From the IMG/VR virus record IMGVR_UViG_3300045974_000129, positions 1 through 30,791 of that record: DNA of 30,791 bases; one strand, 5' to 3'. The position numbers were made by a program, and so were the translations under genes. The stretch comes from a virus. Below, in pieces: positions 1 through 30,791 of the stretch; position 1 is the first letter of the stretch; every line of letters begins with the position of its first letter. The notes beneath the pieces were generated by a model. The model made no database searches and was not told where the DNA came from. It saw nothing but the letters and a program-made list of their open reading frames with translations.

Positions 1-2
1 AA

Positions 3-56
3 TTAACCCGGTACTCGTTGATAATCAAAGCGTACCTTTATGAATATGGAGATTAA
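3..56 (+). CDS. 3' end of an upstream gene, frame uncertain
   Basis: The first 56 bases probably hold the C-terminus of the gene upstream of the tail sheath. One frame reads LTRYSLIIKAYLYEYGD and stops at 54-56, just before the sheath start, so its last codons would contain the sheath ribosome binding site (GGAG at 48-51). Another frame reads INPVLVDNQSVPL and stops at 41-43. I cannot choose firmly; the first fits the tight spacing seen elsewhere in this operon. Too short to assign a function. Confidence 0.3.
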   Translation, partial: LTRYSLIIKAYLYEYGD

Positions 57-59
57 AAA

Positions 60-1508
60 ATGAGCAGCCCATTCAGATCCTCAAACCCATTGGATTTTGA
101 TGCCGTAGACGGCATTGTAATCAACGAGTCTGCACCACCACCTTCCGTTCAAGGTGTAGGGACTGGCATTGCGATTTTGGTTGGACAGTTTGAGCGTGGT
201 CTTCCAGGACTTGCTGACACTTCTGGAACTGGCGACATCTTTGAGAAGTACGGCAAGAATTACGCATACTCTGGATTAGTCGCGACACTGAATAAAAAGT
301 TTTCGCTACTTCGCATCGCACGCGTGGTTGCTTCTGGAGCTGTTCAAGCTTCTCGAGCATTCGTTGCAACTGCAACACCGATCATCACCTTCTCCGCTGC
401 TCAAGGTAAGGGTGCTTTCGGTAACGGTATCAAGGTGACGATTGCTGCTGGCACAACTTCTGGCAAGAAGTACACAATCACTGACACGAACGTAGGCGCT
501 GTTCTTCCTCAAGAAGTTTACGATAATGTTCTCGTTGCAAACCTTGCAGTGAGCAATGTTTTCGCAGCGAGCAAACTCGTAACTGCGGTTGTGAACTCTT
601 CTGCTAGCGAGCCAGACAATATCGCAGCAACGGCATTGGCAAGCGGATCTGACGGATCTGTCGCTGATTCTGATTACCAGACTGCGATCGACCTTTGCGC
701 TGTTCAAGGCGCAGGGAATATTTTGTTCTTGGATGCTTACACGGCCACACGCCGCGCAGCACTCAAGCAACACGCTGTCGATACTCAGGACAAGATGGTC
801 ATCATCGCAAACGTCGCAGGAACTTCTGCATCGGCTGTTGAAGCTGACGCAGCAACTTACCGCGATGTTGACGGTCGAATCATTTACGCGTTCCCATTCG
901 TTCAGACTGTTGTGAACGGATCGAACACGTTGGTTTGCCCTGCATCGTTCTACGCTTCGATCTTGTCTCAGACTGCTCCAAGCGTAGATCCAGCAGACGT
1001 TGACAATATCCAGTACTTGCAAGGCATCAACGGAATCGAATTGATGTTGTCTCGCACTGACTACATCGCTCTCATGAACGCAGGTGTTTCCGCATTCGAG
1101 TACGACTCGGATGTTGGTTACAAGGTTCGTTCGGGTGTTGTAACTCAGATCGTGAACAGCTCGAAGGTTCTCGTGTCTCGTCGACGCATGACGGATTATC
1201 TCACGAACTCGATCGGTCGATTCTTGAAGCTCTATCAGAACGGTCCAAACGCACGCGCGAAACGCGATGCTGTTAAGGCTGCAATGCTCGACTTCATTGC
1301 TCGTAACGAAAAAGAAGGAATCCTTCCGAAGGATTCTGAAGTCAAGAGTGGAAAGGCCAAGCTGGTTGACACTGAATCTGCCAACACAGATGCGTCTATC
1401 GCAGCCGGAATGTTCACGATTCTTTACAAGCAACGTATTTTCAGCTCGATGCGCTTCATCGTTCTTCAAGCTGAAATCGGTCAATCTGTGTTGGTCACTG
1501 AAGTTTAA
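60..1508 (+). CDS. Contractile tail sheath protein
   Basis: At 482 aa this has the size and layout of a myovirus tail sheath subunit, which polymerises around the tail tube and contracts to drive it through the host envelope. The N-terminus (GIVINESAPPPSVQGVGTG and the following VGQFERGLPG) matches the sheath pattern of an early beta strand and a GIAILVG-type segment. The last 100 residues (a long helix with RFLKLYQNGPNARAKRDAVK, then the strand-rich end FSSMRFIVLQAEIGQS) match the conserved C-terminal sheath domain that forms the inner wall. GGAG at 48-51 sits 8 nt before the ATG. The tail tube gene follows after 15 nt, the standard order. Assignment rests on length, terminal motifs and strong gene-order support. 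Confidence 0.93.
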   Translation: MSSPFRSSNPLDFDAVDGIVINESAPPPSVQGVGTGIAILVGQFERGLPGLADTSGTGDIFEKYGKNYAYSGLVATLNKKFSLLRIARVVASGAVQASRAFVATATPIITFSAAQGKGAFGNGIKVTIAAGTTSGKKYTITDTNVGAVLPQEVYDNVLVANLAVSNVFAASKLVTAVVNSSASEPDNIAATALASGSDGSVADSDYQTAIDLCAVQGAGNILFLDAYTATRRAALKQHAVDTQDKMVIIANVAGTSASAVEADAATYRDVDGRIIYAFPFVQTVVNGSNTLVCPASFYASILSQTAPSVDPADVDNIQYLQGINGIELMLSRTDYIALMNAGVSAFEYDSDVGYKVRSGVVTQIVNSSKVLVSRRRMTDYLTNSIGRFLKLYQNGPNARAKRDAVKAAMLDFIARNEKEGILPKDSEVKSGKAKLVDTESANTDASIAAGMFTILYKQRIFSSMRFIVLQAEIGQSVLVTEV

Positions 1509-1523
1509 GAAAGGGATATTCAA

Positions 1524-1949
1524 ATGGCAAATGCTTCAATAAGAGGCCACCAGGGCAAATTCGAGGTCTACGAAAACGGGAAGCTTGTAAAGCTTCTCGC
1601 GATGAAAAGCGTGGATGTGAATCAAGAGTCTACGTTCATCAAGTCGATGTACGTTGGCAATCCAGTTCCAGAAGGCGATCAAGCGATCGAAGGCTGGAGT
1701 GGCTCGATCGAAATGGAAGTTAAAGACGCTGCAGCCGATGAGTTCATCGATGCTCTCGTCACGAATAACCTGAACGGGATCGGCGTATCCGATTACTCGT
1801 TCTTGGATACCGAATTTTATTCGGATGGCACACAGAAGACTTACGTCTACTCTGATTGCCAGTTCAAGCTCTCGAAGAAAAAAGAAGGTTTGCAAGCTAA
1901 GCAAACCAAAAAGCTAGACTTCCAAGCTATGGTTCGTCAGCCGTTATAA
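1524..1949 (+). CDS. Tail tube protein
   Basis: This 141-aa protein directly follows the sheath gene, with AAGGGATATT as its upstream ribosome binding site. It begins ANASIRGHQGKFEVYENGK, then alternates short strands with a central EGWSGSIEMEVKD segment. This is the beta-rich layout of small contractile-phage tube subunits, which stack in hexameric rings inside the sheath. The position between sheath and tail assembly chaperone is where Mu-, P2- and PBSX-like phages encode the tube. The C-terminus is lysine-rich (KLSKKKEGLQAKQTKK). No membrane or signal segment is present. Family membership is inferred from size, composition and neighbours. Confidence 0.88.
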   Translation: MANASIRGHQGKFEVYENGKLVKLLAMKSVDVNQESTFIKSMYVGNPVPEGDQAIEGWSGSIEMEVKDAAADEFIDALVTNNLNGIGVSDYSFLDTEFYSDGTQKTYVYSDCQFKLSKKKEGLQAKQTKKLDFQAMVRQPL

Positions 1950-1954
1950 AAATT

Positions 1955-1999
1955 TGGTGGTGGGACTGGTGTTTGTCATGATTCACTTTCCCACCACCA
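1955..1999 (+). promoter_or_regulatory. Long-stem hairpin between tube and chaperone genes
   Basis: TGGTGGTGGGA at 1955-1965 pairs perfectly with TCCCACCACCA at 1989-1999 (11 bp), with a 23-nt loop. It lies in the 81-nt gap between the tube gene and the tail chaperone gene, and is immediately followed by the 12-bp palindrome ATTGTTAACAAT (1999-2010). No run of Ts follows, so it is not a typical intrinsic terminator. It may be an attenuator, an RNA processing site, or a barrier that lowers chaperone and tape-measure expression relative to the abundant tube and sheath. Confidence 0.4.
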
Positions 2000-2030
2000 T
2001 TGTTAACAATCGTTAGAGGAGAAAATAGTT

Positions 2031-2363
2031 ATGCGTGGAATTAAGGTAGTAATCCCAGAAACTGGGAAAGTCGTAATTTTTAGAGAGCCACAAATTTCCG
2101 ATCAGGAAATGGCCGCACAAGCAGTAGGAAGTAAAGCTGGAGATTCACAGTTCACCTACGCTTTGATGCTCAATAAAGAAATGATTCGTCAGTTGATTGT
2201 TGAAATCGACGGCGCGAAAGTTGATGCCAAAGTTCTCTTGAGTTTGGACGAACACCTGACGATGCAGGAATATAATCGCCTCAGTCAGGTAGTATCGAAA
2301 CTAACAGGGCTAGACAGCCCTTTAGTCCCAAAGATCGAGAGCGTAGACTTTGGCGGCAAATAA
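2031..2363 (+). CDS. Tail assembly chaperone, short form
   Basis: The 110-aa product sits between tube and tape measure, the invariant place for the tail assembly chaperone (TAC). TAC proteins hold the tape measure in an extended state while tube subunits assemble around it; they are not in the finished virion. It is small, acidic and helical at its C-terminal half (SLDEHLTMQEYNRLSQVVSKLTG), as expected. AGAGGAG at about 2015-2021 precedes the ATG. The final third overlaps an open -1 frame reached through a slippery heptamer at 2327-2333, giving a longer form described separately. Gene order plus the frameshift make this call strong even though TAC sequences are poorly conserved. Confidence 0.85.
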   Translation: MRGIKVVIPETGKVVIFREPQISDQEMAAQAVGSKAGDSQFTYALMLNKEMIRQLIVEIDGAKVDAKVLLSLDEHLTMQEYNRLSQVVSKLTGLDSPLVPKIESVDFGGK

Positions 2364-2488
2364 TCTGGATTTGCCGTTACACAAGTCTTAGGCCCGATGA
2401 TATCCTGAAGATGAAGAACTGGCAGTATTACGAGACTTGCGATGCACTTCAAGAGATACTGTCAAAGGAGTCTGGAACGGAGTCATAG
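2031..2488 (+). CDS. Tail assembly chaperone, -1 frameshift fusion
   Basis: A -1 slip on CCCAAAG (2327-2333) would join the first 101 residues of the short form to 51 residues read from 2333 to 2485, giving about 152 aa. The -1 frame has no stop until TAG at 2486-2488, which abuts the tape-measure ATG at 2489. The extension contains SLRPDDILKMKNWQYYETCD followed by ALQEILSKESGTES, protein-like in composition and similar in style to the G-T or gp41-extended chaperones of lambda- and Mu-like phages. The -1 frame has no convincing independent start with a ribosome binding site. Frameshifting in this gene pair is widely conserved in tailed phages; efficiency here is unknown. Confidence 0.75.
2327..2379 (+). 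promoter_or_regulatory. Programmed -1 frameshift signal
   Basis: C CCA AAG at 2327-2333 is in the correct register for the chaperone frame and fits X XXY YYZ (CCC, AAA, G). Downstream, CGGCAAAT (2354-2361) pairs with ATTTGCCG (2369-2376) around a 7-nt loop. The stem extends to 11 bp (2351-2379) if two G-U pairs are allowed, and includes the zero-frame TAA. The 20-nt spacing from heptamer to stem is longer than the usual 5-9 nt, so the stem may be only a weak stimulator. Confidence 0.72.
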
Positions 2489-4357
2489 ATGGGATCGACC
2501 CAAGTCTTTAGTGTACTTACAGAATTCAAGTTTGACGTAGCTCAAGCAGTTGCGGGTTCTGATACACTTCAAAAAAGCACCAAGAAATTATCTGAGGCTG
2601 CCGACCAAGCTCTCGTATCTGTTCAAACATTGGGTTTAGGTTTAGTTGAGGTTTTGGGGTACGGAGGCGTCATTGGTTTTTTCAAGAAAGCCATTGACGC
2701 CTCTGATTCTTTTCAGTCGTCTATTTTAGACATGAACGGGGTTCTCACGAGTCAGCTTGGCGCACTGACCGGCCCGGTCGATACGCTCAATGAGCGCTTA
2801 GGCGCGTCGCGCGACATCATGGAGCAGGTCGCCAAACAAGCAAAGAAGTTCGATGTCTCGACTGGTGATGTTTCCGGTGTATTGGGAACTCTCATCGGAG
2901 GAGCCGCGCAGAACACTGAAGACACGAGCATGAAGAGTCTCGTTGGAATGTCTGGCCAGGTGGCTGCAGGAGCTTCTGGAATTGGATTAAGTCCCACTGA
3001 CATGGCAACACAGGTTGCAGCGATCATGGGCAGCACAGCGACGCAGGGCGCGCTAGTAAACGTGCTCCAGACGATGCCGTCTGCATTCAAAGGCAAGAGT
3101 TTAGCTGGCATCAACGCGATGGACGACGACGAGATCATGAAGCGGCTGAGCGCTGGTCTTCAGATTATCGCGTCTGACATGAGCGATCTGTCAGCCAGGT
3201 CGGAGCTTCTTTCGTATCAAATCACAAGATTCAAGAACATCATGACTGACATCATCAAGCCAATTGGTGATGCGATCAGGCCAGTTCTCGTGAACGTGAT
3301 GAAAGAAATCAACGGATACATGAAGACTGCTGGAGCCGGGATCTTCAACAGCTTCGGAAGCATCATGAAGTTGTTTGTGTCTACTCCGAGAGAGATGCTG
3401 ACGAATCTTCTGCAGTTCAGAGAGGCGCATTCCGATCTCGGGAAAGCCGCAAAGACTGTTGGGACGATCCAAGCTGTTGAAGGCATTGGATGGATTCTTG
3501 CAAAGCTTACAGGCAAGGCATTGTTTCTAACTCCTGTAGTCGGTCAGCTCGCGTTCGTGTTCAGTATGCTTGGGGACATTATGTCTCGAGATCACAGTCC
3601 GATCATGCAGATGATTGGATACGTGTTGAAGTGGGGTTCTGCACTTACTGTTGTGGCTGGAATCCTGTCTTACTTTGGTGTTTTGATGCCTGTTCTTGCG
3701 TTCGCTTTTGCAGAGATTCTTGCACCACTTGCACTGCTTTACATTATGTTCCAGGCAATCAGCAGAGCGATGGCTAAGGCGCACATTTCAGACGCTCTTG
3801 CTATGGCTGAGATCTTACCGAAGTTCATGGGATTGCTCGCTAGACTTGGCGAGGCGGTTAAGCAAATCTTTCTTCCTGTGTGGCTTGCGATCGATGGATT
3901 GTCATCTATTCTCGCTCCATTGTTTGAGTGGTCTGGAGTCTTGTCAGCTTTGATGCCGATTCTAGAGGCGTTCGTTTTCGTTCTCGAAACTGTAGGTACG
4001 CTGATAGTCAACATCATGGCTGCGATCTCTGGAGCGTTCGGCGCGATCTTCAATGTGCTTTCGAGCATGAGCGAAGAAGGCTGGCTGCTGAATATTTTCG
4101 ACAACATCAAGAAGGGCTTCCAAGAAGGCTTTGATGACTTCATTGGGAAGCACAAGAAGAACATCGAAGACGGCACTTCTGTCCGCAACGCCAATACTGA
4201 CATAACCATTTCAAAGGTTGAGATCAGAAACGACTTCAAAGCTGGCATGGAGCCAGATCGAATTGCGTACACGATCAAAGAACAGTTGATGAACGCGCAC
4301 AATAATCCAGTTGCCAATAAGGGCGGTTCTTTCCAAGGAAAGTTGTTGGGGGCGTAA
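2489..4357 (+). CDS. Tail tape measure protein
   Basis: This 622-aa protein sets tail length and is threaded through the tube lumen. The N-terminal 80 residues (GSDTLQKSTKKLSEAADQAL) are helical and coiled-coil-like. The middle is rich in Gly/Ala/Ser with MSGQVAAGASGIGLSP. Residues about 340-530 carry several hydrophobic segments (e.g. ALTVVAGILSYFGVLMPVLA), typical of tape measures that later reach the host inner membrane. Using the known relation of about 0.15 nm per residue, the tail would be roughly 90 nm. The ATG abuts the TAG of the frameshifted chaperone, and GGAG at about 2479-2482 lies inside that upstream frame, suggesting translational coupling. Confidence 0.92.
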   Translation: MGSTQVFSVLTEFKFDVAQAVAGSDTLQKSTKKLSEAADQALVSVQTLGLGLVEVLGYGGVIGFFKKAIDASDSFQSSILDMNGVLTSQLGALTGPVDTLNERLGASRDIMEQVAKQAKKFDVSTGDVSGVLGTLIGGAAQNTEDTSMKSLVGMSGQVAAGASGIGLSPTDMATQVAAIMGSTATQGALVNVLQTMPSAFKGKSLAGINAMDDDEIMKRLSAGLQIIASDMSDLSARSELLSYQITRFKNIMTDIIKPIGDAIRPVLVNVMKEINGYMKTAGAGIFNSFGSIMKLFVSTPREMLTNLLQFREAHSDLGKAAKTVGTIQAVEGIGWILAKLTGKALFLTPVVGQLAFVFSMLGDIMSRDHSPIMQMIGYVLKWGSALTVVAGILSYFGVLMPVLAFAFAEILAPLALLYIMFQAISRAMAKAHISDALAMAEILPKFMGLLARLGEAVKQIFLPVWLAIDGLSSILAPLFEWSGVLSALMPILEAFVFVLETVGTLIVNIMAAISGAFGAIFNVLSSMSEEGWLLNIFDNIKKGFQEGFDDFIGKHKKNIEDGTSVRNANTDITISKVEIRNDFKAGMEPDRIAYTIKEQLMNAHNNPVANKGGSFQGKLLGA

Positions 4358-5626
4358 ATGGGCATTCTTAATGACGTAGGTGGCGCAGCCCAAGGATCGC
4401 TAGATAATTTCTTGGATTCTCTCCCGAATCCATTCAAGACTAAAAAAGTACCGAAGAGATTTGCTCCAGACTTTCTGGAAGGCTTCATTATCACCGAGTT
4501 TGAAAATGGTGTTGAGAAATCAAACGCTGACAATTTCGGACTCGTTTTAAAAGGACATCAACTTCCGTTCCAGCCGTTCCCATTCGGTGGCGAGCAGAAG
4601 ATCGTCAAGGATTACTACGCTGGAAATCCAGAGCCAGTCGTGCAGGTTCTTGGGCCACGAGAGAGCGAAGTAGTCATAAAAGGTCGTCTGAAGGCAAAGG
4701 CGTTCAGCAACAAACTAGAAGATAAAGATGCTGCTGGATCTATGTACCGAGTTCCGATTGCGATCCAAGAGCAGATGGATGCGATCAGACTTCGTGGAAA
4801 TCTACTGAGATTGAATCTCGGAGAGTGGGAGCGGTTCGCATTTCTTGAGAAGACTCACTTCGAGTTGAATCAAGTCTCTCGAATCGATTACGAGCTTACG
4901 TTCACGATCATTGGATTCAACAAGCCTACAAACTGCAAGTTCACTGACAGAACGAAGCTGATACCATTTGATGACAATAAAGCTCTGATCGCTGCGGCGA
5001 ATGCTTTCATCACCAAAGGTCCACCAGACAACATGCCAAAGAGCCTGTCGTTGCTTCTTGGTAAGGCGATGAGCGATGTTTTCGGAGCTGTCAGCCTGGT
5101 CACGAACTTCGTTGATACGACGGTTCGCTCTGCTGAAGATGTCGTTTCAACTGTGAACAGAGTCAAAGGCGTGATTCTAAACGCGCGCGCAACGATCTCG
5201 AAATTCAAGAGAAGCGTTCGCGGTATCCAGCTTTCGATCGAGAGCTTGGGGAGCACGTTCACCAATAAGAATGGTGGCCTGGGAACTAACGTCAGAACAG
5301 TTCTTGGAGTGGATAACAATCTCCCGACTTCGCAAAAGAAGTCTCTACTGACGACGAGCACTTACTCAAACACGGCGTACATCAACAGCGCGGTTTCTCA
5401 GACGAAGGTTCTGTCTCAAATCCTGGCAACGATGCACAGCAGGTTTGACCAGCTCTCCAAGTCTACTCCGCTTCTTCGGTACTCTGTCAAAACTGGCGAC
5501 ACGCTTCAGAAGTTGTCGATCAAATATTACGGTGTGGCTGATAGCTGGAACAAGATTTACGATCACAATAAATTGAGCACGACTGTCTTGGTGGTTGGAA
5601 GCATCTTAGAGATTCCAAGGCTATGA
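4358..5626 (+). CDS. LysM-domain baseplate/tail protein (XkdP- or Mu gpN-like)
   Basis: The 422-aa product starts immediately after the tape-measure TAA with no spacer. The last 50 residues form a LysM domain: RYSVKTGDTLQKLSIKYYG, then the W-NKIYDHN and ILEIPRL strands. LysM binds peptidoglycan, and in PBSX- and T4 gp53-like proteins it occurs in baseplate components that bridge hub and tube. Residues about 40-170 form a strand-rich domain (VLGPRESEVVIKGRLKAKAF, ERFAFLEKTHFELNQVSRI) typical of baseplate hub-adaptor or DNA-circularisation-N families. The position between tape measure and gpD-like hub is that of XkdP in PBSX and gpN in Mu. The exact family is inferred from context. Confidence 0.85.
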   Translation: MGILNDVGGAAQGSLDNFLDSLPNPFKTKKVPKRFAPDFLEGFIITEFENGVEKSNADNFGLVLKGHQLPFQPFPFGGEQKIVKDYYAGNPEPVVQVLGPRESEVVIKGRLKAKAFSNKLEDKDAAGSMYRVPIAIQEQMDAIRLRGNLLRLNLGEWERFAFLEKTHFELNQVSRIDYELTFTIIGFNKPTNCKFTDRTKLIPFDDNKALIAAANAFITKGPPDNMPKSLSLLLGKAMSDVFGAVSLVTNFVDTTVRSAEDVVSTVNRVKGVILNARATISKFKRSVRGIQLSIESLGSTFTNKNGGLGTNVRTVLGVDNNLPTSQKKSLLTTSTYSNTAYINSAVSQTKVLSQILATMHSRFDQLSKSTPLLRYSVKTGDTLQKLSIKYYGVADSWNKIYDHNKLSTTVLVVGSILEIPRL

Positions 5627-5677
5627 CCATGATCGGGGTGTCCCATTAGCGTTTATTACCCACAGTCAGCAGTAATT

Positions 5678-7069
5678 TTGAATGTCATCTTTGAAGACTT
5701 CAAAGGGAACACTGAGACTAAAAATCTCAGCACGATTTACAAGCTCCCAATTATTGCTCGAGATGTGACAGTCAACATCAACGACTACACTCAAGCTGAC
5801 ACGTTCGACATGGAGATCGACTACAAGAATTTTCCATTCGATCCACGCTGCATTCGGTCTGTAGGCGTGACGATTTACATCGACGACATGAAGGGAACTT
5901 ACAAGAACGGCCAGGAGCTGAACTTGATCGTTCCATCTTCTGACAACGAAGTTTTCCATGGCTTTGCAGACGAAGACACGATCACGTTCGATGACGAGCA
6001 CAGAGCTGTTAGATTCAGCGGTCGAGATTTCACTGGGATGTTTACAGATCTTCCAGCTCCAGGAGTTCCTCAAGACACGACGACTCCTCTTGATGATTTG
6101 ATTCGCGGTATTATCGCAGCAAATCCAACGCTAGCAAAGATCACTGTTGACAATCGCACTGGCGAGAAACTGCTTCCGATCTCGAGCTTCTCTCCAGACT
6201 TCAAGCCACAATCGACGAAGGTGAATCCAAGACCGAATCAGAATCTTTGGGATTTAATTCAGGAGCTTGTGTCTCAGCACGCGCTGATCGCTTACATCGA
6301 GTTGGATACTCTTGTGATTACGAAGCCGCGTATTTTATACGGAAAGACCGAAACGAAGCAATTTATTTACGGTCAAAATGTAAAGACTCTCGAGTTCAAA
6401 CGAAAGCTTGGTCGTAAAAAGGGATTCAACATCCAGGTGATTAGCTTCGCAAAGAAGGAAGTCATAAAGGCTGAGATCCCTCGCGAGTCAACTGCAGAAT
6501 GGGCGAAGAGCATTGGACTTGCACAGCTCGACGTGACAATTCCACAAGTGGACTCAGAAGGCGCGCCAGCCACACCTAAAAAAGCTCCAACGATGACTTT
6601 TAGATTTGCCGACAAAGACAAGAAGCAGTGCATCGAGATCGCGCAGAAGATTTACGAAGAGGTCGGAAGACAGCAGATCGAAGGATCTCTCGTCACAAAA
6701 GAAATGGATATCGTTGAGACAGGCGACAATGGAGTCAGCTCTTGCTTCAACGCTACGCTCATGCGCATTGGGACTCCGATCCTAATCAAGATCCAGCAAG
6801 GCGATCTCGAGGGGTTGGACAAGATCCCTGACATCCTAAATAAAACGACTGGGAAGATGGAGCCAGACGTTGCGACCAGGAAGAACTTCCTAATCAAGCG
6901 ATGCTATGACGCAGACGTTGCGGAAGCGTTCGCAAAATCTTTCTCGATGTTTACCCCGAAGTTTTTTACAAAGTCGGTTAAGCTAACAGTGAATCAAGAA
7001 TCTGGATTTCAAATGAAGGTTGACTTCATTAATTTTATCGAGTTGGACAACGAAAAGTTAGGGATTTAA
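5678..7069 (+). CDS. Baseplate hub protein (gpD / Mu gpP / XkdQ-like)
   Basis: Hub proteins of this family trimerise beneath the tube and carry the spike. Support includes SGRDFTGMFTDLPAP at about 114-128, matching the family's GRD-x-T/S-xxLxD signature, and NLWDLIQELVSQHALIAYIE around 190-210, the conserved amphipathic block. The start is uncertain. TTG at 5678 has no ribosome binding site. The frame is open back to 5633 and reads ISVYYPQSAVI before that TTG; an ATT at 5645 sits 4 nt after GGGGTG (5635-5640). An ATT start would add 11 residues. An ATG at 5623, overlapping the previous stop as ATGA, opens only an 8-codon frame that ends at 5647-5649. Confidence 0.86.
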   Translation: MNVIFEDFKGNTETKNLSTIYKLPIIARDVTVNINDYTQADTFDMEIDYKNFPFDPRCIRSVGVTIYIDDMKGTYKNGQELNLIVPSSDNEVFHGFADEDTITFDDEHRAVRFSGRDFTGMFTDLPAPGVPQDTTTPLDDLIRGIIAANPTLAKITVDNRTGEKLLPISSFSPDFKPQSTKVNPRPNQNLWDLIQELVSQHALIAYIELDTLVITKPRILYGKTETKQFIYGQNVKTLEFKRKLGRKKGFNIQVISFAKKEVIKAEIPRESTAEWAKSIGLAQLDVTIPQVDSEGAPATPKKAPTMTFRFADKDKKQCIEIAQKIYEEVGRQQIEGSLVTKEMDIVETGDNGVSSCFNATLMRIGTPILIKIQQGDLEGLDKIPDILNKTTGKMEPDVATRKNFLIKRCYDADVAEAFAKSFSMFTPKFFTKSVKLTVNQESGFQMKVDFINFIELDNEKLGI

Positions 7070-7842
7070 TGGGCATTGATCTTGAGTTGATGAAATCTAT
7101 TTTTCGAGATGACCGATTGCACATCGGTCTTGCGCTCGTAAAAAGAGTCATTGTTCAAGACGATATGACAGACGTTGCGATTGAATGCGAAATCGTGCCG
7201 GAAGGTCGTACAGTTATCGTTACTGATACTTGGGAGTCTGTAGGAGACAACACTGGACATGGAGATATTCCAGATCCCAACGACCTTATCCTCATCGTCA
7301 TGGCAGACGGTGATCCTGATCGAGCCTACGCGATCAAGAGGCTTGCTTCTCATGAAGAGAAGTTACCGAAACAGATCAAGGATGGTCACTTCGTAACCAA
7401 GTCAAAGCCGGGTAAGAAGTTGTTTCTAGGGAGTGACACTCGAGTCGAGATCGGCAAAGCCAATGCTGACGCTCCAGCAGCAGAGAATTTAGTCCTTGGA
7501 TTGGTCTTCAAACAGTTAATGTCTGACGAATTGACTCAGCTAGCTACGCTTTCGACAACGCTCAAGACGCTTTCTCAGAAGACGAGTTCGCTGTTAGGCC
7601 AGGTCAATAGCCTGGTGTCTGCTCTGTCTTCGTTCGCTGGATCTTTGACGATAGAAGCCGCTGCAGGTGCTGCATTGACTGCACAGCTCACTCCAATCGT
7701 CATCCAATTGACGACTATCGACTCGGCGATTGGAACTGTTGGCTCTGACGCAGATGGCGTGAAAACAGCACTGAATAACCTCAAGTCAAGTCCTGTGGAA
7801 GATAAACTCGTTTTGAGCGATACTGTCTTTACGGAGAAATAA
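7069..7842 (+). CDS. Baseplate spike / puncturing protein (gpV, Mu gp45-like)
   Basis: A 257-aa protein whose start overlaps the hub stop (TAATG). Residues about 20-100 form a strand-rich OB-fold-like domain (LALVKRVIVQDDMTDVAIEC, LILIVMADGDPDRAYAIKRL), as in gpV/gp45 spike proteins. A second set of strands (KLFLGSDTRVEIG) leads to AAENLVLGLVFKQLM, a segment common at the end of these spikes. The remainder is helical and Ser/Thr/Ala-rich. I see no clear HxH iron-binding tip, so the membrane-piercing apex may be another protein. The order hub, spike, gp25, gpJ, gpI is the conserved contractile baseplate cluster. Confidence 0.75.
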   Translation: MGIDLELMKSIFRDDRLHIGLALVKRVIVQDDMTDVAIECEIVPEGRTVIVTDTWESVGDNTGHGDIPDPNDLILIVMADGDPDRAYAIKRLASHEEKLPKQIKDGHFVTKSKPGKKLFLGSDTRVEIGKANADAPAAENLVLGLVFKQLMSDELTQLATLSTTLKTLSQKTSSLLGQVNSLVSALSSFAGSLTIEAAAGAALTAQLTPIVIQLTTIDSAIGTVGSDADGVKTALNNLKSSPVEDKLVLSDTVFTEK

Positions 7843-8241
7843 ATGGCAAGTGTAGCAGACGTTCTTCTCACTGATTTGGCACATAAAAGGGACTTTCTTC
7901 CTACTCCAGGAGGAGATCTCCAGACCATTTCCGGTATGCAGAACGTCAGAGATGCACTGTTCGCTAGGCTCATGACAGAGCCAGGAAGCCTAATTCATCG
8001 TCCAGATTACGGGGTTGGGATCAAGCGGTTCCAGAACGCTCTGAACAGACTCGGAAAGCAGAGAGAGCTTGCAGGTCGAATCAGTGAGAACTTCGCCAGA
8101 GATCCAAGGGTTGAAAAGGTCGAAGGTGTTCTGGTAGACTATGACGAGAGCAATCCATCAAAAGTAACAATTGTTGTTCGGGTTAAGGTGGTAGGAGTTG
8201 ATGCAGTCGTCATGAACTTTACACCATTCAGCGGGGCTTGA
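7843..8241 (+). CDS. Baseplate wedge protein, gp25/gpW-like
   Basis: The 132-aa product matches the gp25-like family, which nucleates sheath assembly and sits in every baseplate wedge. The diagnostic stretch is NVRDALFARLMTEPGSLIHR then PDYGVGIKRF, equivalent to the family's motif in which an R..L.T.pGe.. segment is followed by ..yG..l. The C-terminal strands (VEKVEGVLVDYDES, VTIVVRVKVVGV) also fit. The ATG directly follows the spike TAA with no gap, and gpJ begins 4 nt after its stop. Confidence is high from motif and order. Confidence 0.93.
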   Translation: MASVADVLLTDLAHKRDFLPTPGGDLQTISGMQNVRDALFARLMTEPGSLIHRPDYGVGIKRFQNALNRLGKQRELAGRISENFARDPRVEKVEGVLVDYDESNPSKVTIVVRVKVVGVDAVVMNFTPFSGA

Positions 8242-8244
8242 TAA

Positions 8245-9435
8245 ATGGCACTTACTCTTAAATCTCAGGGTGAATATTATACAGACTTCCAGAACGAAGT
8301 CCAAGACAACGCTCCAGAGCTGACCGATTTTACAGAAGGATCGAAGCTCGACATTTTAGGTGGCGCGCATTCTTCTGGCGTTTCTGAACTCACAAAACTG
8401 ATCGTCGATCAGTTCATGAAGACTTTCTTCGATACTGCGAATGGCCCAGAGATTACTGGCGGATCTGACGATCTGCAGACTCTGGCAGTCGATCACTTCG
8501 GTACTTCATTCTCTCGTCCACTGGCAGCCTACGCAATTGGCGATGTGACGTTCTCGAGGCCAACTTACACTGCTGGATCTGTGACGATCCCGATTGGAAC
8601 AATCGTCAAAACTGCAGTTGACTCTAACGGTGTTTCGCAACGATTTGCGACAGTCGCAGCGGTTACAATGGGTCCAACGACTCTTTCGATCAATGCGAGC
8701 GTGAAGAATGCAGTCGCTGGAATTCTTGGGAACGTAAACGCGGGAGCGATCAACAGCATCGAGAGCGCACTGACAGATCCAACGATCATCGTCGTGAACG
8801 CCGCTGCTACAGCGGGTGGAGCAGCATCTCTTTCGGACTCTGCTTACCGTGAGTTCATTCGCAATAAATTAGAGACTCTCAAGGGCGGAACAATTCCAGG
8901 CATTGAAGGCTTGGCTAAAACAATCGCAGGAGTAGAGATTGCAACCGTTATCGAAGACGAGATCGCTGTTAAAGCGTGGAACATTGCTACCAATACTCCT
9001 ATTGAGCCTTTGTTTAGAATCCCTAGGACGACTCTCTACATTGCAGACGCCAATGGATCAGCTAGCGGCGCACTTGTCTCACAGGTTCTTTCCTCTTTGG
9101 ATTTTATCAGAGCCGCTGGTGTTCAAATCTTTGTGCTTGGCGCAACGCCTCTTCCTGTAAACTGGACAGCTTCGATCACGCTGAATCCAGCAGGACCAAA
9201 CTTCTCTGTTCTTGAGAACGATCCGAAGTTGATTTTGGATACGATGACTGCTTACTTGAACAGCCTACCAATTGGGACAGGCTTTGTAAGACGTATCGCG
9301 CGCCTCACGATCTTGAGCATTTGGGGTCCAGACGGGACAAACGACATCACTGACTTTGTGAACAAGACACCAGTCGGCGATGTGGCGGTTACCAGCATCG
9401 AAAAGCTTAAACCCGGAACAATAGGGATCGTCTAA
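8245..9435 (+). CDS. Baseplate wedge protein, gpJ / gp6-like
   Basis: At 396 aa this is a baseplate_J family member, the wedge protein that dimerises to form the baseplate's inner ring. The N-terminus (YYTDFQNEVQDNAPELTDFT, EGSKLDILGGAHSSGVSELT) is the typical J opening: a transmembrane-free helix with G/S-rich turns. The middle carries the conserved GNVNAGAINSIESA and LSDSAYREFIRNKLETLKGG blocks; the latter corresponds to the family's E-s-D-e-yR-R-i segment. Start spacing and the TAATG overlap with the next gene indicate coupled translation of the wedge set. Confidence 0.93.
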   Translation: MALTLKSQGEYYTDFQNEVQDNAPELTDFTEGSKLDILGGAHSSGVSELTKLIVDQFMKTFFDTANGPEITGGSDDLQTLAVDHFGTSFSRPLAAYAIGDVTFSRPTYTAGSVTIPIGTIVKTAVDSNGVSQRFATVAAVTMGPTTLSINASVKNAVAGILGNVNAGAINSIESALTDPTIIVVNAAATAGGAASLSDSAYREFIRNKLETLKGGTIPGIEGLAKTIAGVEIATVIEDEIAVKAWNIATNTPIEPLFRIPRTTLYIADANGSASGALVSQVLSSLDFIRAAGVQIFVLGATPLPVNWTASITLNPAGPNFSVLENDPKLILDTMTAYLNSLPIGTGFVRRIARLTILSIWGPDGTNDITDFVNKTPVGDVAVTSIEKLKPGTIGIV

Positions 9436-10046
9436 TGGCACTCTCCCAAGCTGATTGGTACGCCAAATTAAAGTCTTGGGTTCCTACTTGGTTCTTCGAG
9501 AGCGAGCATTTCAATGTCGCGGAGTTCCAAGGGATCGCGCGCCTATTGTCTGAAGCTCAGCAGCAATCTGAAGACCACGTTTCCCAGACGTTCCTAAGCC
9601 AGGCCACAGATACGTTCCTGGATACGCACGCAAACGAGCGAAATTATAGGCGTCTTCCACAGGAAATTGATGCTGTTTTCTCTCCTCGAATCAGGAGCTT
9701 GCTGAATCAATCCAATTTTCCAGCGATCAAGATCCTGGTTGATGCGTTTCTGATCGTTGGCGAGTCCACTATCCGAGAGCATTTTCGTGATATCATCTTC
9801 TTAAATCGAGAAGCGTTCTATAGTCGGAGAGAGGTTTTCACCGATATTTATTACAATGCTTTCTCGATCATTGTAGAAAAACAGCTCCATGTACCGTACA
9901 GTTTTGCATCAAGGGAAAATTTCTTCTCTCGTGAAGACTTCGCGGGAAGCAACGAAAGTAGTCAGACCATATTTGATTTGATCGTTGAAACGGTCAATAA
10001 TGTTAAGGCAGCGGGAACTCTCTACAGAGTTATTGAAAGGGATTAA
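9435..10046 (+). CDS. Baseplate/tail protein, gpI / Mu gp48-like
   Basis: A 203-aa protein overlapping gpJ by one base (TAATG). Position immediately after gpJ is that of P2 gpI, Mu gp48 and XkdU, which complete the wedge and connect tail fibres. The N-terminus (WYAKLKSWVPTWFFES) and the helix FLDTHANERNYRRLPQEIDA match the family pattern of an alpha-helical N-half with an ERN..R....E block. The C-terminal part is polar with repeated FxSRxxF segments (FYSRREVFTD, FASRENFFSREDFAG), unusual and possibly a fibre attachment site. Assignment is mostly by order. Confidence 0.75.
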   Translation: MALSQADWYAKLKSWVPTWFFESEHFNVAEFQGIARLLSEAQQQSEDHVSQTFLSQATDTFLDTHANERNYRRLPQEIDAVFSPRIRSLLNQSNFPAIKILVDAFLIVGESTIREHFRDIIFLNREAFYSRREVFTDIYYNAFSIIVEKQLHVPYSFASRENFFSREDFAGSNESSQTIFDLIVETVNNVKAAGTLYRVIERD

Positions 10047-10048
10047 AA

Positions 10049-11359
10049 ATGGCAAGGCGCATTGTAAACGACGGCCAGGAACTTATCTATCAGGATCTGA
10101 ACGATCTTCAGGCTCTTTCGGAGCAGGAGATTTACGATCGCGTCGTTTTCCAGATGCTCCAAAAGGTCGAGAACGCTTTCTTCCAAGATTCATTCAAGGC
10201 TGTTTTTGTTGATGCCACGAACGTAAGTTTAAATGCTGGATTAGGTTTGCAGACTGATGCCACTGTTGCTGCAACTGAGCCACAAAAACGGCCGATTTTT
10301 TCCGCAACATCTCAGACTGTCACTGTCGCAGATCCTGACGGTGTGAATGATCGTATCGACAAAATCGCAGTGAAGGTTGCGCGCGTCGTCACTGGTACGG
10401 ATACAAGAAAATATAAGGCAACGATTGGCGGAAGCGTCACGAGCACTGTGTTCAACGTGAAAGACGACTGGTCTAGCGATGTCGTCGTAGTAACTGGAAC
10501 TCCTTCGGGATCTCCTGTTGCTCCCGCGACTCCTGCTGGATACTTGGCAGTTGCAACGGTTCTCGTTCACGCTGTCACTGGTCTTGGTGGCCAGGTCGAT
10601 ATCACCGATCTTCGGTCGCTCATGCCAGTTGGCGGAGCAACGACAGTCAACACGACTGGATACCAAAGACTTCCTGCTGGCGCATCGACTTCAATCGCTT
10701 CTTTGTTTGCTGCGGCTGACGCGCTCCTAAAACAAGGGTACCTGAACTACACTGATTTTGATGATCTTGGAGCTGATCCTGCTGCTCCAGGAGCATCCAA
10801 GGTTCGCGTCTACCTCAAGGGTGGCGTAGCATTCTTGAAGGATTCTTCGGCTGCTGTGACTCCACTTGGCTCTGGTGGTGGTGGCGGTGGTGGTGGCGAG
10901 TGGCATCCAAATGCTATCGCTCCTACTGAAGACACTGAGAATGGCGAACTGGTTTGGATCTTCTCGAAGGCAGACGTAGGGTCACAAAAGCTCAGCCTGT
11001 TCGTAAAAGTCCCACAAAGTTATATCGCTGGTCGTCAAATTCTCATGTTCTTGGGACAATACAGCCCAAGCGCATCCAACACTCAGCTTTTGTCGACAGT
11101 CTCGAGCTTAATCCGAAAGAATCTTGACGCGATTGGATCGACTGCAAATCAACGCACGAGCACGAACTCAGCTCTGACCAACACGGTTGCAAACATGTAT
11201 CGCCAGTCGACGCTTGACTTGACCGATGCCACGGGGAAGATTAACGGGTTCTCTGTCTCTCCTGGCGATCTGATTCGTTTGGATTTGGTTCGCGGAGTGG
11301 ATACTGACACGGACGATATCCGTTTCGTTCCTTCCGCCACAGAGTTAAAATTTAGTTAA
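10049..11359 (+). CDS. Tail fibre or collar-type appendage protein
   Basis: The 436-aa product starts 2 nt after the gpI-like stop, the usual place for a tail fibre. The N-terminal 70 residues (IVNDGQELIYQDLNDLQALS, EQEIYDRVVFQML) resemble the virion-attachment region of fibres. A strand-rich middle follows, then a Gly-rich hinge (eight consecutive Gly near residues 275-283). The C-terminal domain of about 150 residues begins EWHPNAIAPTEDTENGELVW and ends in DLIRLDLVRGVDTDTDDIRF. The hinge suggests a flexible link to a receptor-binding head. Specificity cannot be read from the sequence. Confidence 0.75.
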   Translation: MARRIVNDGQELIYQDLNDLQALSEQEIYDRVVFQMLQKVENAFFQDSFKAVFVDATNVSLNAGLGLQTDATVAATEPQKRPIFSATSQTVTVADPDGVNDRIDKIAVKVARVVTGTDTRKYKATIGGSVTSTVFNVKDDWSSDVVVVTGTPSGSPVAPATPAGYLAVATVLVHAVTGLGGQVDITDLRSLMPVGGATTVNTTGYQRLPAGASTSIASLFAAADALLKQGYLNYTDFDDLGADPAAPGASKVRVYLKGGVAFLKDSSAAVTPLGSGGGGGGGGEWHPNAIAPTEDTENGELVWIFSKADVGSQKLSLFVKVPQSYIAGRQILMFLGQYSPSASNTQLLSTVSSLIRKNLDAIGSTANQRTSTNSALTNTVANMYRQSTLDLTDATGKINGFSVSPGDLIRLDLVRGVDTDTDDIRFVPSATELKFS

Positions 11360-11374
11360 TCGAAAGGGAAGATC

Positions 11375-13189
11375 ATGTTTAAGAAAATCATCATCGGTTT
11401 ATTGTTGGCTCTCCCCGCATTTGCTGCGGATGTCCCTGAGCGCCAAGAACTTCCTGCGGTCAACATGTTGGCCAAGAAAAATCCTGGCTTTGAGAACGGC
11501 AAAGCAAGCTGGTCGGTAAGCGGCGGATCGCTCTCGACAGCAACGAGCGGAGCTAACTTCTACACGGGCGCGGCAAGCGGAGTGTTCACTGCTTCTGGCT
11601 CAGGCCAAATTCTTTCGAGCGCACTCGTTCCAGTGCTGAACGCACCAAACGGTTCTGCAAGTTGCAAAGTAAAGACTGCAGCGAGCGACTTCGTGCTTCA
11701 AGTGTTTGACGGCACGAATGTTCTGGCGGAATCCACGATTGGATCGAGCACTTCATTCAAAACTGCTGTAGCTACCTTCCCAATGCCAGCAACTGGCAGT
11801 ATTCGTTTGCGAGTGAAGTCTGCAAGTGCTGCAGCAATCGCACTCGACAACTGCGTGATTGGTGAGAACAAGTTGATCCAGTTGAGCCAAGCTCAGCACT
11901 ACGGATCGATGTCCGTTACGAACTGCACTGGTGTAACGTCTTGGACTACTGGCGCGTACCACGATCAAGACAGTGGCGGGACGGCATGTACTTACACTGC
12001 GACAGGAAAACTATCTGCTCCAGTGGGTGCATTCATGGGTTTCCGCACAGCATTTGAGCCAGGTGAGTATCTGATCACAACCGGTAATGCTTCGGAACTC
12101 AGCGCATCCGCAGTTATTCTTGGAACGAGAATCAGCAATGGGACGGTGAGTACGAAGAGTCCTACAAAGCAATTGGGCGGATCTGCTGTCAGTGCAAACT
12201 CTGGCGACACTTATTCGTTGACTGTCACATCTCCATTGTCTGCTTCAGATTTTAAATTTCAGGTAAATGTTGCCGCAGGTACCTACTCATCTGATACTAG
12301 TGGTGCGAACGAGTTTACGTTTGACGTGTACAAGTTCCCTACTCAAGTGGATCAGGCATACACCGCAGGAACAATTGCTCAGGATTGGAGCGGGAACGTC
12401 ACCGGTAATACCGGCATTACGTCCGCAACTCCAGTTGACCTTCCAGGGACTCCAACGCTGACAGAGTACTCGAACACGAATGCTGGAACGGTTACGATTT
12501 CAGCAGCTAGTAACGGGTTCACGATCTCTCCTGCTCGCGCTGGAACAGTTGAAGTTTGTCACTCAGGTACAGGTAATTTTTCAAATGCCAGCGCCTCTGC
12601 AACGATTGGTACCTACAAGAATAGCGTTTTAATGGATGCTGTTCTTGGGATCACGAATAGTACGGCGGGGGGTTCTTTACCTTTCGGACGATGCTTGCAG
12701 ACTAAGGTTACCTCGGTTGGATCTCCTCTCGAATTCAAGATTGAAGCATCGATCAACTCAGGCACCTTTTCTGTCGGCGACGTTCTATGGACCTTCAAGT
12801 ATTTGGATCAGCAAGTTCCTGCTCCAGTTCTGGTTGGCTCTGTCATTAGTCCGATTGCTGGTGTTGAGATCCTCGCCAGGGCGTCAGTTGCTGGAGCTGG
12901 CGGCCCAAATACTGCGTGCGTGACAAGCCCTTGCACCGTTCATAGCCAATCTGGATCTTGGATTACTTCTGTTACGAGAACTTCCGCAGGTGTTTATGTG
13001 GTTAACTTTGCTTCTGGTACGTTCTCTGCGTCTCCAATGTGCCAAGTGACTGCATCTGACGTGTCTACGGCAATTTCAGCAAGTCTTGTAAATACGGCGA
13101 CATCAAGCCTAGTTGGTGTAGCAGTCTGGAATGGTGTAGGTGCAAACGCCGATGATGCTTTTCAGATTCTATGTATGGGTCCTAAGTAA
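11375..13189 (+). CDS. Large exported beta-rich protein, probably surface-binding
   Basis: This 604-aa protein begins with a clear Sec signal peptide, MFKKIIIGLLLALPAFA, with cleavage likely after the AFA motif near residue 17. Residues about 32-130 (NPGFENGKASWSVSGGSLST, then strand-rich segments ending ALDNCVIGENK) look like a carbohydrate-binding-module-type jelly roll. The rest is Ser/Thr/Ala/Gly-rich strands. The final 100 residues contain paired cysteines (CVTSPC, MCQV, ILCMG) consistent with disulphides formed outside the cytoplasm. GGGAAGATC precedes the ATG. It lies between fibre and lysis genes, so it may be a fibre-like protein or an exported cell-surface modifier. Function is not established. 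Confidence 0.7.
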   Translation: MFKKIIIGLLLALPAFAADVPERQELPAVNMLAKKNPGFENGKASWSVSGGSLSTATSGANFYTGAASGVFTASGSGQILSSALVPVLNAPNGSASCKVKTAASDFVLQVFDGTNVLAESTIGSSTSFKTAVATFPMPATGSIRLRVKSASAAAIALDNCVIGENKLIQLSQAQHYGSMSVTNCTGVTSWTTGAYHDQDSGGTACTYTATGKLSAPVGAFMGFRTAFEPGEYLITTGNASELSASAVILGTRISNGTVSTKSPTKQLGGSAVSANSGDTYSLTVTSPLSASDFKFQVNVAAGTYSSDTSGANEFTFDVYKFPTQVDQAYTAGTIAQDWSGNVTGNTGITSATPVDLPGTPTLTEYSNTNAGTVTISAASNGFTISPARAGTVEVCHSGTGNFSNASASATIGTYKNSVLMDAVLGITNSTAGGSLPFGRCLQTKVTSVGSPLEFKIEASINSGTFSVGDVLWTFKYLDQQVPAPVLVGSVISPIAGVEILARASVAGAGGPNTACVTSPCTVHSQSGSWITSVTRTSAGVYVVNFASGTFSASPMCQVTASDVSTAISASLVNTATSSLVGVAVWNGVGANADDAFQILCMGPK

Positions 13190-13201
13190 GGGGGAAGAAT
13201 T

Positions 13202-13336
13202 ATGAAGATTGTTCTTTTTGTATCATTCTTGGTTCTGAGTTCTTGTTCTTCGGCGATCCTAGTCGAAGACTGCAAGCCGCATCATTTGACACTCGCCGGT
13301 AAAATGGTTTCTAGCTGCATTCCTTTTAAAGAATGA
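13202..13336 (+). CDS. Small lipoprotein of the lysis region
   Basis: A 44-aa ORF beginning MKIVLFVSFLVLSSC. The lipobox LSSC places the lipidated cysteine at position 15, leaving a 30-residue mature peptide with two further cysteines (EDCKPHH and SSCIPF). AAGGGGGAAG precedes the ATG. The stop overlaps the next start as ATGA (13333-13336), so the two are probably co-translated. Position beside a holin-like gene invites comparison with Rz1-type outer-membrane spanins, but it lacks their proline-rich body; superinfection exclusion is another possibility. Confidence 0.7.
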   Translation: MKIVLFVSFLVLSSCSSAILVEDCKPHHLTLAGKMVSSCIPFKE

Positions 13337-13572
13337 AGGAAACAATGGTAACGCGCCTCGCCCGCATGGAGGAGCGTCTTGAGTTTTTGCACCAGAAGTC
13401 AGAGGAGCGTCACGTCGAAGTGAAGGCTCTTCTTGAACCACTGGCGCACACTGTCGCGAAGCATAAAACTCTTCACGCTCTGAGTCGAAACGACAAGCAC
13501 TGGATGTACGGAATTTCAGTCTTCTTTGGCGGACTAGCTGGCGCTCTCGTCAAGTACTTGCCTAGACCATAA
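13333..13572 (+). CDS. XhlA-like holin-associated membrane protein
   Basis: The 79-aa product has an amphipathic, coiled-coil N-terminal half (RLARMEERLEFLHQKSEERH) and a single C-terminal hydrophobic segment (WMYGISVFFGGLAGALVKYL). This layout matches XhlA-type proteins of PBSX-like phages and prophage tail-fibre/lysis clusters, which act with a holin to export endolysin. Downstream genes include an amidase without signal peptide, which needs such a release system. The start ATG overlaps the lipoprotein stop by four bases. Confidence 0.7.
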   Translation: MKETMVTRLARMEERLEFLHQKSEERHVEVKALLEPLAHTVAKHKTLHALSRNDKHWMYGISVFFGGLAGALVKYLPRP

Positions 13573-13593
13573 TTTTCCCTCATAATAATTTGC

Positions 13594-13728
13594 ATGGATA
13601 AACAATTCTGGGCGATGGTAACTGCTCAAATGATTGTCCTCATTGGTGAGCGACACATGGGGAAAACTGAGTTTGGCAGCATCCTTGGATGGATTGAGGC
13701 CAAACTGTTACAAAAAAAGGAAAAGTAA
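13594..13728 (+). CDS. 44-aa protein, possible membrane-associated lysis component
   Basis: This frame begins MDKQFWAMVTAQMIVLIGER and ends AKLLQKKEK, giving a moderately hydrophobic N-half and a basic tail. It fills the gap between the XhlA-like gene and the next helical protein, and its stop is 2 nt before that gene's ATG. The upstream sequence lacks a clear ribosome binding site, so the start is uncertain; internal ATGs occur at residues 8, 13 and 22. Function unknown; a small holin or antiholin is possible but unsupported. Confidence 0.55.
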   Translation: MDKQFWAMVTAQMIVLIGERHMGKTEFGSILGWIEAKLLQKKEK

Positions 13729-13730
13729 AA

Positions 13731-14066
13731 ATGTTGAATGCAATGTTGAAACCTATCGTTAAGGCTCTCGTAGACGGCGAAAAAGCAGTTGCTGCTGGAA
13801 TTGCAAAAGATTGGTCTGCTCTTGGTCAAGCTGGTGTTGCTGTCCTTATGGACATCCCTGCTTTGATCGCTGGCGCGCCACAGTTTGAAGCCGATCTCCA
13901 AGCCTTGCTTGTTGATCCTGCCGCCGATGCTGACCTTTTGGCTTACGTAGTTCTGTCTCTCGAAGGACAAGACGAGAAAGCCAAGAAGATCATTGCCGCT
14001 GCTGCTGACCTCTTGCTCTCCACAGTCGTGAAGACAAAGGTCTTGGTCGAAGCCGTCAAATCGTGA
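13731..14066 (+). CDS. Helical protein of unknown function in the lysis block
   Basis: A 111-aa, Ala/Val/Leu-rich helical protein (KPIVKALVDGEKAVAAGIAK, LLLSTVVKTKVLVEAVKS), with AAAAAAAGGAAAAGT as its upstream start signal. It has no obvious transmembrane segment long enough for a holin, though GQAGVAVLMDIPALIAGAP is fairly hydrophobic. The endolysin GTG start overlaps its TGA (GTGA, 14063-14066), implying coupled expression. Similar small helical proteins occur near endolysins in diverse phages without known function. Confidence 0.75.
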   Translation: MLNAMLKPIVKALVDGEKAVAAGIAKDWSALGQAGVAVLMDIPALIAGAPQFEADLQALLVDPAADADLLAYVVLSLEGQDEKAKKIIAAAADLLLSTVVKTKVLVEAVKS

Positions 14067-14629
14067 AATTTGCCCTTGTAGTCGGGCATGAAGCAGATCG
14101 TCCAGGGGCGCACGCTGTTGCGCCTCTGGACTGCTACGAGTACGAGTACAATAAAGCATTTGCCGCTCTGATTGCCTGTGCCTTGATGGATGATGGCATC
14201 CAGTCAGAGATATTTTTCCGCGATAAGGTGGGTATCGTTGGAGCTTACGATGAGGTCAATCGATTCGATCCTCTTGGTGTTATTGAGCTACACTTCAATG
14301 CGGCTGGTATGGGAGATATTCGTGGTACCGAAACTCTCTTTTCGTCCAAGATCGCTGGATCTGATCGGCTCGCGGCTGCTGTTCACGCTTCTATCTGCGT
14401 TGGCCTTAACCGTCGCGGTTCGCTCGATCGCGGGGTTAAACTAGTCCAGCCTACCGATCGCGGATTCGTAAACCTTACCTCTGCGAAATGTCCTTCCGCT
14501 TTGATTGAACCATTCTTTGGTGATAGCAAGGAAGACGCAACATTTGGATTAGAACAGAAGAAAGAACTCGCAGCGGCTGTCGCGCGCGGGATCGCGATCT
14601 TCATGAGGGGTCAAAGTGCGCTTAATTAG
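14063..14629 (+). CDS. Endolysin: N-acetylmuramoyl-L-alanine amidase (Amidase_3)
   Basis: The 188-aa enzyme would cleave the amide bond between N-acetylmuramic acid and L-alanine in peptidoglycan. Amidase_3 landmarks: zinc-ligand H9 in VVGHEAD, E26 or E28 in CYEYEYNKAF, H77 in VIELHFNA, and catalytic E149 in SALIEPFF. Length is that of a single catalytic domain; there is no separate wall-binding domain and no signal peptide, so it depends on a holin. The start is GTG, overlapping the previous stop. The 3' end overlaps the next gene by 14 nt. Confidence 0.92.
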   Translation: MKFALVVGHEADRPGAHAVAPLDCYEYEYNKAFAALIACALMDDGIQSEIFFRDKVGIVGAYDEVNRFDPLGVIELHFNAAGMGDIRGTETLFSSKIAGSDRLAAAVHASICVGLNRRGSLDRGVKLVQPTDRGFVNLTSAKCPSALIEPFFGDSKEDATFGLEQKKELAAAVARGIAIFMRGQSALN

Positions 14630-15215
14630 TTTTTTCTTGCTTGCGATGATGTCGATGGGTGCAACGAACTGCGCTCAGAACCGAGTGATGTCTGACGCGC
14701 AAGCTTCGGCCATTGAATCGGGTGATGAAACTGGACTCATCGAAGGGTGTGGCCAGCAAGTCACATCTGGACTCACATTTTGCCGTAAACAAGAAGGCGA
14801 CGCTGGAACGGACGCGGTTTACTTCATCGCTCCCCCCGCGAAGTGCCTGGGCGATGGTCCGTGCGTGAGCTTCAAGATTTACTTCCCCGATGACACCCCG
14901 ACGTATGGCGACACCATAGCGCAGGGCGCAACGCGATCGAAGCCGATCACCTGGGCGACACTGCTCCACAAACCAACTTTTGACCTATCTGATCGTGGAT
15001 TGTGGCCGTTCAGCTACGATGTGAAATGGATCGACCAAAACGGTAAGGAACAGCACAGCTACTCTGACGGTGAGATCGTTCTTCGCGTATACAAGAAGGG
15101 GTACCTTCCACTGGCTCAAGTCCAAGGAGATCCAAACTTTGTTTGGAGCTGGCTTGAGAATGGCATCCCTGTTAAAATGACGACTGGAATGCGCGTCTGG
15201 GTTGGTAAGAAATAA
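14616..15215 (+). CDS. Exported protein of unknown function, lysis block
   Basis: A 199-aa protein with GTG start (GAGGGG upstream) and N-terminal export signal MRLISFFLLAMMSMGATNCA. Signal peptidase I cleavage or lipidation at C19 (ATNC, an imperfect lipobox) are both possible. The mature part contains several cysteines (GCGQQV, FCRKQ, KCLGDGPC) and strand-rich segments (CVSFKIYFPDD, GEIVLRVYKKGYL). No known fold recognised. Overlap with the endolysin gene on one side and a small membrane protein on the other suggests a lysis or envelope role. Confidence 0.7.
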   Translation: MRLISFFLLAMMSMGATNCAQNRVMSDAQASAIESGDETGLIEGCGQQVTSGLTFCRKQEGDAGTDAVYFIAPPAKCLGDGPCVSFKIYFPDDTPTYGDTIAQGATRSKPITWATLLHKPTFDLSDRGLWPFSYDVKWIDQNGKEQHSYSDGEIVLRVYKKGYLPLAQVQGDPNFVWSWLENGIPVKMTTGMRVWVGKK

Positions 15216-15454
15216 TGGCTTTGACCGTTTTAGGTATCATTCTCGAAGCATTTAAGTTTGGTCTTGCGATCTTTGTTTCTGCCATGGATGATAAGAGAAA
15301 GGCAGCAGAAGCGCAGGAGAAGTTCGACATTACGCAAGAACGCCGAAGGGCGTGGGCTGATGCAGCGATTACCAAACTTGGATTAGACGCAAAAAAAAGC
15401 TCCACTGACGCAGGGTCAGCTTGGGACAAACAAGACGGGGACAGAAAACCATGA
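15215..15454 (+). CDS. Small membrane protein with helical tail, spanin-like position
   Basis: This 79-aa protein overlaps the previous gene at TAATG. The first 23 residues (TVLGIILEAFKFGLAIFVSA) form a membrane segment, followed by a charged helix (DDKRKAAEAQEKFDITQERR) and a polar tail. One N-terminal anchor followed by a helical domain is the layout of inner-membrane spanins, but many unrelated phage proteins look the same. The following gene's ATG overlaps its stop (ATGA). Confidence 0.65.
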   Translation: MALTVLGIILEAFKFGLAIFVSAMDDKRKAAEAQEKFDITQERRRAWADAAITKLGLDAKKSSTDAGSAWDKQDGDRKP

Positions 15455-15945
15455 TCATTAAGCTTCCAGACGGTTCACAGGTTGATTTGATTGTTGGATC
15501 TAAGGTCCTTCTCCTTAAAGCAGTATTTGGTGATGATATTGGGATTGGGCCATTCGAGGTGGTTTCGTTTGAAGGCGAGATGCCCAATCTTCTGCTTGTC
15601 GCTCCCGACAAAATTGCACCTATCTCGATTGAACTAATCGACAGTGTTTCAAACCCAGTCAAACCAAAGGTTGAAGTAAAATTCACCGATGGGACTGTGG
15701 TGCTTGTAGACGCCGATCTTGCACCTCTCCTTGAGATGATGATTCAGAACAATCAAGACCTCATGAAGAAGATGGAAGAGATTCTATCCGGTGGGGAACT
15801 CAAAGACATGCAAGTAAAGCTAGATGCGATGACTGTGGAGCGTGACGCTGCGGTTGCGCTTGCGGAAAAGCTTCGCGGCTCTTTACCGGCTATCGAAGCC
15901 GCATCGAGCGCGTTGTCTGAAATTACTTTGGTGCTTAAGGGATGA
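15451..15945 (+). CDS. Unknown protein with N-terminal beta domain and C-terminal coiled coil
   Basis: The chosen ATG at 15451 overlaps the upstream stop (ATGA); an upstream TTG at 15421 is open in frame but has no ribosome binding site. The 164-aa product opens with LPDGSQVDLIVGSKVLLLKA and strand-rich residues, then a helical region about 90-155 (MIQNNQDLMKKMEEIL, VERDAAVALAEKLRG) likely to form a coiled coil. The N-terminal segment resembles that of the next gene (DGS plus a few residues, then IVGSKV), suggesting duplication. Function unknown. Confidence 0.7.
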   Translation: MIIKLPDGSQVDLIVGSKVLLLKAVFGDDIGIGPFEVVSFEGEMPNLLLVAPDKIAPISIELIDSVSNPVKPKVEVKFTDGTVVLVDADLAPLLEMMIQNNQDLMKKMEEILSGGELKDMQVKLDAMTVERDAAVALAEKLRGSLPAIEAASSALSEITLVLKG

Positions 15946-16172
15946 ACTTCGTTATTTCGGATGGATCAACTCAGGCCATTATAGTTGGGTCGAAGGTGAA
16001 AGTTCGTCCTGGAGTTCTCCCTTCGCAGTTCGATGACCAGTGGATACCAATTGTAAAGGTTGACGTTCAGGGTCCGTTTGCAAAACTAGAAGATTCTCTT
16101 GTAGATGAGATTGATTGGGACGTTAATTTGTCGTCTTGTATTTCGTCTCAATTAATTACTCAGGTTATTTAA
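15942..16172 (+). CDS. Small unknown protein, paralogous to preceding N-terminus
   Basis: A 76-aa protein whose ATG overlaps the previous stop (ATGA). It reads MNFVISDGSTQAIIVGSKVK, sharing the DGS and IVGSKV elements and strand pattern with the upstream protein, but lacks the coiled-coil tail. The C-terminus (DVNLSSCISSQLITQVI) is polar. Likely a small beta-barrel or SH3-like domain. It precedes a large appendage protein by only 11 nt, so it may be an adaptor. Confidence 0.65.
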   Translation: MNFVISDGSTQAIIVGSKVKVRPGVLPSQFDDQWIPIVKVDVQGPFAKLEDSLVDEIDWDVNLSSCISSQLITQVI

Positions 16173-16183
16173 CGGGGGTTAAG

Positions 16184-18271
16184 ATGGATATCAAAGCAAC
16201 GACAGCGGATCTTCAAACCTCAGTCGGATCTAGCTACCTGAGCACAAGAACCACCACGTCAGGATTCTTTCAGCAACAGTTGGTTGATTCACAGTACGTT
16301 ATCGGTGCGCCTACAAATAAGTTCTTAGACGTGTTCACTGATTCAGGATTGGTCCCTACATACAACTGTCCAACCGACAACGGCCGAGTGTTCACAATTA
16401 CTGCGATAGCTGCAGGTCTTGGGATCGTGGCTTGCTATGACGCCAACTATGCGACTGGGGCATTCACTTACCGTGGTCAAGTCCGTCTTACGTTTCCTAA
16501 CCTTGCTGCAACGACTCACACCATTCATGGAATTAAAGTCGATGACTCGAACACATCGAACATCAAAATTTTCATCACGACCACAGGCAGTGTTGTAGAA
16601 AACGGCGGTCACTTCGTAGCGTGGAAGGTTGCCCTTTCGGATTTCACTTCGATCCTATCTGTCACCATTCCGATGGCTACTTCGAGCGATGCTAAGGCTG
16701 TTTACTTCGTTCAGAACTCTGCTGCGATTGGTACTGCGAATGATCTTACGGCAGGTGCCGCTGTGTTCTTAGACACGGCAAACTCTAAAATTTACGTCCA
16801 TAACGGTGTTGCAGCAACCCACCAATATTTTAAGTTCGACTATGGCACTGCGCCAACGTGGGTGAATCATACCGTCACGATTACCATTGCGACCCCTGGT
16901 GTCGTTGCTGATGCGGGCCACTCCTATGTATTGAATGACCAAGTCGTTCTGTCTACCACTGGCGCACTTCCTACCGGTTTAACATCTGGAACCACGTACT
17001 TCGTAACCACGGTTGTGGCAGGAGTTTCATACAATCTATCTCTGACCAAGGGTGGTGCAGCAATCAATACGTCTGGTTCACAGTCAGGAACTCACTCGAT
17101 CGGTCGCGCATTTGGCATTACTTCATCACAGTTTGTTTTAAAGACCGGCAACCTTCCAGCTTTGACTGGTGTGCTGCTTCTTTTGAATAGTGAGAATTAC
17201 GCAGTTCCAGGACATACAACCAACTCAGGGTCTGCATGTGCGTTCTTTGCGACTACGACAAATCTATATTTAGGAAAGCTATCTGAGCTTACTGCAGCGG
17301 TTACAACTTGGCCGTCTCTAGTTACATCAAATCTTCTCGGTGCTGCCAATGAGGTCACGACACCTCTTGCTGTTATTGCTGATTGGTCTGATTCTTTTGA
17401 CCGCGCGGTGTTCACTACTTCAACGACAAAGATCATCGCCAAGAAGGTAATCAATAACGTCATTGAATCCATTTACGGCGTTTTAAATAATGATTATCTC
17501 GAAGGCGTTAGTGGAACTGGCGACACGCAGCTAACGCAGTTCGGTGCCATCACGATTGGTGACTTAAAAGTCCGCCAAGGGTGGTCATTTATGACAGGGA
17601 CTACGGTTGGTCAGCGCGGACTAATCGTGATGAATCACGGTAGTGATGAACTGCTAGACACATCATACGCAATCAGTAAGGTCATCAGTACGCCAAATGC
17701 TATCTCTTATATTGGATTGGCACTGACTCAGCAGTTTTCGGCCACAACCGCACACGCGGATATTTACTGGAGATCATCTGGATTTGGTTCCGCCACTGGC
17801 GGTTGGGCAGCGCTTCCAGAAAGTTTAATGATGAATGCGGTCCCACCTGCAGCACAAATTCAATTCAAGCTTGAATCGGCTACATTGGGGCAATTGGTTA
17901 CGAACCCGATTCAGTACATTGAGGCGTTCTTAGGATGGATCTCTGGTTCTGAAACTTCTCCGAAGTGGATCGGGTCAGTGGATAACACAACTCAGCTCGG
18001 GGCAAGTCCTGCACGAACTGCGTTCAGACAAATACTCACAGACTCAGGAACCAAGTATTTTAGGGCGTATGACGACAGCGGCAATCTCGTGGTGTCTGCA
18101 GATACGACTACGAACTACACTCAGTTTGATAAGTCTACGAACAATGGAACCTCGTGGTCAGTGATGACCGGTGCAAATGATTATTCGAGCACGCCATTAA
18201 CTACTGAGATTCGTTACAATTGGACCTCCCCTCCTGGTGTGAGGGTCACGTGTTCATTGGGTGACGTCTAA
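16184..18271 (+). CDS. Large beta-rich virion appendage protein (probable receptor-binding)
   Basis: The ATG at 16184 follows ACGGGGG at good spacing and is preferred over an upstream TTG at 16136 lacking such a signal. The 695-aa product is almost entirely beta-strand, Thr/Ser/Gly/Asn-rich, without signal peptide. Around residues 230-310 it carries GALPTGLTSGTTYFVTTVVA and ending SQSGTHSIG, a module frequently repeated in phage fibres. The first half has propeller-like repeats alternating hydrophobic strands with polar loops. The adjacent FnIII/repeat protein and BppU-like protein suggest a host-recognition cluster. Exact structure is unknown. Confidence 0.7.
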   Translation: MDIKATTADLQTSVGSSYLSTRTTTSGFFQQQLVDSQYVIGAPTNKFLDVFTDSGLVPTYNCPTDNGRVFTITAIAAGLGIVACYDANYATGAFTYRGQVRLTFPNLAATTHTIHGIKVDDSNTSNIKIFITTTGSVVENGGHFVAWKVALSDFTSILSVTIPMATSSDAKAVYFVQNSAAIGTANDLTAGAAVFLDTANSKIYVHNGVAATHQYFKFDYGTAPTWVNHTVTITIATPGVVADAGHSYVLNDQVVLSTTGALPTGLTSGTTYFVTTVVAGVSYNLSLTKGGAAINTSGSQSGTHSIGRAFGITSSQFVLKTGNLPALTGVLLLLNSENYAVPGHTTNSGSACAFFATTTNLYLGKLSELTAAVTTWPSLVTSNLLGAANEVTTPLAVIADWSDSFDRAVFTTSTTKIIAKKVINNVIESIYGVLNNDYLEGVSGTGDTQLTQFGAITIGDLKVRQGWSFMTGTTVGQRGLIVMNHGSDELLDTSYAISKVISTPNAISYIGLALTQQFSATTAHADIYWRSSGFGSATGGWAALPESLMMNAVPPAAQIQFKLESATLGQLVTNPIQYIEAFLGWISGSETSPKWIGSVDNTTQLGASPARTAFRQILTDSGTKYFRAYDDSGNLVVSADTTTNYTQFDKSTNNGTSWSVMTGANDYSSTPLTTEIRYNWTSPPGVRVTCSLGDV

Positions 18272-19851
18272 TGTACAGCCAGTACTTCCAAGACAGAATG
18301 GAGCAGTTGGTGTCAGCGGCGTGTATCTTGGATACAACCCCTCCAACTTTTGCTGGTATTACTGGCTTGGTTGCGAACGCTAACGGGAGTTTAACCGCAT
18401 CTTGGACTGCTGCGACAGACTCCGCCTCTCCAATCAGGTATGAAATTTATATTCAAGCATTAACCGCTACCGGATTGTTTGTGGATGGCAATGTTGGAAA
18501 CATCACATATCAAACGTCACACACAATATTTATCGACGCGTTTGATGCGGAACTTGTGGCTGGCATCACCTACTATGTAGGTATCCGGGCGATCGATGCC
18601 GTAGGGAATGAAAATACCAGTACGGTGAGTATGAGCGCGGTTAGTACCGGTGTACCCGCTACTTCAATCCTAAATGCCATTGCGGGGATCTGGGATCAAG
18701 TCAGATCTTCTCACGCTGGCGCTCTTACTTTTGGTGGCGCGCTTCAATCTAAAGTTGACGTTGATGTCTCGACTCGCGCTTCTGCAGCGGCCGTAGCAGC
18801 TATTCCAACTACACCTCTGTTAACCTCTGATAGCCGATTGAATACTTTGGATGCGAACATTTCAAGCAGAGCTCCAGCTTCTACGGCTGTATCCACTGCG
18901 GACTTAACTCCTACGCGCGCAGCTAAACTCGATAATTTAGACGTGGCCGTCTCTACGAGACTTTCAACGGCTGGCTACACCGCTCCAGACAATACAAGCA
19001 TATCTGCGATCAAGTCTAAGACCGACAATCTGCCAGCAGTGCCAGCTGCACAGAGTGATGTCACCACGGTTGGAACAGCTGTGGGTGGTGTTCAGACCAC
19101 AGCAAACGCAATCAAGGTCAAAACAGATCAGATGTTATTTGACGGGTCGAGCTTCATCAAGGCGAATGCTGTTGTCACCATTGATGATCCAGACATTGCA
19201 GCGATCAAAGCAAAGACAGACTTACTAACATTTGACGGGAGCAGCTATGTCAACGCACACACCAAAACTAACGATGACAAAACAGGTTACGCTCTTACAT
19301 CCGCAGAAGAGACTGCCATTGCCGTGGCGGTATGGGCAGCGATCAGGGCATCCAACACTTCCGGTGGCAGTTTCGGCGAAGCCCTCCAGGGCATTATCTC
19401 CGCAACACGCGCTGGCTACATCGACCAAATCCCTACCACTGCATCCCAAACTACGGCAGCTGCCCTCGCATCTGCCATCTGGGACGAACTGCAAGCATCC
19501 AAAACTGTCTCCGGTTCATTCGGTGCAGCGCTCCAAGGTAATATTGGGGCGTTAATCGCTGCGATCAAAACCAAGACCGATCAGCTCTTGTTCGACGTGG
19601 ATACTGGCGTCGTTGCGCATACGATCAACATCCCTGCGGTTGACGTACAGTCGATCGTGAATGGAGTCTTGGACGAGCAGACATCGTTGCACCAAGTCCC
19701 TGGAAGTGTCGGTAAGAAGATCGTCGATGGCAGCACTGGTGGATCTGGTGGTGGCTCAGAAGAAATCATCTTGGTACCTGAAGAAACTGATTCTGTCGTA
19801 GTGGTCGCGGAAGATCCTGAAAATATTATCTTGGTAGAGGAAACAGCATAA
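18271..19851 (+). CDS. Appendage protein with fibronectin-III domain and modular repeats
   Basis: A 526-aa protein overlapping its neighbour at TAATG. Residues about 21-125 form a fibronectin type III domain (DTTPPTFAGI, ASWTAATD, then TYYVGIRAIDAVGNENTST). The rest is built from repeats: IWD..(R/Q)AS....GSFG.ALQ at about 140-159, 354-373 and 403-422, with a degenerate copy at 463-484; and IK.KTD at about 247, 281, 312 and 432. A Gly/Ser linker (STGGSGGGSEE, about 488-498) leads to an acidic tail with two IILV-EET copies. Such repeats are common in fibre and neck appendages of tailed phages. Confidence 0.78.
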   Translation: MYSQYFQDRMEQLVSAACILDTTPPTFAGITGLVANANGSLTASWTAATDSASPIRYEIYIQALTATGLFVDGNVGNITYQTSHTIFIDAFDAELVAGITYYVGIRAIDAVGNENTSTVSMSAVSTGVPATSILNAIAGIWDQVRSSHAGALTFGGALQSKVDVDVSTRASAAAVAAIPTTPLLTSDSRLNTLDANISSRAPASTAVSTADLTPTRAAKLDNLDVAVSTRLSTAGYTAPDNTSISAIKSKTDNLPAVPAAQSDVTTVGTAVGGVQTTANAIKVKTDQMLFDGSSFIKANAVVTIDDPDIAAIKAKTDLLTFDGSSYVNAHTKTNDDKTGYALTSAEETAIAVAVWAAIRASNTSGGSFGEALQGIISATRAGYIDQIPTTASQTTAAALASAIWDELQASKTVSGSFGAALQGNIGALIAAIKTKTDQLLFDVDTGVVAHTINIPAVDVQSIVNGVLDEQTSLHQVPGSVGKKIVDGSTGGSGGGSEEIILVPEETDSVVVVAEDPENIILVEETA

Positions 19852-20192
19852 TGATCAACATTGTACGCGGTCAAACAAAGGCAATTAAATTCATTCTTCG
19901 TGGAGCTACGAGCGGAAAGCCTGTCGATCTATCAAGCGTGACAGAGCTTGTTGTCTCACTACCTATTGAAATCCCATCTGGAACTTTCATGACAAAGAGC
20001 TTCTCGCTTAATGAAGTCTCGATTGGTGCAGATCCAAAACTAGGAGAAGTCTCTCTGGTTTCAGATCTTTCCACAGCAGAGACTGCACTTCTGAATCCTG
20101 ATAGCGCGCCACAACGCCTCAAGGCTGTCGTGACAAAAGGAACTGATGTTAAGATTTACGCTGGAGATCTTCTTTCAATTTCAGATCTTTAA
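19851..20192 (+). CDS. BppU-N-like small appendage protein
   Basis: The 113-aa product overlaps the previous gene at TAATG. It starts MINIVRGQTKAIKFILRGA and continues GKPVDLSSVTELVVSLP, the pattern of BppU N-terminal or Ig-like domains: a (V/I)xRG(D/Q)T strand, then G.pvdLs..t. These domains attach receptor-binding proteins to baseplates or occur as small independent virion proteins. It is the last gene of the rightward late block. Confidence 0.65.
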   Translation: MINIVRGQTKAIKFILRGATSGKPVDLSSVTELVVSLPIEIPSGTFMTKSFSLNEVSIGADPKLGEVSLVSDLSTAETALLNPDSAPQRLKAVVTKGTDVKIYAGDLLSISDL

Positions 20193-20289
20193 GAATCTTA
20201 TCGATTAATTTCGCTTTGGCTTTATCGACAGTCTCTGTCATTGGGATCGCGCGTTTTGATTCAGTCTTAAGGTGTTCTTTCTTGTTCAT
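20149..20289 (-). CDS. Possible 46-aa lysine-rich protein
   Basis: On the minus strand, an ATG at 20289 overlaps the end of the exonuclease gene and reads MNKKEHLKTESKRAIPMTET, then a Lys/Asp/Leu-rich helix (VDKAKAKLIDKILKDLKLKE), stopping at 20149. It fills the 74-nt gap between convergent genes and overlaps the plus-strand late gene by 44 nt. The ribosome binding site is weak (GGGAAAG about 14 nt upstream). The amphipathic composition looks protein-like, but chance is not excluded. Confidence 0.35.
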   Translation of the reverse strand: MNKKEHLKTESKRAIPMTETVDKAKAKLIDKILKDLKLKEDLQRKS

Positions 20290-21067
20290 CGAAGACTTCG
20301 ACTTTCCCGTCATTTGTTCTTACTCCAGTTCCTTGGAATTGAACTCTCTTGCCATATTCAAAAAGCTTGGATTCAACTTCGTTGATCTGAGTCTGAAGCG
20401 ACTCTCTTTCTTTTGCAAGCCGCTTCCACTCTTCTGCTGACTTGCGGGCAATTATTAAACGGTTCTTCTTGAAGTCGTCTTCAGACATCCCTGGAGGCAC
20501 GTTCTCTGTGACGCAGCGCCAAAACTCTGCGGCTACTTTTAGGTAGGTCTTGATGTACTCGAAGTCAGGCTTCACTTCGATTCGGATTCCTTCTCCCATG
20601 TGGTCTGGAACGTCTTTACCCATCCAATAAGAATAGTAATCGATGACTTCCGCGCCAGTCACAATGAACTGGTGCTGGAGCTGTGGCCAATACTTTTCTG
20701 GGATCTCTCCAGCTCGAGCCTTTTCATGGTCTGGTTTTCCAGGGCATTTGATCTCGAGGCCACGCTTTAATTTTGGATTCCATCCATCCATCGATGCTCG
20801 CATGTATGGGAGCGTTTCGTGCTGGCACGTAGCTGCTCCCATCTCGAAATCATACTCTAGTTCGTATTTTGCACGTGCAATTGGCTCGAGGCGATTGCCG
20901 CGTTCTGTCGCGAAGTTTCCGCCTTGTTCTTTAACGACTCGTCCTGTCTTTTCTTCCCACAAAACGAACGCGGTTTTCCACGGTGAGACATTCATTATGA
21001 TTGGCGCATCTGAGCCACCGATACCTTGCGCGCGCCACTTATGCCAGTTGTCTGAGCCTTGGTCCAT
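20267..21067 (-). CDS. YqaJ-family recombination exonuclease
   Basis: This would resect double-stranded DNA 5' to 3' for strand annealing, the role of lambda Exo. YqaJ landmarks (numbered from the ATG at 21067): GIGGSDAPIIMNVSPWK from about 15, E61 in GNRLEP, D94 in ASMDGW, E105-x-K107 in LEIKCPG, and QLQHQ at 129-133. The C-terminal third is helical (KSAEEWKRLAKERESLQTQI), usual in this family. AAGAGGA lies 7 nt before the ATG; a TTG at 21088 would extend it by 7 residues without a better signal. It is the only sizeable minus-strand gene and faces the ATPase/SSB block with which it probably works. Confidence 0.93.
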   Translation of the reverse strand: MDQGSDNWHKWRAQGIGGSDAPIIMNVSPWKTAFVLWEEKTGRVVKEQGGNFATERGNRLEPIARAKYELEYDFEMGAATCQHETLPYMRASMDGWNPKLKRGLEIKCPGKPDHEKARAGEIPEKYWPQLQHQFIVTGAEVIDYYSYWMGKDVPDHMGEGIRIEVKPDFEYIKTYLKVAAEFWRCVTENVPPGMSEDDFKKNRLIIARKSAEEWKRLAKERESLQTQINEVESKLFEYGKRVQFQGTGVRTNDGKVEVFDEQERTP

Positions 21068-21079
21068 TCTGGTTTCCTC

Positions 21080-21116
21080 TTGACTCAAGCTCTCACAAGG
21101 TTTAACAATGTTCTAC
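21080..21116 (+). promoter_or_regulatory. Divergent promoter/operator for regulator and exonuclease
   Basis: The 50 nt between exonuclease start and regulator start contains TTGACT at 21080-21085, and 17 nt later TAACAA (21103-21108) as a poor -10 candidate. AACAATGTTCTAC at 21104-21116 overlaps that -10 and recurs in inverse orientation at 22639-22651. Its core AACA-A-TGTT is an inverted repeat. A transcript from this promoter would begin at or near the regulator ATG. The operator reading is inference from the repeat and position. Confidence 0.5.
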
Positions 21117-21117
21117 T

Positions 21118-21309
21118 ATGAAATTGCTGAACGAATTAAAAAAATGGTTGAAGAAATCTGGTAACTCAGAAGCAAAGCTCGCTGTCGCACTAGGATACCG
21201 CGACGCCGCGCCGATTAAACAATGGGTTCGCAGAGGTCGGATTCCGACTTATCAGCAAGATCGCGTTACAGAAATCGTTACAAAAGGAGAATCCAATGAG
21301 TCTACTTGA
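21118..21309 (+). CDS. Cro-like helix-turn-helix regulator
   Basis: A 63-aa basic protein: LLNELKKWLKKSGNSEAKLA, then VALGYRDAAPIKQWVRRGRIP. The pattern of helix, SEAKLAVALGY, a turn, PIKQWVRRG and RIP is that of small Cro-type HTH proteins. It has no Shine-Dalgarno sequence; AAGG lies 17 nt upstream. An ATG at 21108 in another frame would encode only 18 codons. Start overlap with an operator suggests autoregulation. The gene overlaps the downstream ATPase gene by 14 nt. Confidence 0.7.
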   Translation: MKLLNELKKWLKKSGNSEAKLAVALGYRDAAPIKQWVRRGRIPTYQQDRVTEIVTKGESNEST

Positions 21310-22198
21310 TAGTGTCGTGAAGGGTAAAATCCAAACACCAGATCTGATCGTGATCTATGGTGTTGATGGTGTTGGTAAGTCTACGTTTGCAGCGCAAGCT
21401 CCAGACGTTATTTTCGTTGGATCAGAGAAGGGAACGGCCAATTTGGATGTCGCTCGTTTTCCTGGAGTGACTTCTTTGAATGACGTTCTTCTTGCTGTCA
21501 AAACACTTACGGAAGAAACACATGCGTACAAAACTCTCGCTATCGATTCACTTGATTGGTTGGAGCCTTTGGTGTGGGACACTGTATGCCGAGACTCCGG
21601 TGCTCCTAACATTGAGCAAGCCTATGGAGGTTACGGTAAGGGTTATGTGGCTGCTAATAAGCTTTGGATGGATCTCATGGCTCGTCTTACCGTTCTTCGA
21701 GAATCCAAAAAGATGAACATCGTTCTGATCGCACACGCTCAAGTGAAGGCGTTCAACGATCCACAGCAAAACGCAACCTACGATCGCTATCAGTTGAAGC
21801 TCAACGAAAAAGCGTCTGCTCTGTTTCGCGAGTACGTCGATTGCGTTCTATTCGCCAATTTTGAAGTGTACACGAAGCAAAACGACAAGAAGCGCACGAT
21901 CGCGATGGGTGATGGCACTCGTCTTATTTACACTGAGCGTCGTCCTGGCTATGACGCAAAGAATCGTCTTGGACTACCTTCTCAGCTACCTCTTGACTGG
22001 GCTGCGTACACGCAAGCAAAGCAGACTGGATCTCCAGAGAAGCCTGAAGTGGTCGCTGCGAATCTGAAAGAGTTAGTCGCTCAAGTCCCTGACGCGTCGC
22101 TTCGCACTAAAATCGAAGAAAGCATTACGAAGGCGGCTGGAGACTCTGCTAAACTAATGGTGATTCAAAACAAACTCAGAACACTTCTGAGTCAATGA
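21296..22198 (+). CDS. Sak4-like RecA-fold ATPase
   Basis: A 300-aa P-loop ATPase: Walker A GVDGVGKST at 22-30, Walker B TLAIDSLDWL around 80-89, then MNIVLIAHAQVKAF, the strand-loop typical of phage RecA-like AAA_24 proteins. Sak4 proteins of this type promote single-strand annealing and pair with phage SSBs and exonucleases. Those partners are present here (DUF669-like at 22671 and YqaJ at 20267). The ATG is preceded by AAAAGGAGAATCC. The C-terminal 60 residues are helical and lack landmarks. Confidence 0.85.
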   Translation: MSLLDSVVKGKIQTPDLIVIYGVDGVGKSTFAAQAPDVIFVGSEKGTANLDVARFPGVTSLNDVLLAVKTLTEETHAYKTLAIDSLDWLEPLVWDTVCRDSGAPNIEQAYGGYGKGYVAANKLWMDLMARLTVLRESKKMNIVLIAHAQVKAFNDPQQNATYDRYQLKLNEKASALFREYVDCVLFANFEVYTKQNDKKRTIAMGDGTRLIYTERRPGYDAKNRLGLPSQLPLDWAAYTQAKQTGSPEKPEVVAANLKELVAQVPDASLRTKIEESITKAAGDSAKLMVIQNKLRTLLSQ

Positions 22199-22334
22199 GC
22201 TGCTCGCGTTTCTAGTACGCCAGCAGAGACACATGCTTTTGAGCATGAGGTCGGAACAGATGAGCGTTTCCCCGGTTCATAGGGAATAACACGCGACCGA
22301 AATATCGACTAATCGACGGACGCTCATCGTTTTT
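22199..22334 (+). ncRNA. Structured RNA / 5' leader 1
   Basis: This 150-nt gap has no protein-like frame but many pairings. CTGCT-c-GCGT (22200-22209) pairs with ACGC-c-AGCAG (22217-22226). CATGCT (22232-22237) pairs with AGCATG (22242-22247). A 9-bp closing stem, GATGAGCGT (22259-22267) with ACGCTCATC (22320-22328), encloses hairpin TTCCC/GGGAA (22268-22272/22282-22286) and CCG/CGG around a TCGA-CTAA-TCGA hairpin. GGTCG (22249-22253) can pair with CGACC (22294-22298), a possible pseudoknot. It ends in TTTTT then AAAAGGAGA before the next ATG. Either a cis-regulatory leader or a small RNA ending there. Confidence 0.5.
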
Positions 22335-22348
22335 AAAAGGAGATAAAA

Positions 22349-22642
22349 ATGGGATTTGAACTTTTGATTAACTTATTCATGTTAGCAGGTATTGTTTTTT
22401 TCTGCCTCCACATCTTTCCGAAAGCTAACATGACGATCGCTGAGATTTTTCAGAAGCTGACGAATCGGGTAATCGAGAAGAGTGTTGCGGAGCTTCGGTG
22501 CGACGCGTACCGATTGCTGGCACTGAAAAACACTGGAGACTTGACTTACAAAGTGGCTGCAGCAATAGAAGAAGCGTACACCGATCGAGAAAAATTAAAA
22601 AAAATCATCGATAGGCTTGCACAAACACAAGGTACAATGTAG
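22349..22642 (+). CDS. Small membrane protein with cytoplasmic helical domain
   Basis: A 97-aa protein with one N-terminal membrane segment (LLINLFMLAGIVFFCLHIF) and a charged helical C-terminal region (EKSVAELRCDAYRLLALKNT, then a Lys/Arg-rich end). AAAAGGAGA precedes the ATG with ideal spacing, just after structured RNA 1. The stop codon lies inside the operator-like sequence for the next gene. No family recognised; the layout is seen in many early phage membrane proteins. Confidence 0.75.
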   Translation: MGFELLINLFMLAGIVFFCLHIFPKANMTIAEIFQKLTNRVIEKSVAELRCDAYRLLALKNTGDLTYKVAAAIEEAYTDREKLKKIIDRLAQTQGTM

Positions 22643-22657
22643 AACATTGTTCAACAA
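22633..22657 (+). promoter_or_regulatory. Second operator-like site with -10 candidate
   Basis: TACAAT at 22633-22638 is a good -10 (5 of 6), with no clear -35 at ideal spacing. Overlapping it, GTAGAACATTGTT (22639-22651) is the exact reverse complement of the 13-mer at 21104-21116. ACAATGT-AGA-ACATTGT (22634-22650) and GAACA-T-TGTTC (22642-22652) are nested inverted repeats, as is TTGTT-C-AACAA at 22647-22657. The start signal AAGGAGA follows directly. Confidence 0.5.
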
Positions 22658-22670
22658 GGAGAACTAAATC

Positions 22671-23177
22671 ATGGCAAAGTTACATAATCCAGGCTCGTAT
22701 CCAGCGAAAATCGTCGATTTCGGTATCATGAAGGGGAAGAATGGTCTCCCCTCTGCAGCAGTTATGTTTGAGTTCGCTCTTCCAGAAGGCGGAACTGATC
22801 GAATCACTTGGTTTGGATCTTTCAACGGTGGAGCGCGTGAATTCACGATCGAAGCTCTGATCCGAATGGGATTCACAGGTAAAAACGGATCTGAACTCAA
22901 TAAAGGCAACGGATCTGGAATTTTGGACCAGACAAAAGAATTCAGCATCGTTCTCAAGAACGACACCTATCAAGAAAAGACTCGCACCAAAGTTGCGTTC
23001 GTCAATCTTCCTGGTGGATCTGGATTCAGTGAAAAAATGCAAGACGGTGAAGCGTCTGTACTTATGGGTGGATTGAATCTTGAAGCGGATTTCATGCAAG
23101 CCCGTAAACATGTTGGCAAGGCAGCACCTGAGCCAGCAAAACAGCAAGCGATGTCAGAAGAAGACATGCCTTGGTGA
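22671..23177 (+). CDS. DUF669-like single-stranded DNA-binding protein
   Basis: The 168-aa protein opens AKLHNPGSYPAKIVDFGIMK and has a strand-rich middle (AAVMFEFALPEGGTDRITWF), consistent with OB-type binding. It ends AMSEEDMPW: the acidic, hydrophobic-tipped tail imitates the DDDIPF-type C-terminus by which bacterial SSBs recruit partners. AAGGAG precedes the ATG. Location after the Sak4-like ATPase and before a strong terminator suggests a recombination operon. Family call rests on these features and context. Confidence 0.8.
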   Translation: MAKLHNPGSYPAKIVDFGIMKGKNGLPSAAVMFEFALPEGGTDRITWFGSFNGGAREFTIEALIRMGFTGKNGSELNKGNGSGILDQTKEFSIVLKNDTYQEKTRTKVAFVNLPGGSGFSEKMQDGEASVLMGGLNLEADFMQARKHVGKAAPEPAKQQAMSEEDMPW

Positions 23178-23184
23178 GTAGTGC

Positions 23185-23220
23185 TCCCCGGTCAGATACT
23201 TTCTGATCGGGGATTTTTTT
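23185..23220 (+). terminator. Rho-independent terminator after SSB-like gene
   Basis: TCCCCGGTCAG (23185-23195) pairs with CTGATCGGGGA (23203-23213), an 11-bp stem with one G-U pair and a 7-nt ATACTTT loop, followed by seven Ts (23214-23220). It lies 7 nt after the SSB stop. It should end most transcripts of the recombination operon; the next gene starts at 23234 and would need read-through or its own promoter. Confidence 0.93.
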
Positions 23221-23233
23221 GGAGTTAAAAATC

Positions 23234-23701
23234 ATGAAAGCCTTTGTATTATTTTTCATACTACTACCATTTGCGGCGATGGCCGACATTTGCCAAGTGC
23301 ATTTGTCTCGAGCCACGCCCGACTCCAAGGAGTTGGTTGTGAGGGCTGGCGACATGCACGCTGGTTACCTCTATTACCGCATGGTCAATGAATCACTCGC
23401 GGTGGTGAATCTCGTGAGCATTCAAGATGAGTTCAAAGGCAGGGGATTCTCCAAAGCACTGTTCCACGGAATGCTTGCACTCAATCCAGAGATTAAACAA
23501 GTCGAGGCGATTTTAGTGGGTGATAATTTCAGCGCAACAAATCTTCGTGGAGTGAGGCACACAGTTACGCATGAACAATGCGAGGCAGCTTTCCGGAGAT
23601 CCCCATTTTATAAAGCGTGGGCGAGATTAGGATTTGGAATAGTAGGCATGTGTGAATTTCACCCGCACCTACAGGCTATTGAAGTTGAGGTGTTGAGATG
23701 A
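23234..23701 (+). CDS. Exported protein with GNAT-like acetyltransferase core
   Basis: The ATG at 23234 follows GGAG at 23221-23224; a TTG at 23219 lies within the terminator T-run and is unlikely. The 155-aa product begins with signal peptide MKAFVLFFILLPFAAMA. After about 50 residues, AVVNLVSIQDEFKGRGFSKAL followed by LFHGMLALNP matches GNAT motif A, in which a beta strand leads to R/Q-x-x-G-x-G and a helix for acetyl-CoA pyrophosphate. Later VEAILVGDNFSATN fits the next strand. Cysteines (CQVHL, EQCEA, MCEFH) suit an oxidising compartment. Acetyl-CoA is not expected outside the cytoplasm, so enzymatic activity is uncertain. Confidence 0.65.
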   Translation: MKAFVLFFILLPFAAMADICQVHLSRATPDSKELVVRAGDMHAGYLYYRMVNESLAVVNLVSIQDEFKGRGFSKALFHGMLALNPEIKQVEAILVGDNFSATNLRGVRHTVTHEQCEAAFRRSPFYKAWARLGFGIVGMCEFHPHLQAIEVEVLR

Positions 23702-24180
23702 GGGTCGATCTAGCCGTATACGGAAAGTTGAAAGAAGAGAATAAGAAGCTACGCAAGCAGCTTGAGATTGCGGTTAGCGACTATCAAGGCGCAATGAATT
23801 GCTGCGAAGAGCTCACCCTCCTCAAGTCCCAGCTTGCCGAGGCACTCAAGAATGAGCAGTCGAGTGCGAAGGCGTATGCGGAGTTGCAAAAGGAGCATGA
23901 GGGGCTTCGTTCTGACTTGTCAGAGGAACACAGGCTATATCTTGAACAGTTGAAATGGCACGCACAGAGAAATTCACAACTCGACGAGGCACTCAAGAGG
24001 AACGCGGTGCTGACTGAGGCGCTCCAAAGGCTTTACAACGAAAGCAATGGCACGATGCGGTGTCACCAAGCTGCTATCGGGTATGACTACGGAAATTCAA
24101 ACTGGGCAGCGTTAGAACATGCGTGGAATAAAGCCAAAGAAGCCCTGTCGGGCGAACCAACGAAGGCGGGGGTGGAGTGA
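23698..24180 (+). CDS. Coiled-coil protein ending in EPTKAG-type junction
   Basis: A 160-aa protein overlapping the previous gene (ATGA). Residues about 8-115 are a long Glu/Leu/Lys-rich coiled coil (GKLKEENKKLRKQLEI, AYAELQKEHEGLRSDLSEEH). The C-terminal part is a shorter conserved-looking domain (GYDYGNSNWAALEHAWNKAK) of a type common in phage early proteins. Its last nine codons read GEPTKAGVE and coincide with the first copy of a repeated gene-junction sequence that includes the next gene's start signal. Confidence 0.75.
   Translation: MRVDLAVYGKLKEENKKLRKQLEIAVSDYQGAMNCCEELTLLKSQLAEALKNEQSSAKAYAELQKEHEGLRSDLSEEHRLYLEQLKWHAQRNSQLDEALKRNAVLTEALQRLYNESNGTMRCHQAAIGYDYGNSNWAALEHAWNKAKEALSGEPTKAGVE
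24152..24174 (+). repeat. Gene-junction repeat, copy 1
   Basis: GCGAACCAAC-G-AAGGCGGGGGTG, coding EPTKAGV at the end of the coiled-coil gene. The GGCGGGGGTG part lies just before the GTG start (24177) of the next small gene and can serve as its ribosome binding site. Differs from copy 2 by one base. Confidence 0.85.
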
Positions 24181-24302
24181 CAATTATTATTCCAGAGTGG
24201 GTTTTGTGGGCGGTTGGCGTTCCTTTGGCGGGGGTAATTCTACTCTGTGTCATCGCAGCTTTTATTACATTATTCGATTGCGGTGTTGTTCATGACGACT
24301 AA
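24177..24302 (+). CDS. 41-aa single-pass membrane protein
   Basis: The GTG start overlaps the preceding stop (GTGA) and lies right after junction repeat copy 1. The peptide reads MTIIIPEWVLWAVGVPLAGV, then ILLCVIAAFITLFDCGVVHDD: one long hydrophobic segment with a short acidic end. Spacing and overlap make it a convincing small gene. The mini-ORF ATG at 24292 lies inside its last codons. Function unknown. Confidence 0.65.
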   Translation: MTIIIPEWVLWAVGVPLAGVILLCVIAAFITLFDCGVVHDD

Positions 24303-24336
24303 ATTCCAAAGCGAACCAACTAAGGCGGGGGTGTGA
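24292..24336 (+). CDS. 14-codon mini-ORF with EPTKAG end
   Basis: ATG at 24292 overlaps the end of the membrane-protein gene and encodes MTTKFQSEPTKAGV, stopping at 24334-24336, 1 nt before the next ATG. It spans junction repeat copy 2. The TTCCAAAGCGA part recurs at 25032-25042 at the start of another small gene. It could couple translation between neighbours or be the remnant of a gene whose middle was deleted; a functional peptide is not shown. Confidence 0.35.
   Translation: MTTKFQSEPTKAGV
24311..24333 (+). repeat. Gene-junction repeat, copy 2
   Basis: GCGAACCAAC-T-AAGGCGGGGGTG, identical to copy 1 except one base (G to T, still coding Thr). It directly precedes the RHH-like gene at 24338, with GGGGG six nt before its ATG. 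Confidence 0.85.
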
Positions 24337-24337
24337 G

Positions 24338-24541
24338 ATGAGCTGGACAGATAAACTGCCTCCACCGAAACCAACACAAAAGAAAATTAAGGCGGTAATG
24401 GTTCGGCCTGATCCCGCTGTTTGTGATTGGCTAGTTAGACAGTCAGAGGCTTACCAAGTAAGCGTTAATCAGATTTGTTGCGCGATATTATCCGAAGCAC
24501 ACCATCAGCACGTTGTAGAGTTTATGCGAGGCAAAGAATGA
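24338..24541 (+). CDS. Ribbon-helix-helix-like small protein
   Basis: A 67-aa protein with basic N-terminus (KLPPPKPTQKKIKAVMV), then a strand and two helices (DPAVCDWLVRQSEAYQVSVN, QICCAILSEAHHQ). The beta-alpha-alpha pattern with VMVRPDPAV and a Ser/Val/Asn turn resembles Arc/MetJ-type DNA-binding proteins. Start signal comes from junction repeat copy 2. Its stop overlaps the next mini-ORF start (ATGA). Assignment is structural inference only. Confidence 0.6.
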   Translation: MSWTDKLPPPKPTQKKIKAVMVRPDPAVCDWLVRQSEAYQVSVNQICCAILSEAHHQHVVEFMRGKE

Positions 24542-24573
24542 CCAACTTTGAACCAACGAAGGCGGGGGTGTGA
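24538..24573 (+). CDS. 11-codon mini-ORF with EPTKAG end
   Basis: ATG at 24538 overlaps the RHH-like gene's stop (ATGA) and encodes MTNFEPTKAGV, ending at TGA 24571-24573, whose A is the first base of the next ATG. It consists of almost nothing but the junction repeat. The continuous stop-start coupling suggests a translational relay between neighbours. Confidence 0.35.
   Translation: MTNFEPTKAGV
24550..24570 (+). repeat. Gene-junction repeat, copy 3
   Basis: GAACCAACGAAGGCGGGGGTG without the leading GC, otherwise identical to copy 1 over 21 nt. It carries the start signal for the gene at 24573. Confidence 0.85.
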
Positions 24574-24818
24574 TGTCTATAATCCAAGATCTTATTGACG
24601 AATCAAAAGCGTGGGCCGCTATAGGTGGGAAGCCAAGCGACGAAGAAATTAAAGTCCGGATGATGTCACTTGTAGAGTTCTTAGAACTGTTATCAACAAC
24701 AGATTTTAAATTTCGCTACGTTCCCGGTGATCTGAAAACAAAGGGGATAGAAATACGACACGAGATTTTAAAAGGATGGATTACTCGTTTAAAAGAACCA
24801 ACTAAGGCGGGAAGATAG
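24573..24818 (+). CDS. 81-aa unknown protein ending in EPTKAGR
   Basis: The ATG at 24573 is preferred; a GTG at 24570 in the same frame would add one residue. The protein is mostly helical (IIQDLIDESKAWAAIGG, VRMMSLVEFLELLSTTDF) with a short strand segment (KFRYVPGDL) and ends RLKEPTKAGR, using junction repeat copy 4 as its last codons. No known family. It sits in the row of small early genes separated by the same junction. Confidence 0.7.
   Translation: MSIIQDLIDESKAWAAIGGKPSDEEIKVRMMSLVEFLELLSTTDFKFRYVPGDLKTKGIEIRHEILKGWITRLKEPTKAGR
24795..24811 (+). repeat. Gene-junction repeat, copy 4 (shorter)
   Basis: GAACCAACTAAGGCGGG, matching copy 2 over 17 nt then diverging to AAGATAGGATGAG. It supplies AAGGCGGGAAG-type start-signal sequence ahead of ATG 24820. 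Confidence 0.8.
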
Positions 24819-24819
24819 G

Positions 24820-25026
24820 ATGAGTGACGAACGTATTTACGCTGGCAGTAATATGGGCGTGCTGATCACAGTTGGGTTCAATACTTCTGGAATAGATGCA
24901 GGAGAGTTAGACTTTGGATTGGCGTGTGCTCGCATCGAAGATTTAAACAAAGAGGATCGCGTGCGGTTGGTTCAAATATTAGATCGCGTTAAAACGAATT
25001 GTTACAATTTATGGGGTATCGAGTGA
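24820..25026 (+). CDS. 68-aa unknown early protein
   Basis: A small acidic protein (RIYAGSNMGVLITVGFNTSG, then EDLNKEDRVRLVQILDRVKT) combining two strands and two helices. It starts 1 nt after the previous stop and its own TGA overlaps the next GTG. No family recognised. Part of the tightly coupled small-gene row. Confidence 0.7.
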   Translation: MSDERIYAGSNMGVLITVGFNTSGIDAGELDFGLACARIEDLNKEDRVRLVQILDRVKTNCYNLWGIE

Positions 25027-25244
25027 ATACCTTCCAAAGCGACGCACGGGAGGCTGCGGAGAAGTACGCATCCAATTGCGGATTTGGATGCTGTAGAGAC
25101 GATAGGTCGGCGATGGCATTCAAGGATGGCGCAGAGTGGGGATCGAGAAGGATGATTGAGTTTCTAAAAGGTCATTACGCTTGGACAGGCACACCTGGAG
25201 AAATGGCCGACTATCTCGAAAGAATCTTGGAGAGTAAGGAATGA
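25023..25244 (+). CDS. 73-aa unknown early protein with FQS-type N-terminus
   Basis: I choose GTG at 25023, overlapping the previous stop (GTGA), with GGGG at 25013-25016; ATG at 25011 is an alternative without a start signal. The product begins MNTFQSDAREAAEKYASNCG and continues MAFKDGAEWGSRRMIEFLKG. Its N-terminus resembles the mini-ORF MTTKFQS, and TTCCAAAGCGA is identical in both. Helical, polar, with two close cysteines (GFGCCRDD). Function unknown. Confidence 0.68.
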   Translation: MNTFQSDAREAAEKYASNCGFGCCRDDRSAMAFKDGAEWGSRRMIEFLKGHYAWTGTPGEMADYLERILESKE

Positions 25245-25345
25245 TTTTATCGCTTATCGGATTAGCTACGGTGTGTTGGTTAATATCAGAAGTTTTAGTG
25301 CGATTATTGAAGTGGTTGGTTAACGCAATTTTGGATGAGGAATAG
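25241..25345 (+). CDS. 34-aa small membrane protein
   Basis: ATG at 25241 overlaps the previous stop (ATGA), preceded by GTAAGGA. It encodes MILSLIGLATVCWLISEVLV then RLLKWLVNAILDEE: one hydrophobic helix with an amphipathic end. The second small membrane peptide in this gene row. Its TAG is directly followed by structured RNA 2. Confidence 0.6.
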   Translation: MILSLIGLATVCWLISEVLVRLLKWLVNAILDEE

Positions 25346-25493
25346 TTTTGCTGCGAGCGACCCGAAAGGCCAGATGATTTAGGATGTATCCGCAAGGACT
25401 GCCTATAACCTCGCAGCGAATAAGGTGGGCTGGTGCCGACGAAAGAGCGTCGGGTTAAAGCGGTGACTCGTTACCGGCCAGTCCACCGATTTT
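25346..25493 (+). ncRNA. Structured RNA / 5' leader 2
   Basis: The 161-nt gap before the next gene has two domains. TTTGCTGCGAG (25347-25357) pairs with CTCGCAGCGAA (25410-25420), 11 bp with one G-U, enclosing CC-GAAA-GG and TCC-GCAA-GGA GNRA-type hairpins. Then GGTGGGCTGG (25424-25433) pairs with CCAGTCCACC (25478-25487), 10 bp with one G-U, enclosing CCGACG-AAAGAG-CGTCGG (25436-25453) and CGGT/ACCG (25461-25464/25473-25476): a three-way junction. The end, GATTTT then AAAAGGAGA, matches structured RNA 1. The pairings are visible directly; the class of RNA is not recognised. Confidence 0.55.
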
Positions 25494-25506
25494 AAAAGGA
25501 GAAGAA

Positions 25507-25701
25507 ATGAAAATCGAATTAGAAATTGACGAAGAAGAGATCAAGAAGGAGCTGGTTCAAATTATCGCGAGAAGTTTAAGCTACAAGATCGACTCCAAGA
25601 TTCAAGACAAAATCTTCGCATCCATCGATTGGTCGAAGATGGGTAGCCATGTGCAGGAAGCACTGCTCAAGATGGCCGCAGAGCAGTTGTTTAAAAGATG
25701 A
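25507..25701 (+). CDS. 64-aa unknown early protein
   Basis: Acidic, helical small protein (MKIELEIDEEEIKKELVQII, FASIDWSKMGSHVQEALLKM) with AAAAGGAGA upstream, just behind structured RNA 2. Its stop overlaps the next start (ATGA). No family recognised; expression may depend on the leader RNA. Confidence 0.7.
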   Translation: MKIELEIDEEEIKKELVQIIARSLSYKIDSKIQDKIFASIDWSKMGSHVQEALLKMAAEQLFKR

Positions 25702-25898
25702 GATCACGACTACAATTGGATACTGAGGTCTTCCCTCTCATCAAAAACAAGAATCGTGACGAGATTGTGAAGTTACTTCTGCAACGGTACAGAAAATCCT
25801 CATTTGAGAAACTTACTAACGATCAACTTGAAAATTTCATCAATTTTCTAAAGGAATCAAATGGCACTACGTCCCTATCAACAGGCAGCGATCGATGA
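25698..25898 (+). CDS. 66-aa unknown early protein
   Basis: A short basic-then-acidic protein (RSRLQLDTEVFPLIKNKN, KLTNDQLENFINFLKESNGT). Its start overlaps the previous stop (ATGA), and its last 38 nt overlap the helicase gene in a different frame, supporting translational coupling. Function unknown; a helical bundle is likely. Confidence 0.65.
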   Translation: MRSRLQLDTEVFPLIKNKNRDEIVKLLLQRYRKSSFEKLTNDQLENFINFLKESNGTTSLSTGSDR

Positions 25899-27339
25899 AA
25901 TCTCAAAGCACTACCGAAACGGAGTTAAGCGAGTTCTGCTCCACATGGCGACTGGAGGAGGAAAAACTGTTGTCTTCTCGCACGTTCTTACAAATTCGGG
26001 ATACAAAGGAAATCGCTGCATCATGGTCGTCCGTGGTCGCAAGCTTGTCAATCAAGCTTCGGCTAGACTCTTTCGAGAAGGAGTTCACCATGGAGTTTTG
26101 ATGAACGGTGCCTGGAACTACCGGCCAAATGCTCTTATTCAAATCTGCTCAATCGACACCCTCACAGCTAGAAAACTCAGACCAGACGCCAAGCTGATCG
26201 TAATCGACGAGGCGCACATGGCAACCTCCGACAGTTACGTCAAGTTTCTCGAGCAGTATCCAAACGCGTTCGTCCTGGCCGTCACCGCTACCCCTTACGT
26301 CGAAAAATCTTTGCGTCACATTGCAGACGAGATCGTGAAGCCAATCTCAATGCGAGAACTCATCGACACTGGATTTCTCGTCGATGCGCGCTACTTCGCG
26401 CCATCAAGCCCAGACTTGAGTGGAGTCAAAGTCTCTTCGTCAACACACGACTACGTTCAGAACGACTTAGCCAATGCGATGCAGAGCGGTACACTGGTGG
26501 GCGATCTCGTTCACCACTGGAAAAAACTCGGCGAAAATCGTCCGACTCTCTGCTTCGCTGCAACAATTGGACACTCCAAGAATATAGTGTCACAATTTAT
26601 GAATGCAGGAATATCAGCAGAGCACTGCGACGCAGACACGCCAGAAGCACAGCGTGAAGAAATTATCAAGAGACTCCAAGACGGGATTACGAAAGTCGTC
26701 AGCAATGTTGGGATATTTTGCACTGGTGTTGACATCCCTCCTGTGGGCTGCATCATCATGGCTCGTCCTACAAAATCGTACAACCTCTACATCCAGCAAG
26801 CCGGTCGAGGAACTCGTCCAGCCGATGGAAAATCAGACTTCATTATTTTGGATCATGCCGGAAACGTCAACGAGCACGGTTTCATCACCGAAGAGCCGCA
26901 AGCAAATCTTGATGGAACGAAAGTCGTTGGAGCAAAATCTCCAAAGACTTGTTCGCAATGTTACGCAGTTTTTATCGGATTTAAATGCCCTGCCTGTGGA
27001 TACACCAGACCAGCAGAAGACAGAGAATCCAAAGAACTAGTTGTTACTGACGGAGATCTTCAAGAGATCACCGAATCACCATTCGAGTCACAAGTTAAAA
27101 GGCGAATCAAAGGACTTGAAACGCTCCGAAAAGACCGTGGATTTAAAAAGGGTTGGGTCTACTACAGGATCGTAGAAGAATATGGGGAAGAAATTGCAAA
27201 CAGATTCATCAAAAAAAGAGTTGTCCCATCATGGATCAACAGAGGAGCACACAGCGTTAGTGAACGCGGTTCTAGTGTCTCTATCTCAGATGCCGAATAT
27301 TCGATGCTGGAAGTCACAAAAAGTGAGGATGCAGATTAG
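25861..27339 (+). CDS. DEAH-box (SF2) helicase with C-terminal zinc ribbon
   Basis: A 492-aa superfamily 2 helicase of the phage UvsW/type III restriction-like group. Motifs: Q-like RPYQQAAIDEI near the start, Walker A MATGGGKT at 29-36, DEAH at 116-119, TAT at 142-144 and motif VI QQAGRGTRP at 312-320. A zinc ribbon follows (C364, C367, C376, C379 in CSQCYAVF and CPACGYTRP). Likely roles are branch migration, fork restart or origin melting. The gene overlaps both its upstream neighbour and the VRR-NUC gene. Confidence 0.92.
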   Translation: MALRPYQQAAIDEISKHYRNGVKRVLLHMATGGGKTVVFSHVLTNSGYKGNRCIMVVRGRKLVNQASARLFREGVHHGVLMNGAWNYRPNALIQICSIDTLTARKLRPDAKLIVIDEAHMATSDSYVKFLEQYPNAFVLAVTATPYVEKSLRHIADEIVKPISMRELIDTGFLVDARYFAPSSPDLSGVKVSSSTHDYVQNDLANAMQSGTLVGDLVHHWKKLGENRPTLCFAATIGHSKNIVSQFMNAGISAEHCDADTPEAQREEIIKRLQDGITKVVSNVGIFCTGVDIPPVGCIIMARPTKSYNLYIQQAGRGTRPADGKSDFIILDHAGNVNEHGFITEEPQANLDGTKVVGAKSPKTCSQCYAVFIGFKCPACGYTRPAEDRESKELVVTDGDLQEITESPFESQVKRRIKGLETLRKDRGFKKGWVYYRIVEEYGEEIANRFIKKRVVPSWINRGAHSVSERGSSVSISDAEYSMLEVTKSEDAD

Positions 27340-27571
27340 CGGAGTGTGGGTCGATTTCGGTGTCAAAGGAATGGCGGACATCTCTGGAATTCTAAAACAC
27401 TCGTCTGGACTTGGACTTAGACTCGAGATCGAAATCAAAACCGGTGGCGCAAGGCAAGAGCCTGACCAAAAGAATTTTGAGAAGATGGTTAAATCTCTTG
27501 GCGGGCTTTATACGGTTGCAAGATCCGTCCAAGACGCGATAGCTTTCTGCGAACGTGCTGCAAACCTTTGA
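27182..27571 (+). CDS. VRR-NUC-type nuclease
   Basis: The 129-aa product matches the virus-type replication-repair nuclease fold: STEEHTALVNAVLVSLSQMP, FGVKGMADISGIL with D66, EIEIKTGG with E84-x-K86, and Q96 in DQKNFEK, then LGGLYTVARSVQDAI. These are the PD-(D/E)xK active-site elements. The start at 27182 overlaps the helicase by 158 nt, unusual but required, since STEEH and ALVNAV lie inside the overlap. VRR-NUC beside a DEAH helicase is a common phage pairing, acting on branched or flapped DNA. Confidence 0.88.
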   Translation: MGKKLQTDSSKKELSHHGSTEEHTALVNAVLVSLSQMPNIRCWKSQKVRMQISGVWVDFGVKGMADISGILKHSSGLGLRLEIEIKTGGARQEPDQKNFEKMVKSLGGLYTVARSVQDAIAFCERAANL

Positions 27572-27576
27572 TCGAG

Positions 27577-27602
27577 GCGGGGGGAAGTGATGATCCTCCC
27601 GC
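27577..27602 (+). promoter_or_regulatory. Hairpin holding a start-signal-like sequence
   Basis: GCGGGGGG (27577-27584) pairs with CCTCCCGC (27595-27602) around AAGTGATGAT, 8 bp with one G-U. No T-run follows. The stretch CTTTGATCGAGGCGGGGG resembles a decayed copy of the junction repeat (copy 3 is CTTTGAACCAACGAAGGCG...). It may control translation of the primase gene or be a relic of rearrangement. Confidence 0.4.
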
Positions 27603-27641
27603 AGCACAATGTTACTCATCACCTTTCATCGGGGGCGTTAC

Positions 27642-28484
27642 ATGTTACAAGTTCAAAAAGCGTTAGAAGCAGAAGGTTTTTATCCAGATCAGATTATCGC
27701 TGACGGTAAAATCCACAGATTTAAAAAAGATTCGTCCGACAAAGGCAAAAGTGCGTGGAGTATTTGCCACCAGAATCACTCCGACAAAGGTGAGGTGTTT
27801 TACGTCGCGATTTGGGGCGACTGGCACAATCCAGATCAAGAGTTCAAGTTCATCACGTCGTTTACTCAAACGAAGTACGATCGCAAAAAAATCGAAGACC
27901 AGCTCGAGAAGGCAGAGAAGGCTCGAAAAATCGAGCAAGAACGCGCGTGGCTCGCTACTTCGGAAGAATGCACCAAGAAGTGGGAAGAACTCTCCACTGA
28001 CCTAAAAGAAACCGAGTACTCAAAACGCAAGAAGCTGTCGTCACTCTTTGGATGCAAAACTCAGTTCGATGGCCACGGTCGTCCGATCTATGTCCCCGTG
28101 ATGGACATCAATGGTAAAATTTGGGGTCTGCAAAAAATTCAAGATGATGGACAGAAGTTCTTCATCCCTGGAACAAAAAAGAGCGGGAACTTTTACGTCG
28201 TTGGAGGAGATCTAAAGAATGAAGAAATCATATACATCGCTGAAGGATTTGCGACGGCGTGCTCTATTAGCATGGCTCTCGGTAAGCCTTGCGTGGCTGC
28301 TTTTGATGCTGGAAATCTCGCTCCAGTGGCGAAGGTATTACGCTCGAAGTTCAAAGAGGCGCGCTTCGTTATCTGCGGAGACGATGACACAGAAACAGAC
28401 GGAAACCCAGGAAGAACAGCCGCAGAAAAGGCAGCTAAAGATGTTCTTGGAAAAGCGGTATTTCCAAAGTTTTCGAGAAATTGA
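27642..28484 (+). CDS. Toprim-domain DNA primase (N-terminal part of split primase-helicase)
   Basis: I choose ATG at 27642, six nt after GGGGG; an upstream ATG at 27609 lacks such a signal. The 280-aa protein has an N-terminal part typical of phage primases (LEAEGFYPDQIIADGKIHRF), a helical linker (about 80-130), and a Toprim core: E201 in IIYIAEGFATA and D247/D249 in VICGDDD. It ends GKAVFPKFSRN at a stop abutting the HNH gene. Related primases continue past this point into a DFNDLH-type segment, which here begins the downstream helicase gene. Confidence 0.85.
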   Translation: MLQVQKALEAEGFYPDQIIADGKIHRFKKDSSDKGKSAWSICHQNHSDKGEVFYVAIWGDWHNPDQEFKFITSFTQTKYDRKKIEDQLEKAEKARKIEQERAWLATSEECTKKWEELSTDLKETEYSKRKKLSSLFGCKTQFDGHGRPIYVPVMDINGKIWGLQKIQDDGQKFFIPGTKKSGNFYVVGGDLKNEEIIYIAEGFATACSISMALGKPCVAAFDAGNLAPVAKVLRSKFKEARFVICGDDDTETDGNPGRTAAEKAAKDVLGKAVFPKFSRN

Positions 28485-28961
28485 ATGGAAAACTTTTTAT
28501 CAAAGATCGACAAGACTTCTTGTGGTTCTTGCTGGATTTGGACTGGCGCTAGAAATCAAGATGGATATGGGAAATATGCTGGATCGAGCAATTTTGACAC
28601 TACTTATGCTCATCGCATTTCTTTTGGTTTAGCGAATGGATTTCTGCCGCCCTATCCTGAGTTTGAACTAGATCACACATGTAGAAATCGCGCGTGCGTG
28701 AATCCATCTCATTTAGAGGTTAAGACGCACCATCAAAACGTGCTTATTGGGCATCTTGGTAAGACTGTGCGTGCTCGTCAAATCGCTAAAACTCATTGTC
28801 CATCTGGACATCCATATGACGAGAAAAACACGTACACAGCTCCATTAGTTTACAAACAAAACGGCAAATTTAAATCTTACGTTCCTAGTAGACACTGCAA
28901 AATTTGTAAGTTAGCGGCTCACAAAAGATGGCGAGCAAGAAAAAAGGCGTTACATGAATAA
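28485..28961 (+). CDS. HNH endonuclease, probable homing-type insertion
   Basis: The 158-aa protein is a free-standing HNH nuclease: SCWIWTGARNQDGYGKY, then LDHTCRNRACVNPSHLEV with D63-H64, N73 and H76 forming the HNH core. A C-terminal region (CPSGHP, RHCKICK) may bind zinc or DNA. The gene abuts the primase stop and overlaps the helicase start by 8 nt, with a 5-bp direct repeat TGAAT at each end (28482-28486 and 28955-28959). No space exists for an intron core. Confidence 0.9.
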   Translation: MENFLSKIDKTSCGSCWIWTGARNQDGYGKYAGSSNFDTTYAHRISFGLANGFLPPYPEFELDHTCRNRACVNPSHLEVKTHHQNVLIGHLGKTVRARQIAKTHCPSGHPYDEKNTYTAPLVYKQNGKFKSYVPSRHCKICKLAAHKRWRARKKALHE

Positions 28962-30642
28962 GTTAAGCGATTGGAACGATCTTCATTGTCTGGAAGGTCT
29001 TGAAGTAGTCCGTAATCAGATCGCAGGAATCCAGCCCGAAGTGAGTCGTGTCATTCCACTTGGATATTACGAGGACACTTTTTACTACATCACGAGTTCA
29101 AACCGGCAGATCATCCCAGTGCTTTCTGCTTCTCACGTCGAGACAAAATTCCTAAGCATGATGCCGATGCGTTATTGGGAGTCTCAATACCCTGGCAAAA
29201 TCGGACCAGACTACAAAAAAGCCACTGGTGAACTCATGGACGCGTGCAGATCTGCTGGCGTGTTCAAGCCGCGTCGCATTCGTGGCGGTGGCGTTTGGTT
29301 TGAAGAAAAGCATGGCGTCGTCGTAAATCTCGGAAAGAGTCTTTACGTTGGTGGCAAGAACGCGGAGCTGAACAGCTTCAAATCGAAATACACTTACACG
29401 ATCGCGCCAGACAACGAGATCCACGAAAATCCATTGACGGTTGACGAATGCGCGCCGCTCATTACGATTTTGGATTCTCTTCGATGGAAAAAGCCAGAGT
29501 TCTCAAAGTTCTTAGCTGGCTGGCTCATCGCTGCGCCACTTTGTGGGATGCTCCCATGGCGACCACACGTTTGGCTCTTAGGACCTCCTGGCTCTGGAAA
29601 GTCATGGATCATGGAGCATCTGGTGGCCATTTTGTTTGGCGAGAACAAGACTTACGTCCAAGGCTCGACTTCTGAGGCTGGAATCCGTCAAAGCATTGGC
29701 AGTGACGCCATGCCTGTCATTTTCGACGAGTTCGAGACAGATGACCAAAAATCAAGCGATCGCGTCAGATCTATTCTTGAATTGATTCGTCAGGCTTCAT
29801 CTGAGTCTGAGGGTTCTGTCGTGAAGGGGTCGGCTGGCGGAAAATCCATTCAATTTCAAGTCAGGTTCTCTGCGATGGTCGCTTCCGTTCGTTTGAACCT
29901 CGAGCGTGAGCAGGATCGCACTCGGTTCACGATCTTGGAGCTTCTACGTCCAGATGGTGACGAGACAAAGCAGTTTAGAGAGCTTCAGGAGGCTATTGCG
30001 AAGCTCCCGCCAGATTTCGGAGCTAGACTCTTCTCAAGGTCCGTTCGCATGGCTCAAGTCATCCTGGCTAACCAGAAGCTATTCCATGTGGCTTTGTCGG
30101 AACGGTACAACGCAAGGTTTGGTCAGCAGTACGGGACGTTGCTCGCTGGATATGCCTCTCTCATCTCTGACTTCGTTTTAGGTCCAGAGGAGATCGATGG
30201 CATCATTGATTCGATTGACCTCAGTGAAGAGAGCGAGATCATCAATGAGCGCGATGAAGGAGACTGCCTTGAGTTTGTGATGCAGAAAATTATTAAAGGC
30301 GTGGATCTATTCCAGGGTGGCAAGGTCGATCGGTCAGTTCGAGAGCTTGTGATGATGGCGATGGAGAAATCCGAAGAACGAAACACGCTTTCTAGATACG
30401 GATTTAAGTTCATCGAAAAAGACCAAGTGTTGTTCGTCGCCAATAAGCATCCAGAATTGTCAGCTTTGTTTGCTGGTACAAAATGGTTGTCCGGTTGGAG
30501 AAAAGCTCTTGGCGGGATCGATGGTGCAAAACCTTCAAAAGATCCAATTTGGATGAATGGAATGCCAACTAGAGGCATCTTAATCCCGATCGATAAAGTC
30601 GCGCATTCGCCTTGGAAGACCAAAAATCCTTACAAAGCGTAA
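28954..30642 (+). CDS. Replicative P-loop helicase (C-terminal part of split primase-helicase)
   Basis: A 562-aa protein with Walker A GPPGSGKS at 210-217 and Walker B VIFDEF at 255-260, in the style of primase-linked SF3/DUF927-type helicases. Arg candidates lie downstream (REQDRTRFTIL). The first 25 residues, LSDWNDLHCLEGLEVVRNQI, look like the missing end of a Toprim primase (DFNDLH..GLE.VR.QI), so start codon and preceding stop seem to be supplied by the HNH insertion. It is the last complete gene of the window. Confidence 0.85.
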   Translation: MNKLSDWNDLHCLEGLEVVRNQIAGIQPEVSRVIPLGYYEDTFYYITSSNRQIIPVLSASHVETKFLSMMPMRYWESQYPGKIGPDYKKATGELMDACRSAGVFKPRRIRGGGVWFEEKHGVVVNLGKSLYVGGKNAELNSFKSKYTYTIAPDNEIHENPLTVDECAPLITILDSLRWKKPEFSKFLAGWLIAAPLCGMLPWRPHVWLLGPPGSGKSWIMEHLVAILFGENKTYVQGSTSEAGIRQSIGSDAMPVIFDEFETDDQKSSDRVRSILELIRQASSESEGSVVKGSAGGKSIQFQVRFSAMVASVRLNLEREQDRTRFTILELLRPDGDETKQFRELQEAIAKLPPDFGARLFSRSVRMAQVILANQKLFHVALSERYNARFGQQYGTLLAGYASLISDFVLGPEEIDGIIDSIDLSEESEIINERDEGDCLEFVMQKIIKGVDLFQGGKVDRSVRELVMMAMEKSEERNTLSRYGFKFIEKDQVLFVANKHPELSALFAGTKWLSGWRKALGGIDGAKPSKDPIWMNGMPTRGILIPIDKVAHSPWKTKNPYKA

Positions 30643-30705
30643 TTCCGTAATGGAGCGTAATGCGGATTCTTCAATGATTCCGCGCACATTACGAAATTAC
30701 ATTAC
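30637..30705 (+). repeat. Cluster of GTAAT/ATTAC repeats, possible origin or operator
   Basis: Right after the helicase, CGTAAT occurs at 30638, 30646 and 30656, and the reverse ATTAC at 30688, 30696 and 30701: six copies within 70 bp. CGTAATG (30656-30662) pairs with CATTACG (30687-30693), and CGGA (30663-30666) with TCCG (30679-30682), forming an imperfect hairpin. Iteron-like clusters beside replication genes can be origins; a transcriptional operator is equally possible. Confidence 0.5.
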
Positions 30706-30747
30706 AAACAGGATTTCTACTCAGATAAATAGGGAGAAATAAATATA

Positions 30748-30763
30748 TTGTTGTTAACAACAA
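30748..30763 (+). promoter_or_regulatory. Perfect 16-bp palindrome, operator candidate
   Basis: TTGTTGTTAACAACAA is a perfect palindrome, preceded by AT-rich sequence with TATATT at 30744-30749. Its TTGTTAACAA core recurs in the 12-bp palindrome at 1999-2010. Together with the repeat cluster it makes the 149 nt after the helicase gene a likely control region for whatever follows. No gene is visible in it. Confidence 0.5.
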
Positions 30764-30791
30764 CATCTGTTTTTGCCCGCCTCTCTGTATA

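Follow-up and report, generated by a model that had tools for sequence, protein, structure and literature searches.

A short repeat linking gene ends to ribosome sites at four junctions in an accessory row of small phage genes

A short repeat stands at four successive gene junctions in a row of small phage genes, where it carries the codons for EPTKAG together with the start signal of the next gene. The repeat fits best as a local variant, in which a gene-end and ribosome-site module has been copied within one accessory row, and we consider it probable that the copies reached successive boundaries as small genes were gained and lost. The turnover of small genes is already known in phages, and the repeat looks like a modest local case of it. 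What is said about how phages keep expression intact while small accessory genes come and go still rests mostly on inference, and gene-end codons joined to the next ribosome site, in one frame and at four boundaries, make a concrete, small and testable case, in which all crossover products between copies are predicted to stay expressible. Even if the repeat is merely an unexchanged scar, it would still be a usable marker of earlier insertions of small genes in the phages of predatory bacteria, which have been sampled poorly.

The repeat, its start signals and its reading frame

Within the window, i.e. the whole 30.8-kb stretch of DNA analysed, the core GAACCAAC(G/T)AAGGCGGG occurs four times, always on the plus strand and always at a gene junction (Table 1), as in the original prediction of four near-identical copies of 17-23 nt at successive gene junctions. 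The module is also written GAACCAACKAAGGCGGGGGTG, and matches to GAACCAACKAAGGCGGG lie at 24154-24170, 24313-24329, 24550-24566 and 24795-24811. Two of the copy starts given earlier, 24550 and 24795, agree with these positions, whereas the other two, 24152 and 24311, take in a GC that is common to copies 1 and 2 and precedes the core. No fifth copy of the core was found in the window, even with three mismatches allowed; a chance origin is ruled out, since 0.05 copies are expected and four were reached in no shuffle. All four copies fall within 660 nt, at spacings of 159-245 nt. The longest exact identity is 21 nt between copies 1 and 3 and 17 nt between copies 2 and 4, copies 2 and 3 have 15 nt, AAGGCGGGGGTGTGA, exactly in common, and from copy 1 to copy 4 the allele switches between G and T at each step. 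Likeness among the copies is limited to 17-23 nt: over 40 nt on the upstream side of the core and 60 nt on its downstream side, similarity between copies is at shuffle level (lowest 0.067), and the small proteins encoded between copies are not paralogous apart from the EPTKAG residues. Since similarity stops at the core and the intervening proteins are unrelated, the repeat is a short module between unrelated genes, which rules out a row of duplicated genes and, with it, the tandem duplication of entire gene units.

A start codon follows just after each copy. The purine-rich start signal that had been described at the end of every copy is present, as the extension GGGGGTG, in copies 1-3 but not in copy 4, which reads GGGAAGATAGG. 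Pairing predicted against a generic bacterial 16S 3' end, not that of a named host, is -12.5 to -13.3 kcal/mol for copies 1-3, compared with -8.6 kcal/mol for copy 4 and -2.3 to -9.5 kcal/mol for the other 33 main starts listed. Copies 1-3 are the strongest predicted Shine-Dalgarno pairings among the starts examined, and copy 4 is ordinary. The 5' half of the core, GAACCAACKAA, is identical among the copies and does not pair with the ribosome, so that selection on the ribosome site alone is insufficient to explain the identity. Local RNA structure at the copies shows no excess and no stem-loop, which rules out RNA hairpins as the basis of the repeat, and sigma-70 promoters are ruled out because no sigma-70-like site was seen there.

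The upstream frame had been said to end in EPTKAG in every copy. This is the case for a long ORF at copies 1 and 4, which end in SGEPTKAGVE and RLKEPTKAGR, respectively, before the stop; at copies 2 and 3, however, the upstream genes (24177-24302 and 24338-24541) are read in other frames and reach their stops ahead of the repeat, which leaves EPTKAG to micro-ORFs alone, 14 and 11 residues long, each with an ATG that overlaps the 3' end of the preceding gene. The chance of an in-frame ATG so near is about 0.10 at copy 2 and about 0.06 at copy 3; the two micro-ORFs together, spotted after the fact, are mildly suggestive and not proof of translation. The sole difference in the core, ACG or ACT, is silent in this frame as claimed, both codons specifying Thr. 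No other EPTKAG-tailed protein was found among the relatives, and in viral contigs the second match to a degenerate pattern of EPTKAGV plus stop (contig L009) is a single unrelated occurrence.

Table 1. Coordinates of the repeat copies and of associated genes in the window
Feature	Coordinates	Strand	Remark
Copy 1 (G allele), GAACCAACGAAGGCGGGGGTG	24154..24174	+	end of ORF 23698-24180; Shine-Dalgarno of GTG 24177
Copy 2 (T allele), GAACCAACTAAGGCGGGGGTGTGA	24313..24336	+	micro-ORF end; Shine-Dalgarno of ATG 24338
Copy 3 (G allele), GAACCAACGAAGGCGGGGGTGTGA	24550..24573	+	micro-ORF end; Shine-Dalgarno of ATG 24573
Copy 4 (T allele), GAACCAACTAAGGCGGG	24795..24811	+	end of ORF 24570-24818; without GGGGGTG; ordinary signal for ATG 24820
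Micro-ORF, MTTKFQSEPTKAGV plus stop (14 residues)	24292..24336	+	predicted; begins inside end of 24177-24302
Micro-ORF, MTNFEPTKAGV plus stop (11 residues)	24538..24573	+	predicted; ATGA overlap with stop of 24338-24541
Accessory row of small genes holding the repeats	23178..25860	+	between gene 22671-23177 and helicase 25861-27339
160-aa coiled-coil-rich protein, natural carrier of EPTKAG tail	23698..24180	+	
41-aa hydrophobic protein	24177..24302	+	GTG start overlaps stop of 23698-24180
67-aa protein, ribbon-helix-helix-like by eye	24338..24541	+	Pfam BrnA_antitoxin E 0.1, below cut-off
82-aa protein	24570..24818	+	start GTG 24570 or ATG 24573; distant homolog in L107
68-aa protein without known relatives	24820..25026	+	downstream of copy 4
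Sak4-like single-strand annealing protein	21296..22198	+	candidate recombinase for short-homology exchange; phrog_124, E 3e-47
RecE-like recombination exonuclease	20267..21088	-	phrog_434, E 1e-47

The accessory row and its relatives

From its sequence, we assign the window to a myovirus that has Bdellovibrio phage phi1422 as a relative, and the host is probably a Bdellovibrio-like bacterium. The helicase beside the row and its phi1422 counterpart are 48% identical, and the window also encodes a tail sheath, a baseplate wedge protein and a split primase, as well as the Sak4-like annealing protein and the RecE-like exonuclease, whose genes lie 2-4 kb upstream of the repeats. The primase appears as if split around a homing-type endonuclease (27609-30642): two separate ORFs, 27609-28484 and 28954-30642, match the primase family phrog_35358, and the ORF that lies between them, at 28485-28961, encodes an HNH endonuclease.

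Among the relatives, which were collected via the helicase, the stretch that separates the gene 22671 homolog from the helicase measures 8-231 nt in six (L108, L103, L013, L114, L112 and L111) and holds 753-7147 nt of other genes in four (L110, L107, L104 and L113); in the window it is 2683 nt. With the row missing or replaced in ten relatives, we regard it as accessory. The gene-content breakpoints that can be seen coincide with the two ends of the row, at 23177 and 25861, and not with the copies, where they had been proposed to fall. The same gene row was found in no relative, and no relative or strain was found with genes swapped at these junctions. In the phage collections searched the repeat was absent except from one further contig, which has all four copies and does not differ from the window at any of the 13,859 bases compared. 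Three contigs (L005, L006 and L008) have one exact 17-mer each, in single copy and in unrelated context. Near and distant nucleotide searches of the phage collection and a distant search of plasmids gave no useful match, tblastn of the small proteins in phages returned nothing, and only the identical contig was retrieved from the viral contigs, whether with the small proteins joined end to end or with an alignment that included the L107 homolog. A helicase search of genome contigs returned helicases from many phyla, with no close prophage relative among them.

The row starts behind a likely terminator, a terminator-like hairpin of 12 pairs with a run of 7 T (23185-23213) directly 3' of gene 22671-23177. 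Sequence searches of phages, viral contigs and relatives found no homolog of the 23698-24180 product, and the 24177-24302 product probably has one membrane span, as predicted from its residues. Using a more sensitive search of the relatives, the 24570 product was the only one of the row for which a relative was found, an L107 ORF (phmmer E 2e-6) that sits in a different place, right of the helicase. Local similarity between the two ends one residue before EPTKAG. This break is only suggestive: it falls at a protein end, where similarity often fades, a few matches persist in the tail in a global alignment, and in L107 the end of the ORF runs into the start of a further gene. An intergenic stretch, 25346-25490, separates the small-gene row from ORF 25507 and folds well as RNA, with two long stems (-59.2 kcal/mol, z -3.3); it matched no Rfam family, and nhmmer found nothing similar in the relatives.

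Origin of the copies and competing explanations

In the account that we favor, the module would comprise EPTKAG and the stop of one gene, followed by a strong Shine-Dalgarno sequence for the next. A single original junction, in the simplest case the one at gene 23698, where the tail ends a full ORF, would have been copied to later boundaries, while unrelated small genes were gained and lost in the accessory row of a phi1422-like myovirus. Copying may have proceeded by short-homology or illegitimate recombination, through the phage Sak4/RecE pair or host enzymes, and rare events of either kind would be enough to produce the pattern. At present, the module would serve to start translation of the next small gene exactly where the previous frame stops, the micro-ORFs at copies 2 and 3 occupying the space between the previous gene and the next start. 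Which junction was copied into which, the coupling of translation between neighbouring genes and any lasting role as a seam for exchange are inferences. It is a long shot that the module, each copy together with its micro-ORF in the case of copies 2 and 3, forms a self-contained translational relay that passes ribosomes from gene to gene; if it did, any small gene dropped between two copies would be expressed at once, and the row would be a ready-made slot for new genes.

Whether the copies are still in use during phage growth to delete, gain and shuffle small genes, as the recombination seam of the original prediction implies, is a separate matter, and we think it rather unlikely. Crossovers made in silico between all six pairs of copies preserved the EPTKAG tail, the stop and the next start to within -1 to +1 nt, so that the idea is mechanically workable, and the accessory nature of the row, the annealing protein and exonuclease of the phage, and the alternating G/T alleles, which are compatible with past exchange, all speak for it. 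Crossover compatibility is nevertheless no evidence that exchange occurs. With the same row absent from relatives, exchange at the copies is unproven; variants were not found, the sole other contig being identical, and the 17-21 nt of exact identity between copies are below the reported minimal pairing segments of Red-beta (23-27 bp) and RecA (31-34 bp) (PMC3945230). Sak4 belongs to the RecA/Rad51 group, and in a staphylococcal phage the recombinase is required for replication (PMC5499656). Two known systems come close to such a seam. The short conserved boundary sequences proposed for the mosaicism of lambdoid phages, as cited in PMC3029335, are similar in that a brief match where two genes meet could splice modules together and leave the genes whole; they are described there as common to different phages, whereas our copies lie at the gene boundaries of one genome, with no partner phage known, and in the collections searched are not shared between phages at gene-content breakpoints. 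The PeSL cassettes of T4-like phages (Arbiol 2010, Comeau 2014; cited in PMC4503421) are likewise repeated elements at non-structural junctions with a suggested part in small-gene shuffling, but according to that citation they consist of a promoter and a stem-loop terminator, and neither an early promoter nor a terminator of this kind is present at the copies.

The copies could instead be kept as 17-23 nt elements for a protein or RNA that acts on co-regulated starts, in the manner of the start-associated sequences (SAS) of Cluster K mycobacteriophages, the parallel drawn originally; this we hold to be distinctly unlikely. As an analogy the parallel is a fair one: like SAS and ESAS, the repeat is short and asymmetric, stands directly before the starts of non-structural genes in a single orientation, and combines a Shine-Dalgarno core, with strong ribosome pairing at copies 1-3, with conserved bases that do not pair. 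Membership fails on sequence, copy number and conservation. SAS consist of 13 nt, GGGATAGGAGCCC, in 11-19 copies over half a genome, are conserved between phages and mostly follow gaps of >50 bp (PMC3203893), whereas here a different sequence has four copies, confined to overlapping gene ends of one virus and not found in its relatives, and GGGATAGGAGCCC has no match in the window with up to two mismatches. The lack of local RNA structure also counts against such an element. In our comparison, the repeat resembles SAS and the lambdoid boundary sequences in its working, yet lacks defining features of both. Selection on the peptide, with EPTKAG as a C-terminal tag (e.g. a degradation or interaction signal) on several small proteins, is very improbable. 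It would fit the one frame in all copies, the silent core change and the micro-ORFs that are somewhat unlikely by chance; against it, two of the four copies are unattached to a gene product, a single silent change is no test of selection, and no other protein in the relatives has the same tail. Least of all do we expect repeated promoters of a phage RNA polymerase, as in T7, whose directional repeats of about 20 nt at consecutive gene junctions are similar in length and can be promoters. T7 promoters are found genome-wide and outside coding ends, whereas our copies are packed into one short row and overlap both coding ends and a ribosome site; they lack a sigma-70-like site, and no phage polymerase gene was seen in the window, which is part of a genome.

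Junction repeats in relatives and control phages

Gene ends were scanned for stretches in common, with a minimum length of 17 nt and no more than one mismatch. The scan gave six hits in the window, corresponding to the four copies, and 0 in random windows of it. Neither phi1422 nor any of 16 relative contigs exceeded three hits, and none had a four-copy junction family. Lambda, P22 and HK97 gave none, and in T7 the same scan picked up its promoters at ten junctions. The 13-nt SAS of TM4 is under the length limit, and TM4 is therefore not a positive control.

The contig with the closest helicase (L102, 54%) has its own, different 27-nt junction repeat at 88-115 and 662-689. This direct repeat, ACTGGAGTCGAGTGATGAGTGAGCCGA, comprises a gene end and a gene start and flanks one 168-aa ORF with a DPPY motif, its first copy leading only into a short ORF; a second repeat in L102 is a 17-nt pair at 1000 and 1243. 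A pair in L113 is better explained by two paralogous genes with a common C-terminal helix, and was therefore not counted as a parallel. In L106, 545-2900, dense short repeats of the GCTCCAACTCC type are interleaved with TTCGGTTTTCGATATTG-type copies beside small genes of the minus strand. In L110, two divergent copies of a homolog of small gene 21118 (19-208 and 815-919) have an identical 20-nt AGGAAGGATTGTAGATGGGA on opposite strands, which is possibly an operator or start region.

Follow-up and report, generated by a model that had tools for sequence, protein, structure and literature searches.

In Aeromonas phage Aeh1, the free-standing HNH homing gene mobE splits nrdA, an essential gene of replication metabolism, in a functionally critical region, leaving two adjoining polypeptides with no intron or intein, and the split NrdA enzyme is active (PMC2988022). 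Homing genes also lie between the halves of replication genes in T4, where mobA is found at the gene 60/39 topoisomerase, and in phage 25, where seg43 is found at gene 43 (PMC2988022). Such 'genes in pieces' are rare, and so far comprise mainly a few genes of T4-like phages. Dassa et al., in 2009, reportedly described fractured genes with split inteins, in which an endonuclease gene separates the two parts of a broken replication gene.

Here we analysed a 30.8-kb virus record (IMG/VR IMGVR_UViG_3300045974_000129; the whole of this stretch is referred to as the window), in which an HNH gene stands between a TOPRIM primase and a helicase. The locus resembles Aeh1 nrdA/mobE in both its free-standing HNH gene and its two adjoining polypeptides, and it resembles the T4 and phage 25 loci in the placement of a putative homing gene between the halves of a replication gene. 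The comparisons described below indicate that a homing-type HNH gene probably entered a once-fused primase-helicase gene and divided it, within the TOPRIM domain, into a pair of adjoining genes. The uninterrupted form of this gene, fused and without an HNH gene, is gp23 of Bdellovibrio phage phi1422. No description of an HNH-split primase-helicase was found in the literature searched.

Organization of the split locus

The three genes are placed at the right end of the window, all on the plus strand. The primase half (27642..28484) comprises the N-terminal region and the first ~70% of the TOPRIM domain, and matches Toprim_3, phrog_2249 and phrog_35358. It is followed by the gene for an HNH (His-Me finger) endonuclease of 158 aa (28485..28961; HNH_3 and phrog_826), and by the helicase half (28954..30642), which carries the remaining, C-terminal part of the TOPRIM domain and then an SF3/MCM-like AAA+ helicase (phrog_35358 and phrog_2249). 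An NCBIfam search with the primase, HNH and helicase proteins gave no match. Other genes of the window include those for baseplate J, a LysM-protein and an amidase, as well as a replication block with YqaJ, AAA_24, a DEAD helicase and VRR-NUC, the last being a weak match. The window has 14 occurrences of the hexamer CGTTAC where 8 are expected, a mild excess.

The primase frame ends with the residues AVFPKFSRN and the stop codon TGA, and the HNH frame begins immediately (TGAATG). At its other end the HNH frame overlaps the helicase frame, which opens with MNKLSDWNDLHCLEGLEVVRNQI, by 8 nt. The HNH frame evidently supplies the gene boundary, with its ATG directly after the primase stop and the codons of its basic C terminus overlapping the new helicase start. 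The initial annotation, which was made from this DNA alone, had proposed the HNH gene as the source of the new stop and start context, and the two contacts bear this out. The HNH and helicase starts are preceded by weak Shine-Dalgarno matches (-3.0 and -3.7 kcal/mol, respectively, against a random median of -2.7 and a 25% point of -3.9), so that stop/start coupling is the likely route of their translation. The nrdA and mobE genes likewise overlap, and coupling was proposed for them in a review of T4-like homing genes (PMC2988022). An exact 11-mer, GGCGTTACATG, is common to the primase start (27634-27644) and the helicase start (28946-28956), and is positioned identically relative to the ATG in both; the region of the helicase start may be a copy of that of the primase, or both may carry a leader motif in common.

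Two further contigs carry this arrangement. L002 (IMG/VR contig 3300045973_000309) differs from the window by 1 mismatch in 7838 nt, and L003 is a different virus with a primase-HNH-helicase gene order identical to that of the window. Since L002 is near-identical and L003 has the same gene order, the split cannot be put down to misassembly of a single record. The helicase start of L003 has a better Shine-Dalgarno match (-6.4), and coupling may therefore not be general.

Uninterrupted relatives and the position of the break

In about 20 distinct IMG/VR loci with the same TOPRIM-helicase pairing, a count that excludes L015 and L016 as both are without the TOPRIM part, the two parts are encoded in one frame. 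In the fused junction, FPxF is separated from the downstream D[FW]NDLH by a variable linker that is short, mostly of about 8 residues; the junction reads FPQF-VKTEYKSDT-DFNDLH in phi1422 gp23 (DNA primase, 838 aa), which is 37.5% identical to the proteins of the window in the primase part and 34% in the helicase part. A single protein of roughly 840-910 residues is found in Serratia MQ-4 and Bordetella PY223 as well as in phi1422. Uninterrupted relatives, including phi1422 gp23, L007, L009 and L014, align across the junction. The claim of the initial annotation that an HNH gene splits a primase-helicase was thus upheld in the main, with nearly all relatives having one gene, although 'polyprotein' was the wrong word, the fused product being one two-domain protein.

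Within this pairing, a split was seen in only two distinct viruses, that of the window and L003, and in both an HNH gene occupies the exact point of the split; HNH presence and the split co-occur perfectly, in these two viruses only. No relative with this pairing had its genes separate in the absence of an HNH gene; such splits occur only in other primase-helicase families. A wider scan of primases gave 112 classifiable loci, some contigs being counted twice. The primase frame continues for >250 residues in 103 of the 112, showing that FPKFS is not a normal primase end, and D[FWYI]ND follows within 30 residues in 91 of the 103. The nine non-fused loci are those of the window's virus and of L003 (two each), L171/L172, L178, and the differently built L179 and L291.

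L171/L172 (ATATGA overlap, L171:5762-5777) and L178 (GTATGA overlap, L178:3118-3130) are split at the same linker with no insert. Their primases pair with other helicases, in more distant families, and the near relatives of L171/L172 (L173-L176) are fused. On these comparisons, the linker of TOPRIM primase-helicases is evidently a recurrent fission point, and one that tolerates fission. In L038 an unrelated 90-residue frame (L038:4241-4510) lies between a CHC2-type primase and a helicase, near the same junction. The isolated helicases of L039 and L065 and the partial primases of L015/L016 were rejected as another kind of split. Among genome contigs, a single-sequence scan gave no relatives, and a profile scan (80 loci) gave no HNH match and no case of this primase half standing as a gene of its own beside the helicase.

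We then used the Toprim_3 profile (Pfam) to place the break. The match of the window primase (5e-9) covers only positions 2-67 of the 95 in the profile, whereas four fused relatives match positions 2-93, which indicates that the break lies within the TOPRIM domain. The same primase matches positions 37-293 of phrog_2249 and the N-terminal part of phrog_35358 (DNA primase), and residues 2-29 of the helicase match positions 298-325 of phrog_2249, right after the part found in the primase. This match confirms the earlier reading of the helicase start as the continuation of a TOPRIM primase, the first ~30 residues of the helicase (DWNDLHCLEGLEVVRNQI) being the C-terminal TOPRIM end. PHROG families 35358 and 2249 both model the primase and the downstream part as one protein. 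The helicase has Walker A (GPPGSGKS) and Walker B (VIFDEFE) motifs and matches the C-terminal part of phrog_35358 (6e-126), and the predicted fold of a fused relative matches the SCCmec Cch helicase.

The catalytic motifs are intact on both chains, and the primase half keeps the TOPRIM residues E201, D247 and D249. Residues D291, N293 and D294 of phi1422 are nearly invariant and lie beyond the split point; because the break is within the Toprim_3 domain, these D-x-N-D residues, now on the helicase chain, would have to act in trans. In the predicted structure of phi1422 the split point corresponds to a block (281-290) predicted at low confidence, with a pLDDT of 65 and no secondary structure, between a strand (275-277) and a helix (292-299). 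The break evidently falls exactly in the loop that leads from the last TOPRIM strand to the D[FW]NDLH helix. The insertion may be tolerated since only a loop breaks, and the missing helices could dock in trans.

The inserted segment as first drawn, and as aligned with fused phi1422 and other relatives, spans 28482..28959 (plus strand). Its removal (478 nt) does restore SRN-KLSDWNDLH in frame, as the initial annotation had stated. Removal of 28482-28953 (472 nt) is equally in frame, and gives SRN-MNKLS-DWND with a linker of 8 residues, the commonest length among the fused relatives as counted from the alignment. With two in-frame removals possible, the true borders of the insert are uncertain by several bases, about +/-10 nt. 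The TGAAT said to flank the segment is present at both edges (28482-28486 and 28955-28959), but lies within the removed stretch and not outside it. The 40-nt ends of the insert share at most a 5-base match, which was equalled in 985 of 1000 shuffles, so that a TGAAT target-site duplication was rejected as being at chance level. In L003, a 15-nt direct repeat whose copies differ by one mismatch, AAATGATAAATAAAT / AAATGAAAAATAAAT (L003:4640-4654 and 5074-5090), is present at the two ends of the HNH gene, with 6 of 1000 shuffles as good; this repeat could have been left by the insertion, or be a mere likeness of two A-rich start sites.

Acquisition of the HNH gene

The HNH protein of the window matches HNH_3 (7e-9) and the HNH family phrog_826 (5e-37), and all residues invariant in 47 HNH relatives are kept (C16, W17, W19, H43, D63, H64, C66, C71, H76, N85, C105 and H109). 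Its predicted fold (pLDDT 88.6) gave the homing enzymes I-PpoI and I-HmuI as the best PDB matches, both weak (E 0.02-0.1), and no PDB sequence was matched by the HNH profile. At 40.9% GC, the gene falls within the lowest 0.13% of equal-sized segments, and in both the window and L003 the GC and GC3 of the HNH gene are below those of neighbour genes.

Identity between the window and L003 is 55% for the HNH proteins, compared to 39% for the primases and 46% for the helicases; the best match of the window HNH other than that of L003 is 43% identical. The two HNHs are sisters (SH-aLRT 99) in a tree of 80 phage HNHs, and among these 80 loci a primase-helicase of this type adjoins the HNH gene only in these two viruses. 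The tree path between the window and L003 is 1.24 changes per column for the HNH, against 1.96 for the interrupted genes. This likeness of the HNHs and the very low GC of the HNH gene of the window fit site-specific homing. In the primase-helicase tree, on the other hand, the two split viruses each have fused neighbours, L007 for L003 (96/93) and L008/L012/L013 for the window (83/86), and this disagreement between trees suggests a transfer of the HNH gene between alleles by homing. Over the first conserved codons past the helicase start, codon identity between the window and L003 is somewhat above average, with too few codons for a coconversion trace.

Forcing both split viruses into one clade costs 20 log units, with an AU p of 0.0525 for the primase-helicase and 0.118 for the helicase alone. 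Because one clade is not firmly rejected (p 0.05-0.12), homing transfer is suggested and not firm. The same p values, and the sister relationship of the two HNHs, would also agree with a single ancestral insertion and vertical inheritance, with later precise losses or old divergence and no active homing now. We consider this rather unlikely, since each split virus stands beside fused ones in the best trees, the HNH is less diverged than its neighbour genes, and the nuclease motif residues are intact.

It is also conceivable, but improbable, that the gene split first, through a frameshift or stop that produced overlapping cistrons (ATGA), and that the HNH gene settled later in the existing boundary. 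The linker tolerates fission, and the HNH-free fission in L171/L172 and L178, together with the unrelated frame in L038, means that the HNH gene may have entered an already split gene. Free-standing homing genes often lie between genes, and the order of events is likewise unsettled for phage 25 gene 43, whose split may predate its nuclease (PMC2988022), an order possible for the window as well. However, the split cases without an HNH gene have different helicases, and within this pairing every locus without an HNH gene is fused and both split loci carry one.

That the HNH gene lies within a self-splicing intron or an intein, with one primase-helicase still produced, is very improbable even though phage introns commonly carry HNH genes and split genes often read as exons, for example in the phage phD2B terminase (PMC4246154): the 477-nt HNH frame occupies the whole 472-478 nt insert and so leaves no room for a ribozyme, Rfam gave no group I intron either at gathering level or with E up to 5, the primase frame of the window stops (TGA) ahead of the HNH gene, the three frames are all different in L003, which excludes an in-frame intein, and each half comes to an end only a few residues from the break, with nothing extra that could form a split intein. 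Intron and intein readings were rejected, as far as sequence allows, on the Rfam result, the TGA stop and the L003 frames.

Insertion of a homing-type HNH gene into a fused primase-helicase gene would proceed as follows. Close to the D[FW]NDLH codons, the HNH enzyme would nick or cut the primase-helicase gene that is still whole in co-infecting relatives, and recombinational repair would then copy the HNH gene into that allele. The primase half, the HNH and the helicase half would be co-translated via stop/start coupling, and the two polypeptides would come together as a functional TOPRIM domain and primase-helicase, in the manner of NrdA in phage Aeh1. More tentatively, and with rather less than even confidence, we propose that a site-specific HNH lineage may spread among the primase-helicase genes of distant phages by cutting the fused allele of competitors, with the TOPRIM domain reassembled in trans and its D-x-N-D residues contributed by the helicase subunit.

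Relation to other genes in pieces

Essential enzymes that evidently withstand being broken in two by a homing nuclease, with no splicing involved, have seldom been documented. Two distinct split viruses and many fused relatives make split-domain reassembly, as well as homing into a replication gene, directly testable in this family. In comparison to mobE of Aeh1, the window has another gene (a TOPRIM primase-helicase), another HNH gene and another virus group, and the activity of its split enzyme and cutting by its HNH are predictions. The genes and the nucleases also differ from those of T4 mobA and phage 25 seg43 and, unlike the fractured genes with split inteins, the window is without a split intein. 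The locus thus adds to the 'genes in pieces' associated with homing genes, and what is new in it is the host gene and the location of the split within a catalytic domain.
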